DNA of 64,000 bases from Geodermatophilus obscurus DSM 43160 (GTDB lineage Bacteria; Actinomycetota; Actinomycetes; Mycobacteriales; Geodermatophilaceae). The translations under genes and the position numbers were made by a program. Position 1 is the first letter of the stretch. Every line of letters begins with the position of its first letter. The notes below the pieces were generated by a model. The model saw only the letters and a list, made by a program, of their open reading frames with translations. It was not told the origin of the DNA and did not search any database. Below are positions 1 to 64,000 of this stretch, piece by piece. The stretch spans positions 4,712,001 through 4,776,000 of the forward strand of contig NC_013757.1 in assembly GCF_000025345.1 (NCBI RefSeq), written 5' to 3'.

Positions 1-39
1 CTTGTCGCGGGGGAGGTCGACGCCGGCCAGTCGTGCCAT
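1..39 (-). CDS. rpsM: 30S ribosomal protein S13, N-terminal fragment (cut by window edge)
   Basis: Only the first 13 codons are inside the window. They read MARLAGVDLPRDK, the typical start of uS13, the head protein that contacts tRNA and the large subunit. The ATG is at 39-37. It follows rpmJ on the same strand after a 14-nt gap, the usual infA-rpmJ-rpsM order. Confidence 0.93.
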   Translation of the reverse strand, partial: MARLAGVDLPRDK

Positions 40-53
40 GTCCAGGTACTCCC

Positions 54-167
54 TCAGCCCTGCCGCTGCTTGTGGCGGGCGTTGTCGCAGATGACCATGA
101 CCCGGCCGTGCCGGCGGATCACCTTGCACTTGTCGCAGATCTTCTTCACCGACGGCTGGACCTTCAC
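54..167 (-). CDS. rpmJ: 50S ribosomal protein L36
   Basis: This 37-residue protein is bL36, a small zinc-ribbon protein of the large subunit. It begins at a GTG (167-165) because an in-frame TGA lies five codons upstream. The sequence starts [15 protein letters not shown] and ends RHKQRQG. The CxxC pair, the later CDNARH and the final His give the zinc-binding (C+) form. It lies between infA and rpsM on the same strand. Confidence 0.95.
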
Positions 168-238
168 CGGTGCCGCCCCTCATTCCTGTCGATCGTGCGC
201 CGAGCGCGCCCGCCCTCGGGGGCTGCGCGCAGCGGCGG

Positions 239-460
239 TTACTTGTACCGGTAGACGATGCGACCGCGGGTCAGGTCGTAGGGCGAGAGCTCCACGACCA
301 CGCGATCCTCGGGCAGGATGCGGATGTAGTGCTGGCGCATCTTGCCGCTGATGTGGGCGAGCACCCGGTGCCCGTTCTGCAGCTCGACCCGGAACATCGC
401 GTTGGGCAGCGGCTCGACGACGCGACCCTCGACCTCGATGGCCCCGTCCTTCTTCGCCAT
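239..460 (-). CDS. infA: Translation initiation factor IF-1
   Basis: The 73-residue product is IF-1, a single OB-fold protein that occupies the ribosomal A site during initiation and assists IF-2 and IF-3. It matches family length and has characteristic segments ([54 protein letters not shown]). It is followed by rpmJ and rpsM. A promoter-like sequence at 632-661 suggests a leader of about 165 nt that makes this gene start its own transcript, separate from map. Confidence 0.97.
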
Positions 461-631
461 GCCCGACACGGCCTCCCTGACTCGATGGTGCTGGTGTCCT
501 CGCGCGCCCATGCCGCAACCCGGCGGACGCGCTCGGTGGTGTACAGAACGGGTGGTGCAGACGCTCCCGCGAGGGCGCCCCGGGTCGTACGGCCACAGCA
601 CGACAGCAGGGCGACGCGAGCGCCAGCGGCC

Positions 632-661
632 ACTGTACCCCGCCCCGGCGCGCCTCTCCAA
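632..661 (-). promoter_or_regulatory. Probable housekeeping promoter for infA
   Basis: On the minus strand TTGGAG (661-656) and TACAGT (637-632) are separated by 18 bp, a good fit to the main sigma-factor consensus. Transcription would start near 625 and run into infA after a leader of about 165 nt. The assignment is by eye only. Confidence 0.55.
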
Positions 662-685
662 CCCGGCCGGGGTGACCGCGACCAT

Positions 686-741
686 GGCCCCGTCCCGGGT
701 CCCGCACTGAGCGTGCGAAGGGTGGGGAGGACGGGTCCTCC
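686..741. repeat. Dispersed intergenic palindrome, copy 1 (after map)
   Basis: The element lies one base beyond the map stop codon. Read on the minus strand it starts with GGAGGACCCGTCC, has the core TTCGCACGCTCAG and ends in CCCGGGACGGGGCC. It closely matches the copy after rplA (31741-31798). Placement and symmetry suggest a transcription terminator. Confidence 0.7.
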
Positions 742-742
742 C

Positions 743-1546
743 TCAGGTGCGGGGGGTGATCCCGAAGGGGGCCAGCCCCGCGACGCCGCCGTCCTCGGCC
801 GTGAGGACCCACGGGCCCTCGGGTGTGATCGCGACGGAGTGCTCGAAGTGGGCCGCACGCGAGCCGTCCTTGGTGACCACGGTCCAGCCGTCCTCGAGCT
901 CGACGGTGGCCGGGTCGCCCACGGTGACCATCGGCTCGATGGCCAGCGCGAGCCCCGGCACCAGTCGCGGCCCGCGTCCGGGCCGGCCGTAGTTCAGGAC
1001 GTGCGGGTCCTGGTGCATCTCGGTGCCGATGCCGTGCCCGCCGTAGTGGTCGACGATGCCGTACGGGTGCTGCTCCGCGGTGATCGCCTGCTCGACGGCG
1101 TGGCTGATGTCGGTCAGCCGCCCACCGGCCAGCGCCCGGGCGAGCCCGGCCCACATCGACCGCTCGGTGACCTCGATCAGCGCGGCGTCCTCCGCCGACG
1201 GCGGGCCGACGGTGACGGTGACCGCCGAGTCGCCGTGCCACCCCTGCAGGATCGCCCCGCAGTCGATGGAGATGTTGTCGCCGGCGGCGAGGACCCGGCC
1301 CCGGTTCGGGATGCCGTGCACGATCTCGTCGTTGATCGAGGCGCAGATGCTGCCGGTGAAGCCGTGGTAGCCCAGGAACGACGGCACGGCCCCGGCGGTG
1401 CGGATGTGGTCCTCGGCGATGGCGTCCAGCTCACCGGTGGTGACCCCGGGCCGGACGGCAGCGCGGACGGCCGCGATGGCCCCGGCCACGACGAGCCCCG
1501 CAGCGCGCATGAGCTCCAGCTCGTGCGGCGTCTTGATCTGGATCAT
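743..1546 (-). CDS. map: Type I methionine aminopeptidase
   Basis: The 267-residue enzyme removes the initiator methionine from nascent proteins with a two-metal centre. Metal and substrate positions are visible: HGDSAV, GHGIGTEMHQDPHVLNYG, AIEPMVT and the late EHSVAIT. I chose the ATG at 1546, giving MIQIKTPHELELMRAAG, because GGAG lies about 10 nt upstream and family members begin there. An alternative ATG at 1603 would add 19 residues. It closes the secY-adk-map cluster and a repeat element lies directly after it. Confidence 0.96.
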   Translation of the reverse strand: MIQIKTPHELELMRAAGLVVAGAIAAVRAAVRPGVTTGELDAIAEDHIRTAGAVPSFLGYHGFTGSICASINDEIVHGIPNRGRVLAAGDNISIDCGAILQGWHGDSAVTVTVGPPSAEDAALIEVTERSMWAGLARALAGGRLTDISHAVEQAITAEQHPYGIVDHYGGHGIGTEMHQDPHVLNYGRPGRGPRLVPGLALAIEPMVTVGDPATVELEDGWTVVTKDGSRAAHFEHSVAITPEGPWVLTAEDGGVAGLAPFGITPRT

Positions 1547-1618
1547 CCGTCCACTCCACTTCGCCAGCAGCGGGATCCGGCCGAGGATGCCACCGGCCGT
1601 CATCTGCGCCGCCCGTCC

Positions 1619-2233
1619 TCAGCCCGCGCTCGGCCCGTCGGACCGCGCGCCTCCGCAGGCCTCCAGCGCGCTCATCGCCCGCTGGGTGACCTCCTCGACC
1701 GCGCCGATGGCGTCGATCTGCGTCAGCAGTCCCTCGGAGTCGTACCAACCCGACAGCGGGGCGGTCTGTTCCCGGTAGACCTGCAACCGGTGCCGCACGG
1801 TCTCGGGCTTGTCGTCGTCCCGCTGCACCCACTGGCCGTCGACGAGCACGCGGCGCCCGGAGAGCCGGCGCACCAGCTCGTCCTCGTCGACGACGAGCTC
1901 GAGCACGCAGTCCAGCGCCTGGCCGAGCTCGTGCAACGAGTCCCGCAGCTGCTCGGCCTGGGCGGTGGTGCGCGGGAAGCCGTCGAGCAGGAAGCCGCCC
2001 TTGGCGTCGTCCTCGGCGAGCCGGTCCTTGACCATGGCCACGGTGATCTCGTCGGGCACCAGGTCGCCGGCGTCCATGTAGCTCTTGGCCTGCAGCCCGA
2101 GCTCGGTCTTGCCGTTCACGTTCGCGCGGAAGATGTCACCGGTCGAGATGGCCGGCACCCCGAGCCGGTCGGCGATGACCTGCGCCTGGGTCCCCTTGCC
2201 CGCTCCGGGAGGGCCCAGCAGCACGACGCGCAC
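1619..2233 (-). CDS. adk: Adenylate kinase
   Basis: The 204-residue cytoplasmic enzyme interconverts ATP plus AMP and two ADP. The P-loop [10 protein letters not shown] is at residues 7-16, followed by the AMP-binding STGDIFR and the DGFPRT motif. The LID ([24 protein letters not shown]) has no zinc cysteines. The GTG start shares one base with the secY stop (TAGTG), so the two are translationally coupled. Confidence 0.97.
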
Positions 2234-3543
2234 TACTTCAGGAACCCTTCGTAGTTGCGCTGGTTGAGCTGCGTCTCGATCTGCTTCACCGTCTCCAACC
2301 CCACTCCGACCATGATGAGGACCGCGGTCCCCCCGAACGGGAAGTTCTGGTTCTGCCCCTCCTGCGTGACCGACAGGAAGAAGTTGGGCAGCACGGCCAC
2401 GATGCCCAGGTAGAGCGACCCGGGCAGGGTGATCCGGGACAGCACGTACTGCAGGTACTCCGCAGTGGGCCGACCGGGGCGGATGCCCGGGATGAAGCCG
2501 CCGTAGCGCTTCATGTCCTCGGCGCGCTCTTCGGGGTTGAACGTGATCGACACGTAGAAGTACGTGAAGAAGACGATCAGCCCGAAGTAGAGCGCGACGT
2601 GCACCGGGCTGCTCTGGTCGATGATGTAGTTCTCGAAGAACCGGCGCACCGGACCGGTCTCGTTCCCCTGCAGCTGCGTGAGCAGTTGCGGCAGGTACAG
2701 CAGCGAGGACGCAAAGATCACGGGGATGACGCCGGCCTGGTTGACCTTCAGCGGGAGGTAGGTCGACGTGCCGCCGTACATGCGGCGGCCGACCATCCGC
2801 TTGGCGTACTGCACCGGGATGCGGCGCTGGGCCTGCTCGACGTAGACGACGGCACCGATGATCACCAACGCCAGCAGGCACACCAGCGTGAACACGATGC
2901 CGCCGCGGGTCTGCAGGATGGCGCCGCCCTCGGCGGGGATGCGCGCGGCGATCGAGGTGAAGATCAGCACGGACATGCCGTTGCCGATCCCCTTCTCGGT
3001 GAGCAGCTCGCCCAGCCACATGATCACGGCGGTGCCGGCGGTCAGGGCGATCACCAGGACGATCGTCGTCCAGATGGAGTTCGACGCGATGATGTCCTGC
3101 GAGCAGCCCGGGAACAGCTGGCCGCTGCGGGCCAGCGCGATGATGCCGGTGCTCTGCAGGACGGCGAGGGCGATCGTCAGGTAGCGGGTGTACTGGGTCA
3201 GCTTCGCCTGACCCGACTGCCCTTCCTTCTTCAGCTGCTCGAACCGCGGGATCACCACGACCAGCAGCTGCACGATGATGCTCGCCGTGATGTACGGCAT
3301 GATCCCGAGCGCGAAGACCGACAGCCGCAGCAGCGCACCGCCGGAGAACAGGTTCACCAGCGAGTAGAGGTCGCGCTGGTCGGAGGCCTGAGCCTGCTCG
3401 AGACAGCTGTTGATGGCCTCGACCGAGACGCCGGGGCCCGGGATCGCGGCTCCCAGGCGGTACACGGCGATGATCGCCAGGGAGAACAGCAGCTTGCGCC
3501 GGAGGTCTGGCGTCCGGAACGCCGCAGCGAACGCCTGCAGCAC
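2233..3543 (-). CDS. secY: Preprotein translocase subunit SecY
   Basis: SecY is the ten-helix channel protein of the Sec translocon. The 436-residue product begins [20 protein letters not shown] at a GTG (3543) with GGGGAGGG just upstream. Family hallmarks are [25 protein letters not shown] and the cytosolic loop [11 protein letters not shown] with [23 protein letters not shown]. It sits between rplO and adk as in most actinobacterial spc operons. The 217-bp gap before it contains a palindromic repeat. Confidence 0.97.
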
Positions 3544-3685
3544 GTGCCCTCCCCTGCTCGGTCGGATGAGGTTAGCAACGGAAGGGGATCGGCGTCCGGG
3601 CACCCGTCGACACGGGCGCCGCGCGGCGTCGTCGTCCCCCGGGCCCGCCGGCGCTGGTGCACCGGGCCGGGCAACAGAAGTTGAA

Positions 3686-3756
3686 GGACCCCCCCGCCCC
3701 CCGCCGCTCGCAAGCTCGCGGCGGGACCCTGCAGGAGGGCCGAGGCAGGGGGGTCC
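3686..3756. repeat. Dispersed intergenic palindrome, copy 2 (rplO-secY gap)
   Basis: The outer arms GGACCCCCC and GGGGGGTCC are complementary, and the centre CGCTCGCAAGCTCGCGG is itself near-palindromic. It ends four bases before the rplO stop. Of all copies this has the longest symmetrical arms. Sitting inside the spc operon, it would be expected to lower transcription into secY-adk-map unless that part has its own promoter. Confidence 0.75.
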
Positions 3757-3760
3757 TCTG

Positions 3761-4204
3761 TCAGATGCGGGTGGTGCTGCCCCCGGCCGCGCCGATCTTC
3801 TCGGCGGCCGACGCGGAGAACGCGTGCGCGTGCACGTGCACCTCGACACCGCCCAGGTCGCCGGTGCCGAGCACCTTCACCGGCTGGCCGCGCCGCACGG
3901 CGCCGGCCTCGGCGAGGGTGTCCGGGTTGATCGAGCCGCCCTGGGGGAACAGGGCCGCGATCCGGTCGAGGTTGACGACCTGGAAGACGACCTTGTTGGG
4001 GCTCGTGAAGCCCGACAGCTTCGGCAGCCGCATGTGCAGCGGCGTCTGCCCGCCCTCGAACCGCGCGGAGGTGTTGCCGCGTGCGCCGGTGCCCTTGGTG
4101 CCGCGACCGGCCGTCTTGCCCTTGGAGCCCTCACCGCGACCGACGCGGGTCTTCGCGGTGTGGGCGCCGGGGGCCGGACGCAGGTGGTGGACCTTGAGAG
4201 TCAT
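3761..4204 (-). CDS. rplO: 50S ribosomal protein L15
   Basis: The 147-residue uL15 is a late-assembling large-subunit protein. Its glycine- and lysine-rich N-terminal tail ([20 protein letters not shown], then [16 protein letters not shown]) threads into 23S rRNA. The C-terminal globular part includes [11 protein letters not shown]. It follows rpmD after 15 nt and is followed by a repeat element rather than directly by secY. Confidence 0.97.
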
Positions 4205-4219
4205 TGTGTGTGTCCCTGC

Positions 4220-4402
4220 TCAGCTGATCTCTTCGACGGTGACCAGGTGCGGCACCGTCGCGACCATCCCGCGGATCTCGGGACGGTCCTCCTGGACGAC
4301 CGAGTCGTTGACCCGCTTGAGGCCCAGCGAGCGCAGCGTCTGGCGCTGGTTGGGCTTGGTGCCGATCGCCGACCGGATCTGGGTGACCTTCAGCTGCGCC
4401 AT
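4220..4402 (-). CDS. rpmD: 50S ribosomal protein L30
   Basis: The 60-residue uL30 is a small large-subunit protein with a beta-alpha fold. It reads [20 protein letters not shown] at its start, followed by the conserved [16 protein letters not shown] start at the ATG at 4402, one base after the rpsE stop codon. It lies in the usual rpsE-rpmD-rplO order. Confidence 0.96.
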
Positions 4403-4403
4403 C

Positions 4404-5018
4404 TCAGACCCCCTGGCCCGCACGCGCCCGCAGCATGGCCGCGGGAGCGACGTCCTCGAGCGGCAGACCGCGGCGGGCCGCGATCTCCTCGGGACGGACG
4501 AGCTCCTTCAGCGCCTGCATGGTCGCGTGCACGATGTTGATCGGGTTCGACGACCCCAGGCTCTTGGAGAGCACGTCGTGGATGCCGGCGCACTCGAGCA
4601 CGGCACGCACCGGGCCACCGGCGATGACACCGGTACCGGGGCTGGCCGGCTTGAGCAGCACGACGCCCGCCGCCGCCTCACCCTGCACCGGGTGCGGGAT
4701 GGTGCTGGCGATGCGCGGCACCTTGTAGAAGTGCTTCTTGGCCTCCTCGACGCCCTTGGCGATCGCCGCGGGCACCTCCTTGGCCTTGCCGTAGCCGACG
4801 CCCACGGTGCCGTCGCCGTCGCCCACGATCACCAGGGCGGTGAAGCTGAAGCGCCGACCACCCTTGACGACCTTGGACACGCGGTTGATGGCCACCACGC
4901 GCTCGATGAAGTTGCTCTTCTCGGCAGGTGCGCCGCCGGGCCCCCGCCCGCCGTCACGACGGTCGCGGCGGTCGTTGCCGCCGCCGGCGCCGCCGCCGCG
5001 TCGCTGTGGTCCTGGCAT
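4404..5018 (-). CDS. rpsE: 30S ribosomal protein S5
   Basis: The 204-residue uS5 contributes to decoding fidelity and lines the mRNA entry channel. The first 35 residues form a Gly/Arg-rich extension typical of actinobacteria. The double-stranded RNA-binding fold begins at [21 protein letters not shown], followed by [14 protein letters not shown]. The ATG overlaps (TGATG) the stop of a 13-codon reading frame that in turn overlaps the rplR stop, an unusual coupling arrangement. Confidence 0.96.
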
Positions 5019-5059
5019 CAGACGTCCCTCTCGATCTGCTCGTTCGCGGTGTCGCTCAT
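5018..5059 (-). CDS. 13-codon linking reading frame between rplR and rpsE
   Basis: A tiny frame encoding [13 protein letters not shown] exactly bridges rplR and rpsE. Its ATG overlaps the rplR TGA (TGATG at 5061-5057) and its own TGA overlaps the rpsE ATG (5020-5016). It may be a coupling peptide that hands ribosomes from one gene to the next. It may also be the original S5 N-terminus separated by an indel. No function can be claimed. Confidence 0.4.
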
Positions 5060-5469
5060 CAGAAGTCCAGCCCGCCCTCGCGGGCGCCGTCGGCCAGCGC
5101 CGCGATGCGGCCCTGGTACCGGTTGCCGCCCCGGTCGAACACGACCGCGGTGATGCCGGCGGCCTTGGCGCGCTCGGCCACCAGGGCGCCGACCCGGCGG
5201 GCCAGCGTGGACTTGTCGCCCTCGGCGGTGCGCAGGCTGGCGTCCAGCGTCGAGGCACTGACCAGGGTACGGCCGACGGTGTCGTCGACGACCTGGACGT
5301 GGATGTGCCGCGAGCTGCGCTTGACCACCAGGCGCGGACGCTCCGGGGTGCCGCCCACGCGCTTGCGCAGTCGGGTGTGCCGGCGCAGGCGGGAGACCCG
5401 CCGCGCGGTGCTGACGTCGGTGCCGACGGGCTTGTGCACCCGAGCGCCACTCTTCTCGGTCTGTGCCAT
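5059..5469 (-). CDS. rplR: 50S ribosomal protein L18
   Basis: The 136-residue uL18 binds 5S rRNA in the central protuberance. An Arg/Lys-rich N-terminal region ([17 protein letters not shown]) precedes the conserved [19 protein letters not shown] and the C-terminal [20 protein letters not shown]. The ATG at 5469 overlaps the rplF stop as TGATG. A GTG one codon upstream is possible but not needed. Confidence 0.96.
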
Positions 5470-6008
5470 CACTTACCCGTCTTCCCGACCTTGCGCTTGA
5501 CGACCTCACCCTGGTAGCGCACGCCCTTGCCCTTGTACGGGTCCGGGCGACGCAGCCCGCGGATGTTGGCCGCGACCTGGCCCACCAGCTGCTTGTCGAT
5601 CCCGGTCACCCGCAGGCGGGTCGGGGACTCGACCGTGAAGGTGATCCCCTCGGGGGCCCTCACCGGCACCGGGTGGCTGTAGCCCAGGGCGAACTCGAGG
5701 TCCGACCCGCGGGCCTGCACGCGGTACCCGACGCCGACGATCTCGAGGGTCTTGGTGTAGCCCTCGGTGACGCCGGTGATCATGTTGGCGATGAGCGTGC
5801 GCGACAGCCCGTGCAGGGCCCGGCTCTCACGCTCGTCGTCAGGCCGCTGCACCTGCAGCGTGCCGTCCTCGCCGCGCTCGACGGTGATCGGCGAGGCGAC
5901 GGTGTGGTTGAGGGTGCCCTTGGGACCCTTGACGTTCAGCGTCTGGCCCTCGATGGTGACGTCCACGCCACCGGGCACGGGAATCGGCAGTCGTCCGATC
6001 CGCGACAT
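5469..6008 (-). CDS. rplF: 50S ribosomal protein L6
   Basis: The 179-residue uL6 has two similar alpha/beta domains and sits near the sarcin-ricin loop. It starts [17 protein letters not shown]. The conserved C-terminal signature GVDKQ-like stretch reads [20 protein letters not shown] and is followed by [13 protein letters not shown]. It is coupled to rplR by stop/start overlap. Confidence 0.97.
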
Positions 6009-6020
6009 GTCACTCGCTCC

Positions 6021-6431
6021 TCACCAGACGTAGGCGAGGACTTCCCCACCCACGCCCTTCTTGTTCGCCTGGCGGTCGGTCAGCAGCCCGGTCGAGGTGG
6101 AGATGATGGCCACCCCGAGGCCGCCCAGCACCTTCGGCAGCGCGGTGGACTTGGCGTACACCCGCAGACCGGGCTTGGAGACGCGCCGGACGCCGGCGAT
6201 GCTCCGCTCACGGTTGGGGCCGTACTTGAGGTCCACCACCAGCTCCTTGCGGGTGGTGCCGTCCTTCTCGACCTCGTTGACGGTCCAGCCGGCGATGTAG
6301 CCCTCCTGCTGGAGGATCTCGGCGATGTGCGTCTTCAGCTTGGACGACGGCATGGTTGTGGAGTCGTGGTACGCCTGGTTGGCGTTCCGGATCCGCGTCA
6401 ACATGTCCGCGATCGGGTCGGTCATCGTCAT
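6021..6431 (-). CDS. rpsH: 30S ribosomal protein S8
   Basis: The 136-residue uS8 binds helix 21 of 16S rRNA and in many bacteria represses the spc operon. It begins [20 protein letters not shown] and contains the C-terminal [20 protein letters not shown] signature. The start at 6431 gives the common MTMTDPIAD form; the ATG two codons in is also possible. A repeat element separates it from rpsN. Confidence 0.97.
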
Positions 6432-6551
6432 GTCGGGTGTTGCCTCTCTCGCCGCGGTTCCTCGTGCGCCGGGTCTCGGGGACTCGGCGCGCGGGCCTCT
6501 CGGCGATCGGTGGTGCTTCCTCGGGTGACCTGTTGGTCGGGTCGTGCGACT

Positions 6552-6613
6552 GGAACGGCCCCGCCGCAGGGCCCCGCCGCGAGCTTGCGAGCGGTGGGGG
6601 CGGCGGGGTCCTT
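6552..6613. repeat. Dispersed intergenic palindrome, copy 3 (rpsN-rpsH gap)
   Basis: On the minus strand it reads GAAGGACCCCGCCGCCCCC, then the core CGCTCGCAAGCTCGCGGCGG, then GGCCCTGCGGCGGGGCCGTTCC. It begins right at the rpsN stop codon. The core is identical to that of the rplO copy for at least 16 bp. Confidence 0.75.
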
Positions 6614-6798
6614 CACCAGCTGGACTTGCTGACGCCCGGCAGCTCGCCGGCGTGCGCCATCTCCCGCAGGCAGATCCGGCACAGGCCGAACTTGCGGAAG
6701 ACCGAGTGCGGGCGACCGCACCGCTGGCACCGGGTGTAGCCGCGGACCGCGAACTTCGGCTTGCGGGCCGCCTTGTTGATCAGCGCCTTCTTGGCCAT
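6613..6798 (-). CDS. rpsN: 30S ribosomal protein S14, zinc-binding type
   Basis: The 61-residue short form of uS14 carries a zinc knuckle: CQRCGRPH then [17 protein letters not shown]. This is the type often called rpsZ or S14 type Z. It helps assemble the 30S head. It lies between rplE and rpsH, 20 nt after rplE, and is the constitutive copy in actinobacteria that also own a zinc-independent paralogue elsewhere. Confidence 0.96.
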
Positions 6799-6818
6799 CT
6801 GGGTGTCTCCTCCCCCGC

Positions 6819-7403
6819 TCAGCGGGTGGTGGTCACGACGGGCTGGCCGGCGAACGGGAAGCCCAGCAGGCGGAGGAGCTCGCGACCCTCCTCGTCGTTC
6901 GTGGCGGTGGTGACCAGCGTGATGTCCATGCCACGCGGACGGTCGATCTTGTCGACGTCGATCTCGCGGAACATCGACTGCTCGGTCAGGCCGAACGTGT
7001 AGTTGCCGTGACCGTCGAACTGCCTGGCGTTGAGCCCGCGGAAGTCACGGATGCGGGGCAGGGCCAGCGACAGCAGCCGGTCCAGGAACTCCCACATGCG
7101 GTCGCCGCGGAGGGTGACCTTCGCGCCGATCGGCATGCCCTCGCGCAGCTTGAACTGCGCGATGGACTTGCGGGCCCGCACGACGGCCGGCCGCTGGCCG
7201 GTGATGGCGGTGAGGTCGCGGACCGCGCCGTCCATCAGCTTGGCGTCGCGGGTGGCCTCGCCGACGCCCATGTTGACGACGATCTTCGTCAGCCGCGGGA
7301 TCTGCATGACGTTCTCGTAGCCGAACTCCGACTGCAGCGCCGGGGCGATGGACTCGCGGTAGTGGGCGAGCATGCGGGGGAGCTCACGGGTGGGTGCACT
7401 CAT
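6819..7403 (-). CDS. rplE: 50S ribosomal protein L5
   Basis: The 194-residue uL5 binds 5S rRNA and contacts P-site tRNA. Family segments include [36 protein letters not shown], the DFRGLN loop and [20 protein letters not shown]. The ATG is at 7403, five nt after the rplX stop. The order rplN-rplX-rplE is standard. Confidence 0.97.
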
Positions 7404-7407
7404 GGCG

Positions 7408-7761
7408 TCAGAGGTCCTTACCGGTGCGCCGCGAGACCCGGATGCTGCGGCCTTCCTCGTCCTTGCGGTAGCCGACCCGGGTCGGCTTGTCCTCGGAGTC
7501 GATCACCATCACGTTGCTCACGTGGATGGGAGCCTCCTGCGTGACGATCCCGCCCGACTGGGCACCACGCTGGTTCGAGCTGATCCGGGTGTGCTTCTTG
7601 ACCCGGCCCACGCCCTCGACGAGGACCTTCTGCAGCTTCGGGTAGGCGGCGATCACCCGGCCCTTGGCACCCTTGTCCCTGCCGGACAGCACCACGACGG
7701 TGTCGCCCTTCTTCACCTTCATCGACGGCGCCTTGGCCGTCGTGTCCTTCTTCGCAGCCAT
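7408..7761 (-). CDS. rplX: 50S ribosomal protein L24
   Basis: The 117-residue uL24 initiates large-subunit assembly. Its KOW motif is visible as [22 protein letters not shown] chose the ATG at 7761 because GGAGG lies about 10 nt upstream. A GTG at 7767 overlaps the rplN stop as GTGA and would add two residues, but its spacing to GGAGG is only about 3 nt. Confidence 0.95.
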
Positions 7762-7763
7762 GG

Positions 7764-8132
7764 TCACAGCACCTCCGGAGCGAGCGAGATGATCCGCATG
7801 AAGCGCTTGTCGCGGAGCTCGCGGCCGACCGGGCCGAAGATGCGCGTACCGCGCGGGTCGCCGCTGTCGCGGATGATGACCGCGGCGTTCTCGTCGAAGC
7901 GGATGTAGGAGCCGTCCGGACGACGACGCTCCTTCACCGTGCGGACGACGACGGCCTTGACGACGTCGCCCCGCTTGACCCCCGCACCCGGCAGCGCGTC
8001 CTTCACGGTGGCGACGATGACGTCGCCGATGCCCGCGTAGCGTCGCCCCGAACCGCCGAGCACCCGGATGCAGAGGATCTCCTTCGCACCGGTGTTGTCG
8101 GCGACCCGGAGTCGCGACTCCTGCTGGATCAC
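7764..8132 (-). CDS. rplN: 50S ribosomal protein L14
   Basis: The 122-residue uL14 binds 23S rRNA at the subunit interface. It begins at a GTG and reads [19 protein letters not shown]. The [20 protein letters not shown] and [21 protein letters not shown] stretches are diagnostic. It opens the spc gene block after a 224-bp gap from rpsQ, so it may have its own promoter. Confidence 0.97.
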
Positions 8133-8201
8133 GTCCTACTCCCTGATCTCAGATGTGACAGCCGGGCCGGAACGGTGAACCGGCTGTCCGGCACCCACGT
8201 G

Positions 8202-8237
8202 CGGACGCACCGGCAGCGTCAGCCGCCGGTGCGTCCG
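8202..8237 (-). terminator. Strong hairpin between rpsQ and rplN
   Basis: A perfect 13-bp stem (CGGACGCACCGGC at 8202-8214 with its complement at 8225-8237) surrounds a 10-nt loop. It lies in the 224-bp gap at the usual S10/spc operon boundary. No T-run follows, as is common at high GC. It may end the S10 transcript or attenuate into rplN. Confidence 0.55.
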
Positions 8238-8356
8238 AGCACGGGTACCGGGATGAGCGCGCACCTGCAAGAGCGCGCCAGTGGTCCAGGGTACTCGCTC
8301 CTGGACCTGCCCCGGAGGGCGCCTCCCACGGGGGCCACGAGGGCACCCGATCGGTC

Positions 8357-8656
8357 TTACTTGGCCCTCTCGAGGACCTCGACCAGCCGCCACCGCTTGG
8401 TGGCCGACGTCGGCCGGGTCTCCATGATCTGCACCCGGTCACCGATGCCGGCGACCTGCTGCTCGTCGTGGGCCTTCAGCTTGCTGGTGCGTCGGATGAC
8501 CTTGCCGTAGAGGCCGTGCTTCACGCGGTCCTCGACCTCGACGACGATGGTCTTGTCCATCTTGTCGCTGACCACGAGGCCCTCGCGGACCTTGCGGTAG
8601 CCACGGCCGGCCAGGCCGGGGCCCGACGCGGTCTGCGTCTCCTGGGGCTCGCTCAT
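8357..8656 (-). CDS. rpsQ: 30S ribosomal protein S17
   Basis: The 99-residue uS17 is an OB-fold primary binder of 16S rRNA. After a short actinobacterial N-terminal extension it shows [20 protein letters not shown] and [23 protein letters not shown]. Its ATG overlaps the rpmC stop by ATGA. It is the last gene before the gap that separates the S10 and spc blocks. Confidence 0.97.
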
Positions 8657-8886
8657 GCCACACCCTCGCTCGGGGCGACCGAGAGGCCCAGCTCGCGCTC
8701 GCGCATGATCGTGTAGATCCGGGCGATGTCGCGGCGGACCGTCTGCAGCCGCCGGTTGTTGTCCAGCTGGCCGGTGGCCACCTGGAACCGCAGGTTGAAC
8801 AGTTCTTCCTTGGACTCGCGCAGCCGCGTGGCGAGCTCCTCGACGGAGAGCTCACGCAGCTCGGGAGCGGTCAGACCGGCGGCCAT
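8653..8886 (-). CDS. rpmC: 50S ribosomal protein L29
   Basis: The 77-residue uL29 is a two-helix protein near the peptide exit tunnel. It contains [38 protein letters not shown] and [18 protein letters not shown]. The ATG at 8886 overlaps the rplP stop (TGATG). A GTG one codon earlier is an alternative. Confidence 0.96.
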
Positions 8887-9302
8887 CACACCTCTCCTTC
8901 ACGAGTGATGAAGCGGCACTTCATGGGCAGCTTGTGGATCGCGCGACGCATGGCCTCGCGGGCCACCGGCTCGGCCACGCCCGAGAGCTCGAACATGATC
9001 CGGCCGGGCTTGACGTTGGCGACCCACCACTCCGGCGAACCCTTACCGGAACCCATGCGGGTCTCGGCCGGCTTCTTGGTCAGCGGACGGTCGGGGTAGA
9101 TCGAGATCCAGACCTTCCCGCCACGGCGGATGTGGCGGGTCATGGCGATACGAGCGGACTCGATCTGCCGGTTGGTCACGTAGGCCGGCTCGAGCGCCTG
9201 GATGGCGTACTCACCGAAGTTGATCTCGGTCCCGCCCTTGGCACGACCCGATCGGCTCGGGTGGTGCTGCTTGCGGTGCTTGACGCGCCGTGGGATCAGC
9301 AC
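8886..9302 (-). CDS. rplP: 50S ribosomal protein L16
   Basis: The 138-residue uL16 helps organise the A-site region of the large subunit. It starts [14 protein letters not shown] at a GTG and has the signature GRVWI-like [26 protein letters not shown]. The latter includes the arginine that is hydroxylated in some bacteria (PETRMGKGKG region). It starts three bases after the rpsC stop codon. Confidence 0.97.
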
Positions 9303-9305
9303 GTG

Positions 9306-10232
9306 TCAGCCCTCCGTGGTGTTCTGCGCGGCCGTGTTCTCGGCCGCAGCGGTGGCCGGGGCGGGCGGGGTGTCCGGCATGGCCTCGGCGACGGTCTGCT
9401 CGGCAGCGACCTCGCCGGAGGTCGCGGCCACCGCACTGTCCGTGGTGTCGACGGCCGGGCCGGTCGACGACGCGGCGGCGCGGCCGGCCTCGGTCCCGCC
9501 GGCGGTCGTGCCCGACGAGCCGGAGCGGCGCTGCGGGCGCTGGGCCCGCTCACGACGCTGCTGGCGCGCCGCGAGGGCCTCGAGGGCCTCCCGCTCGGCC
9601 CGCGAGCCGCTGACGTCGCCCTTGTAGATCCAGACCTTCACGCCGATGCGGCCGAAGGTGGTCCGGGCCTCGTAGATGCCGTAGTCGATGTTCGCCCGGA
9701 GGGTGTGCAGCGGCACCCGACCCTCGCGGTAGAACTCCGACCGGCTCATCTCGGTGCCGCCCAGGCGACCGGAGCACTGCACCCGGATGCCCTTGACCTG
9801 CGGGCTGCGCTGGGCCGACTGCATGGCCTTGCGCATGGCACGGCGGAAGCTGACCCGGCTGGAGAGCTGCTCGGCGACGCCCTGGGCGACCAGCTGCGCG
9901 TCGGCCTCGGGGTTCTTCACCTCGAGGATGTTGAGCTGCACCTGCTTGCCGGTGAGCTTCTCGAGCTCGCCACGGATGCGGTCGGCCTCCGCGCCGCGGC
10001 GGCCGATGACGATGCCCGGCCGGGCGGTGTGGATGTCGACGCGGACCCGGTCACGGGTGCGCTCGATCTCCACCTTGGAGATGCCGGCCCGCTCCATGCC
10101 CTTGGACATGAGCTTGCGGATGGCCACGTCTTCCTTGACGTAGTCCTTGTACAGCTTGTCGGCGTACCACCGGGACTTGTAGTCGGTGGTGATACCCAGT
10201 CGGAACCCGTGCGGGTTGACCTTCTGACCCAC
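9306..10232 (-). CDS. rpsC: 30S ribosomal protein S3 with extended C-terminus
   Basis: The 308-residue uS3 forms part of the mRNA entry tunnel. The N-terminal KH domain contains [18 protein letters not shown] (residues near 80) and the C-terminal domain has [27 protein letters not shown]. About 80 residues after [16 protein letters not shown] form a low-complexity Ala/Thr/Glu tail, longer than in most bacteria. The GTG start shares a base with the rplV stop (TAGTG). Confidence 0.96.
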
Positions 10233-10708
10233 TAGCGGGTCCCTCCCCTCGTGTTGCTCTGCTGCTGCCCTGTCTGCTGGGCGGCCGGCCCGGACTGGCC
10301 GGTGCGGCGGCGGGCCGTGCGCGACTTGCCGGCGAGGTCGGTGCTGGAGGAGACCTCCGCGACCTCGACGGTGATGTGGCAGGTCCGCTTGTTGATGCGG
10401 TAGGCGCGGCCCTGGGCCCGCGGACGGATCCGCTTGAGCGTCGGGCCCTCGTCGACGTAGGCGGCGCTGATGACCAGCGCGGCCGGGTCGAGCCGCAGGT
10501 TGTGCTCGGCGTTGGCCACCGCGCTGGCGACCACCTTGAGGACCGGCTCGCTGGCCGACTGCGGCGCGTAGCGCAGCAGGGCCAGGGCCTCGTCGGTCGG
10601 CAGGTAGCGGATGAGGTCCACCACCCGGCGTGCCTTCATGGGCGTGACGCGGACGAACCGGGCGGTGGCCCGGGCGGTCTGCGTCTCCTCTCCCAGCTGG
10701 GATGTCAT
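10232..10708 (-). CDS. rplV: 50S ribosomal protein L22
   Basis: The 158-residue uL22 has a beta-hairpin that reaches into the exit tunnel. Diagnostic parts are [32 protein letters not shown] and the C-terminal [23 protein letters not shown] Gln/Ser/Arg-rich tail of about 35 residues follows the conserved domain. It is coupled to rpsC by a one-base overlap. Confidence 0.96.
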
Positions 10709-10728
10709 GGGTATCTCTCTCTACCTGG

Positions 10729-11010
10729 TCAGCCGCGCCGGGACCGGCGGTCGTCCTTCACGTGCCCACGGAAGGTGCGCGTGGGCGCGAACTCGCCGAG
10801 CTTGTGCCCGACCATCGCCTCGGTCACGAAGACCGGGACGTGCTTGCGGCCGTCGTGGACGGCGATCGTGTGGCCGAGCATGTCCGGGATGATCGTCGAA
10901 CGACGCGACCAGGTCCGGATGACGTTCTTGGTGCCCTTGTCGTTCTGGGCGTCCACCTTCTTGAGCAGGTGGTCGTCGACGAACGGGCCCTTCTTCAGGC
11001 TGCGTGGCAT
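10729..11010 (-). CDS. rpsS: 30S ribosomal protein S19
   Basis: The 93-residue uS19 lies in the 30S head and contacts S13 and the A-site tRNA. It begins [19 protein letters not shown] and contains [21 protein letters not shown] and the signature [21 protein letters not shown]. It sits between rplB and rplV in the standard order. Confidence 0.97.
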
Positions 11011-11033
11011 GTCTGTCGGACTCCTCTACCCGC

Positions 11034-11867
11034 TCAGCGCTTCTTGTTGGTGCGCCGGCGGCGCACGATCAGGGCGTCACTGGCCTTGCGCTTGCGCGTG
11101 CGGCCCTCCGGCTTGCCCTTCGGGTTCACCGGGTGGCGACCACCGGAGGTCTTGCCCTCACCACCACCGTGCGGGTGGTCCACCGGGTTCATGGCGACAC
11201 CGCGGACGGTTGGGCGCTTGCCCTTCCACCGCATCCGGCCGGCCTTGCCCCAGTTGATGTTCGACTGCTCGGCGTTGCCCACCTCGCCGACGGTCGCGCG
11301 GCAGCGGACGTCGACGTTGCGGATCTCGCCCGACGGCATGCGCAGCTGCGCGAGCCGGCCCTCACGGGCGACCAGCTGGACGCTCGTCCCGGCGGAGCGG
11401 GCGATCTTCGCGCCGCCACCCGGCCGCAGCTCGATGGCGTGGACCACCGTGCCGACGGGGATGTTGCGCAGCGGCAGGTTGTTCCCCGGCTTGATGTCGG
11501 CCGCGGGGCCGCACTCCACCGGGTCACCCTGCTTCAGCCGCGCCGGCGCGATGATGTAGCGCTTCTCGCCGTCGGCGAAGTGCAGCAGCGCGATGCGCGA
11601 GGTGCGGTTCGGGTCGTACTCGATGTGCGCGACCTTGGCCGGCACGCCGTCCTTGTCGGCCCGGCGGAAGTCGATCACCCGGTAGGCGCGCTTGTGCCCG
11701 CCACCCTGGTGCCGCGCGGTGACCTTCCCGTGGACGTTGCGCCCGCCGCGACCGTGCAGCGGCCGGACCAGCGACTTCTCGGGATGGTCGCGAGTGACCT
11801 CGGCGAAGTCGGCGACGCTGGAGCCGCGGCGGCCCGGCGTCGTCGGCTTGTACTTGCGGATAGCCAT
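11034..11867 (-). CDS. rplB: 50S ribosomal protein L2
   Basis: The 277-residue uL2 supports subunit joining and the peptidyl transferase centre. It begins [20 protein letters not shown]. The C-terminal signature [19 protein letters not shown] holds the conserved histidine region, and the tail ends RRRRTNKKR. It is full length for the family and starts 45 nt after rplW. Confidence 0.97.
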
Positions 11868-11911
11868 TGCTGACTCAGTTCCTCTGTCTCTGGTCCGATC
11901 GGTCCGGGCGC

Positions 11912-12214
11912 TCAGGCGCCGGGACCACCGAAGATCTCGATGCGGTCGCCGGGCGCCAGCGAGACGATGGCGCGCTTGGTGTCCTTGCGCTTGCCGAGCT
12001 TGTTGCCCTTGCTGCGCTTGCGCTTGCCCTGGCGGTTGATCGTGTTCACGCCGAGGACCTTCACGTTGAAGACCTGCTCGACCGCGATCTTGATCTGCGT
12101 CTTGTTGGCCTCGGGCAGGACGACGAACGTGTACTGGTTCTCGTCGAGCAGCCCGTAGCTCTTCTCCGAGATGACCGGGGACAGCAGGACGTCCCGGGGG
12201 TCGCGGACGCTCAC
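11912..12214 (-). CDS. rplW: 50S ribosomal protein L23
   Basis: The 100-residue uL23 sits at the tunnel exit and docks trigger factor and SRP. It contains [20 protein letters not shown] and the loop [21 protein letters not shown]. The GTG start overlaps the rplD stop (GTGA). Its ribosome binding site (GAGGAG) comes from a 73-nt dispersed element that forms the 3' end of rplD. Confidence 0.97.
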
Positions 12215-13089
12215 TTGGTCTCCTCGCTGGCGCTCGTCGGCCGCGTCAGCGGCGCTGCTGTGCCCGCGGGCGAGCTCGCGGGCTCGCTCGCCGGGGTCTC
12301 CTCGTCGGTGTCGGTCCCGGTGGCCACGTCGAGGTCGGTGGTGCCCTCGGCCGGCTGGATCGACGGGATCGCGCCCGGCACGTCCGGGGTCCTGAGGTCC
12401 GGCTTGGCGACCTCGCGACCCTTGGCCGGACCGGCGACGAACTCGGCCAGCGCGGCCTCGGTGAAGACGACCTCGTCGGCGACCAGCACGTCGTACGTGT
12501 TGAGCTGGCCGGCCTCGAGCAGGTGGACCTGCGGCACGTTGCGCAGGCTCACCCAGTTGAGGACGTCGTCGCGGTCGAGGACCACGAGCACCCGCTTGGC
12601 CCGGGTGATGGACTCCAGGGTCGCCAGCGCGGCCTTGGTCCTCGGGGCGTCGCCGTCGACGAAGGTGCTGACCACGTGCACGCGGTTCTCGCGGGCCCGG
12701 TCGGACAGCGCGCCCCGGAGAGCGGCGGCCTTCATCTTCTTCGGCGTCTTCTGCGAGTAGTCCCGCGGCTGCGGGCCGTGGACGGTGCCACCGCCGGTGA
12801 ACTGCGGTGCCCGGATCGAGCCCTGCCGCGCGCGGCCGGTGCCCTTCTGCCGGTACGGCTTGATGCCACCGCCGCTGACCTGGCCACGGGTCTTCGTCGC
12901 GTGCGTTCCCTGGCGCGCGGCGGCCAGCTGGGCCACCACGACCTGGTGCATCAGCGAGACGTTGGCCGACGCGTCGAAGAGTTCACCGGGCAGCGTCACG
13001 CTGCCGGAGGTCTCCCCCGCCGGGGTCCGGACGTCGACCTGCCGGTCGGTCCGAGCGTCGGTCGCCCCGCCGTTGATGGACGTGGTCAC
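12211..13089 (-). CDS. rplD: 50S ribosomal protein L4 with repeat-derived C-terminal tail
   Basis: The 292-residue uL4 lines the exit tunnel. Core motifs are [25 protein letters not shown]-region residues ([15 protein letters not shown]), [19 protein letters not shown] and [15 protein letters not shown]. The last ~70 residues after [10 protein letters not shown] are low-complexity and absent from typical L4. The final 24 codons are a copy of a 73-nt dispersed element (12215-12287), so L4 ends PTSASEETK. The GTG start overlaps the rplC stop (GTGA). Confidence 0.95.
12215..12287 (-). repeat. 73-nt Shine-Dalgarno-bearing element, copy 1 (inside rplD, before rplW)
   Basis: The minus strand starts GCGAGCCCGCGAGCTCGCCC, carries GCACAGCAGCGCC in the middle and ends ACGAGCGCCAGCGAGGAG plus ACCAA directly before the rplW GTG. 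It aligns without gaps to the 73-nt spacers before nuoJ and nuoK. Here it is read through as L4 codons instead of being noncoding. Confidence 0.75.
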
Positions 13090-13751
13090 TGGTTCTCACT
13101 CCCCACGGGGCCACCCTTGACGGCCGAGCGGACGAGCACGAGGCCGCCCTTCGGACCGGGGATCGCGCCCTTGATCAGCAGCAGCCCGCGCTCGGCGTCG
13201 ACCTTGTGGACGGTCAGCGACAGGGTCGTCGTCTTGACGGCGCCCATGCGACCGGCCATGCGCAGGCCCTTGAAGACGCGGCCGGGGGTCGAGGCCCCGC
13301 CGATGGAACCGGGCGACCGGTGCTTGCGCTGGGTGCCGTGCGCGGCGCCGAGACCCTTGAAGCCGTGCCGCTTCATGACGCCGGCCGTGCCCTTGCCCTT
13401 GCTGGTGCCGATGACGTCGACCTTGGCCACGCCATCGAAGACCTCAGCGGTCAGCTCCTGGCCGACCGTGTACTCCGACGCGTCCTTCGTGCGCAGCTCC
13501 ACCAGGTGACGACGCGGGGTCACGCCCGCCTTGGTGAAGTGCCCGCCCTCGGGCTTGTTCACCTTGCGCGGGTCGATCTCACCGAAGCCGAGCTGGACGG
13601 CGGAGTAGCCGTCGACCTCGGGGGTGCGCACCTGGGTCACCACACACGGGCCCGCCTTGACGACGGTCACCGGCACGATGCGGTTGTTCTCGTCGAAGAC
13701 CTGGGTCATGCCCAGCTTCTCCCCGAGGAGTCCGCGGAATGTGCTCGCCAT
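13086..13751 (-). CDS. rplC: 50S ribosomal protein L3
   Basis: The 221-residue uL3 nucleates large-subunit assembly. It begins [17 protein letters not shown] and has the family signature [20 protein letters not shown] (near residues 132-151), followed by [13 protein letters not shown]. The position of the methylated glutamine in E. coli L3 falls in this loop. It lies 15 nt after rpsJ. Confidence 0.97.
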
Positions 13752-13766
13752 GTCTGCTGACTGCCC

Positions 13767-14072
13767 TTACTGGATGTTGACGTCGACCGAGGCCGGCAGG
13801 TCGATGCGCATGAGCGCGTCGACCGTCTTCGGCGTCGGGTCGAGGATGTCGATGAGGCGCTTGTGCGTACGCATCTCGAAGTGCTCGCGCGAGTCCTTGT
13901 ACTTGTGCGGCGAGCGGATGACGCAGTACACGTTCTTCTCCGTCGGCAGCGGCACCGGGCCGACGACGCGCGCACCGGTCTTGGTCACCGTCTCGACGAT
14001 GCGCCGCGCCGAGGCGTCGATCGCCTCGTGGTCGTAGGCCTTCAGCCGGATGCGGATCTTCTGTCCCGCCAT
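13767..14072 (-). CDS. rpsJ: 30S ribosomal protein S10
   Basis: The 101-residue uS10 (also NusE) joins the 30S head and the NusB/NusG antitermination complex. It begins [19 protein letters not shown] and contains [19 protein letters not shown] and [20 protein letters not shown]. It is the first gene of the S10 block; AGGAG lies about 11 nt before the ATG. tuf and two hairpins lie upstream. Confidence 0.97.
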
Positions 14073-14192
14073 CGCTGTCTTCTGCTCCTGCCGATCGGTG
14101 TCTGTTTTTGCTGGGAACGCCGGGTGGTCCGGACCTCATCCGGTCTGCCCCAGCGGGATGGGTGGCCGTGCACACACACGCGGCCACCCGGC

Positions 14193-14226
14193 ACGGGCGG
14201 CGGCGCAGGGATGCGCCGCCGCCCGT
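14193..14226 (-). terminator. Terminator-like hairpin after tuf
   Basis: ACGGGCGGCGGCGC (14193-14206) pairs perfectly with 14213-14226 around a 6-nt loop, ten bases past the tuf stop. A second, weaker hairpin (GGTGGCCG at 14161-14168 with 14181-14188) follows. Together they separate the str operon from rpsJ. Confidence 0.65.
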
Positions 14227-14235
14227 CAGGGGGTG

Positions 14236-15429
14236 TTACTTGATGATCTTGGTGACGCGACCGGCGCCGACGGTGCGGCCACCCTCACGGATGGCGAACC
14301 GCAGGCCCTCCTCCATGGCGATCGGCTGGATGAGCTCGACCGTCATCTCGGTGTTGTCGCCCGGCATGACCATCTCGGTGCCGGCCGGCAGGGTCACGAC
14401 GCCGGTGACGTCGGTGGTCCGGAAGTAGAACTGCGGACGGTAGTTGTTGAAGAAGGGCGTGTGACGACCACCCTCGTCCTTCGAGAGGATGTAGACCGAA
14501 CCCTCGAAGTTCGTGTGCGGGGTGATCGAGCCCGGCTTCACGACGACCTGACCGCGCTCGACGTCCTCGCGCTTGATGCCGCGGAGCAGCAGACCCACGT
14601 TGTCGCCGGCCTGGCCCTGGTCGAGCAGCTTGCGGAACATCTCGACGCCGGTGACGGTCGTCTTGGTCGAGTTCGGGCGGATGCCGACGATCTCGATCTC
14701 CTCGGAGACCTTGACGATGCCGCGCTCGACGCGACCGGTGACGACGGTGCCGCGACCGGTGATCGTGAAGACGTCCTCGACCGGCATGAGGAAGGGCTTG
14801 TCGATCTCACGCTGCGGCTCGGGGATCGCCGTGTCGACGGCGTTCATGAGCTCCATGAGCTTGTCGCCCCACTCGGCGTCGCCCTCGAGGGCCTTGAGCG
14901 CCGAGACTCGGACCACGGGGACGTCGTCGCCCGGGAACTCGTACTCGGAGAGCAGCTCGCGGACCTCGAGCTCAACGAGCTCGAGGATCTCCTCGTCGTC
15001 GACCATGTCGGCCTTGTTGAGCGCCACGACGATGTAGGGGACGCCGACCTGGCGGGCCAGGAGGACGTGCTCCTTGGTCTGCGGCATCGGGCCGTCGGTC
15101 GCGGCGACCACCAGGATGGCGCCGTCCATCTGCGCCGCACCGGTGATCATGTTCTTGATGTAGTCGGCGTGCCCGGGGCAGTCGACGTGCGCGTAGTGAC
15201 GGTTCTCCGTCTGGTACTCGACGTGGGCGATCGAGATCGTGATGCCGCGGGCCTTCTCCTCGGGCGCCTTGTCGATCTGGTCGAAGGCCGACGCCTCGTT
15301 GAGGTCCGGGTACTTGTCGTGCAGCACCTTGGTGATCGCCGCGGTCAGCGTGGTCTTGCCGTGGTCGATGTGCCCGATGGTGCCGATGTTGACGTGCGGC
15401 TTGGTCCGCTCGAACTTGGCCTTGGCCAC
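14236..15429 (-). CDS. tuf: Elongation factor Tu
   Basis: The 397-residue GTPase delivers aminoacyl-tRNA to the ribosome. G motifs are visible: [10 protein letters not shown] (G1), [20 protein letters not shown] (G3) and NKADMVDD (G4). Domains 2 and 3 contain [13 protein letters not shown] and the C-terminal [17 protein letters not shown]. The GTG start gives [12 protein letters not shown]. It is the fourth gene of rpsL-rpsG-fusA-tuf and is flanked by hairpins on both sides. Confidence 0.98.
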
Positions 15430-15490
15430 TGGGTTCCTCTCCTCGTGGTGTCGCAGTCGTGCGCGATCTCTGGGGTGGGCTTGCTGGGGG

Positions 15491-15515
15491 CCGGGCGGGG
15501 TGTATCCCCGCCCGG
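15491..15515 (-). terminator. Hairpin between fusA and tuf
   Basis: CCGGGCGGGG (15491-15500) pairs with CCCCGCCCGG (15506-15515) around TGTAT, five bases after the fusA stop. It may be a partial terminator or an mRNA stabiliser that lets tuf be expressed separately. Confidence 0.5.
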
Positions 15516-15519
15516 CGGG

Positions 15520-17619
<2,100 letters not shown>

Positions 17620-17651
17620 CTGTCTCTCCTCTTTGGATCGGGTCCGCGTGC

Positions 17652-17709
17652 GGTGTTCCGGGTGGTGGCCCGGAACACCCGCCGGCCGCGGGGGCTGGCG
17701 AAGCCAGCC
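17652..17709 (-). terminator. Two tandem hairpins between rpsG and fusA
   Basis: Near the rpsG stop, GGCTGGC (17693-17699) pairs with 17703-17709 around GAA. Further on, GGTGTTCCGGG (17652-17662) pairs perfectly with 17669-17679. They could stabilise or attenuate the rpsLG part of the str transcript relative to fusA. Confidence 0.4.
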
Positions 17710-17719
17710 GGGGTGGCAC

Positions 17720-18190
17720 TTACCAGCGGTAGTGCGCGAAGGCCTTGTTCGACTCGGCCATCTTGTGGGTGTCCTCGCGGCGCTTGACCGCGGCACCGAG
17801 GCCGTTGCTGGCGTCGAGCAGCTCGTTCATCAGCCGCTCGGTCATCGTCTTCTCCCGGCGCGCCCGGCTGTACTGGATCAGCCAGCGCAGGCCGAGGGTG
17901 GTGCTGCGCGAGGCGCGGACCTCGACCGGGACCTGGTAGGTCGCCCCACCGACGCGGCGGCTGCGGACCTCGAGGGCCGGCTTGACGTTGTCCAGCGCGC
18001 GCTTGAGCGTGACCACCGGGTCGGTGTCGGTCTTGGTGCGGCAGCCCTCGAGGGCGCCGTAGACGATCGCCTCGGCGACCGAGCGCTTGCCGTCGACGAG
18101 CACCTTGTTGACCAGCTGGGTCACCAGCGGCGACTGGTACACCGGGTCGGCGACCAGGGGGCGGCGCGGTGCGGGGCCCTTGCGCGGCAT
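17720..18190 (-). CDS. rpsG: 30S ribosomal protein S7
   Basis: The 156-residue uS7 organises the 30S head and contacts E-site tRNA. It begins [18 protein letters not shown] and contains [35 protein letters not shown] and a C-terminus AFAHYRW. The ATG at 18190 lies one base after the rpsL stop, so the two are a tight pair. Confidence 0.97.
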
Positions 18191-18191
18191 G

Positions 18192-18566
18192 TCAGCTCTT
18201 CTCCTTCTTCGCGCCGTACCGGCTGCGAGCCTGCTTGCGGTTGCGGACACCCTGGGTGTCGAGCGAGCCGCGGATGATCTTGTAGCGCACGCCGGGGAGG
18301 TCTTTCACGCGGCCGCCGCGCACGAGCACCATCGAGTGCTCCTGCAGGTTGTGGCCGACGCCCGGGATGTAGGCGGTCACCTCGATGCCACTGGTGAGGC
18401 GGACGCGAGCGACCTTGCGCAGCGCCGAGTTCGGCTTCTTCGGCGTCGTCGTGTACACGCGGGTGCACACCCCACGACGCTGAGGGGAGCCCTTCAGCGC
18501 CGGGGTCTTGGTCTTCTCGACCTTGTCCTCGCGGCCCTTGCGGACCAGCTGGTTGATCGTGGGCAT
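18192..18566 (-). CDS. rpsL: 30S ribosomal protein S12
   Basis: The 124-residue uS12 governs decoding accuracy. It begins [15 protein letters not shown]. The two streptomycin-determining loops are wild type: [19 protein letters not shown] (Lys at the K42/43 position) and [17 protein letters not shown] (Lys at the K87/88 position). It is the first gene of the str operon, about 250 nt from a strong promoter. Confidence 0.97.
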
Positions 18567-19115
18567 GGGTGGCCTGGATCTCCTACCTGCGCTGGGTCGT
18601 GCTGTGGACGGTGCTCTGCTGTGCCGGGTGCCGGTCCTGCCGGGGCCGTACCCGCCTCCGGCCGTGGTCCACCACCGGTCCCCGTGGTCGGGCGTGTCGC
18701 CCTTCCCGGAACCGGCCGGCGGTTCGAACCGGATCGGTCGCCCCCCGCGACTCGGCGCCACCACCTGTCGGCAGGCGCACCGCGAACGGGAGCAGGCCCA
18801 GGACACCCTGGGCACGGCTGACCACGATACCCGCGTGCCGGAGACCGGTCAAAGCCGGGTCCACCACAGCTCGGCGGGCGGGGTCGAGCCCTCTCCACCG
18901 GGGTACGCCGGGGTCAACGTCGTCCGGGTCGCCTGGGATTCCCGGCGGACGGACCCGGTGCGGGCCGGGGGTGGCGCGACTGTAGCGGCTGGCGGCGGGC
19001 GACGGGTCGTGTGCCCCGCCGACACCCCGGGACGACGGGGGCGGCCCCGCGCGACTGTCGGACCCCGGCCCTACGGTCGGTGCCAGGACGCCCACCCACC
19101 GCCACCGGAGGACAC
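18567..19115. other. Divergent intergenic region rpsL / protease
   Basis: These 549 bp separate the str operon (minus) from the protease gene (plus). They hold the str promoter and its long leader. A ribosome binding site (GGAGGA at 19107-19112) serves the protease. I see no convincing plus-strand promoter and no additional gene. Confidence 0.5.
18824..18852 (-). promoter_or_regulatory. Strong promoter of the str operon (rpsL)
   Basis: On the minus strand TTGACC (18852-18847) and TATCGT (18829-18824) are exactly 17 bp apart. Transcription would begin near 18817 and yield a leader of about 250 nt before rpsL. This is one of the best consensus promoters in the window. Confidence 0.7.
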
Positions 19116-20090
19116 GTGCACGTCGACCTCGCCCGCGAGCTCAAGGCCCACCTGTCGGCCCGGCTGGCCCGCTCCGCCGAGCCGGTGACGGCCAGCGACG
19201 CCGGCGGCCCGCGGTGGACGCGCCCCGCCCTGGGGCTGGCGCCCGTCGCCCCGGGTCAGGCGCACCTGGCCATCCGGCTGGCGGCCAAGGAGGACGCCGA
19301 CGTGCTCCTGGCCGGCCTGGACGACGCGGTGCTCGGCGAGGTCGACGTCCGCGTCATCGGCGCCGTCCGCGCACTCCCCTCCCCCACGCCCGAGGAACTC
19401 CAGCAGCGCGTCCGGCCGCTGTTCCCGGGGCTGTCGGTCGCCCACCCCACGGTCTCGGCGGGGACGCTGGGAGGCTTCGTCCGGGTCGGCGGCCGGCTCG
19501 CCCTGCTGTCCAACAACCACGTGCTGGCCGCCGGCGACGCCGCATCGGTCGGCGACCCGGTGCTGCAGCCCGGCCCGGCCGACGGCGGGGACCCGGCGAC
19601 CGATCGGGTGGCCACGCTGACGGCCTTCGAGCGGTTCACCGCCGACGGCCGGGCGAACCTCGTCGACGCCGCGGTGGCGGTCGTCGACGCCGAGGTCCCC
19701 CTGGAGCCGGGCAGGCTCCCCGGGGGGCCACTCGGTGCCGAGCCCCTGCAGGTGGACGACCTCGAGCCCGACGAGCAGGTGGAGAAGGTCGGACGCACCA
19801 CGGGTCACACGGTCGGGCAGGTCAGCGCCGTGGAGGTCGACGGTGTGGCCGTCCAGTACGACCGGACGATCTACACCTTCGACGACCAGGTGGAGATCGA
19901 CGGCGTCAGGGGGAGCTTCAGCGCCGGTGGCGACAGCGGCTCGGTCATCTGGCGCAGCGCCGACCGGGCCCCGCTGGGCCTGCTCTTCGCGGGCAGCGAG
20001 ACCGGCGGCCGCGCGGGTGGCGGGGTCACCTTCGCGAACCCGCTCGCGACCGTGCTGTCGGTCCTCGACCTCCAGTGGGTCGCCTCCTGA
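19116..20090 (+). CDS. Trypsin-like serine protease with N-terminal accessory module
   Basis: This 324-residue protein has an S1-fold catalytic domain. The triad is readable: His in LLSNNHVLAAG (about residue 136), Asp in LVDAAVAVVD (about 188) and Ser in GGDSGSVIW (about 272). The first ~85 residues form a small alpha/beta module (LAIRLAAKEDADVLLAGLDD, VRVIGAVRAL). No signal peptide is visible, so it is probably cytoplasmic. The GTG at 19116 follows GGAGGA. Natural substrate is unknown. A related small protein is encoded next door. Confidence 0.8.
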   Translation: MHVDLARELKAHLSARLARSAEPVTASDAGGPRWTRPALGLAPVAPGQAHLAIRLAAKEDADVLLAGLDDAVLGEVDVRVIGAVRALPSPTPEELQQRVRPLFPGLSVAHPTVSAGTLGGFVRVGGRLALLSNNHVLAAGDAASVGDPVLQPGPADGGDPATDRVATLTAFERFTADGRANLVDAAVAVVDAEVPLEPGRLPGGPLGAEPLQVDDLEPDEQVEKVGRTTGHTVGQVSAVEVDGVAVQYDRTIYTFDDQVEIDGVRGSFSAGGDSGSVIWRSADRAPLGLLFAGSETGGRAGGGVTFANPLATVLSVLDLQWVAS

Positions 20091-20097
20091 CCTGACG

Positions 20098-20150
20098 ACC
20101 CCGCAGGGCACCGCCCCGAGCCTGCGAGTGGCGGGGGGCAGGGGTCCTTC
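20098..20150. repeat. Dispersed intergenic palindrome, copy 4 (after the protease gene)
   Basis: On the minus strand it reads GAAGGACCCCTGCCCCCCGCC, with the core ACTCGCAGGCTCG, and ends GCCCTGCGGGGTCGT. It lies eight bases after the protease stop, in the opposite orientation to the next copy 260 bp away. Confidence 0.7.
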
Positions 20151-20188
20151 TACTGTCATCTGGCCGCTCGACAGGGCACCATGGGCGC

Positions 20189-20404
20189 ATGACCGACCGC
20201 GCGTCCGCCCGAGCCGCGAAGAGCGCCCTCAGCCACCGGCTGGCGGCCGACCCGGGGGTCGTGGGCGTCGGGCTGGCCCGTCGGGCCAGCGGTTACGTCG
20301 TCAAGGTCGACCTGGCCGACGCGCACGCGGCCGAACGCGTGCCCGGGGACGTCGACGGCGTCCGCGTGGTCACCGAGGTCGTCGGGGTCGTCCGCCCGCT
20401 CTGA
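20189..20404 (+). CDS. 71-residue protein resembling a protease N-terminal module
   Basis: I do not recognise a named family for this small acidic/basic-balanced protein. The pattern PGVVGVGLARRASGYVVKVDL, then VPGDVDGVRVVTEVVGVVRPL, resembles the short module (GVGxG ... V.V ... P...G....V) that precedes trypsin domains in many bacterial serine proteases. It sits 98 nt after such a protease on the same strand and between two palindromic repeats. It may be a free-standing inhibitor or chaperone-like partner; this is inference. Confidence 0.55.
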   Translation: MTDRASARAAKSALSHRLAADPGVVGVGLARRASGYVVKVDLADAHAAERVPGDVDGVRVVTEVVGVVRPL

Positions 20405-20407
20405 GAG

Positions 20408-20461
20408 AGGACCCCCCTGCCCCCCACCACTCGCAGGCTCGCTGCGGGCCCCTGCGGGAGG
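20408..20461. repeat. Dispersed intergenic palindrome, copy 5 (after the 71-residue protein)
   Basis: On the plus strand it reads AGGACCCCCCTGCCCCCCAC, then the core CACTCGCAGGCTCGCTGCGG, then GCCCCTGCGGGAGGGC. It begins four bases past the stop codon of the small protein. Confidence 0.7.
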
Positions 20462-20533
20462 GCGGACCTCAACCGCCACTCGATACGGTCGGCGGCGGCG
20501 CCAACGGTGGCGCCGTCGATCCGAGGAGTGGAC

Positions 20534-21574
20534 GTGCGCATCGGCATCCAGGCCAGCTACAGCGGGGGGTTCCACCAGACCGCCGCGGAGATCCGTGAGC
20601 TGGAGTCCGCGGGCCTCGACCTCGCGACGGTCGCGGAGGTCTACACCTTCGACGCCGTCAGCCAGCTGGGCTACCTGGCCGCGGTGACCGACCGGGTCGA
20701 GCTGATGAGCGGGATCTTCCCGATCTACAGCCGTACCCCTGCATTGACGGCCATGACCGCCGCCGGCCTGGACTTCGTCTCCGACGGCCGCTTCACCCTC
20801 GGGCTCGGCGCCTCCGGCCCCCAGGTCATCGAGGGCTGGCACGGCGTCCCCTACGACGCGCCGCTGCAGCGCACCCGCGAGGTCGTGGAGATCTGCCGGC
20901 AGGTGTGGCGTCGCGAGCGGCTGGTCCACGAGGGCCCGAAGTACACGGTTCCGCTGCCGGCGGAGCAGGGCACCGGCCTAGGCAAGCCGCTCAAGCTGAT
21001 CAACACCCCGGTGCGCGACCGGATCCCGGTCATGCTCGCCGCCCTCGGCCCCAAGAACGTCGAGCTGGCCGCCGAGATCGCCGAGGCGTGGGAGCCGATC
21101 TTCTTCATGCCGGAGCGGGCGGGCTCCGTGTGGGGGGACTCGCTGGCCGCCGGGAAGGCCAGGCGGGACCCGGCCCTGGGTGACCTGCAGATCGTGGTCG
21201 GCGTCCCGGTCGCCATCGGGGACGACGTGGAGCCCATGCTGGACCTGGTGCGGCCTCAGCTGGCGCTCTACATCGGCGGCATGGGTGCGCGCGGCCGGAA
21301 CTTCTACAACGACCTGGCCCGGCGGTACGGCTACGAGGACGAGGCCCGCACCATCCAGGACCTGTACCTCGACGGCAAGAAGGACGAGGCGGCCGCCGTC
21401 GTCCCCGAGGAGCTCGTGCGGGCGGTGTCCCTGGTCGGCCCCGAGTCGCACGTCGCCGAGCGCGTGGCCGCCTTCCGGGAGGCCGGCGTGACGACGCTGG
21501 TGCTGCAGCCTCTCGACGACAGCCCCGAGAGCCGGCTGCGGACGGTCGAGACCATGAAGCGCCTGGCGGGCTGA
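20534..21574 (+). CDS. LLM-class (F420-type) oxidoreductase
   Basis: The 346-residue protein has a luciferase-like TIM barrel. It starts VRIGIQASYSGGFHQTAAEI at a GTG preceded by GAGGAG, with LGLGASGPQVIEGWHG in the family's phosphate/cofactor region. Pieces such as PVMLAALGPKNVELAAEIAE and the C-terminal EAGVTTLVLQPL are typical of F420-dependent members of actinobacteria. Substrate cannot be told from sequence. A spacer of 23 bp separates it from the frameshifted membrane gene behind it. Confidence 0.8.
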   Translation: MRIGIQASYSGGFHQTAAEIRELESAGLDLATVAEVYTFDAVSQLGYLAAVTDRVELMSGIFPIYSRTPALTAMTAAGLDFVSDGRFTLGLGASGPQVIEGWHGVPYDAPLQRTREVVEICRQVWRRERLVHEGPKYTVPLPAEQGTGLGKPLKLINTPVRDRIPVMLAALGPKNVELAAEIAEAWEPIFFMPERAGSVWGDSLAAGKARRDPALGDLQIVVGVPVAIGDDVEPMLDLVRPQLALYIGGMGARGRNFYNDLARRYGYEDEARTIQDLYLDGKKDEAAAVVPEELVRAVSLVGPESHVAERVAAFREAGVTTLVLQPLDDSPESRLRTVETMKRLAG

Positions 21575-21597
21575 GCTCCCTGCCGGAGACTCCGACG

Positions 21598-22100
21598 GTG
21601 CGCGCAGTCCTCGGTTCCCGGAGGTGGGGTCACGCGGCGGCGGCATGGGCGGGCCTGTTCGCCGCACTCCACCTGTTCTGGGCAGCGGGTGGGGCACTGG
21701 GCCTCGCCGAGTCGGCCGGCCGGGAGCTTGCCGTTGACCGCCCCCTCTGGTTCGTGGCGACCGGGCTGTACGGCGTCGCCCTGGCGCTCGTCACGGCCGC
21801 CGGCCTCGACGTGCTCCTGGCCCGGAGTCCGCTGACCGGGCGGGCCGGCTGGTCGCTGCCACCGCTCGGCGCCGCGTCGTCGTCCTCCTGCTGGTGCTGG
21901 CGGTCGGCGTCCAGGCACTCCTGCTGACCGACGCCGGCTACGGCGGCGGCGCCGTCAGCCCGGCGCAGCGGTGGTGGACCCTCCTGCTCTGGAACCCCTG
22001 GTTCCTGCTCGGGGGTCTGCTCTCCGGTCTGGCCGCCGGCGCTGCCCACCGTTCGCTGCTCGCGGCCGGTCGACGCGACTGCGCGGAAGTGGGCCCCTGA
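21598..22100 (+). pseudogene. Frameshifted small membrane protein (DUF3995-like)
   Basis: Two consecutive frames make one four-helix membrane protein. The first (from GTG 21598) has GLFAALHLFWAAGGALGLAE and RPLWFVATGLYGVALALVTAAG. The second (in frame before 21894, ending at 22100) has RRVVVLLLVLAVGVQALLL and TLLLWNPWFLLGGLLSGLAAG. The H..W..GG and NPWFLLGG pattern recalls DUF3995 proteins. One base appears missing around 21820-21875. This could be a real mutation or a sequence error. Confidence 0.65.
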
Positions 22101-22162
22101 CCGGCCGTCCCGACCCATACTTCCCCGCAGTCGGGGTGATACCCGGCCCGGGGACGACAGCG

Positions 22163-22200
22163 CAGAGGGCCCCGCAGGCGTTCGCCTGCGGGGCCCTCTG
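22163..22200. terminator. Bidirectional terminator between the membrane gene and rpoC
   Basis: An 18-bp perfect inverted repeat (CAGAGGGCCCCGCAGGCG and its complement) with only TT between arms lies between convergent genes. It is 62 bp past the plus-strand stop and 20 bp past the rpoC stop. It would serve both directions. Confidence 0.8.
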
Positions 22201-22219
22201 CATCACTGCCTACCGGGGA

Positions 22220-26125
<3,906 letters not shown>

Positions 26126-26224
26126 TGAGTGGACCCCTTTCCCGGGGCTCGGTTACTGCACTTCTCGCTGATGGTCGTTGGGGGCGCCGGCCGGCCCCGC
26201 TGCTGGGGGCCGGCCGGCGGCCGA

Positions 26225-29734
<3,510 letters not shown>

Positions 29735-29927
29735 GATGCGTCCTTCCAAGGACCTCACGACGTGCGGGCGGTGGGTGCTGGTTCGTCCTGGGTCGTCGTC
29801 GGTAATGGCGGGGCTGTCCGCGTTCGTCCTGCCCGGACGGTCGGCGGGCGTCCGGAGAGAGGTCCCCCCGGGCACCCCAGGCGACCCGTCTCGGCGGGCA
29901 AGCAGTCAGGGGGCAGCGCAACAGAGA

Positions 29928-29956
29928 ACCTTACCCCTGCTACAGCGGGCTGTCCA
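29928..29956 (-). promoter_or_regulatory. Promoter of rpoBC
   Basis: On the minus strand TGGACA (29956-29951) and TAAGGT (29933-29928) are 17 bp apart, a near-consensus housekeeping promoter. It implies a ~185-nt leader before the TTG start of rpoB and transcription of rpoBC independent of rplJL. Confidence 0.7.
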
Positions 29957-30261
29957 CGTCGGGGGTCCGCACGCGAGGGGGACCACACCCGGGAAGGGCA
30001 GCCGGCCGGCGGGGCCGGGTCGGGCCGTCGAGGACGGCCCGCCCATGATGCCAGTCCGGAGGCGGTCGTGGGGCCACCACGCCGTGCGCGTCGGGTCTTC
30101 GAGACGGGCCGCAGCGGACCGATCAGCTGGTCGTGAGCAGCCTGGGTCCGCTGGACTCCCAGGTCCCGGCGACGTCCGGGCAGCACGACCGCACCGCGTG
30201 CGTGCCGGACCGCGGGGACCGTGTGCTCCCGGGTCCACCCGGACGGGGGACGCGCGGACGA

Positions 30262-30299
30262 CGCAGGGGCCGTCCTCCGGGTGGAGGACGGCCCCTGCG
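30262..30299 (-). terminator. Strong hairpin downstream of rplL
   Basis: A perfect 17-bp stem (CGCAGGGGCCGTCCTCC at 30262-30278 with 30283-30299) closes a GGGT loop. It lies about 95 nt after the rplL stop and is the likely main terminator of the rplJL transcript. Confidence 0.75.
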
Positions 30300-30342
30300 G
30301 GTCGTGCGAGGTGGTGCACCGCCCGGCGAGCGCCGGGTGGCG

Positions 30343-30408
30343 GGTCACCTGACGGTGACGTACCCGGCGGTCGAGACCGCCGGGTAGGGGGTCACTTGAC
30401 GGTGACGG
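30343..30408 (-). repeat. Duplicated rplL tail flanking a hairpin
   Basis: The 17-mer GTCACCGTCARGTGACC occurs at the rplL stop codon (around 30390-30406) and again at about 30343-30359. Between them lies a hairpin: TACCCGGCGGT (30361-30371) pairs with 30376-30386. The arrangement looks like a small duplication bracketing a palindrome. Confidence 0.5.
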
Positions 30409-30787
30409 TGGCGCCGGCGCCCTCGAGAGCGGCCTTGGCCTTCTCGGCGGCGTCCTTGTCGACCTTCTCCAGGACCGGCTTCGGCGCGCCGTCGACCAGG
30501 TCCTTGGCCTCCTTGAGGCCGAGCGAGGTCAGGCCGCGCACCTCCTTGATGACCTGGATCTTCTTGTCACCGGCAGCCTCGAGGATGACGTCGAACTCGT
30601 CCTGCTCCTCGGCGGCGGGGGCGCCACCGTCGCCGGCACCACCGGCGGCCGGAGCGGCCGCGACGGCGACCGGCGCAGCAGCGGTGACCTCGAAGGTCTC
30701 CTCGAACTGCTTCACGAAGTCGGACAGCTCGAGCAGCGTCATCTCCTTGAACGCGTCGAGCAGCTCCGTGGTGGACAGCTTGGCCAT
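30392..30787 (-). CDS. rplL: 50S ribosomal protein L7/L12
   Basis: The 131-residue bL12 forms the mobile stalk that recruits GTPase factors. The N-terminal dimer domain [20 protein letters not shown] is joined by an Ala-rich hinge to the C-terminal domain [36 protein letters not shown]-type (here [17 protein letters not shown]) and VTVK end. It follows rplJ by 16 nt. Hairpins follow it. Confidence 0.97.
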
Positions 30788-30803
30788 GATGTCTCCTTCT
30801 GGG

Positions 30804-31406
30804 TCAGTCGGTGCTGGCCGCGGCGTCCGCGGCGGCAGCGGTGTCGGTGGTGTCAGCAGCAGCGGTGTCGGCGGCGGCGGAGTCGGCACCCTCGGCGGGC
30901 TTCTTCTCCTGCAGCGCGGCGGCCAGGCGGGCGACCTGCGACAGCGGGGCCTGGAACAGACCCGCGGCCTTGCTGAGGTTGCCCATCATCGCGCCGGCCA
31001 GCTTGGCCAGCAGGACCTCGCGCGGCTCGACGTCGGCGAGGGCGGTGACCTCGGTGGCGCCGACCGTGCGGCCCTCGACCACGCCACCCTTGACGACGAG
31101 CAGCGGGTTGGCGCGCGCGAAGTCACGGATGGCCTTGGCCGCGTTGACCGGGTCGCCCTCGATGAAGGCGATCGCGGTCGGGCCGTTGAGCAGCGGCGCC
31201 AGGTCGGCGTGGCCGACCTGCTCCGCGGCCCGCTTCGTCAGGGTGTTCTTGACGACGGCGTAGCTGCTGCCCTCACCGAGGGAACGGCGCAGCTGGGTCA
31301 GCTGGGCCACGGTCAGCCCGCGGTACTCGGTGAGCACCGCCGCGCTGGACGACTGGAACCGCTCGGTGATCTCGTCGATCACCGCGGCCTTCGCCTGCGT
31401 GGGCAT
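30804..31406 (-). CDS. rplJ: 50S ribosomal protein L10
   Basis: The 200-residue uL10 anchors L7/L12 dimers to the ribosome. It starts [20 protein letters not shown] at the ATG at 31406 and contains [30 protein letters not shown] and the [19 protein letters not shown] stretch. An Ala/Asp-rich tail of about 35 residues follows the L12-binding helix. The 5' region of ~390 nt is the expected place for L10 autoregulation. Confidence 0.96.
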
Positions 31407-31798
31407 GGGCCTCCTCTCGTCGATCGGGCGGACCGCCGGCCGGTGCACGACGGCGGGCGATCAACAGGCCCCGGAGACGAGGAACGCCCCGGCGCAGGCG
31501 CACGGGGCGAGGACGCGGGCGCGCAGCGCCACGTCGATCGAACCGTCCTCCTGCGCGGGCCGCCCGGAGTCCGGGACCTTCGATCGCACGCGGACGTGCG
31601 ACGACCAGCGGTCGTGGGGGGAACGCCGACGAGCATACGCCATGGGCCGAGGTCGCCGGCTGTCGCCGTCCTCACCCGGACGCGGGCCAGGTGCACGCCC
31701 GGGGTGCGGGAACGACGGGGCCCCCGTGACGTGCGGGTGCGGCCTCGTCCCGGGTCCCACCCTGAGCCTGCGAAGGGTGGGGAGGACGAGGTCCTCGT
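31407..31798. other. rplA-rplJ intergenic region with possible L10 leader
   Basis: These 392 bp hold, from the rplA side, a palindromic repeat copy (31741-31798) and a TATGCT -10-like hexamer (31637-31632, minus) without a clear -35. A CGCCCC/GGGGCG hairpin (31485-31509) lies about 80 nt before rplJ. L10(L12)4 binds such leaders in many bacteria. I cannot match the known consensus by eye, so the leader call is tentative. Confidence 0.35.
31741..31798. repeat. Dispersed intergenic palindrome, copy 6 (after rplA)
   Basis: On the minus strand it reads GAGGACCTCGTCCTCCCCACC, core TTCGCAGGCTCAG, then GGTGGGACCCGGGACGAGGCC. It abuts the rplA stop codon and is most like copy 1 after map. Confidence 0.7.
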
Positions 31799-32518
31799 TC
31801 AGGCGGTGGGCTCGTCCACCGTCAGGTTGCGGGTGCGGTTCGGGTCGACCGGGATGCCCGGGCCCATGGTGGTGGAGATGGTGACCTTCTTCAGGTACCG
31901 GCCCTTGGCCGCGGCCGGCTTGGCCCGCAGCACCTCGTCCAGCGCCGCGGCGTAGTTCTCGACGAGCTTGGTCTCGTCGAAGGAGGCCTTGCCGATCACC
32001 AGGTGCAGGTTCGCCTGCTTGTCGACGCGGAAGTTGATCTTTCCGCCCTTGATGTCGTTGACCGCCTTGGTGACGTCGGGGGTCACCGTGCCGGTCTTCG
32101 GGTTCGGCATCAGGCCGCGCGGGCCGAGGATGCGGGCGATCCGGCCGACCTTCGCCATCTGGTCGGGGGTGGCGATCGCGGCGTCGAAGTCCAGGAAGCC
32201 GCCCTGGATGCGCTCGATCAGGTCCTCCGAACCCACGACGTCGGCGCCGGCGGCCTCGGCCTCGGCGGCCTTGTCACCGGTCGCGAATACGATGACGCGG
32301 GCGGTCTTGCCGGTGCCGTGCGGCAGGTTGACCGTGCCGCGGACCATCTGGTCGGCCTTGCGCGGGTCGACGCCCAGGCGCATGGCCACCTCGACGGTGG
32401 CGTCGTACGCCGTCGGCGAGGTCTCCTTCGCCAGACCGGCCGCCTGCAGCGGGGTGTAGAGGTTGTCGCGGTCGACCTTCGCGGCGACCTCGCGGTACTT
32501 CTTGCCGTGCTTCGCCAT
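31799..32518 (-). CDS. rplA: 50S ribosomal protein L1
   Basis: The 239-residue uL1 forms the L1 stalk that moves deacylated tRNA. It begins [20 protein letters not shown]. The signature [17 protein letters not shown] and [20 protein letters not shown]-type region ([17 protein letters not shown]) are present. It follows rplK with a 149-bp gap that contains a repeat copy, so the classic rplKA pair is interrupted. Confidence 0.97.
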
Positions 32519-32600
32519 GGTGGTGTCCTCTCCCCCGGCGCCTCGGCCGGGAGTCGTGTGGTGCGCGGGCCTGGCGTGGCCCTCCCACAGGTGCGGTGAT

Positions 32601-32667
32601 GGAACGGCCTCGGTGCAGGGCCCCGGCCCGAGCGGAGCGAGGGCTGGGGGGCAGCGGGGTCCTTCTA
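32601..32667. repeat. Dispersed intergenic palindrome, copy 7 (rplK-rplA gap)
   Basis: On the minus strand it begins AGAAGGACCCCGCTGCCCCCC, has the core CCCTCGCTCCGCTCGGG and ends GGGGCCCTGCACCGAGGCCG. It touches the rplK stop. Its core variant (CTCGCTCCGCTCGG) is shared with the next copy. Confidence 0.72.
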
Positions 32668-33096
32668 TTACTGGACGGTGATGCCCATCGACCGGGCGGT
32701 GCCGGCGATGATCTTCTCCGCCTCGTCGAGGGAGTTGGCGTTCAGGTCTGCCATCTTGGTCTGGGCGATCTCGCGGACCTGGTCACGGGTCACGGTGGCG
32801 ACCTTGGTCTTGTGCGGCTCGCCGGAGCCCTTCTCCACACCGGCCGCCTTGAGCAGCATGCGCGCCGCCGGCGGGGTCTTGGTGACGAAGGTGAACGAGC
32901 GGTCCTCGTAGACCGAGATCTCGACCGGGATCACGTTGCCGCGCTGCGACTCCGTGGCGGCGTTGTACGCCTTGCAGAACTCCATGATGTTGACGCCGTG
33001 CTGGCCCAGCGCCGGACCGACGGGCGGGGCGGGCGTGGCCGCACCGGCGTTGATCTGGAGCTTGATGACCGCGGTCAACCGCTTCCTGGGGGGCAT
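32668..33096 (-). CDS. rplK: 50S ribosomal protein L11
   Basis: The 142-residue uL11 forms the base of the GTPase centre with 23S rRNA. It begins [20 protein letters not shown] and contains the conserved [20 protein letters not shown] with the thiostrepton-site prolines. The C-terminal domain has [20 protein letters not shown]. It follows nusG after 86 nt that contain a repeat copy. Confidence 0.97.
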
Positions 33097-33118
33097 GACT
33101 TCCTTCTCGGTGACGGGG

Positions 33119-33183
33119 TGGAACGGCCTCGGTGCAGGGTCCCGGGCCGAGCGGAGCGAGGGCCGGGGGCGCCGAGGCCCTCC
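33119..33183. repeat. Dispersed intergenic palindrome, copy 8 (nusG-rplK gap)
   Basis: On the minus strand it begins at the nusG stop with GGAGGGCCTCGGCGCCCCCGG, has the core CCCTCGCTCCGCTCGGCC and ends GACCCTGCACCGAGGCCGTTCC. It is the third copy within 1.5 kb of this operon. Confidence 0.72.
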
Positions 33184-34076
33184 TAGATCTTCTGGACCTG
33201 GTTGAACGACAGCTCGACCGGCGTCTCCCGGCCGAAGATGGACACGAGCACCTGCAGCTTCTGCTGCTCGGCGTTGATCTCGTTGATCGTGGCCGGGAGC
33301 GTCGCGAACGGACCGTCCATGACGGTGACCGACTCGCCGACCTCGAAGTCGACGACGGTGGTCGGTGCGGCGGCGGTGGTGGTGCTCGTGGTCTCCGTCG
33401 TCCGGGCGGCCTGCGGGGTGGCCGCGGGGGCGAGCAGGCTGACGACCTCGTCGATGCTCAGCGGCGAGGGACGGGAGGTCGCCCCGACGAACCCCGTGAC
33501 GCCGGGGGTGTTGCGCACCGCGCCCCAGGACTCGTCGTTGAGGTCCATGCGGACGAGCAGGTAGCCGGGCAGCTTCTTCCGGTTGACCTGCGTGCGCTTG
33601 CCGTTCTTGATCTCGGTGACCTCCTCGGTGGGCACCTCGATCTGGAAGATGTAGTCCTCCATGTCCAACGACTGGATGCGCGACTCGAGGTTGGTCTTCA
33701 CCTTGTTCTCGTAGCCGGCGTACGAGTGGATGACGTACCAGTCGCCGAACTGACTGCGCAGGACCTTGCGCATCGCCTCGGCCGGGTCGGCCTCCTCGTC
33801 GTCCTCGGTCTGGTCACCCAGGTCGGAGGACTCCGCCGGAGCGGCCAGCGGGTCGGTCACCAGGCTGGCGGGGTCGCCGCCCTCCACGCCGGGCGCGACG
33901 TCGGCCACACCGGTGAGGGTGTCCTGGTCGGCGGTGTCGACGGAGCCCTCGGCAGCACCGGTCTCGCCGGCGCCGGTCTCGACGTCCGCCGTGCCGCGCA
34001 CGTCGAAGCGCGCGTCGTCGAGGTCGATGGCCTCGACGGCGCTGTCGGTGTCGAAGGGCTCACGGGGGTCGGTCAC
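33183..34076 (-). CDS. nusG: Transcription termination/antitermination protein NusG
   Basis: The 297-residue factor binds RNA polymerase and Rho or S10. The NGN domain begins at [21 protein letters not shown] (about residue 110) and the KOW domain is near the end ([20 protein letters not shown]). The first ~105 residues are acidic and Ala/Asp/Gly-rich, an extension common in actinobacteria. A Thr/Ala linker separates NGN and KOW. The GTG start follows secE after 39 nt. Confidence 0.96.
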
Positions 34077-34115
34077 GGTGTCTCTTCCTTGTCGGTGGTG
34101 CAGGCGCGGGTGGGC

Positions 34116-34667
34116 TCAACCGAAGACGGCGAGCACGCCCTGGGCGAAGAGGAGGTCCAGGCCGGCCACCAGGGCGACGATGAAGGCCACGAAGACGATG
34201 ACGACGGTCGTGTAGGTGATCAGCTCGCGGCGCCCGGGCCAGATGACCTTGCGCAGCTCGGCGACGACCTCGCGCAGGAAGCGCCGGAGGTTGCGCCGCT
34301 GCCGTGCCTCGGCGGCGCGGTCGCGCTCCGCGGCGGCGCGGGACCGGGTGGCACCACCCTCGGCGACCCGCCCGGCGGGCCGGGACGGCGTGCGCTCGCG
34401 GGCGGCCCGACGGGTGCGGGGGGCCGACTCGTCGTCGTCCTCGTCGTCCCCCGCGGTGATCCGGCTCCCCCGGCGGGCACCGGTGGGCCGCGCGGCCACG
34501 ACCTTGTCCTCGTCGGTCTCCGCCTCGGCGGCGACCTCGGCCTCGGCCGCCTGCAGCTCGGCGGCGTCGGCCACGCCCGGGGCCTCGCGGTCGAGCTGCT
34601 CGTCGGTCGGCTCGGCGTCGGAGGCGGCGCGGGGGTCGCCCTCGCGTGCCGGCTTCTCGTCGCTCAC
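34116..34667 (-). CDS. secE: Preprotein translocase subunit SecE with long acidic N-terminus
   Basis: The C-terminal 60 residues are SecE: NLRRFLREVVAELRKVIWPG, then RRELITYTTVVIVFVAFIVA as the membrane helix. The preceding ~125 residues are charged and probably disordered. I chose the GTG at 34667 (MSDEKPAREGD) because GAGG lies five bases upstream. An earlier GTG at 34748 lacks a ribosome site. It follows tRNA-Trp and precedes nusG, the standard order. Confidence 0.93.
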   Translation of the reverse strand: MSDEKPAREGDPRAASDAEPTDEQLDREAPGVADAAELQAAEAEVAAEAETDEDKVVAARPTGARRGSRITAGDDEDDDESAPRTRRAARERTPSRPAGRVAEGGATRSRAAAERDRAAEARQRRNLRRFLREVVAELRKVIWPGRRELITYTTVVIVFVAFIVALVAGLDLLFAQGVLAVFG

Positions 34668-34776
34668 TGCGCCTCGCTCGCCTCGCTGGTGGTGGCCGTT
34701 GTCCTCGGGCCGACGGTCGGTGGTGGTGCTGTCGTACGGGTCGTGCACGTCGCCGTGCAGTCGCCGGCGGCACGAG

Positions 34777-34849
<73 letters not shown>

Positions 34850-34853
34850 TGGA

Positions 34854-34900
34854 GGACCCCGTCCCCCACCCTTCGCGAGCTCAGGGTGGGACCCGGACAG
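34854..34900. repeat. Dispersed intergenic palindrome, copy 9 (upstream of tRNA-Trp)
   Basis: On the plus strand it reads GGACCCCGTCCCCCACCC, core TTCGCGAGCTCAG, then GGTGGGACCCGG. It lies five bases beyond the 5' end of tRNA-Trp. It therefore lies between the tRNA and its likely promoter, unlike the copies that follow stop codons. Confidence 0.65.
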
Positions 34901-34993
34901 AGCCGCCGGGACCGCGTGCCCGCTCCGGACGGCACCGTTCCCGCGAGGGTTCCGGGGCACGCCGGTGGCGGGGTCAGTGGCCCCAGGGCAGCC

Positions 34994-34999
34994 AGTGTA
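34994..34999 (-). promoter_or_regulatory. Possible -10 of the tRNA-Trp-secE-nusG promoter
   Basis: TACACT on the minus strand is a good -10. The best -35 candidate (TTGGCT) is 19 bp away, so the match is only moderate. The start would be about 135 nt before the tRNA. Confidence 0.35.
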
Positions 35000-35119
35000 C
35001 GGGACCGCCGAGGACGCCAGCCAACCTGCCGGGTGACGGCCGCTGACGTGCCGGGTGGGCGGGGCTCCCGGCCGGGTACGGAGGCGACCCCGGGCGTCGC
35101 CCTCCGACATGATGGGGGC

Positions 35120-36367
35120 ATGACCGCCGCCTCCCCCACGGAGTCCGCTGCACCGTCCTCCGGGCCGTCGCCCGCCGACCGGCGCATCTCCCGCCGCGTG
35201 GCCGCCATCGCCGAGTCGGCGACCCTGGCGGTCGACGCCAAGGCCAAGGCGCTCAAGGCAGCGGGCAAGCCGGTCATCGGCTTCGGCGCCGGCGAGCCGG
35301 ACTTCCCGACGCCGGACTACATCGTCGAGGCCGCCGTCGCCGCCTGCTCCCAGCCGGCGATGCACCGCTACACCCCTGCGGGCGGGCTGCCGGCACTCAA
35401 GGAGGCGATCGTCGCCAAGACCGCCCGCGACTCGGGACTGCAGGTCACCCCGGCCAACGTGCTGGTGACCAACGGCGGCAAGCAGGCCGTGTACGAGGCC
35501 TTCGCGACGATGCTCGACCCGGGCGACGAGGTGCTGCTGCCCGCGCCGTACTGGACCACCTACCCCGAGGCGATCGCCCTCGCCGGCGGCGTCCCGATGC
35601 CGGTCGTGGCCGACGAGGAGAGCGGCTACCTGGTGTCGGTCGCCCAGCTCGAGGCCGCCCGGACGCCGCGCACCAAGGTGCTGCTGTTCTGCTCGCCGTC
35701 CAACCCGACCGGCGCGGTCTACCCGCCCGAGCTCGTCGAGGAGATCGGCCGCTGGGCGTACGAGAACGGCCTGTGGGTGCTCACCGACGAGATCTACGAG
35801 CACCTCACCTACGACGGGGCGACCGCGCCCTCGATGCCGGTCGTCGTCCCCGAGCTCGCCGACCGCTGCGTCGTCGTCAACGGGGTGGCCAAGACCTACG
35901 CGATGACCGGCTGGCGGGTGGGCTGGGTCGTCGGGCCGGCCGACGTCGTCAAGGCCGCGACCAACCTGCAGTCGCACGCCACCTCCAACGTGGCCAACGT
36001 GTCGCAGGCCGCCGCCGTCGCCGCGCTCACCGGTGACCTGTCGGCCGCGGCCACGATGCGCGAGGCCTTCGACCGGCGCCGGCGCACGATCGTGTCGATG
36101 CTCCGCGAGATCCCCGGCGTGGCCTGCCCCGAGCCGCGCGGCGCCTTCTACGTGTACCCGTCGGTCAAGGCGCTGCTGGGCCGGCCGGTCGGCGGTCGGA
36201 CGGCCCAGGACAGCGTGCAGCTGGCCGAGATCATCCTCGAGGAGGCCGAGGTCGCCGTCGTCCCGGGTGAGGCCTTCGGCACGCCGGGCTACCTGCGGAT
36301 GTCCTACGCGCTCGGCGACGACGACCTCGTCGAGGGCGTGACCCGGATGCAGCGCCTGCTCGCATAG
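35120..36367 (+). CDS. Pyridoxal phosphate-dependent aspartate aminotransferase family protein
   Basis: The 415-residue class I aminotransferase transfers amino groups between aspartate or a related amino acid and 2-oxo acids. The Schiff-base lysine is in [16 protein letters not shown]. Other fold-type I marks are [13 protein letters not shown] near the N-terminus, [25 protein letters not shown] and the carboxylate-binding Arg in [10 protein letters not shown]. The ATG at 35120 follows GATGGGGGC. Specificity is inferred; aspC-like is the usual annotation beside secE. Confidence 0.9.
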
Positions 36368-36380
36368 CGCCTGCTCGCAT

Positions 36381-36431
36381 GGGGACCGTCCTCGTCCCTC
36401 GCAGGCTCGCGGCCAGCCTCTGGACGGGGCC
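36381..36431. repeat. Divergent copy of the intergenic palindrome (copy 10)
   Basis: Between the convergent aminotransferase and lipoprotein genes the plus strand reads GGGGACCGTCCTCGTCCCTC, core CTCGCAGGCTCGCGG, ending CTGGACGGGGCC. It is more diverged than the others but keeps both ends and the core. Confidence 0.5.
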
Positions 36432-36464
36432 GACCCGCGACGAGGCCGACTCAGCGGGGCCCTC

Positions 36465-37882
36465 CTACTCGTCGAGGGCGCCCGCCTCGCTGAGGACGTC
36501 GAGCGCGGCGGGCAGGTCGGCCAGGGCCGCGGCGACGTCGTCCGGGGTGGCGATCGTCCACGCGTTGGCGTCGGCGTAGCAGCGCAGGGCGGCGTTGAAG
36601 GCCACCGCGCCCGCGGCCTCGCGGGCGGCCAGGAGTGCCGCGCCGCCCTTGCCGTACACGAGGCGGAAGTAGTCCGAGGCGCTGTCGAACCCGTCCATCG
36701 CCGTGCCGACCCCGCCGGGGGTGCGCAGGGCGCGGGCAGCGGCGTCCCCGGACACCGGGGAGGCGACCGACTCGGCGGAGGAGGCGAAGGCCTCGTCCAG
36801 CCAGGGGTCGCGGAACTGCGAGTCGCCGACCATCCCGTAGAACCGCATGTGCGCGACCTCGTGGAACAGGACGAGCCGGTCGGCGCCGGCAAGCAGGATC
36901 GAGCTGGGGTACTCGATGCCGCCGCCCTCGACCGGCAGCAGCGGGACGGTGAGCGTCGCGTACGGAAAGGGGCCGAAGCGCTCCTCCAGCTGGTCGATCG
37001 CAGCCAGCGTCCACGCGGTGAGCTCGCGCGCGGGGACGTCCGCGCCGGGCAGCACGCCGGTCGTCACCTCGATCCCGTCGGTGGTCGTGGCGCTCGCGGT
37101 GGTGAACTCCCCCACCGCGACGCTGACGTCCCGGGCGACCGGCTCGACCGACGTCCAGGTGCGCCGGCCGTCCTGCGGCGAGGAGGGCTCGGCCTGGTCG
37201 CCGGTCATGAGGACGACGAGGGCCTCGGGAGCCGAGACCCGGATCGTCGTGTCGGCGACGGGGCTCGTCGCGGTCTCGCCGGGGAGGTCGACGAACGGAT
37301 CCCGCGCCCAGCCGACGCCCGGCTCCCGGGCCAGCAGCGGCGCGCCGCTGGCCCACCAGGAGACTCCGTCGGCCGCGCCCACCCGCTCGAAGTCGCCCTC
37401 GCCGAGGGTGAGCGGGAAGTCCAGGGCCACCTCGGTCGCCTCACCGGCCGCCGGCTCGCCGGCCAGCCGGACGACGAACAGGCCGCCCGGGTCCGCGGCT
37501 CCGGCGTCCTCGTAGCCGCTGCCGGCGACGTTCTCCCCACGGACACCGTCGACGACCAGCCGGTTGCCCCCCGCCGCGGGCCCGGGTCCGTTGGGGACCA
37601 GCCGGAAGACCAGTTCGTCGGTGGGCAGGTCGGGGGTGAAGACGACGGTCTCGGTGCCGGTGACCGTGTGCAGGTCGTCGTCCAGCCGGAGGTCCAGCTC
37701 GACGACCGGCCGGTCGGGGTCGGGCTCGGCGCGCTGCCCGCAGGTCCGCTCGGCGGGCGTCGCAGCGGACTGCTCGGCCGCGGCCGACCGCTCGGCGGCG
37801 AGGGTGTCGACGAAGGAGGCGCCGCAGCCGGTGAGCAGCAGCAGGGCGGCACCGAGCGCGAGCAGGGCCGCCGCGCGCTCAC
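36465..37882 (-). CDS. M1-like metallopeptidase lipoprotein, frameshifted near its start
   Basis: From about 37868 to 36465 one open frame encodes a lipoprotein: LLALGAALLLLTGCGASF gives a lipobox with LTGC. It then holds a gluzincin core with GGGIEYPSS, HEVAHMRFYG and, 18 residues later, the zinc glutamate in WLDEAFASS. No ATG, GTG or TTG opens this frame. A GTG at 37882 overlapping the hadB stop reads MSARRP and then needs a -1 shift to join it. One base is apparently missing in codons 5-6. The rest is intact. Confidence 0.7.
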
Positions 37883-38307
37883 GCCAGCTGGACGGTGGCG
37901 CGGGCCAGCGAGAGCACCTTCTCGCCGCCGCTGGTGACGGTGAGGTCGACCCGGGCGCGGCCGTCCTCGCCCAGGGCGCCGACCTTCCCGCGGACGGTCA
38001 CCTGAGCACCGGTGCCGTCGTCGGGGACGACGACCGGCCGGCCGAAGCGCACGTGGTACTCGACCAGCGCGCCCGGGTCCCCGGCCCAGGCGGTGACCGC
38101 GCGCGCGGCCAGCGCCATGGTGAGCATCCCGTGCGCGATCACGCCGGGCAGGCCGACCTCGGTGGCCACGCGGTCGTTCCAGTGGATGGGGTTGAAGTCC
38201 CCGGAGGCGCCGGCGTAGCGGACGAGGTCGGCCCGGGTGACCGGGTAGGTCTGCTCGGGCAGCTCGGTGCCGACGGCCACGTCGGCGGCCCGGACCGTCG
38301 CGGTCAC
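37879..38307 (-). CDS. hadB: MaoC-type (3R)-hydroxyacyl-ACP dehydratase subunit HadB-like
   Basis: The 142-residue hot-dog protein carries the hydratase-2 motif SGDFNPIHWND with the catalytic Asp/His pair, then VIAHGMLTMAL. In mycobacteria HadB is the catalytic half of HadAB in type II fatty acid synthesis. It overlaps hadA by four bases (GTGA/ATGA type) and is itself overlapped by the next gene. The rpmG-hadA-hadB order is conserved in actinobacteria. Confidence 0.9.
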   Translation of the reverse strand: MTATVRAADVAVGTELPEQTYPVTRADLVRYAGASGDFNPIHWNDRVATEVGLPGVIAHGMLTMALAARAVTAWAGDPGALVEYHVRFGRPVVVPDDGTGAQVTVRGKVGALGEDGRARVDLTVTSGGEKVLSLARATVQLA

Positions 38308-38750
38308 GCCGTCCCCCGGGCGACGAGCATCGAGGTGGCCGAGCAGACCGTTTCGCCGTCCTCGGTGGCGACGTCCACCCGGGTGGTGAGCAGGTCGTTG
38401 CCCCCGATGCTGCGCACGGCCTCGATGGTGGGCGTGGCGACGAGCCGGTCGCCGGCCCGGATGGGTCGGTGGTGGGTGAAGCGCTGCTCGCCGTGGACGA
38501 CGCGGCTGTAGTCCAGCGCGACGTCGGGGTCCTCGACGACGACGCCCGCGGCCGACAGCGTCAGGGCGATGGCGAAGGTGGGCGGGGCGATGACGTCGGG
38601 GTGTCCGGCCGCGCGGGCGGCGTCGGTGTCCCGGTGCACCGGATCGGCCGCACCGATGGCGTCGGCGAACTCGGCGATCTTCTGCCGGCCGACCTCGTAG
38701 ACGGCGGAGGGCGGGTAGCCGCGCCCGACCAGTGCTGGATCGAGTGCCAT
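38304..38750 (-). CDS. hadA: MaoC-family dehydratase HadA-like (substrate-binding subunit)
   Basis: The 148-residue partner of HadB has the N-terminal FAS1-like dehydratase fold: GRGYPPSAVYEVGRQKIAEF, then DPVHRDTDAARAAGH and VHGEQRFTHHRPIRAGD. It lacks the catalytic D-F-N-P-x-H motif, as HadA should. It is located between rpmG and hadB. Confidence 0.88.
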   Translation of the reverse strand: MALDPALVGRGYPPSAVYEVGRQKIAEFADAIGAADPVHRDTDAARAAGHPDVIAPPTFAIALTLSAAGVVVEDPDVALDYSRVVHGEQRFTHHRPIRAGDRLVATPTIEAVRSIGGNDLLTTRVDVATEDGETVCSATSMLVARGTA

Positions 38751-38815
38751 GCTCCCGCCCTCCCTCTCGCAGGGACCGCTGGGTCAGCGGATCCCCGCGG
38801 TGGCTCGAGACCGCG

Positions 38816-38980
38816 TCAGCGCGTCTCGCGGTGGATCGTGTGCTTGCGGTCCTTCGGGCAGAACTTCTTCAGCTCGAGCCGGTCGGGGTCGTTGCGCCGG
38901 TTCTTGCGGGTGATGTAGTTCCGGCTCTTGCACTCCTGGCAGGCCAGGGTGATCTTCGGACGGATGTCGGTGGCTGCCAC
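38816..38980 (-). CDS. rpmG: 50S ribosomal protein L33 with altered zinc ribbon
   Basis: The 54-residue bL33 begins at a GTG and reads [20 protein letters not shown], then [20 protein letters not shown] and [14 protein letters not shown]. The first CxxC is intact, but the second pair is CPKD, so only three of four zinc cysteines remain. It lies between tRNA-Met and hadA. Related actinobacterial proteins that I recall have CPxC here. Confidence 0.93.
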
Positions 38981-39092
38981 GGGGCGCTCCTCGCCTTGTC
39001 GGTGCCCGGGCCGGGCCCGGGGACGTGCGGGCGGGTGCCCGCACGGTGCTGCAACACGCCGACGGACCCCGGGTAGCGGGGTCCGTCGTGAG

Positions 39093-39166
39093 TAGCGGTG
39101 ACCGGATTTGAACCGGTGACACAGCGATTATGAGCCGCTTGCTCTGCCTGGCTGAGCTACACCGCC
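39093..39166 (-). tRNA. tRNA-Met (anticodon CAT)
   Basis: The cloverleaf has acceptor GGCGGTG (with one G-U pair), D-loop GCTCAGCCAGGCAGAGC, anticodon loop CTCATAA and T-arm CCGGTTCAAATCCGG. The standard acceptor pairing G1-U72 and context suggest the elongator Met tRNA. It sits between tRNA-Thr and rpmG. Confidence 0.96.
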
Positions 39167-39222
39167 GGACGTGGCCGTGCGGCCCGGTCTCGGCGACCGG
39201 GCCGAGCGGCCACTGTGTTCCA

Positions 39223-39296
39223 GAGCCCCTTTACGGAATCGAACCGTAGACCTTCTCCTTACCATGGAGACGCTCTGCCGACTGAGCTAAAGGGGC
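39223..39296 (-). tRNA. tRNA-Thr (anticodon GGT)
   Basis: Acceptor GCCCCTT pairs with AAGGGGC; D-loop GCTCAGTCGGCAGAGC; anticodon loop ATGGTAA; T-arm TACGGTTCGATTCCGTA. It is the first gene of the tRNA-Thr-tRNA-Met-rpmG-hadAB unit. Confidence 0.97.
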
Positions 39297-39303
39297 GGGC
39301 TTC

Positions 39304-39332
39304 GAGCCGTCAGGAATTCTACCCGACGGCTC
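39304..39332 (-). promoter_or_regulatory. tRNA-Thr promoter -10 inside a hairpin
   Basis: TAGAAT (39321-39316, minus) is a strong -10 located 20 bases before tRNA-Thr. It lies in the loop of an 8-bp inverted repeat (GAGCCGTC at 39304-39311 with 39325-39332). The same hairpin could end the upstream GGDEF/EAL transcript. The -35 is weak. Confidence 0.45.
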
Positions 39333-39364
39333 CAGGGGCCGGTCGCAGGGGGTCCCCGGCGCGC

Positions 39365-41905
39365 TCAGGAGCGCACGAACAGCCGTCGGTGCGGCGTGCC
39401 GGCGACGGCCGAGCGGACGCCGGTACGGGCCAGGATCCAGCTCTCCAGCCGCTGGTCGGGCAGCGGCCGGCTGACCAGGAAGCCCTGCAGCTTGTCGCAG
39501 CCCATCTCGGCGAGCAGGTTGCGCGTCAGTTCGTCCTCGACGCCCTCGGCCACGACCCGCAGACCCAGGTTGTGGGCCAGTTCGATGATCGAGCGGGCGA
39601 TGAACGACTCCCCCTGGCTGGTCGACATGCCCAGCACGAAGGACTTGTCGATCTTCACCTCGTCGATGGGCAGCTGGCGCAGCTGGGACAGCGAGGAGTA
39701 GCCGGTGCCGAAGTCGTCCATCGACAGCCGCATGCCCAGCGCGTGCAGGTCGGCCAGGACGGTGCTGCTGCGCACCGAGTCGTCGACGACGCTGCCCTCG
39801 GTCAGCTCCAGGGTCAGCAGCTCCCCGGGGACGCCGTGGCGGCGAAGCGCCCGGCGCACCCGGTCCACCAGGTCCGGCTCGGTCAGGCAGCGGGCGGAGA
39901 GGTTGACCGCCACCGACAGCGCGATGTCCTGGTCGAGCCACCGGCGGCAGCGGGCGAGCGCGAGGTCGAGCACGTGATCGGTCAGCGGACCGATGCGGCC
40001 GATCTGCTCGGCGAGGTGGATGAACTCGTCCGGCGCGATGGCCCCGTAGCGCGGGTGCGCCCAGCGCACCAACGTCTCGACCGAGACGATGTCGGAGGTG
40101 CGTGCGTCGATGATCGGCTGGAAGACGACACTGATGTCGCCGTCGGCCATGGCCTGCTCGAGCTCGGTGCCGAGCTGCAGGCGCCGCAGGCTCTGCTGGT
40201 CGAGCACCGGGTGGTAGCTGGCCACGCCGCTCTTGCCGGCCCCGGCCAGCAGGGCGACGTCGGCCCGCTGCATGAGCGTGCCGGAGTCCGCGCCGTGCAC
40301 CGGAGCGGCGGCGACACCGATGGTCAGCGTCACCTCGAGGTCCAGGCCGGCGACCCGGACGCGCGTCGAGGTGGCCTCGCGCAGCCGGCGGGCCGCCCGC
40401 TCGGTCGCGGGCAGCGACAGCCCGGGCAGCAGGACGGCGAACTGCTCGCCCTCCATGCGGGCCACGAGGGCCTGCGGCGGGGCGTGCTCGCGCAGCAGGC
40501 CGGCGGTGACGAGCAGCAGCTCGTCGCTGGCCGCGTGGCCGAGGGTGTCGGTGACCTCGGCGTAGTTGTCCAGCGAGGCGAGGATGAGGCCCGCCCGCCC
40601 GGTGACCGGGTCGGCCACGAGCAGCTCGTCGATCTCCACCGCGAGGCGCTGCCGGTTGGGCAGGCCGGTGAGCCGGTCGTGGTCGGCGTCGTACCGGATC
40701 TGGGTCAGCAGCTGCTGCTGCCGGATCGCGGCGTTGACGTGGGTGAGCATGGAGTCCAGCGCCGACCGGTCGCCGTCCGCGAAGGAGACGATGTCGCTGC
40801 GCCGGTCGCAGATCTCCAGGTAACCGGGCTCTCCGGCCGCCGTGGCCACCGGCGCGGCGAGCAGGTCGTGGGCTCCGCGGCGCGTCAGCGCGGTGGCCTC
40901 GGCCTCGGTCGCGCGGGCGAGGGAGACCAGGAGCGGACCGTCCGACGACCCGTCGGTCACGCGCCGGCGGAAGAGGTCGTCGGGGTCACTGGGGCCGTCG
41001 TACCAGCTGCGGCCGTCGTCGGAGGCGACGACCAGGCGCGGCTCCTCGTCGAGGTAGGGCGGCAGCCAGAGGGCGACGCGCTCGGCGTTGAGGAGCTCCC
41101 GGATGCCCTCGGCGAGGCGCCGCGGGCCGTCCTCGTCGGGGCTGATCTGCTCGACCTGACGAGCGAACGCGTAGACCTTTTCGAGGTCCTGCCCCTCCCG
41201 CGAGACCGCGGCGAACCTGCGGTAGAGGAGGACGAGGCCGCCCACGAGCGGCATGACCAGGAGGAGCGTCCACGGCGTCACCTCGACCAGGAGGAGCGCG
41301 GACAGTCCGACGAGGACCGCCATGGGGGTGACCGCGACGGCGGCAAGCAGCATGCTCGTCCAGAGCGCCCTGCCGGGGTAACCCTGGGTGGCGATGATGG
41401 CCAGGCGGATGAGCGCGCCTCCCACGAGCGTGGCGAGCACGATCGCGACGAGGTAGGACACCCAGGTCAGCGGATCCGAGAGGACACCGACGGGCAGTAC
41501 GCGCAGTACGGCCACGGCGACACACACCTCGACGACCGCGATGGCCGTGTTGGTGACGACCTTCGGCAACGACAGCCGCTGCACGATGCAGAAGCCGGCG
41601 ATGGCCAGCGCGCGCGTCAGCGCGGTCCACACGGGACCGATCTCGATGAGCGCCACGACGAAGGCCAGTTCGGAGGCCGAGACGGACATCGTCTGACGGC
41701 GGAACTCGATGTGGAGGTTGTAGAACTCGGCGACCACGAACGTGGCGAGGACCAAGCAGACGGCCACCGGACTGGCCGGCTCCAGGCGCCAGGGCAGCAC
41801 GAAGGAGCTGGCGACCAGCGCGATGGCGAGGCCCAGCCAGCCGATGGTGGCCGGCCCCAGCGCGGCGACGTGCCCGCGCTGTCCGAGGGCGTCCTGCTCG
41901 GCCAC
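39365..41905 (-). CDS. Membrane GGDEF/EAL cyclic-di-GMP signalling protein
   Basis: The 846-residue protein has about eight membrane helices (residues ~15-260), a GAF-like segment (~290-430), a GGDEF-like domain (~440-590) and an EAL domain (~595-840). The GGDEF signature is degraded to EGEQF, so cyclase activity is unlikely. The EAL domain keeps ETLVRW, ELTEGSV, MDDFGTGYSSLSQLR, KIDKSFV and AEGVED, so phosphodiesterase activity is plausible. I start at the GTG at 41905. A 31-codon peptide gene lies 183 bp upstream on the same strand. Confidence 0.88.
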   Translation of the reverse strand: MAEQDALGQRGHVAALGPATIGWLGLAIALVASSFVLPWRLEPASPVAVCLVLATFVVAEFYNLHIEFRRQTMSVSASELAFVVALIEIGPVWTALTRALAIAGFCIVQRLSLPKVVTNTAIAVVEVCVAVAVLRVLPVGVLSDPLTWVSYLVAIVLATLVGGALIRLAIIATQGYPGRALWTSMLLAAVAVTPMAVLVGLSALLLVEVTPWTLLLVMPLVGGLVLLYRRFAAVSREGQDLEKVYAFARQVEQISPDEDGPRRLAEGIRELLNAERVALWLPPYLDEEPRLVVASDDGRSWYDGPSDPDDLFRRRVTDGSSDGPLLVSLARATEAEATALTRRGAHDLLAAPVATAAGEPGYLEICDRRSDIVSFADGDRSALDSMLTHVNAAIRQQQLLTQIRYDADHDRLTGLPNRQRLAVEIDELLVADPVTGRAGLILASLDNYAEVTDTLGHAASDELLLVTAGLLREHAPPQALVARMEGEQFAVLLPGLSLPATERAARRLREATSTRVRVAGLDLEVTLTIGVAAAPVHGADSGTLMQRADVALLAGAGKSGVASYHPVLDQQSLRRLQLGTELEQAMADGDISVVFQPIIDARTSDIVSVETLVRWAHPRYGAIAPDEFIHLAEQIGRIGPLTDHVLDLALARCRRWLDQDIALSVAVNLSARCLTEPDLVDRVRRALRRHGVPGELLTLELTEGSVVDDSVRSSTVLADLHALGMRLSMDDFGTGYSSLSQLRQLPIDEVKIDKSFVLGMSTSQGESFIARSIIELAHNLGLRVVAEGVEDELTRNLLAEMGCDKLQGFLVSRPLPDQRLESWILARTGVRSAVAGTPHRRLFVRS

Positions 41906-42088
41906 TGATACCTGTATTCGCCGGGGGGAGATGGGCGGGGCTGAGGCTAACAGCGGATCGCTGTGCAGCCTGGAGCTCCGCAGCACCTCTCGCTCGACCC
42001 AGTGAGCCGTCCGGGCGCACCCGTCACGCCGCACTGCGGTCGCCCACATCGCTTGCGATGCGGCGACGCAGCAGCGGAGGCGTGTTCG

Positions 42089-42184
42089 TCAGACTGCCTG
42101 GCGGGTCCACTTCCACCCACGGGTCCACTTCCACCCTCGACCGGTGCTGGACATGGCGGTGCTGGACATGGCGGTGCTGCTCAT
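42089..42184 (-). CDS. 31-residue internally repeated Trp/Lys peptide
   Basis: An ATG at 42184 preceded by GAGGAGG (4 nt spacing) opens a frame of 31 codons. The product starts with MSSTA twice, then MSSTG, followed by RGWKWT twice and RQAV. It is cationic and has four Trp and four Met. DNA repeats mirror the peptide repeats (15 bp and 18 bp units). I know no matching family. It might be a leader peptide, an antimicrobial-like peptide or a RiPP-like precursor; no maturase is nearby. Confidence 0.55.
   Translation of the reverse strand: MSSTAMSSTAMSSTGRGWKWTRGWKWTRQAV
42107..42184. repeat. Short tandem repeats inside the 31-codon frame
   Basis: GGTGCTGGACATGGC-type 15-bp units repeat nearly three times between 42143 and 42184. 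An 18-bp unit with GGGTCCACTTCCACCC occurs twice between 42104 and 42136. The unit lengths are multiples of three, which keeps the reading frame. Confidence 0.7.
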
Positions 42185-42730
42185 GACGCCTCCTCAGGCA
42201 TGAAGGACTGCTTTGGGGGGAACTGGGCAGTCGTCCAGGCGCGGGGGCAGAGCGTTGGGTACGGACCGCGCCGGAGAGATTGCTGCCCGTCACTCTTTGG
42301 GGGCAAGCGCCCGATCCGCCAACAGGGTCACGAGAGGGTGTCAACCCGTCATGCCGTCACCGAAGGTGACGATAAGTAGGCAGAGGGTTACACATTGGGG
42401 TGACACGTGGGCCATGTGGTGCGTCGGGGCGGACGGGTGACCTCGTACCGGTCCGGGGCACGCCACGGAGGTGGGTGCCCGGCGCCTCGGGACCGTGCGC
42501 GGGGAAGCGCCGATCGGCCACGCCGTCACGCGCTCGTCGTCGTGTGACCTGACGTCTCCGGGGCCCTGACCCGCGCACGGCGCGACGCCCCGCGCCGCGA
42601 GGACCCGACGCGCCGGCCCCTCCACAGGCGTGGGTCCGGCCGACCAGGGGTCCCCCGATCGGGTCCACAGCCGTCCACAGCGCCGTCCACAGCTCGTGGA
42701 CAGGCCGGACGGCGACCTACGCTGCGCCGC
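42185..42730. other. Divergent regulatory region with structured leader
   Basis: These 546 bp separate the peptide gene (minus) from the Tad-like gene (plus). On the minus strand 42220-42292 can fold: GGGCAG/CTGCCC outside and TCCGGCGCGG/CCGCGCCTGGA inside, flanked on both sides by CCCCCAAAG. Further up, CGTCACC-GAA-GGTGACG (about 42355-42371) is a perfect inverted repeat. A GTGACG-N17-TACACA promoter-like pair points toward the plus strand (about 42364-42395). Confidence 0.45.
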
Positions 42731-43162
42731 GTGCGACGGGACGGGGCGGGGGGCGAGCGCGGTTCGACGCTGCCCCTGGTCCTGGTGTGCTGGCTGGTGG
42801 CCGCGCTCATGGCCTTCGGCGCGATCGCGGCGTCCGACGCCTTCCTCGAGCAGCAGCAGGTGCAGTCGGTCTGCGACGGCGCCGCGCTGGCCGCGGCCAA
42901 CGCCACCGACGAGGCGGCCCTCTACGCCACCGGCGTGGGGACGGCGCTGCCGCTGACCCGTGCGAGCACGCAGGCGGCCGTGGCCGACCAGCTCGCCGAC
43001 GGGGGGACGGCGCTGCACTCCTGGTCCACCGAGACCGACGGCGTGGAGGTGACGGTGCGGTGCACCCGCTACGTCGAGATCGCGTTCGGCTGGCTCTTCC
43101 TCGGCGGACGGCCGCTGGAGCGCACCGCCGTCGCAGGCGCTCGCGCCCCCACCACCCCCTGA
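42731..43162 (+). CDS. Tad/TadE-like membrane-anchored protein
   Basis: The 143-residue protein has one N-terminal membrane helix, GSTLPLVLVCWLVAALMAFG, followed by the typical Tad-domain stretch LEQQQVQSVCDGAALAAANA. Such proteins belong to Flp/Tad pilus-like secretion clusters (Rv3654c-like in mycobacteria), but no other tad genes occur in this window. The GTG start at 42731 is closely preceded by GC-rich DNA without a clear SD. A strong terminator follows. Confidence 0.7.
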   Translation: MRRDGAGGERGSTLPLVLVCWLVAALMAFGAIAASDAFLEQQQVQSVCDGAALAAANATDEAALYATGVGTALPLTRASTQAAVADQLADGGTALHSWSTETDGVEVTVRCTRYVEIAFGWLFLGGRPLERTAVAGARAPTTP

Positions 43163-43169
43163 GACGCAC

Positions 43170-43205
43170 CGCGGCCCCCGACCTGTGCTCAGGTCGGGGG
43201 CCGCG
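43170..43205. terminator. Terminator between the Tad-like gene and tRNA-Tyr
   Basis: CGCGGCCCCCGACCT (43170-43184) pairs perfectly with 43191-43205 around a 6-nt loop. It lies eight bases past the plus-strand stop and 11 bases beyond the 3' end of tRNA-Tyr, so it can serve both. Confidence 0.75.
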
Positions 43206-43216
43206 TGTACCGGGTG

Positions 43217-43298
43217 TGGCGGGTGAAGGATTCGAACCTTCGTAGGCTAAGCCGACGGATTTACAGTCCGCTCCCATTGGCCACTCGGGCAACCCGCC
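43217..43298 (-). tRNA. tRNA-Tyr (anticodon GTA)
   Basis: A class II tRNA of 82 nt with acceptor GGCGGGT/ACCCGCC, anticodon loop CTGTAAA, a long variable arm (CGTCGGCTTAGCCTACG region) and T-arm GAAGGTTCGAATCCTTC. It is divergent from yajQ. Confidence 0.96.
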
Positions 43299-43402
43299 GT
43301 GGTGGTACCGGAAGAGCGTACAAGACACCGGAGACCGGCTTCGGACGTGGCCCCGGGCCCCGACCGTGGCGGTGGACGGCAGAGGGAAGGAGCAACCGAC
43401 AC

Positions 43403-43894
43403 ATGGCCGACTCGTCGTTCGACGTGGTGAGCAAGGTCGACCGCCAGGAGGTCGACAACGCCCTCAACCAGGCCGCCAAGGAGCTCTCGCAGCGTTTCGA
43501 CTTCCGGGGCACCAACGCCTCGATCGCCTGGGCGGGCGAGGAGGGCGTGACGCTGAGCGCCGACACCGAGGAGCGGGTGACCGCGGCCCTCGACGTCTTC
43601 CGGGAGAAGCTCGTGAAGCGGGGCATCTCGCTGAAGGCCCTCGACGCCGACGACCCGCAGTCCTCGGGTCGCAGCTACAAGATCTCGGCCCGCATCAAGC
43701 AGGGCATCGAGTCGGACAAGGCCAAGCAGATCGCCAAGATCATCCGGGACGAGGGACCCAAGGGCGTCCAGGCCCAGATCCAGGGCGACCAGCTCCGGGT
43801 GAGCGGCAAGAAGCGCGACGACCTGCAGGCGGTGCAGCAGCTGCTGCGCGGCAAGGACCTCGACGTCGCGCTGCAGTTCGACAACTACCGCTGA
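43403..43894 (+). CDS. YajQ family nucleotide-binding protein
   Basis: The 163-residue UPF0234 protein begins [20 protein letters not shown] and has [16 protein letters not shown] and the C-terminal [25 protein letters not shown]-type end (LQFDNYR). YajQ proteins bind RNA or nucleotides and in Xanthomonas respond to c-di-GMP. GGAAGGAG lies about 9 nt before the ATG at 43403. Function in actinobacteria is not settled. Confidence 0.92.
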
Positions 43895-43924
43895 TCTGCA
43901 GCACTTTCGCAGGTCAGCTCGTCG

Positions 43925-44110
43925 TCACAGCGTCTCGCTCCGCAGGGAGCCCGCACGTGCGCCCAGCGCGGCGGCCATCAGGTCGCCGGCTGCGGCGCGC
44001 GTGCGGTCCTCGGCCGTGCGCCCAGGTGCGAGCAGCGAGCAGACGCCGAGCGTGGTCATCGTCGACGGGTGCCTGAGCGCCCGCTGCACGGTCACCACGT
44101 CGCAGCCCGA
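43925..44110 (-). pseudogene. C-terminal remnant of a tyrosine recombinase/integrase
   Basis: The frame ending at 43925 reads SGCDVVTVQRALRHPSTMTT, LGVCSLLAPG and then RTAEDRTRAAAGDLMAAALG. This matches the tail of phage-type integrases (VVTVQRALGHSS...TTL.TY.HL.P..EDRTR). The catalytic Tyr position holds Cys and no N-terminal or Arg-containing parts are present, so it is dead. It lies about 630 bp from tRNA-Tyr. Confidence 0.6.
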
Positions 44111-44401
44111 GCTCGCTCGGCGGCGTCCTTCCCCCGCGACCGCTCGGGCCTCGGTCCGGCCGATCCGGTCTGTCCGGCCCGCAGCTCGTCGAGCCCGGCC
44201 TACGCCGCCGATCGCGTCCGGCAGAACTGGGCCGATGACCTGGGCGTAGATGCTCGCGTCATCCGCTGAGCCCGCTGGTCCCGCAGCGATACAGCGTCGT
44301 GCCCCACCCTCCGAGATCGGGCGGGCCGGGTGGGCGCCGGCGAGCATGGCCCACCCGCCGGGACCGGACGGGGTGGGCACCTCCAGCAGCCACCCACCCA
44401 G

Positions 44402-44633
44402 CAGCTACCGGGTAGCCAGCGTCAGCTCGTCCTGAGCCAGACCCTGGTCAGACACCACCTCGCCCCGCTCCGCGAGCAGAGCCGGGTCATCACCACCCCC
44501 GAGAGCCGCAGCCAACGTCGACGTGACGTGCTGCAAGGCCCTCGCCGACCCGGTCGAGCTGCCGGCGACCCCCGCCGCCCTCACCCCGAGAGCGCCGACG
44601 CCTACTGTTCGGGATGGTCGACTTGCTGGTTGA
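44402..44633 (+). pseudogene. Frameshifted ArsR-family regulator remnant
   Basis: One frame (44402-~44510) gives QLPGSQRQLVLSQTLVRHHL and APLREQSRVITT, an ArsR winged-helix recognition segment. A shifted frame (to the TGA at 44631-44633) gives VDVTCCKALADPVELPATPAA, resembling the CC.AL..PV..LA.L tail of metal/arsenic ArsR proteins. The N-terminal part is missing. The stop overlaps the merR -35 box. Confidence 0.5.
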
Positions 44634-44661
44634 CCTTGGACCACGGTCCAAGGTCTAGCGT
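44630..44661 (+). promoter_or_regulatory. MerR-type operator/promoter
   Basis: TTGACC (44630-44635) and TAGCGT (44656-44661) are separated by 20 bp, the stretched spacing used by MerR regulators. Between them lies a perfect dyad: ACCTTGGACC (44633-44642), AC, GGTCCAAGGT (44645-44654). The predicted start falls at or next to the merR ATG (44669), implying a leaderless message. Confidence 0.8.
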
Positions 44662-44668
44662 CCGCCGC

Positions 44669-45109
44669 ATGACCACCACGGCGACACGGGGACTGCGGGT
44701 CGCGGAGCTGGCGACTGCCGTGGGAGTGCGGCCGGACACCATCCGCTACTACGAGCGGGCCGGTCTGCTACCGGCGCCCGAACGCACCTCCGGGGGCTAC
44801 CGCAGCTACGACGCCGACGCGCTCGACCGGCTGAGGTTCATCCAGGGCGCACAGCGCCTGGGCCTGCGACTGGCCGACATCCGCACGCTGCTGGCCGTCC
44901 GCGACACCGGCACCTGCCCCTGCGAGCCCGCGGAGGACCTGCTCCGCAGGCGCCTCGCCGAGATCGATGCCGAGATCGCCCGACTGACGACACTTCGGGC
45001 CGAGGTGGCGGCCATGGCCGACGCCCTGCCCACCGCCTCCTGCCCGCCGCCGAGCCCCGGCACCTGGTGCCCGCCCGCGGAGGGAGGTGAGTCCCCATGC
45101 TCGAGCTGA
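44669..45109 (+). CDS. MerR-family heavy-metal-responsive regulator
   Basis: The 146-residue regulator has the HTH RVAELATAVGVRPDTIRYYE, wing GLLPAPERTSGGYRSY and a long dimerisation helix (DLLRRRLAEIDAEIARL). Metal-type cysteines are in GTCPCEPAED (the MerR Cys82-like region) and in the C-terminal SCPPPSPGTWCPP and SPCSS. It is likely autoregulated through the dyad just upstream. The metal could be mercury, zinc or another thiophilic ion; sequence alone does not decide. Its end overlaps a Cys-rich peptide gene. Confidence 0.88.
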   Translation: MTTTATRGLRVAELATAVGVRPDTIRYYERAGLLPAPERTSGGYRSYDADALDRLRFIQGAQRLGLRLADIRTLLAVRDTGTCPCEPAEDLLRRRLAEIDAEIARLTTLRAEVAAMADALPTASCPPPSPGTWCPPAEGGESPCSS

Positions 45110-45162
45110 CGTGCGACTGCGGTTCCGACTGCTGCGACGAGACCTGCGACTGCGAGTGCTGA
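45097..45162 (+). CDS. 21-residue cysteine-rich peptide (micro-metallothionein-like)
   Basis: An ATG at 45097 preceded by AGGGAGGTGA (spacing about 8) overlaps the last 13 bases of merR in another frame. The peptide begins MLELTCDCGSD and continues CCDETCDCEC: seven Cys and six Asp/Glu in 21 residues. This is what a tiny metal-binding peptide looks like. A hairpin follows at 45182. No homologue is known to me; expression is inferred from the ribosome site and the metal-regulator context. Confidence 0.6.
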   Translation: MLELTCDCGSDCCDETCDCEC

Positions 45163-45507
45163 CCGCCGCGCCGGACTGACAGACGGCTACCCGGGCCCGG
45201 GACCGGGCAGCCGTCGGGACGCCGGTTGGACGCTTGGTCCGCACACAGTCCGCGGATCGGCCGATCTCGACCGTCGTCGGCCAGCTGCATCCGAGGTCTC
45301 CACTGGCGCGGTGCGCGGTCGTCCCTGCAGTGGTCGGCCGGAGCGCCGGCGGAGTCCAACCGGTGACCTCGGTGGTCGGTGCGAGGAGCGCAGGTGTAGC
45401 ACGACCGATACCGGACGTGACCGGAAGTCGCAGCGGTGCTGTGGGCCACTGGCCCCCTCGCAGGGGGCCCGCCTCGAGGAACGAGGCGGGGGGGGGTGAG
45501 GGGATCC
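45163..45507. other. merR operon-htpX intergenic region
   Basis: These 345 bp contain the hairpin after the Cys-rich peptide and, next to the htpX stop, two hairpins: GGCCCCCT/AGGGGGCC (45451-45469) and GCCTCG/CGAGGC (45471-45487). They probably end htpX. Nothing else is recognised. Confidence 0.5.
45182..45215 (+). terminator. Terminator-like hairpin after the merR operon
   Basis: GACGGCT (45182-45188) pairs with AGCCGTC (45209-45215), with further CCCGG/CCGGG pairing inside. It lies 20 bases after the Cys-rich peptide stop. Confidence 0.5.
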
Positions 45508-46380
45508 CTACTCGAGCTCCCGGGCCATCTGCTCGAGCCGGGCGATCCGCTCGGGCATCGGCGGGTGGGTGGCGAACATCGACGCCAGGCCCTGGCCGCG
45601 GAACGGGTTGGCGATCATCAGGTGGCTCTGCGTCACCAGCCGGTCCTCCTGGGGCAGCGGCCGGGCGGCCGCGCCCGAGGCGATCTTCCGCAGCGCCGAC
45701 GCGAGCGCGAGCGGGTCCTTAGACAACGCGGCACCGGAGGCGTCGGCCTGGTACTCGCGGCTGCGGCTGACCGCCATCTGCACCAGGCCGGCGGCGAGCG
45801 GACCGAGGAACACCAGCAGCAGGCTGCCGAGGGCGTTGCCGCCGCCGCGGTCGTCCTCGGACCGGCCGCCGAACAGCGAGGCGAACATCGCCATGTGCGC
45901 CAGGTAGGTGATGACCGTGGCCATGGCGCCGGCGACGGAACTGATCAGGATGTCGCGGTTGTAGACGTGCGACAGCTCGTGCGCGAGCACGCCGCGCAGC
46001 TCGCGGCGGTCGAGCAGCTCGAGGATGCCCTGGGTGACGCAGACGGCCGCGTTGCGCGGGTTCCGGCCGGTCGCGAAGGCGTTGGGCTGGTCGGTGGGGC
46101 TGACGTAGAGCCGCGGCATCGGCTGCCGGGCCTCCGTGGCCAGGTCGCGCACCATCGCGTAGAGCGCCGGCGCCTGGGTCTCGGTCACCGGGAACGCCCG
46201 CATGGCCCGCAGGGCGAGCTTGTCCGAGTTGAAGTAGGCGTAGCCGTTGACCGCCAGGGCGATGAGCAGGGCGATGAACAACCCGCCCCGGCCGCCGACG
46301 GCCCCGCCGATCACGAGGATGAGGCCGCCCATGAGGCCCAGGAGCACCGCGGTCTTGAGTCCGTTGCTCCAGCGCTGCAC
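45508..46380 (-). CDS. htpX: Membrane zinc metalloprotease HtpX
   Basis: The 290-residue M48 protease degrades misfolded membrane proteins. Two N-terminal helices ([20 protein letters not shown] and [18 protein letters not shown]) precede [14 protein letters not shown] with the HExxH zinc site and the third ligand in [11 protein letters not shown]. The ending [20 protein letters not shown] is typical. The GTG at 46380 gives [15 protein letters not shown], aligned with family starts. It is divergent from korA. Confidence 0.93.
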
Positions 46381-46512
46381 GTCCCGACCAACGCGGTGCC
46401 CGGGGAGGCCGTTCCCCGGCTCCTCCCCCGGCAGGGTGCGACCGCGGTCACGGAATGAGGCCGCACCCGGCCGGGTTGCTGCTGGCAGGTGCCGGGGTCC
46501 CGGCCGTTCCAC

Positions 46513-46528
46513 TGTCACCCGCATCACA
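46513..46528 (+). promoter_or_regulatory. CRP-like palindrome upstream of korA
   Basis: TGTCACCCGCATCACA matches TGTGA-N6-TCACA at nine of ten positions and lies 54 bp before the korA ATG, in the htpX-korA divergent spacer. A second half-site (TGTGACA) is at 46540-46546. Confidence 0.3.
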
Positions 46529-46581
46529 GCTCCGCGGGATGTGACAGCCACGTAACCTCGGCCGGTGGAGGTGCACCACTG

Positions 46582-48540
46582 ATGACCACGACAGAACCGT
46601 CCGTCGCCGCCAGCACGGCGGGGAGCTCCACGCCCTTCGTCAAGAGCGTCGTCGAGCTCGACCGCGTCGTCATCCGGCTCGCCGGCGACTCCGGCGACGG
46701 CATGCAGCTCACCGGCAACCGGTTCACGAGCGAGACGGCGTCCTTCGGCAACGACCTCTCGACGCTGCCGAACTTCCCGGCCGAGATCCGCGCGCCGACG
46801 GGGACCCTGCCCGGTGTCAGCTCCTTCCAGCTGCACTTCGCCGACCACGACATCATGACGCCGGGCGACGCCCCGGACGTGCTGGTCGCCATGAACCCGG
46901 CAGCGCTCAAGGCCAACCTCTCCGACCTCCCCGGCGGCGGACTGCTGATCGTCGACGCCGACGAGTTCACGCCGCGCAACCTCGCCAAGGTCGGCTACGC
47001 CACCAACCCGCTCGAGGACGACTCCCTCCAGGGCTGGCAGCTCGTCAGCGTGCCACTGACGACCCTCACCCTCGAGGCGCTCGCGGACTCCGGCCTCGGC
47101 AAGAAGGAGGCCGAGCGCTCGAAGAACATGTTCACCCTCGGCCTGCTGAGCTGGATGTACCACCGGCCCACCGAGGGGACCGTCCGGTTCCTCGAGCGGC
47201 AGTTCCGCCGCAAGCCCCAGATCGCCGCGGCCAACATCGCCGCCTTCCGGGCTGGCTACAACTACGGCGACACGACGGAGGCCTTCGCGGTCTCCTACGA
47301 GATCAAGCCCGCGCCGATGGCGCCGGGCCGCTACCGCAACATCTCCGGCAACCAGGCACTGGCCCTGGGCATCGTCGCCGCCGGGCAGCGCTCCGGCCTG
47401 CCGGTGTTCCTCGGCGCCTACCCGATCACCCCGGCGTCGGACATCCTCCACGAGCTGTCCCGGCACAAGTCCTTCGGCGTCCGCACCTTCCAGGCCGAGG
47501 ACGAGATCGCCGGAATCGCCTCGGCGATCGGTGCCTCCTTCGGCGGCGCCCTCGGCGTCACGACGACATCCGGGCCGGGGGTCTCGCTGAAGTCCGAGGC
47601 GCTGGGTCTGGCGGTGATGACCGAGCTGCCGCTGGTCGTCGTCGACGTGCAGCGCGGTGGCCCCTCGACGGGCCTGCCCACCAAGACCGAGCAGTCGGAC
47701 CTGCTGCAGGCGATGTTCGGCCGCAACGGCGAGGCGCCCCTGCCGGTCGTCGCGCCGCGCTCCCCCGCCGACTGCTTCGACGCCGCACTGGAGGCCGCGC
47801 GGATCGCGCTGACCTACCGCACGCCGGTCATGCTGCTCTCCGACGGCTACCTGGCCAACGGGGCCGAGCCGTGGCAGATCCCGGACACCGAGGAGCTGCC
47901 GGACCTGCGGGTCGAGTTCGCCAGCGAGCCCAACGCCACCACTCCCGACGGGACGCCGGAGTTCCAGCCCTACCTGCGGGACCCGGAGACGCTGGCCCGC
48001 CCGTGGGCCATCCCGGGCACGTCGGGGATGCAGCACCGCATCGGCGGTCTGGAGAAGGCCGACAAGACCGGCAACATCTCCTACGACCCGGCCAACCACG
48101 ACCTGATGACCCGGCTGCGCCAGGCCAAGGTCGACGGCATCGCGGCGAGCATCGGGCCCACCGACGTCGACGACCCGGACGGCAACGCCGGCGTGGCCGT
48201 CATCGGGTGGGGCTCGACCTACGGGCCCATCGGCGCCGCCTGCCGGCGCATCCGCCGCTCGGGGCGCTCGGTCGCGCAGATCCACCTGCGTCACCTCAAC
48301 CCGTTCCCGGCCGACCTCGGCGAGGTGCTGGCCCGCTACGACCGGGTGATCTGCCCGGAGATGAACCTCGGGCAGCTGTCCATGTTGCTGCGCGCCAAGT
48401 ACCTCGTCGACGTCCAGAGCCACACCCAGGTGCGCGGGCTGCCCTTCCGGGCCGCCGAGCTCGCCGCGGTCGTGCAGGACGTCATCGACTCCACCAGCGG
48501 CGCCCCGCTCGCCGCCGACCCCAACGGAGGCGCGGAATGA
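46582..48540 (+). CDS. korA: 2-oxoglutarate (2-oxoacid):ferredoxin oxidoreductase, alpha/gamma subunit
   Basis: The 652-residue subunit fuses the gamma domain ([20 protein letters not shown], first ~190 residues) to the alpha domain ([19 protein letters not shown] onward). [16 protein letters not shown] and [20 protein letters not shown] are standard. With KorB it oxidatively decarboxylates 2-oxoglutarate to succinyl-CoA using ferredoxin. In mycobacteria KorAB supports a CoA-dependent TCA cycle. GGAGG lies upstream of the ATG. Its TGA overlaps the korB ATG (ATGA). Confidence 0.94.
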
Positions 48541-49628
48541 CCACCGTCGAACTCGGCATGCCCGCCGAGGGCCCCATTGCCGACGCCATCGCCCGCTCCC
48601 TGGAGACCCAGGGCGAGAAGCGCGCCGAGCTCAAGGCCAAGGACCTCAAGACCGACCAGGAGGTGCGCTGGTGCCCGGGGTGCGGTGACTACGTCATCCT
48701 CAACGCGGTCCAGAGCTTCCTGCCCAGCCTCGGCATCGCGCGCGAGGACATGGTCATCGTGTCGGGCATCGGCTGCTCGTCGCGCTTCCCGTACTACATG
48801 AACACCTACGGGATGCACTCGATCCACGGCCGCGCGCCGGCGATCGCGACCGGTCTCGCCGCGTCCCGCCCGGACCTGTCGGTGTGGGTCGTCACCGGGG
48901 ACGGCGACGCGCTGTCCATCGGCGGCAACCACCTGATCCACACGCTGCGCCGCAACGTGAACCTGAAGATCCTGCTGTTCAACAACCGGATCTACGGGCT
49001 CACCAAGGGCCAGTACTCGCCCACCAGCGAGGTCGGCAAGGTCACCAAGTCCACCCCGATGGGCTCGCTGGACCACCCGTTCAACCCGGTGTCGCTGGCG
49101 CTGGGCGCCGACGCCACCTTCGTCGGCCGGGCCATGGACTCCGACCGCAAGGGCCTCACCGAGGTGCTGCGGCAGGCCGCCGAGCACCAGGGCACCGCGC
49201 TGGTGGAGATCTACCAGAACTGCAACATCTTCAACGACGGCGCGTTCGACCTGCTCAAGGACCCGACCACCGGCGTGCAGTGGTCCATCCCGCTGGTCCA
49301 CGGCCAGCCGCTGGTGTTCGGTCCGGACGGCGCCTCCTGCGTGGTCCGCGACGACTTCGGCGGCCTGCGGATCGCCGAGACCAACCAGGTGGACGCCGAC
49401 GACATCGTCGTGCACGACGCCACCCGGGAGGACCCGTCGTACGCCTTCGCGCTGTCGCGGCTGTCCAGCCAGGACCTCCGCTACACCCCGATGGGCGTCT
49501 TCCGGTCGGTGCCGAAGCCGACCTACGACAAGATGATGGCCGACCAGGTCGAGGAGGCCCGCACCTCCTCGCCGGCGGACCTGGGCGCGCTGCTCGCCGG
49601 CAACGACACCTGGACCGTCTCGGCCTGA
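48537..49628 (+). CDS. korB: 2-oxoglutarate (2-oxoacid):ferredoxin oxidoreductase, beta subunit
   Basis: The 363-residue thiamine-diphosphate subunit has [20 protein letters not shown] with the CxxC iron-sulfur ligands, [20 protein letters not shown], and the TPP motif [20 protein letters not shown], then [16 protein letters not shown]. The fourth iron-sulfur cysteine is likely in YQNCNIFND. It is translationally coupled to korA and followed by a strong hairpin. Confidence 0.95.
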
Positions 49629-49638
49629 GGACGAACGC

Positions 49639-49675
49639 GAGGGGCGCCCGGGACCGTAGTCCCCGGGCGCCCCTC
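49639..49675. terminator. Bidirectional terminator between korB and the acidic secreted protein gene
   Basis: GAGGGGCGCCCGGG (49639-49652) pairs perfectly with 49662-49675. It lies 11 bases past the korB stop and 38 bases past the stop of the convergent gene. Confidence 0.75.
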
Positions 49676-49713
49676 GGCGCATCGGCGTTCGAGCGGGCAC
49701 GCCGTCCCGCGGA

Positions 49714-50211
49714 TCAGTGGTCGCCGTTGTCCTTGTCGCCGCCGTTGTCCTTGTCGGCGCCGTCCTTGCCGCCGTTCTCCTCGTCAACGACCTCGACGTC
49801 CTCCTTGGTCTCCTCGTCGAGCTCCTCGTCACCCTCGTTGATCGTGACCGTGACGTCGACCTTGTCGCCCTTCTCGGCCGCGTCGTCCCTCTTCTCGAGA
49901 TCGACGGTGATCTCGTTCTTCTCGCCGTTGCAGTCGAGCTCGGCGTCGTCCGCCTCATAGCTGATGTCGCCGTCCTCGGCCTTCACGTCGGCCGTGACCT
50001 TCTCGTCGTCGTCCTCGCACTTGTACTCGAACGTGACCTGGAGCACGTCCCCGTCGTCCTCGAGCTCGGCCTCGTCGTTGATCTCGATGACCTTGGCCCA
50101 GGCGTCCTCGCCGTGGTCGTGCCCGTCGCCGCCGGCCCATGCCGGGGACCCCCCGGCGAGGACCAGCGCTGTCGCGGCCGACAGGGCGAGGAGCAGACGT
50201 GAACGGTTCAT
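49714..50211 (-). CDS. Secreted acidic protein of unknown function
   Basis: The 165-residue protein starts with a clear signal peptide (MNRSRLLLALSAATALVLAG, cut probably after AWA). The mature part is extremely rich in Asp, Glu and Lys, with two Cys (EYKCEDDDEK and ELDCNGEKNE) that could form a disulfide. The last ~25 residues repeat Gly/Asp/Asn/Lys. Composition suggests calcium or cation binding, but no motif supports this. The ATG at 50211 follows GGAAG. Confidence 0.7.
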   Translation of the reverse strand: MNRSRLLLALSAATALVLAGGSPAWAGGDGHDHGEDAWAKVIEINDEAELEDDGDVLQVTFEYKCEDDDEKVTADVKAEDGDISYEADDAELDCNGEKNEITVDLEKRDDAAEKGDKVDVTVTINEGDEELDEETKEDVEVVDEENGGKDGADKDNGGDKDNGDH

Positions 50212-50450
50212 GGGACTTCCTCCCGGGCGGCCACATCCGTGCGGCCTCGGGTGCAATGACGGCCGCGGCCCTCCCCAAGACGAGCCGGACATCACAACCA
50301 CAACCACGTCACGGGGAACAGGTCGAGGCGGCACCGGATCCCGCGCACGGCGTGACTCGAAGCAGTCGGTCGGTCCCGTCGCTGTTGCCGCAGCGCGCCC
50401 GGCGCCACTCCGGGCAGCAAGGGGTCGGTCGCTGATCGTCGTTCCCCGAC

Positions 50451-51824
50451 TCAGCGCAGCACGTCGCGCAGCACCCCGGTGAGCACCGGCAGGGCGCGGC
50501 CCAGGTCGGCGCGGGTCGGCGCGGCGAACCCCACGACCAGTCCGGCCGCGTGCGGCCCGGGTCCCGTCCAGTGCCGCCCGAGACCGTCCACCGCGACGCC
50601 GTCCGCGGCCGCTGCGGCGATGACCGCCTCCTCGGACGCCCGGTCCGGCAGCGGCACGAGCACGTGGGCGCCGGCCGGGTCACCCTCGGCCTGCGCCCCG
50701 CCCGCGGCCACCGCCGCCAGCACCTGCTCGCGCCGGACGACCAGCTCTCGCCGGAGCCGGCGGAGGTGCCGGGCCAGGTCACCGCTGCCGGCCAGCGCGG
50801 CGAACACCCGCTGTCCGGCCCGTGCTGGCCGGCTGCCGGTTGCCGTCCGCCGGGCGACCAGCGCGGCGCGCAGTTCCGGCGGCGCCACCATCCACCCCAC
50901 GCCGAGCGTGGGGCTGACGATCTTGCTGCTCGTGCCCAGGTGCACGACGACGTCCGGCCCGAGGGCACCCAGCAGCGGCAGAGGGGCGACGTCGTACCGC
51001 AGCTCGCCGTCGTAGTCGTCCTCCAGCACCCACCAGCCCTCGGCGCGGGCCCGGGCGACCAGGCCGAGCCTGCGGGCCGCGGACAGCCGGCGACCGAGGG
51101 GGTACTGGTGCGCCGGCGTGCAGTAGACCGCCGCCAGCCCCGCGGGGACCGCGTCGACGACGAGGCCGTTCCGGTCGACCGGCAGCGGCACCACGGTGGC
51201 GCCGGCGTCCCGGAGCGCGCCCACCACCCGCTGGTAGCCCGGGTCCTCGACCCCCACGCGGCTGCCGGGCGGCAGCAACCGGGCCACCTCCGCCACGGCC
51301 GCCGAGGTCCCCCCGGTGGCCAGCACGTCCTCGGGCGCGGCGGCCAGGCCACGGTGGCGGAGCAGGTGCTCGGTGACGGCGCGCTGGAAGCCCGGGTCGG
51401 CGGCCGGCTCCGGGCCGGCGTCGGGAGCGGGGTCCCCCGCGGCACGCCACGCCCGCCGCCAGGCCGAGCGGTCCAGGACCTCCAGGCACGGTGCGCCGGC
51501 GCGCAGCTCGATCGGCGCTGCGGCCACCCGGGGAGCCGCCGGGCGCGCCGGGGAACGGGCCGGAGCCGCGGTCTGCGCCCCGACGACGAACGTGCCGACA
51601 CCGCGGCGCCCGTCCGCCCAGCCCTCGGCCAGCAGCTGGTCGTAGGCGGCGGCGGTGACGGTGCGGCTGACCCGGAGGGCGACCGCCAGCTCCCGCGTGG
51701 AGGGCAGCCGGTCGCCCGGGCGGAGCGTGCCGCCCACGGTGGCCGCCCGCAGCGCGTCGGCCAGCTGCACCGACAGCGGCGTCCCCGATCCGCGGTCGAG
51801 CACCACCGGCGGGACGTCGACCAC
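50451..51824 (-). CDS. MocR/PdxR-type GntR-aminotransferase transcription regulator
   Basis: The 457-residue protein has an N-terminal GntR winged helix (SVQLADALRAATVGGTLRPG, DRLPSTRELAVALRVSRTV) and a class I aminotransferase domain. The PLP lysine is in HLGTSSKIVSPTLGVGW. I start at the GTG at 51824 because GGAGGAGG lies just upstream. MocR regulators sense PLP or amines and often control PLP salvage. The divergent PPOX-family gene 93 bp away is the likely target. Confidence 0.88.
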   Translation of the reverse strand: MVDVPPVVLDRGSGTPLSVQLADALRAATVGGTLRPGDRLPSTRELAVALRVSRTVTAAAYDQLLAEGWADGRRGVGTFVVGAQTAAPARSPARPAAPRVAAAPIELRAGAPCLEVLDRSAWRRAWRAAGDPAPDAGPEPAADPGFQRAVTEHLLRHRGLAAAPEDVLATGGTSAAVAEVARLLPPGSRVGVEDPGYQRVVGALRDAGATVVPLPVDRNGLVVDAVPAGLAAVYCTPAHQYPLGRRLSAARRLGLVARARAEGWWVLEDDYDGELRYDVAPLPLLGALGPDVVVHLGTSSKIVSPTLGVGWMVAPPELRAALVARRTATGSRPARAGQRVFAALAGSGDLARHLRRLRRELVVRREQVLAAVAAGGAQAEGDPAGAHVLVPLPDRASEEAVIAAAAADGVAVDGLGRHWTGPGPHAAGLVVGFAAPTRADLGRALPVLTGVLRDVLR

Positions 51825-51916
51825 CCTGCACCTCCTCCGACCACCGAGCAGTGGCCTGCTGGAAGGCCAGCGTATTGGCCCTTGGACGAGGCCACCGCAT
51901 CGGGCACGGTGGGGCC

Positions 51917-52576
51917 ATGGACACCGCACCACCGCTCTCCCCCACCGCCCGCAGCATGGTCCGCCGGGGCGCCGAGCGGGCCCGGACCGACCGCGCCGAG
52001 CTGCACGCCGTCCTCGACGCCGGCCTGGTGGGGCACCTGGGCGTCGTCCTGGACGGCTCGCCGGTCGTGCTGCCGACCGGCTACGGGCGACGGGGCGACA
52101 CCCTCTACCTGCACGGCTCCACCGGTGCGGCGACGCTGCGCGCCGCGTCCGCAGGCGTGCCGGTCTGCTTCACGGTGACCCACGTCGACGGCGTGGTCTA
52201 CGCCCGCTCGGCCTTCCACCACTCGATGAACTACCGGTGCGCCGTCGTCCACGGCATCGCCCGTCCGGTGACCGACCCGGACGAGCGCCTGCTGGGCCTG
52301 GAGGCGCTCACCGAGCAGCTGGCCCCCGGCTCCTGGGCCGCCACCCGGCAGCCCGACCGCAGGGAGCTCGCCGCCACCGCGCTGCTCGCCCTCGACCTGA
52401 CCGAGGCCAGCCTCAAGGTGCGGACGGGCCCGCCCGGTGACGACGAGCGCGACCTGGCCGCACCGGTGTGGGCGGGCGTGCTGCCCCTGCGCACCATCGT
52501 CGGGGAGCCCGAGCCGTGCCCGCTGCTGCCGGCCGGAGTGCCGGCGCCGGACCGGATCCGGGACCGGGGAGTCTGA
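51917..52576 (+). CDS. Pyridoxamine 5'-phosphate oxidase-family (FMN split-barrel) protein
   Basis: The 219-residue protein has the split-barrel fold: GHLGVVLDGSPVVLPTGYGR, DTLYLHGSTGAATLRAASAG and SAFHHSMNYRCAVVHGIARP. This is the flavin-nucleotide-binding branch often paired with MocR regulators, not the classical PdxH. The ATG at 51917 follows GGTGGGG. The spacer to the regulator has TTGGCCCTTGGAC (about 51873-51885) that could be part of the operator. Substrate is unknown. Confidence 0.85.
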   Translation: MDTAPPLSPTARSMVRRGAERARTDRAELHAVLDAGLVGHLGVVLDGSPVVLPTGYGRRGDTLYLHGSTGAATLRAASAGVPVCFTVTHVDGVVYARSAFHHSMNYRCAVVHGIARPVTDPDERLLGLEALTEQLAPGSWAATRQPDRRELAATALLALDLTEASLKVRTGPPGDDERDLAAPVWAGVLPLRTIVGEPEPCPLLPAGVPAPDRIRDRGV

Positions 52577-52582
52577 CCGGGG

Positions 52583-53821
52583 TCAGGCGCGCGGGGTGAC
52601 CCGCAGCAAGCGGTCCTCGCCGTCGCCGTTGTCGGTGGTGACGTACAGCGCGCCGTCCCCGCCCTGCTGCACGGTGCGGATGCGGCCGTACGTGCCCTCC
52701 AGCTCGGGCAGCCGGAACTGCTCCAGCAGGCTGCCGTCGTCGGCCACGCGCAGTGCCAGGACGCCCTGGTCCCTGAGGACGCCGAGCAGCAGCAGGCCCT
52801 CGTACCCCTGCCACTGCTCGCCCGCCAGGAAGGTCCCACCCGAGGGAGCGATGGTGGGGTCCCCCGACGCCCAGGTGGGCGGCATGGCGTCGGGCAGGGA
52901 CAGGTCGGTCATCGACACGAACTCGCCGTAGCCCGGACCCCGGGGCGCGAAGCCGCCGTTGCCCCCGGCGCGCAGCAGGGTCACCTCGTCGTCCCGGCGG
53001 GGGCCGTGCTCGACGGCGTAGACCTGGCCCGAGCCGGGCCGCACCGCCAGCCCCTGCACGTTGCGGTGCCCGTAGGTCAGCACCCGCGGGTCGGCGTCCG
53101 GGCGGCCCACGAACGGGTTGCCGGCGGCCGCCTCGCCCGTGGCCGGGTCGACCCGCAGCACCTTGCCGGCGACCGTGCCGAGGTCCTGGGCGTTGTCGGC
53201 GACGGCGTTGTCGCCGGTGCCCACGAGCAGGGCGCCGGTGTCGTCGAAGCGCAGCCGACAGCCGCCGTGCCGGCCGCGGCGCTCGTTGACCGGGATGTCG
53301 TCGATCAACGGGTCGGCGACGCGGGTCGCCGTCGTCCAGCCCGGGTCGACGGTCCAGGCGGTCACCTGGATCTCCGCTCCGCCGCCCTCCTCGATGCCCT
53401 GGCAGGTGTAGAAGCGGCGGTCCTGCGCGAACCCCGGGTCGAGCACCAGGCCCATCAGCCCGGTCTCCCCGGTGGCGAACAGGTCGCCGAAGTCGGCGTC
53501 CAGCGCGCGCACCGTGCCGTCGGTCAGCACCGCGGTCAGCCCGCCGCCCCGCTCGTCGAGCAGCAGGGTGCCATCGGGGGCCCGGGCGACGTCCCAGGGG
53601 TGGTCGAGGCCCTCGGCGAGGACCGCCACGTCCAGCGCCGGCCGGGGCTCGGAGGCCGGGTCGGGCTCGGGCGGTGCGGGCGGGAGCGAGGACGTCGTCG
53701 GAGCGGGTGCGCGCTCCCCGGCCGGTGCGGCCCCGGCGTCCTCCCCGGCCGTCGCGGAGCACGCGGACAGCAGCAGGATGGCCCCCATGCCGAGTGCGGC
53801 CGGCCCCGTCCGGAGGCTCAC
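52583..53821 (-). CDS. PQQ-dependent sugar dehydrogenase-like lipoprotein
   Basis: The 412-residue protein is a predicted exported lipoprotein (AALGMGAILLLSACSAT; lipobox LSAC). A Pro/Ala-rich linker leads to a six-bladed glucose/sorbosone dehydrogenase domain: GLDHPWDVARAPDGTLLLDE, ETGLMGLVLDPGF, LLVGTGDNAVADNAQDL, LTYGHRNVQGLAVRPGSG and VEHGPRRDDEV. The YGHRN and EHGP motifs belong to the soluble aldose dehydrogenase group that binds PQQ. It begins at a GTG and ends seven bases from the convergent PPOX gene. Confidence 0.88.
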   Translation of the reverse strand: MSLRTGPAALGMGAILLLSACSATAGEDAGAAPAGERAPAPTTSSLPPAPPEPDPASEPRPALDVAVLAEGLDHPWDVARAPDGTLLLDERGGGLTAVLTDGTVRALDADFGDLFATGETGLMGLVLDPGFAQDRRFYTCQGIEEGGGAEIQVTAWTVDPGWTTATRVADPLIDDIPVNERRGRHGGCRLRFDDTGALLVGTGDNAVADNAQDLGTVAGKVLRVDPATGEAAAGNPFVGRPDADPRVLTYGHRNVQGLAVRPGSGQVYAVEHGPRRDDEVTLLRAGGNGGFAPRGPGYGEFVSMTDLSLPDAMPPTWASGDPTIAPSGGTFLAGEQWQGYEGLLLLGVLRDQGVLALRVADDGSLLEQFRLPELEGTYGRIRTVQQGGDGALYVTTDNGDGEDRLLRVTPRA

Positions 53822-53849
53822 CGTGAGCTCGCGGACGGTGAGCGGGACG

Positions 53850-53911
53850 GGCGGCCCCCTGCAGGGTCCCGCCGCGAGCTCGCGAGTGGCGGGGGGCAGG
53901 GGGTCCTCTTA
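53850..53911. repeat. Dispersed intergenic palindrome, copy 11
   Basis: On the minus strand it reads GAGGACCCCCTGCCCCCCGCC, core ACTCGCGAGCTCGCGGCGGG, then ACCCTGCAGGGGGCCGCC. It lies 29 bases after the polyprenyl synthase stop and 29 bases before the sugar dehydrogenase start. It is the clearest consensus copy. Confidence 0.75.
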
Positions 53912-53940
53912 CGAGCGGTGAGGGGCACGGGGGTCCCAGC

Positions 53941-54999
53941 TCAGCTGGTGCGCGTGACGACGTAGTCGCACAGCGCCGACAGGGCGTCGCGGACCGGCCC
54001 CTCGGGGACGCCGGACAGCCGCGCCTGCGCCCGATCGGCGTACTCCCGGAGCACGCCGGTCGCCCGTTGCAGGGCCGCGGAGGAGCGCAGCAGCTCCAGG
54101 GCCTCGGCGTGCTCGCCGTCGTCGGTGATGGGCCCGGAGACCAGCTCGCGCAGCCGCTGCTCGGCCGGGTCGTCCCCGGCGAGCGCGAAGAGCGCGGGCA
54201 GCGTGGCGATGCCCTCCCGCAGGTCCGTGCCGGGCGCCTTCCCCGACGCGCCGTCCCGGCTGACGATGTCGAGCAGGTCGTCGGAGAGCTGGAAGGCGAC
54301 GCCGACCTCCTCGCCGAAGGCGGTGAGCGCGGTGACCAGCTCGGCGTCCACCCCGGCGAAGGAGGCGCCGAAGCGCGCCGAGGTCGCCACCAGGGAGCCG
54401 GTCTTGTCGGCCAGCACGTCGAGGTAGTGGTCGACCGGGTCGTCACCGGGCTGGGCGCCGACGGTCTCCCGGATCTGCCCGGTGACCAGCCGCTCGAAGG
54501 TCCGCGCCTGGATGCGCACCGCCTCGGGGCCGAGGTCGGCCAGCAGGTCGGAGGCGCGGGCGAACAGGAAGTCCCCGGTGAGGATGGCGATGCTGTTGGA
54601 CCACCGGCTGTTGGCGCTGGGCGCCCCACGTCGGACGACGGCCTCGTCCATGACGTCGTCGTGGTACAGCGTGGCCAGGTGGGTGAGCTCGCAGACCACC
54701 GCGGCCTCGGTGACCCCCTGCCCGTGCGGGTCGCCGAGCTCTGCGGCGAGCAGCGCCAGCAGCGGGCGGAAACGCTTGCCGCCGGCGGCGACCAGGTGCC
54801 CGGCCGCCTCCCGCACGAACTGGTGCTCGCTGCCGACGGCGGTGCGCAGCGCCTCCTCGACCCGGCCCAGGCCCGCGGCGAGCCGGACGCCGAGGTCGCC
54901 CTCGGGCAGCCACGGACCGATCGTCGAGGCGGGGGTCGAGGTCCGCTGCCAGGTGTCGGTCGGGGTGTCCCCGCCGACGGCGGCGCTGGCTCCGGTCAT
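53941..54999 (-). CDS. Long-chain polyprenyl diphosphate synthase
   Basis: The 352-residue trans-prenyltransferase has the first Asp-rich motif LYHDDVMDEAVVRRG and the second FQLSDDLLDIVSRDG, plus GGKRFRPLLALLAAEL. Small residues before the first motif (HLATLY) suggest a long product, probably the hepta- to nonaprenyl tail of menaquinone. Its ATG overlaps the nuoN stop (TGATG), so it is translated with the complex I operon. Confidence 0.92.
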   Translation of the reverse strand: MTGASAAVGGDTPTDTWQRTSTPASTIGPWLPEGDLGVRLAAGLGRVEEALRTAVGSEHQFVREAAGHLVAAGGKRFRPLLALLAAELGDPHGQGVTEAAVVCELTHLATLYHDDVMDEAVVRRGAPSANSRWSNSIAILTGDFLFARASDLLADLGPEAVRIQARTFERLVTGQIRETVGAQPGDDPVDHYLDVLADKTGSLVATSARFGASFAGVDAELVTALTAFGEEVGVAFQLSDDLLDIVSRDGASGKAPGTDLREGIATLPALFALAGDDPAEQRLRELVSGPITDDGEHAEALELLRSSAALQRATGVLREYADRAQARLSGVPEGPVRDALSALCDYVVTRTS

Positions 55000-56546
55000 C
55001 AGCCGACGAATCTAGCCGCCTGCTCCGCCAGATCGAGCACCGCCCCGGGCACGACGCCCAGCACCACCGTCGCGGTGACCGTCACGGCGAGCACGAGCGT
55101 CGTCGGCAGGCCGGGGACGCCGACCGTCGGTCCGTCCACGGCCGGCTCGGAGAAGTACATGAGCACGATGACGCGCACGTAGAAGAACGCCGCGACGGCG
55201 CTGGCCAGCAGCGCCACGACCACCAGGGGCCAGGCCCCGTCGTCGATCGCGGCGCGGAAGACGGCGAACTTGCCGGTGAAGCCGCTGGTGAGCGGGATGC
55301 CCGCCAGCGCCAGCAGGAACAGCGCCATCACCGCCGCGGTGAGCGGCGAGCGGCGGCCGAGCCCCGCCCACTTCGACAGGTGGGTGGCCTCGCCGTCGCC
55401 GTCGCGCACCAGCGTGAGCACCGCGAAGGCGCCGATCGTGGTGAGCCCGTAGGCCAGCAGGTAGAACATCGTGGCCCCGAGGCCCGAGCCCGTGCCATCG
55501 GCTCCGCTGCCGTAGCCGAGGACGCCGGTGAGCAGGAAGCCGGCGTGCGCGATCGAGGAGTAGGCCAGCATCCGCTTGAGGTCGGTCTGGGTGAGCCCGA
55601 GGACGGCGCCGACGACCATCGAGACGATCGCGATGCCGTAGACGAGCGGCCGCCAGGTCCACTCGTTCGTGCCGAACGCGACGTAGAGCAGCCGCAGGAT
55701 CGCCCCGAAGGCCGCGACCTTGGTGCAGGCGGCCATGAAGGCGGTGACCGGCGTCGGGGCGCCCTGGTAGACGTCCGGCGTCCAGGCGTGGAACGGTGCC
55801 ACGCTGGCCTTGAACATCAGCCCGACGACGAGCAGGGCCAGCCCCAGCACCAGCAGGACGCCGCCGCCGGCCTCCGCGGCGGACGCCTCGCGGATGGCCG
55901 ACAGCCGGATGCTGCCGGTGGCGCCGTAGACCAGCGCCAGGCCGTAGAGGAAGAAGGCCGAGGCGAACGCGCCCAGCAGGAAGTACTTGACCGCCGCCTC
56001 CTGCGACAGCAGCCGCCGGCGGCGGGCCAGCCCGCTGATCAGGTACAGCGGCAGGCTGAGCACCTCGAGCGCGACGAACATGACCAGCAGGTCGTTGGCC
56101 GCGACGAACAGCATCATGCCGCCGATGGCGAACGTGGCCAGCGGGTAGACCTCGGTCTGCACGCGCGGGGCGGTCATCAGCTCGCGGTCGCGCGGACTGC
56201 CCGCGGGCACGGCCGCGGCCGCGACGAAGGCCGAGCGGGCCGGGTCCAGCGAGCGCTCGGCGAACAGCAGCAGCGACAGCGCGCCGAGGCCGGCGATGGT
56301 GGCCTGCAGGAAGACCGCGGGGCCGTCGACGGCGAGCGCACCGCCGGCGGTCACCTGCCGCTCCCCCGCCAGCAGCAGGCTGGTGACCAGGCCGCCGAGC
56401 GTGCCGACCAGCGCGACGGCGACCTGCACCGGGTGCCGGCTCTCCCGCGGCGCGAACGCCTCGACGAGGACGCCGACGCAGGCGGCACCGAAGACGAACA
56501 GCAGGGGTGCCAGCGCGGCCAGGGAGAGGGCCGGGGCCTCGATCAT
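54999..56546 (-). CDS. nuoN: NADH-quinone oxidoreductase subunit N
   Basis: The 515-residue antiporter-like membrane subunit of complex I has about 14 helices. Visible parts are LVMFVALEVLSLPLYLISGL, KYFLLGAFASAFFLYGLALV, LMFKASVAPFHAWTPDVYQG and KRMLAYSSIAHAGFLLTGVL with the conserved lysines. It overlaps both nuoM (TGATG) and the polyprenyl synthase gene. Confidence 0.96.
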   Translation of the reverse strand: MIEAPALSLAALAPLLFVFGAACVGVLVEAFAPRESRHPVQVAVALVGTLGGLVTSLLLAGERQVTAGGALAVDGPAVFLQATIAGLGALSLLLFAERSLDPARSAFVAAAAVPAGSPRDRELMTAPRVQTEVYPLATFAIGGMMLFVAANDLLVMFVALEVLSLPLYLISGLARRRRLLSQEAAVKYFLLGAFASAFFLYGLALVYGATGSIRLSAIREASAAEAGGGVLLVLGLALLVVGLMFKASVAPFHAWTPDVYQGAPTPVTAFMAACTKVAAFGAILRLLYVAFGTNEWTWRPLVYGIAIVSMVVGAVLGLTQTDLKRMLAYSSIAHAGFLLTGVLGYGSGADGTGSGLGATMFYLLAYGLTTIGAFAVLTLVRDGDGEATHLSKWAGLGRRSPLTAAVMALFLLALAGIPLTSGFTGKFAVFRAAIDDGAWPLVVVALLASAVAAFFYVRVIVLMYFSEPAVDGPTVGVPGLPTTLVLAVTVTATVVLGVVPGAVLDLAEQAARFVG

Positions 56547-58183
56547 CAGTCCGTCCCCTCGACGGGAGCCTCGGGCGAGACGCCGGCCGGGTCGGCCCCG
56601 ACGTCGCTCATGGTGGCGGCGACCGCCGGCTCGATCAGGTCGATCAGCGGCTGCGGGTAGACCCCGAGCGCGATGACCAGCGCGACCATCGGCGCGGCGA
56701 CGGCCAGCTCGCGGCGGGAGAGGTCACGCACCCGCAGCCGGGCCGGCGCCGCTGCCGGGGCCTCGAGGGTGGCGGTCGCCGCGGTGGCCCCGCCCCCGCC
56801 ACCCGTGGCGGGCGCCGGGGTCCCCGGCGACGGCTCGAGCAGCACGCCGCGCGGCGGGCCGTGCATGGTGCGTTGGTAGAGCAGCAGCACGTACAGCGCG
56901 GCCAGCACGATGCCGACGGTGGCGAGCACCGTGAACACCGGCCGGGTCGGGAAGGAGCCGATCAGCACGAGGAACTCGCTGACGAAGCTGTTCGTGCCCG
57001 GCAGCGCGAGGGAGGCCAGGCCTGCGACGAGGAAGACGCCGGCCAGCAGCGGCGCCTGGGCGGCCACGCCGCCGTAGTCGCCGACCTCCCGGGAGCCGCC
57101 GCGGGCGATGAGCATGCCGACGACGAGGAACAGCAGGCCGGTCGCGATGCCGTGGTTGACCATGTAGAGCACCGAGCCGGTGGCCGCCTCGGTGGTGAAG
57201 GCGAAGATGCCCAGGGCGATGAAGCCGAAGTGCGCGATCGAGGTGTAGGAGACCAGCCGCTTCATGTCGCTCTGGCCCATCGCCAGCAGCGCGGCGTAGA
57301 GGACGCCGGCGACGGCCAGGGCGAGCACGTACGGCGCGAGGTCGCGCGAGGCGTCGGGGAACAGCGGCAGGCAGTAGCGCAGGAAGCCGAAGGTGCCGAC
57401 CTTGTCCAGGACGCCGACCAGCAGCACCGACCCGCCGATCGGCGCCTCGGCACCGGAGTCGGGCAGCCAGGTGTGGAACGGCACCAGCGGCGCCTTGATC
57501 GCGAACGCGACGAAGAACCCGAGGAACAGCAGCTTCTGCACACCCGGGTCGATCTCGATCCCCCGCAGTGCGTCGAAGGCGAACGTCCCCTCGCCCAGCT
57601 CGGCGGCGCTCACCACGTACAGGCCGATGACGGCGGCCAGCATGACCAGCCCGCCGACCAGGCTGTAGAGGAAGAACTTGACCGCCGCGTACTGCCGGCG
57701 CGGCCCGCCGAAGCTGCCGATCAGGAAGTACATCGGGACGAGCATCGCCTCGAAGAAGACGTAGAAGAGGAAGACGTCGGTGGCGGCGAAGACGCCGACC
57801 ATCAGCGACTCGAGCAGCAGCAGCCAGGCGAAGAAGGTCTTCACCGACCGGTGCCCGGTGGGCTCGTCGCGCCAGGAGGCGAGCACCACCACCGGCACCA
57901 GGACGCCGATGAGCAGCAGCATCACCAGGGCGATGCCGTCGACGCCGAGGGCGAAGTCGACGCCGAAGTCGGGGATCCAGGAGACCGACGTCGTCAGCTG
58001 GAACCGCTCCCCGCCGGCGTCGAAGGCCACGGTCGCCAGCACCGCCAGCAGCAGCACCAGCAGGCTCACCCCCAGGGCGGCCTGCTTGGCGGTCTCGTCA
58101 CGGCCCCGCGGGAGCGCCGCGACGACGGCCGCCCCGACCGCCGGGACGGCGATCATCGTCAGGAGCCAGGGGAAGTCGGTCAC
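56546..58183 (-). CDS. nuoM: NADH-quinone oxidoreductase subunit M
   Basis: The 545-residue proton-pumping subunit shows FYVFFEAMLVPMYFLIGSFG, FFVAFAIKAPLVPFHTWLPD and MKRLVSYTSIAHFGFIALGI. A Pro/Ala/Gly-rich stretch of ~45 residues (around 440-490) is inserted before the last helix. It starts at a GTG, 31 nt after nuoL, and overlaps nuoN. Confidence 0.96.
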   Translation of the reverse strand: MTDFPWLLTMIAVPAVGAAVVAALPRGRDETAKQAALGVSLLVLLLAVLATVAFDAGGERFQLTTSVSWIPDFGVDFALGVDGIALVMLLLIGVLVPVVVLASWRDEPTGHRSVKTFFAWLLLLESLMVGVFAATDVFLFYVFFEAMLVPMYFLIGSFGGPRRQYAAVKFFLYSLVGGLVMLAAVIGLYVVSAAELGEGTFAFDALRGIEIDPGVQKLLFLGFFVAFAIKAPLVPFHTWLPDSGAEAPIGGSVLLVGVLDKVGTFGFLRYCLPLFPDASRDLAPYVLALAVAGVLYAALLAMGQSDMKRLVSYTSIAHFGFIALGIFAFTTEAATGSVLYMVNHGIATGLLFLVVGMLIARGGSREVGDYGGVAAQAPLLAGVFLVAGLASLALPGTNSFVSEFLVLIGSFPTRPVFTVLATVGIVLAALYVLLLYQRTMHGPPRGVLLEPSPGTPAPATGGGGGATAATATLEAPAAAPARLRVRDLSRRELAVAAPMVALVIALGVYPQPLIDLIEPAVAATMSDVGADPAGVSPEAPVEGTD

Positions 58184-58214
58184 GACGTCGCCTCTCGGTT
58201 CTGCAGGGACCCGG

Positions 58215-60110
58215 TCACCCGGCCGTCACCGCCAGCAGCGCGCCCGCGACGACCACTGCGCCGCCGAGCATCGACAGCGCGTAGGAGCGGACGAAGCCGG
58301 TCTGGGTGCGGCCCAGCCGGGACGACGAGCCGCCCAGCGTCGCGGCCAGCCCGTTGACCGCGCCGTCCACGCCGCGGTTGTCGAAGAAGACCAGCGCGCG
58401 GGTCAGCCACTGGCCCGGCCGCATGAACAGCGACTCGTTGACCGCGTCGGCGTAGAGGGCGCGGCGGGCGGCGCGGGTCACCGGCGACACCCGCACCGGC
58501 GCGGTCACCGGGACCTCGCGGCGGCCGACGAACAGCCAGGCGGTGAGCACGCCGAGCGCCATCACCACGGTGACGAGGACGCTGACCAGCAGCGGTGCGA
58601 CGACGTGCTCGGCCGCCTCGGGCTCGCCGAAGACCGGGGTCAGCCACTCCTCCAGCGGGAAGGCGACCACCAGCAGGAAGCCGGCGAGGACCGACCCGAC
58701 GGCGAGCAGCACCATCGGCGCGGTCATCACCGACGGCGACTCGTGCGGGTGGACGCCGGGCTCCCAGCGGGGGCGGCCGAAGAAGGTCATGAGCATCAGC
58801 CGGGTCATGTAGAAGGCGGTGAGCCCGGCGGCCAGGATCGCGATCCCGCCGAGCAGGTAGCCCCAGCCGTCGCCGCGGTCGAACGCGGCCTCGATGATCG
58901 CGTCCTTGGTGTAGAAGCCGGACAGGAACGGGAAGCCGATCAGCGCCAGGTAGCCCAGCCCGAACGTCACGAAGGTGACCTTCATCCGCGAGGCCAGCCC
59001 GCCGAAGCGGCGCATGTCGACGTCGTCGTTCATCGCGTGCATGACCGAGCCAGCACCCAGGAACAGGCCGGCCTTGAAGAAGCCGTGGGTGAGCAGGTGC
59101 GCGAGGCCCGCGACGTAGCCGACCGGGCCGAGCCCGACGGCCAGGAACATGTAGCCGATCTGGCTGACCGTCGAGTAGGCCAGCACCTTCTTGATGTCGT
59201 CCTGGGCGCAACCGGCGATCGCGCCGATCATCAGCGTGATCGCGCCGACGGCGAGGACGACGGCCCGCGCGGTGGGCGTCGCGTCGTAGATCGGTGCGCA
59301 GCGGGCGATGAGGTAGACGCCGGCGGTGACCATGGTGGCCGCGTGGATCAGCGCCGACACCGGGGTCGGGCCCTCCATGGCGTCGGGCAGCCAGGCCTGC
59401 AGCGGGAACTGGCCGGACTTGCCGCACGCGCCGAGCAGGAGCAGCAGCCCGATCGCGGTGACCGTGCCGCCGGCCAGGGTGCCGACCGCGCCGAACACGC
59501 CGTCGTAGGAGACCGTGCCGAGCTGGGCGAACATCAGGAAGATCGCCAGCGCCAGCCCGACGTCGCCGACCCGGTTCATGATGAACGCCTTCTTCGCGGC
59601 GGTCGCCGCCGACGGGCGCTCGTGCCAGAAGGCGATGAGCAGGTAGGACGCCAGGCCCACGCCCTCCCAGCCGACGTAGAGGGCCACGAAGTTGTCGCCG
59701 AGGACCAGCAGCAGCATCGCCGCGACGAACAGGTTCAGGTAGGCGAAGAACCGCCGGCGACGCGGGTCGTGCGCCATGTAGCCGATCGAGTAGACGTGGA
59801 TCAGCGCGCCCACGCCGGTGATCAGCAGGACGAAGACCGCCGAGAGCGGGTCGAACAGCAGGCCGGCCTGCACGTCCAGCGACCCGGTGGCGATGAAGGT
59901 GAACAGGTCGACGCCGAGCCGCCGGCCGTCCAGCTGCAGCGTGCACAGCAGGCCGAGCAGGAAGGCCGCCACGACCGTGCCGGTGCCCAGCAGGTGCCCC
60001 CACCGGTCGGTGCGCCGTCCCCCGAGCAGCAGGACGGCGGCGCCGGCCAGCGGCAGCGCGATGAGCAGCCAGGCGGAGGTGATCAGCCCGTCGGCCGGTG
60101 CGGTGTCCAT
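58215..60110 (-). CDS. nuoL: NADH-quinone oxidoreductase subunit L
   Basis: The 631-residue distal pump subunit carries [20 protein letters not shown] near the start, then [40 protein letters not shown] and [20 protein letters not shown]. The C-terminal lateral-helix region begins after [20 protein letters not shown]. Length is normal for the family. Confidence 0.96.
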
Positions 60111-60126
60111 CCCCGGTCCCCGTTCC

Positions 60127-60426
60127 TCAGTACTTGAGCAGGTTGGCGTCGTCGACCGACGCCGACCGGCGGGTCCGGTAGATCGACATGATGATCGCGA
60201 GACCGACGACGACCTCGGCGGCGGCGACGACCATGACGAACAGCGCGATGATCTGGCCGTCGATGGTGCCGGTGGCGCGGGCGAAGGTGACCAGGGTGAG
60301 GTTCACCGAGTTGAGCATCAGCTCGACGCACATGAAGACGACGATCGCGTTGCGCCGCACGAGGACGCCGACCGCGCCGATGGTGAACAGGATCGCGGCG
60401 AGCACCAGGTAGTTCGTCAGACTCAC
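60127..60426 (-). CDS. nuoK: NADH-quinone oxidoreductase subunit K
   Basis: The 99-residue three-helix subunit contains the key glutamates in [20 protein letters not shown] and [20 protein letters not shown]. It starts at a GTG whose SD (GAGGAGGAG) belongs to the 73-nt dispersed element that fills the nuoJ-nuoK gap. Confidence 0.96.
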
Positions 60427-60499
60427 GACTCCTCCTCGCTGGCGCTCGTCGTCATCGTGAGTCGGACTGCTCTGCTCATGGGTTCGCTCGCACGCTCGC
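60427..60499 (-). repeat. 73-nt Shine-Dalgarno-bearing element, copy 2 (nuoJ-nuoK)
   Basis: The spacer between the nuoJ TGA and the nuoK GTG is exactly 73 nt. It starts GCGAGCGTGCGAGCG, has CAGAGCAG in the middle and ends ACGAGCGCCAGCGAGGAG plus GAGTC. It aligns without gaps to copies 1 and 3. Confidence 0.75.
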
Positions 60500-61321
60500 T
60501 CACCTGTCCCGTCCCCCCGGGATGTCGCTGGGCGCGGGGTCGAGGGTCCCCAGCGCCGCGTCCGGGGTGCCGAGCTCGGCCCGGCCGGTGGGACGCGGCA
60601 TCTGCTCGACCTCCTGGGGCTCGATCCCGGTCGCGAAGCTGTCCTCGGCGAGCCGGCCGTCGGGTAGCAGGCCGGGCGCGGCGACGGAGTTGGCCCGGGC
60701 GTACACGCCAGGACCTGGCAGGGTCTGCGGCCGGTCGGTGAGGAAGCGCGCCCGCGACAGCTCCTTCTGGGTGCGCCGCTCCTCCGCCTCCCGCTCGACG
60801 TGCGTGAGCACCAGAGCGCCCACGGCAGCGGTGATCAGCAGCGCGCCGGTGACCTCGAAGGCCAACAGGTAACGGCTGTAGAGGAGCCCGGCGATCGCCT
60901 CGATGTTGCTGGTCTCCGCGCCCTGCACGGCCCCCAGGCCGGCGACGGGGAGGTCCTGGGTGGCCCGGGCGACGCCGGCGCCGACGACCGCTGCGAAGCC
61001 TGCGCCGAGCAGCAGTGCGGCCACCCGCTGGCCGCGGAGGGTCTCGACCACCGAGTCCGAGGAGTCCCGGCCGACCAGCATCAGCACGAACAGGAACAGG
61101 ATCATGATGGCGCCGGTGTAGACGATGATCTGCACTGCTCCCAGGAACGGCGCCTCCTGGACGACGTAGAAGACGCCCAGCGCCAGCATCGTGTTGATCA
61201 GCCACAGCGCCGAGTGGACGGCGTTGCGGGACATCACCATGCCGAGCGCCCCGGCCAGCGCGATCGGCCCCAGGACCCAGAAGACGACGGCCTCGCCGGT
61301 GCTGATGACGACGTCGTTCAC
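60500..61321 (-). CDS. nuoJ: NADH-quinone oxidoreductase subunit J
   Basis: The 273-residue membrane subunit has the N-terminal helices [20 protein letters not shown] and [20 protein letters not shown] followed by [20 protein letters not shown] with the pi-bulge helix. The last ~100 residues are a hydrophilic, Pro-rich actinobacterial extension. Its GTG start is preceded by the SD of element copy 3. Confidence 0.96.
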
Positions 61322-61394
61322 CGCTCCTCCTCGCTGGCGCTCGTCGGGTCGGTGCCCGGCGTTGCTGTGTCCCCGCGTGACCTCGCGAGCTCGG
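61322..61394 (-). repeat. 73-nt Shine-Dalgarno-bearing element, copy 3 (nuoI-nuoJ)
   Basis: Again the spacer is exactly 73 nt between the nuoI TGA and the nuoJ GTG. It starts CCGAGCTCGCGAGG, has GACACAGCAACGCCG in the middle and ends ACGAGCGCCAGCGAGGAG plus GAGCG. The last 22 nt before the variable end match copy 2 closely. Confidence 0.75.
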
Positions 61395-62090
61395 TCACGG
61401 CCGCGCCCCCGGGAGGGGCTGGTCGACCCGCGCCCCGGCGGCGGGGTCGACCGGCGGGGCCGCTCCTGCTGCCTCCCGGACGTAGTAGTCCTTCTCGTTG
61501 TCCCCGAGCCGCATGGCGTGCGGCGGGGCCTCCATGCCCGGCAGCAACGGGGCCATGAGCTGTTCTTTGGTGTAGATCAGGTCGGCCCGGTTGTCGTCGG
61601 CCAGCTCGAAGTCGTTGCTCATCGTCAGGGATCGGGTCGGGCAGGCCTCGATGCACAGGCCGCAGAAGATGCAGCGCAGGTAGTTGATCTGGTAGACGCG
61701 CCCGTACCGCTCACCGGGCGAGTAGCGCTCGTCCTCGGTGTTGTCCCCGCCCTCCACGTAGATGGCGTCGGCCGGGCAGGCCCAGGCGCACAACTCGCAC
61801 CCGACGCACTTCTCCAGTCCATCGGGGTGCCGGTTGAGCACGTGCCGCCCGTGGTAGCGCGGCTTGGTCACCTTCGGGACCTCGGGGTACTCCTCGGTGG
61901 TCACCTTGCGGAAGATCTGCGCGAAGGTGACCCCGAACCCCTGCCCCGGACCGGGCAGCCAGCTGGACCGCTTGACCGGTCCGGCGTCTCGGCCGCGATG
62001 GGCGAGTTCGCGCCCGGTCTGCGCCACCATGTCGTGGCCGGGGTCGTGGGGATCCGGCGAACGGCGGTCCACGTCGCGGTGCTCAGTCAT
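61395..62090 (-). CDS. nuoI: NADH-quinone oxidoreductase subunit I
   Basis: The 231-residue peripheral subunit holds two 4Fe-4S clusters (N6a/N6b): [20 protein letters not shown] and [20 protein letters not shown]. It begins at the ATG at 62090 ([13 protein letters not shown]) inside the last codons of nuoH, an 8-nt overlap. A polar N-terminal tail of ~40 residues precedes the conserved part. Confidence 0.96.
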
Positions 62091-63543
62091 CGACGTCCTC
62101 CTCGATCGTGGTGGTGCTGCGCCGTCCGGTGCCCACCACCGCGCCCTCGGGAGCGACCGCGTCGCGGCGGCGCAGCCGGGGCGACGGCGGGACGACGAGG
62201 TCCATCGGCGGGACGGGGAAGCCGCCCTCGGCCCGGCTCGGACCGCTCGGCCTGCTGCGCGGCCCGGGCGGCGGCAGCACCTCGGGTTCGGTGGGGTGGT
62301 TGGAGCCCGCCGCCGCCTCACGGGCGGCGAGGCGGGTGGCCCGGTTGCTGGCGCGGCTCGCGATCAGCAGCACGGCGATGACCAGCAGCGCGATGGGAAC
62401 GCCGACGAACAGCGCCACCTGGCCGGTGGAGAGGTCGGTCTCACGGGCCACCGCGCGCATGGTCGCGACGGCGAGGATCCAGGCGAAGGCGACGGGGACC
62501 AGCACCTTCCACCCGAAGCGCATGAACTGGTCGTAGCGCAGCCGGGGCAGGGTGCCGCGCAGCCAGATGAAGACGAACAGCGCGGCGACCACCTTGAGGA
62601 AGAACCACAGCAGGGGCCACCAGCCGGAGTTGGCGCCGTCCCAGATGGAGATCGGCCACGGCGCCCGCCAGCCGCCGAGGAAGAGCGTCGCGGCCAGCGC
62701 CGAGACGGTGACCATGTTGATGTACTCGGCGAGGAAGAACAGTGCGAACTTCAGCGACGAGTACTCGGTGTGGAACCCGCCGACCAGCTCGCTCTCGGCC
62801 TCGGGGAGGTCGAACGGTGCCCGGTTGGTCTCGCCCACGACGGCGATGGCGTAGATGACGAAGGAGACCGGCAGGAGGATCGCGTACCAGCCGGGACCGG
62901 TGAACTCCAACCCGAAGAACGACACCTGGTTGCCGTCCGCCTGCGCCGCGACGATCTCCGAGGTGGACATCGAGCCGGCGTAGAGGAACACCGCGACGAT
63001 CGACAGGCCCATCGCGATCTCGTAGCTGACCATCTGCGCGGCGCTGCGCAGGGAGCCCAGCAACGGGTACGTGGAGCCGGAGGCCCACCCGCCGAGCACG
63101 ATGCCGTAGATGCCCATCGCCGAGCAGGCCAGGACGATCAGCACGCCGATGGGGGCGTCGGTGAGCTGCAGCGGTGTCTGCTGACCGAAGATGCTGACCA
63201 CCGGGCCGAGCGGGATGACCGAGAAGGCCAGGAACGCCGGGACGGTGGCCAGCACGGGGGCCAGGAAGTAGACCGGCTTGTCCGCGAGCGCCGGCATGAT
63301 GTCTTCCTTGAACGCCAGCTTCAGCCCGTCGGCGAGGCTCTGCAGGTAGCCGCGGGGGCCGACCCGGTTGGGCCCGATCCGCTGCTGCATCCGCGCGACG
63401 ACCTTGCGCTCGAAGACGATGGCGAACAGCGTCATCAGCACCAGCACGCCGAAGACACCGACGACCTTGATGAGGACGATCCACCAGACGTCGTTCCCGA
63501 AGTCCTCGAGGGTCGGCTGGTCGACCGCGGCGGAGAGGATCAC
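62083..63543 (-). CDS. nuoH: NADH-quinone oxidoreductase subunit H
   Basis: The 486-residue subunit forms the quinone-binding site with NuoB/D. Diagnostic loops are [51 protein letters not shown] and [20 protein letters not shown]-type ([18 protein letters not shown]). The last ~75 residues are a Pro/Arg-rich cytoplasmic tail. The GTG start overlaps the nuoG stop (GTGA). Confidence 0.96.
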
Positions 63544-64000
63544 TCCGCACCCCCGGCGACCAGGCGGACGACGCCGCCGGGCGGGGTGCCCAGCCGGGTC
63601 CGCAGCTCGCTGCCCGGTGAGCGCATCGGCAGCCAGACCACCTGGTCGGGCATCTCGGTCACCAGCACCGGCAGGCTGACCTGCCCCATCGCACCGCAGA
63701 CGGTGACCCGGTCGCCGTCGGCCAGACCCAGCCGGCGGGCGGCGTCCTTGCCGAGGCGGGCGACCGGGGGGCGGGCGGTGCCGGCGAGCTCCGGCTCGTC
63801 GCGCTGCAGCGTCCCGACGTCCAGCAGCTGCCGCCAGGAGGCGAGCACCGCCTGGTCCTCGGCGAGCTTCGGGTCACCCGGCGGGACGACGTCGAGACCC
63901 GGAACGCGCGGGCGCTCGGCGACGACGCCGAGGGCGGCGAGCTCGGCGCGGGCGACCTCGGGTGCGGGCAGCCGCAGGTCGACGTCCATCTCGTCGGCCA
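63540..64000 (-). CDS. nuoG: NADH-quinone oxidoreductase subunit G, C-terminal part (cut by window edge)
   Basis: About 153 C-terminal residues are present. They correspond to the molybdopterin-oxidoreductase-like C-terminal domain: [40 protein letters not shown] and [19 protein letters not shown]. The iron-sulfur N-terminal half lies outside the window. It is the first gene seen of this nuo stretch and overlaps nuoH. Confidence 0.9.

Follow-up and report, generated by a model that had tools for sequence, protein, structure and literature searches.

A conserved, cysteine-rich micro-gene at the 3′ end of an actinobacterial merR gene that probably encodes a minute metal sponge

Here we describe a micro-gene that overlaps the end of a MerR-family regulator gene in Geodermatophilus obscurus DSM 43160 and whose product probably serves as a minute metal sponge, co-produced with its metal sensor. 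It lies in a 64,000-nucleotide stretch of contig NC_013757.1 (hereafter the window, in whose coordinates positions are given), occupies 45097–45162 on the plus strand, runs from ATG to TGA and encodes 21 residues, seven of which are cysteines (MLELTCDCGSDCCDETCDCEC). This micro-ORF is a real, conserved gene. From the sequence evidence laid out below, we consider it likely that merR and the peptide together constitute a two-gene, self-inducing unit of a sensor plus a metal sponge, the latter being a ‘micro-metallothionein’.

The frame, its length, its seven cysteines and their spacing (C-D-C, C-C and C-D-C-E-C) coincide exactly with what the first-pass annotation had proposed; the peptide contains no histidine. 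The same annotation had reported a 13-nt overlap with merR and a good Shine–Dalgarno sequence, and both are present: the overlap spans 45097–45109, merR ending at 45109, and the ribosome-binding site GGAGGTGA (45083–45090, plus strand) lies inside the merR coding sequence and ends 6 nt upstream of the ATG. Similar sites recur before the micro-ORF in relatives, although the rule used to find these frames itself demands one. Neither Pfam nor NCBIfam contains a family that the window frame matches. Downstream of its stop codon, a GC-rich hairpin (45182–45215, plus strand) is a possible terminator; it folds, with no gain over shuffled sequence (z −0.52), and covariation in its stem is weak (39 of 64 cells paired, with 72 of 2000 partner shuffles equally good). 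The next large ORF in the window is on the minus strand.

Relatives were scanned with a micro-ORF rule that requires a start between −70 and +60 nt from the merR stop, a Shine–Dalgarno-like site, a length of 9–50 residues, and at least four cysteines making up at least 18% of the peptide. When the own and related genomes (n = 98) were searched with the window MerR, 39 contained a match with an E value of 1e-15 or lower. A cysteine-rich micro-ORF is found at the merR end in 15 of the 16 close copies other than that of the window (L031–L046), 11 of these 15 having an overlap identical to the 13 nt of the window; the sole exception, L031, is the second merR of the own genome. A search of named genomes yielded at least 80 loci, 72 of which were scanned; among the matches listed, a cysteine-rich frame is present in 61 of 64 loci (L048–L111, the exceptions being L069, L095 and L101) and in one (L115) of eight more distant loci (L112–L119). 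Further MerR searches took in the class (394 genomes), the phylum (396) and the order (397), with loci taken from the best matches only. We then scored against a single profile 183 MerRs, no two of them identical over their first 110 residues, excluding L032–L047 and L158–L169 as duplicates or promoter matches. The peptide was found by rule beside 90 of the 102 MerRs scoring at least 185 (94 of 102 with four cases added by eye), beside 11 of 21 scoring 138–185 (17 by eye) and beside none of the 60 scoring below 138, for which a relaxed rule retrieved one longer cysteine-rich frame (L191). The same rule returned none of 3660 shuffled regions and none of 4712 random same-strand positions. Conservation of the frame beside orthologous actinobacterial merR genes, as anticipated by the first-pass annotation, is thus strongly supported for the close MerRs. 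The eight core MerRs that lack a peptide comprise L031 and seven proteins in which Arg or Lys replaces the loop cysteine after Trp.

In three loci (L129, L181 and L190), MerR and the peptide lie in one open frame in which the internal ATG is retained; L129 comes from a one-contig genome and the other two from fragmented assemblies. The earlier suggestion that annotation misses such frames stands in part: two Rhodococcus plasmids (L249 and L252) encode the peptide and their gene tables lack it, these tables being known to be incomplete. The 3′ ends of merR genes also display variants. Two different cysteine-rich micro-ORFs follow one merR in tandem at L110:1891-2400. Deep relatives (L113, L184, L187 and L191) have longer frames after merR with the pattern CxCGC ... 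CGCGCxCC, in some cases extended by a charged tail; these are perhaps a two-cluster version. In L176 and L192, likewise deep relatives, a small protein bearing CPVC and CPDC motifs, thioredoxin-like as judged by eye, directly follows merR in place of the cysteine-rich peptide.

The peptide is under clear purifying selection, which is weakest in the window’s own family. Within six clades of the MerR tree, peptide dN/dS was 0.18 in the Lentzea-type clade (4 rows; cysteine in both rows in 31 of 35 cells), 0.20 in the Amycolatopsis-type clade (12 rows; 346 of 399), 0.35 in the Actinomycetospora clade (4 rows; 48 of 48), 0.36 in the Glycomyces-type clade (14 rows; 752 of 785), 0.49 in the clade around Ornithinimicrobium (5 rows; 63 of 79) and 0.54 in Geodermatophilaceae (13 rows; 394 of 538). 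A first run, with groups defined by peptide motif, had given values of 0.20–0.35, with cysteine kept in 550 of 550 cells in one group; as motif-picked groups flatter cysteine retention, clades of the MerR tree were used instead. Between clades, the peptides share little beyond cysteines and acidic residues.

The 101 peptides found by the rule are 11–32 residues long (median 20), these lengths being lower bounds because the rule picks the start with the highest cysteine share. They contain 33.7% Cys and 15.6% Asp, their cysteine richness and short length being partly built in by the rule; CC is found in 95 and CxC in 92, whereas histidine is found in 12 and an aromatic residue in 13. The shortest are 11-mers, such as MLDDCCCGGCC in L094, and some peptides have only four or five cysteines, sufficient for at most one ion. 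The peptides thus have a composition of the metallothionein class: small, cysteine-dense, with CxC and CC motifs and few aromatic residues or histidines. Membership in known metallothionein sequence families was rejected, as none of 30 chosen peptides matched Pfam or NCBIfam at E values up to 1; a profile search of the PDB gave a single match, 2kak (EC protein I/II), at E = 1.

The merR gene (44669–45109, plus strand) encodes a protein of 146 residues with a CPC motif (C83 and C85) and a C125-x8-C134 loop. Its winged-helix and dimerisation domains are matched by PF13411, PF09278 and PF00376 above gathering scores. C85, the second cysteine of the CPC motif, aligns with a cysteine of CadR and of structure 4ua1, and C85, C125 and C134 are all present as residues of a candidate three-cysteine site. 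This alignment and the matches to Hg, Zn and Cd–Pb sensor profiles agree with the initial description of the protein as a metal-sensing MerR, with scores below the curated NCBIfam cut-offs in each case (MerR(Hg), 95.1 against 150.85 bits; ZntR, 85.1 against 167.95; CadR-PbrR, 85.2 against 151.45); the CueR cut-off was likewise not reached (72.0 against 147.4). The cysteine pattern fits the known metal-sensor class. A three-thiol site suits Hg, Pb, Cd or As(III), so the putative site does not narrow the inducing metal to one; the candidates are As(III), Cd, Zn, Hg and Cu(I). Loss of the loop cysteine coincides with loss of the peptide in seven of the eight peptide-less core MerRs (Fisher p 5e-8, from a table that wrongly counted L016, a partial match in which W-C is in fact present). 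We give this coincidence no weight because the MerR tree contains only about three changes of peptide state in the core, leaving too few pairs for an independent-pairs test. L083, L110 and plasmid L249 lack a cysteine right after the loop Trp and retain the peptide. On a Streptomyces plasmid (L250), a MerR of the same clade with Arg for the loop cysteine (W-R) lacks the peptide and is flanked by a P-type ATPase gene in divergent orientation, of the cadmium family by profile; L069, also a W-R MerR of this clade without a peptide, adjoins (by eye) an opposite-strand P-type ATPase gene.

A MerR-type promoter/operator is predicted at 44630–44661 (plus strand; TTGACCTTGGACCACGGTCCAAGGTCTAGCGT), where TTGACC and TAGCGT are separated by 20 nt and a near-perfect dyad, GACCTTGGACC-AC-GGTCCAAGGTC, lies between the −35 and −10 hexamers. 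A 20-bp gap between the hexamers that holds a dyad is the hallmark of MerR-activated promoters, and the promoter-like site of the window has both the over-long 19–20-bp spacer and the dyad. Since the predicted −10 ends 7 nt upstream of the merR ATG, the merR–peptide mRNA is probably leaderless, and merR and the peptide would share one MerR-type, apparently leaderless promoter. Among the matches listed, 55 of 72 loci have a TTGAC box (that of L095 being spurious by eye) and 32 of 72 have a crude dyad score of at least 0.7; a diverged TTGA-type site is found in 11 of the 17 loci without TTGAC. With up to three mismatches, the strict pattern finds one site in the own 5.3-Mb genome (plus its own reverse reading). 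With at most one mismatch, it occurs 12 times in 61 genomes (own and relatives), one per genome and always before a peptide-bearing merR, and it missed at least two genomes, G009 and G034, whose merR–peptide units have diverged sites. Among 13 genomes reached via named loci (some of the same strains), the motif was found in nine, with eight sites at merR and two elsewhere, and the remaining four had no site. The two off-locus sites (L166 and L169) come from Amycolatopsis and Ornithinimicrobium, one genome of each. The 12 sites, each before such a merR, suggest that the peptide may be the regulon’s sole other product, and within the limits of the strict motif the operon looks like its only target; the units missed, the four genomes with no site and the two sites elsewhere make further targets possible. 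The dyad could alternatively serve a divergent gene.

A degraded arsR remnant lies upstream of merR (44408–44614, plus strand; tblastn E 5e-10 and 7e-11), and arsR–merR–peptide DNA of L045 is 89.6% identical to window positions 44433–45170 over 740 bp. The unit in the window therefore appears to have persisted after the loss of its ars island. Several copies in Geodermatophilaceae are located inside arsenic islands. These islands encode ACR3, which scores above the TIGR00832 cut-off, together with an ArsR-family regulator, ArsC-like reductases, an ArsO-like flavoprotein and an ArsK-like MFS transporter; except for ACR3 and for matches to the generic ArsR/SmtB model, the scores are below curated cut-offs. 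Among the at least 80 named loci, ars-type genes are near 11 of 61 peptide loci (in Geodermatophilus, Modestobacter, Enemella, Actinomadura and other genera) and at no other locus, the assignment of L056 resting on a single 39%-identical ArsC-like match. Among the matches listed, the stretch examined contains no ars gene at 50 of the 61 peptide loci and contains ACR3 at eight, against a background of 13 over-cut-off ACR3 matches in ~88 Mb (about one per 6.7 Mb) from 15 genomes, nine of which were chosen for ars genes at the unit. The merR–peptide pair stands alone between opposite-strand genes in five loci of Amycolatopsis and nine to ten of Glycomyces, and in the locus clusters compared no metal transporter but ars genes recurs beside the unit. 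The same holds for the 25 most frequent among 105 Pfam families, tallied over 82 of 205 listed neighbours, a sample that left out most Geodermatophilaceae ars loci; an NCBIfam tally of neighbours added the ArsR/SmtB family only. The second merR of the own genome (L031; G000:C1:4922500-4942400) sits within an ars island; its promoter has decayed and its peptide frame is lost just after the start codon, so that the two merR copies look like a division of losses. In three Geodermatophilaceae loci with no ars genes nearby (L037, L039 and L040), a same-strand FAD-dependent oxidoreductase gene follows the merR–peptide pair. The shared MerR-type promoter, the apparent single-site regulon, the arsenic context and the arsR remnant had not featured in the first-pass annotation.

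Drawing on known MerR biology, we propose that MerR occupies its own promoter and that a thiophilic metal or metalloid on its cysteines would switch the operon on. The peptide, about one-third cysteine with Asp and Glu and little histidine or aromatic content, would bind the same kind of ion as a metal-thiolate, as its composition and conservation suggest; binding would lower the free level of the ion, protecting the cell and resetting the sensor. Given these presumed induction and chelation steps, the sensor’s main output would be a ribosomally made micro-metallothionein. The unit occurs alone or within arsenic-resistance islands, the one in the window apparently being what is left of such an island. 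The micro-metallothionein idea, and that of a peptide buffering the inducer or feeding back on the regulator, fit all the findings. Arguing for the two-gene unit are the peptide’s frequency beside close MerRs (94 of 102, against 0 of the 60 most distant ones by rule), purifying selection in six clades, a strict promoter motif near-unique to the operon, the isolated pairs of Amycolatopsis and Glycomyces, the single open frames of L129, L181 and L190, the nearby ars genes and excess of ACR3, the MerR cysteine pattern, and the W-R relatives L250 and L069, in which a P-type ATPase gene takes the place of the peptide. Arguing against it are the 50 of 61 loci with no ars gene, the peptides with four or five cysteines, L083 and L110, which keep the peptide without the loop cysteine, the dN/dS of 0.54 in Geodermatophilaceae, the results of the strict motif scans and the possible use of the dyad by a divergent gene. 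A bolder extension, which we advance tentatively and which may well prove too broad, is that unannotated metal-thiolate peptides made on the ribosome, of down to ~11 residues, are the dedicated, sole output of this MerR clade throughout the phylum and would form with it a minimal, self-contained homeostat for a metal or metalloid; in ars islands the peptide would act as an As(III) sponge and reset the sensor.

A refinement compatible with the sensor-plus-sponge explanation is that the unit is specific for arsenic: MerR would sense As(III) or Sb(III), and its partner would be a thiol peptide that binds As(III). The ars-type genes at 11 of 61 named peptide loci (among the matches listed), ACR3 far above its genome frequency, the arsR remnant and a three-cysteine site that would suit As(III) all point this way, but most peptide loci (50 of 61) have no ars gene in the stretch examined, the unit retains its own promoter inside ars islands and the peptide-less L250 adjoins a cadmium-family P-type ATPase gene; we regard arsenic specificity as rather unlikely. 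Still less probable is that the peptide acts on MerR as a metallochaperone, delivering or stripping the ion and so tuning the signal rather than giving bulk protection. Its fixed site adjoining MerR, the shared open frame in three loci and the lack of another strict-motif target in the own genome or the 61 genomes would be expected of such a partner, whereas the strong divergence of the peptides between clades is unlike a docking surface, and the in-frame loci keep an internal ATG and come in two of three cases from fragmented assemblies.

Cysteine-rich leader peptides are known in mycobacteria, and a short, cysteine-rich ORF in actinobacteria could in principle be a cysteine-responsive attenuator. 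We consider this very improbable on anatomical grounds: the micro-ORF comes after a metal-sensor gene, and the window, like the Amycolatopsis and Glycomyces loci, has its next gene on the opposite strand; some other loci, such as L051, have a same-strand gene at a distance after the unit. Spurious short ORFs are plentiful in GC-rich genomes, but the absence of such frames from shuffles, random places and, by rule, distant MerRs, set against 94 of 102 close ones, together with dN/dS values of 0.18–0.54, leads us to reject a chance frame as far as sequence allows, its probability being close to nil.

Among known systems, the window MerR resembles ZntR, CadR, PbrR and Hg-MerR in its fold, its dimerisation cysteine (the second of CPC), its long-spacer promoter and its C-x8-C loop, a spacing found in ZntR and Hg-MerR. 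It differs from them in an extra cysteine (CPC), a tail cysteine and scores under each curated cut-off, and its apparent output is a peptide, not a pump. Fungal copper metallothioneins (Neurospora and Agaricus) have 25–26 residues and seven cysteines, and are thus similar in minimal size and cysteine number; those are eukaryotic, with no sensor operon, and the likeness is likely to be convergence. SmtA is larger and folded, unlike the window peptide with its 21 residues and no histidine. MymT of Mycobacterium tuberculosis and the Pseudomonas metallothioneins are longer and do not overlap a MerR gene. These metal-binding bacterial proteins, mentioned in PMC7387436, are cysteine-rich like the window peptide, and are set against it here by description only. 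The same source describes the smtB–smtA pair of Synechococcus, an ArsR-family repressor and the metallothionein SmtA, which, like the unit proposed here, joins the genes of a metal sensor and a metallothionein-type product in a compact unit (PMC7387436). In our case, the sensor is MerR-type, a presumed activator, and the genes overlap head to tail rather than being divergent. In Pseudomonas aeruginosa, the MerR-family CadR controls zrd, whose small metal-binding product is likened to metallothioneins by the authors of PMC12301328; sensor family and small putative metal-binding product are thus alike, but Zrd has a zinc ribbon and its predicted sites are mononuclear (PMC12301328), and here the peptide overlaps the regulator gene. 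We found no description of a merR gene with a cysteine-rich micro-ORF in the literature searched, which was mostly open-access and leaves room for an earlier mention; a 2010 in-silico survey of actinobacterial metallothioneins is cited in PMC4531530.

If the sensor-plus-sponge explanation is true, a large, overlooked group would be added to the bacterial metallothioneins. To our knowledge, several of the peptides are below the size of the smallest encoded metallothioneins. The merR 3′ end provides a ready search rule for such genes, and the peptide and MerR unit offers small parts for metal binding or biosensing. The explanation would also suggest targets for some of the ‘orphan’ MerR metal sensors of actinobacteria.
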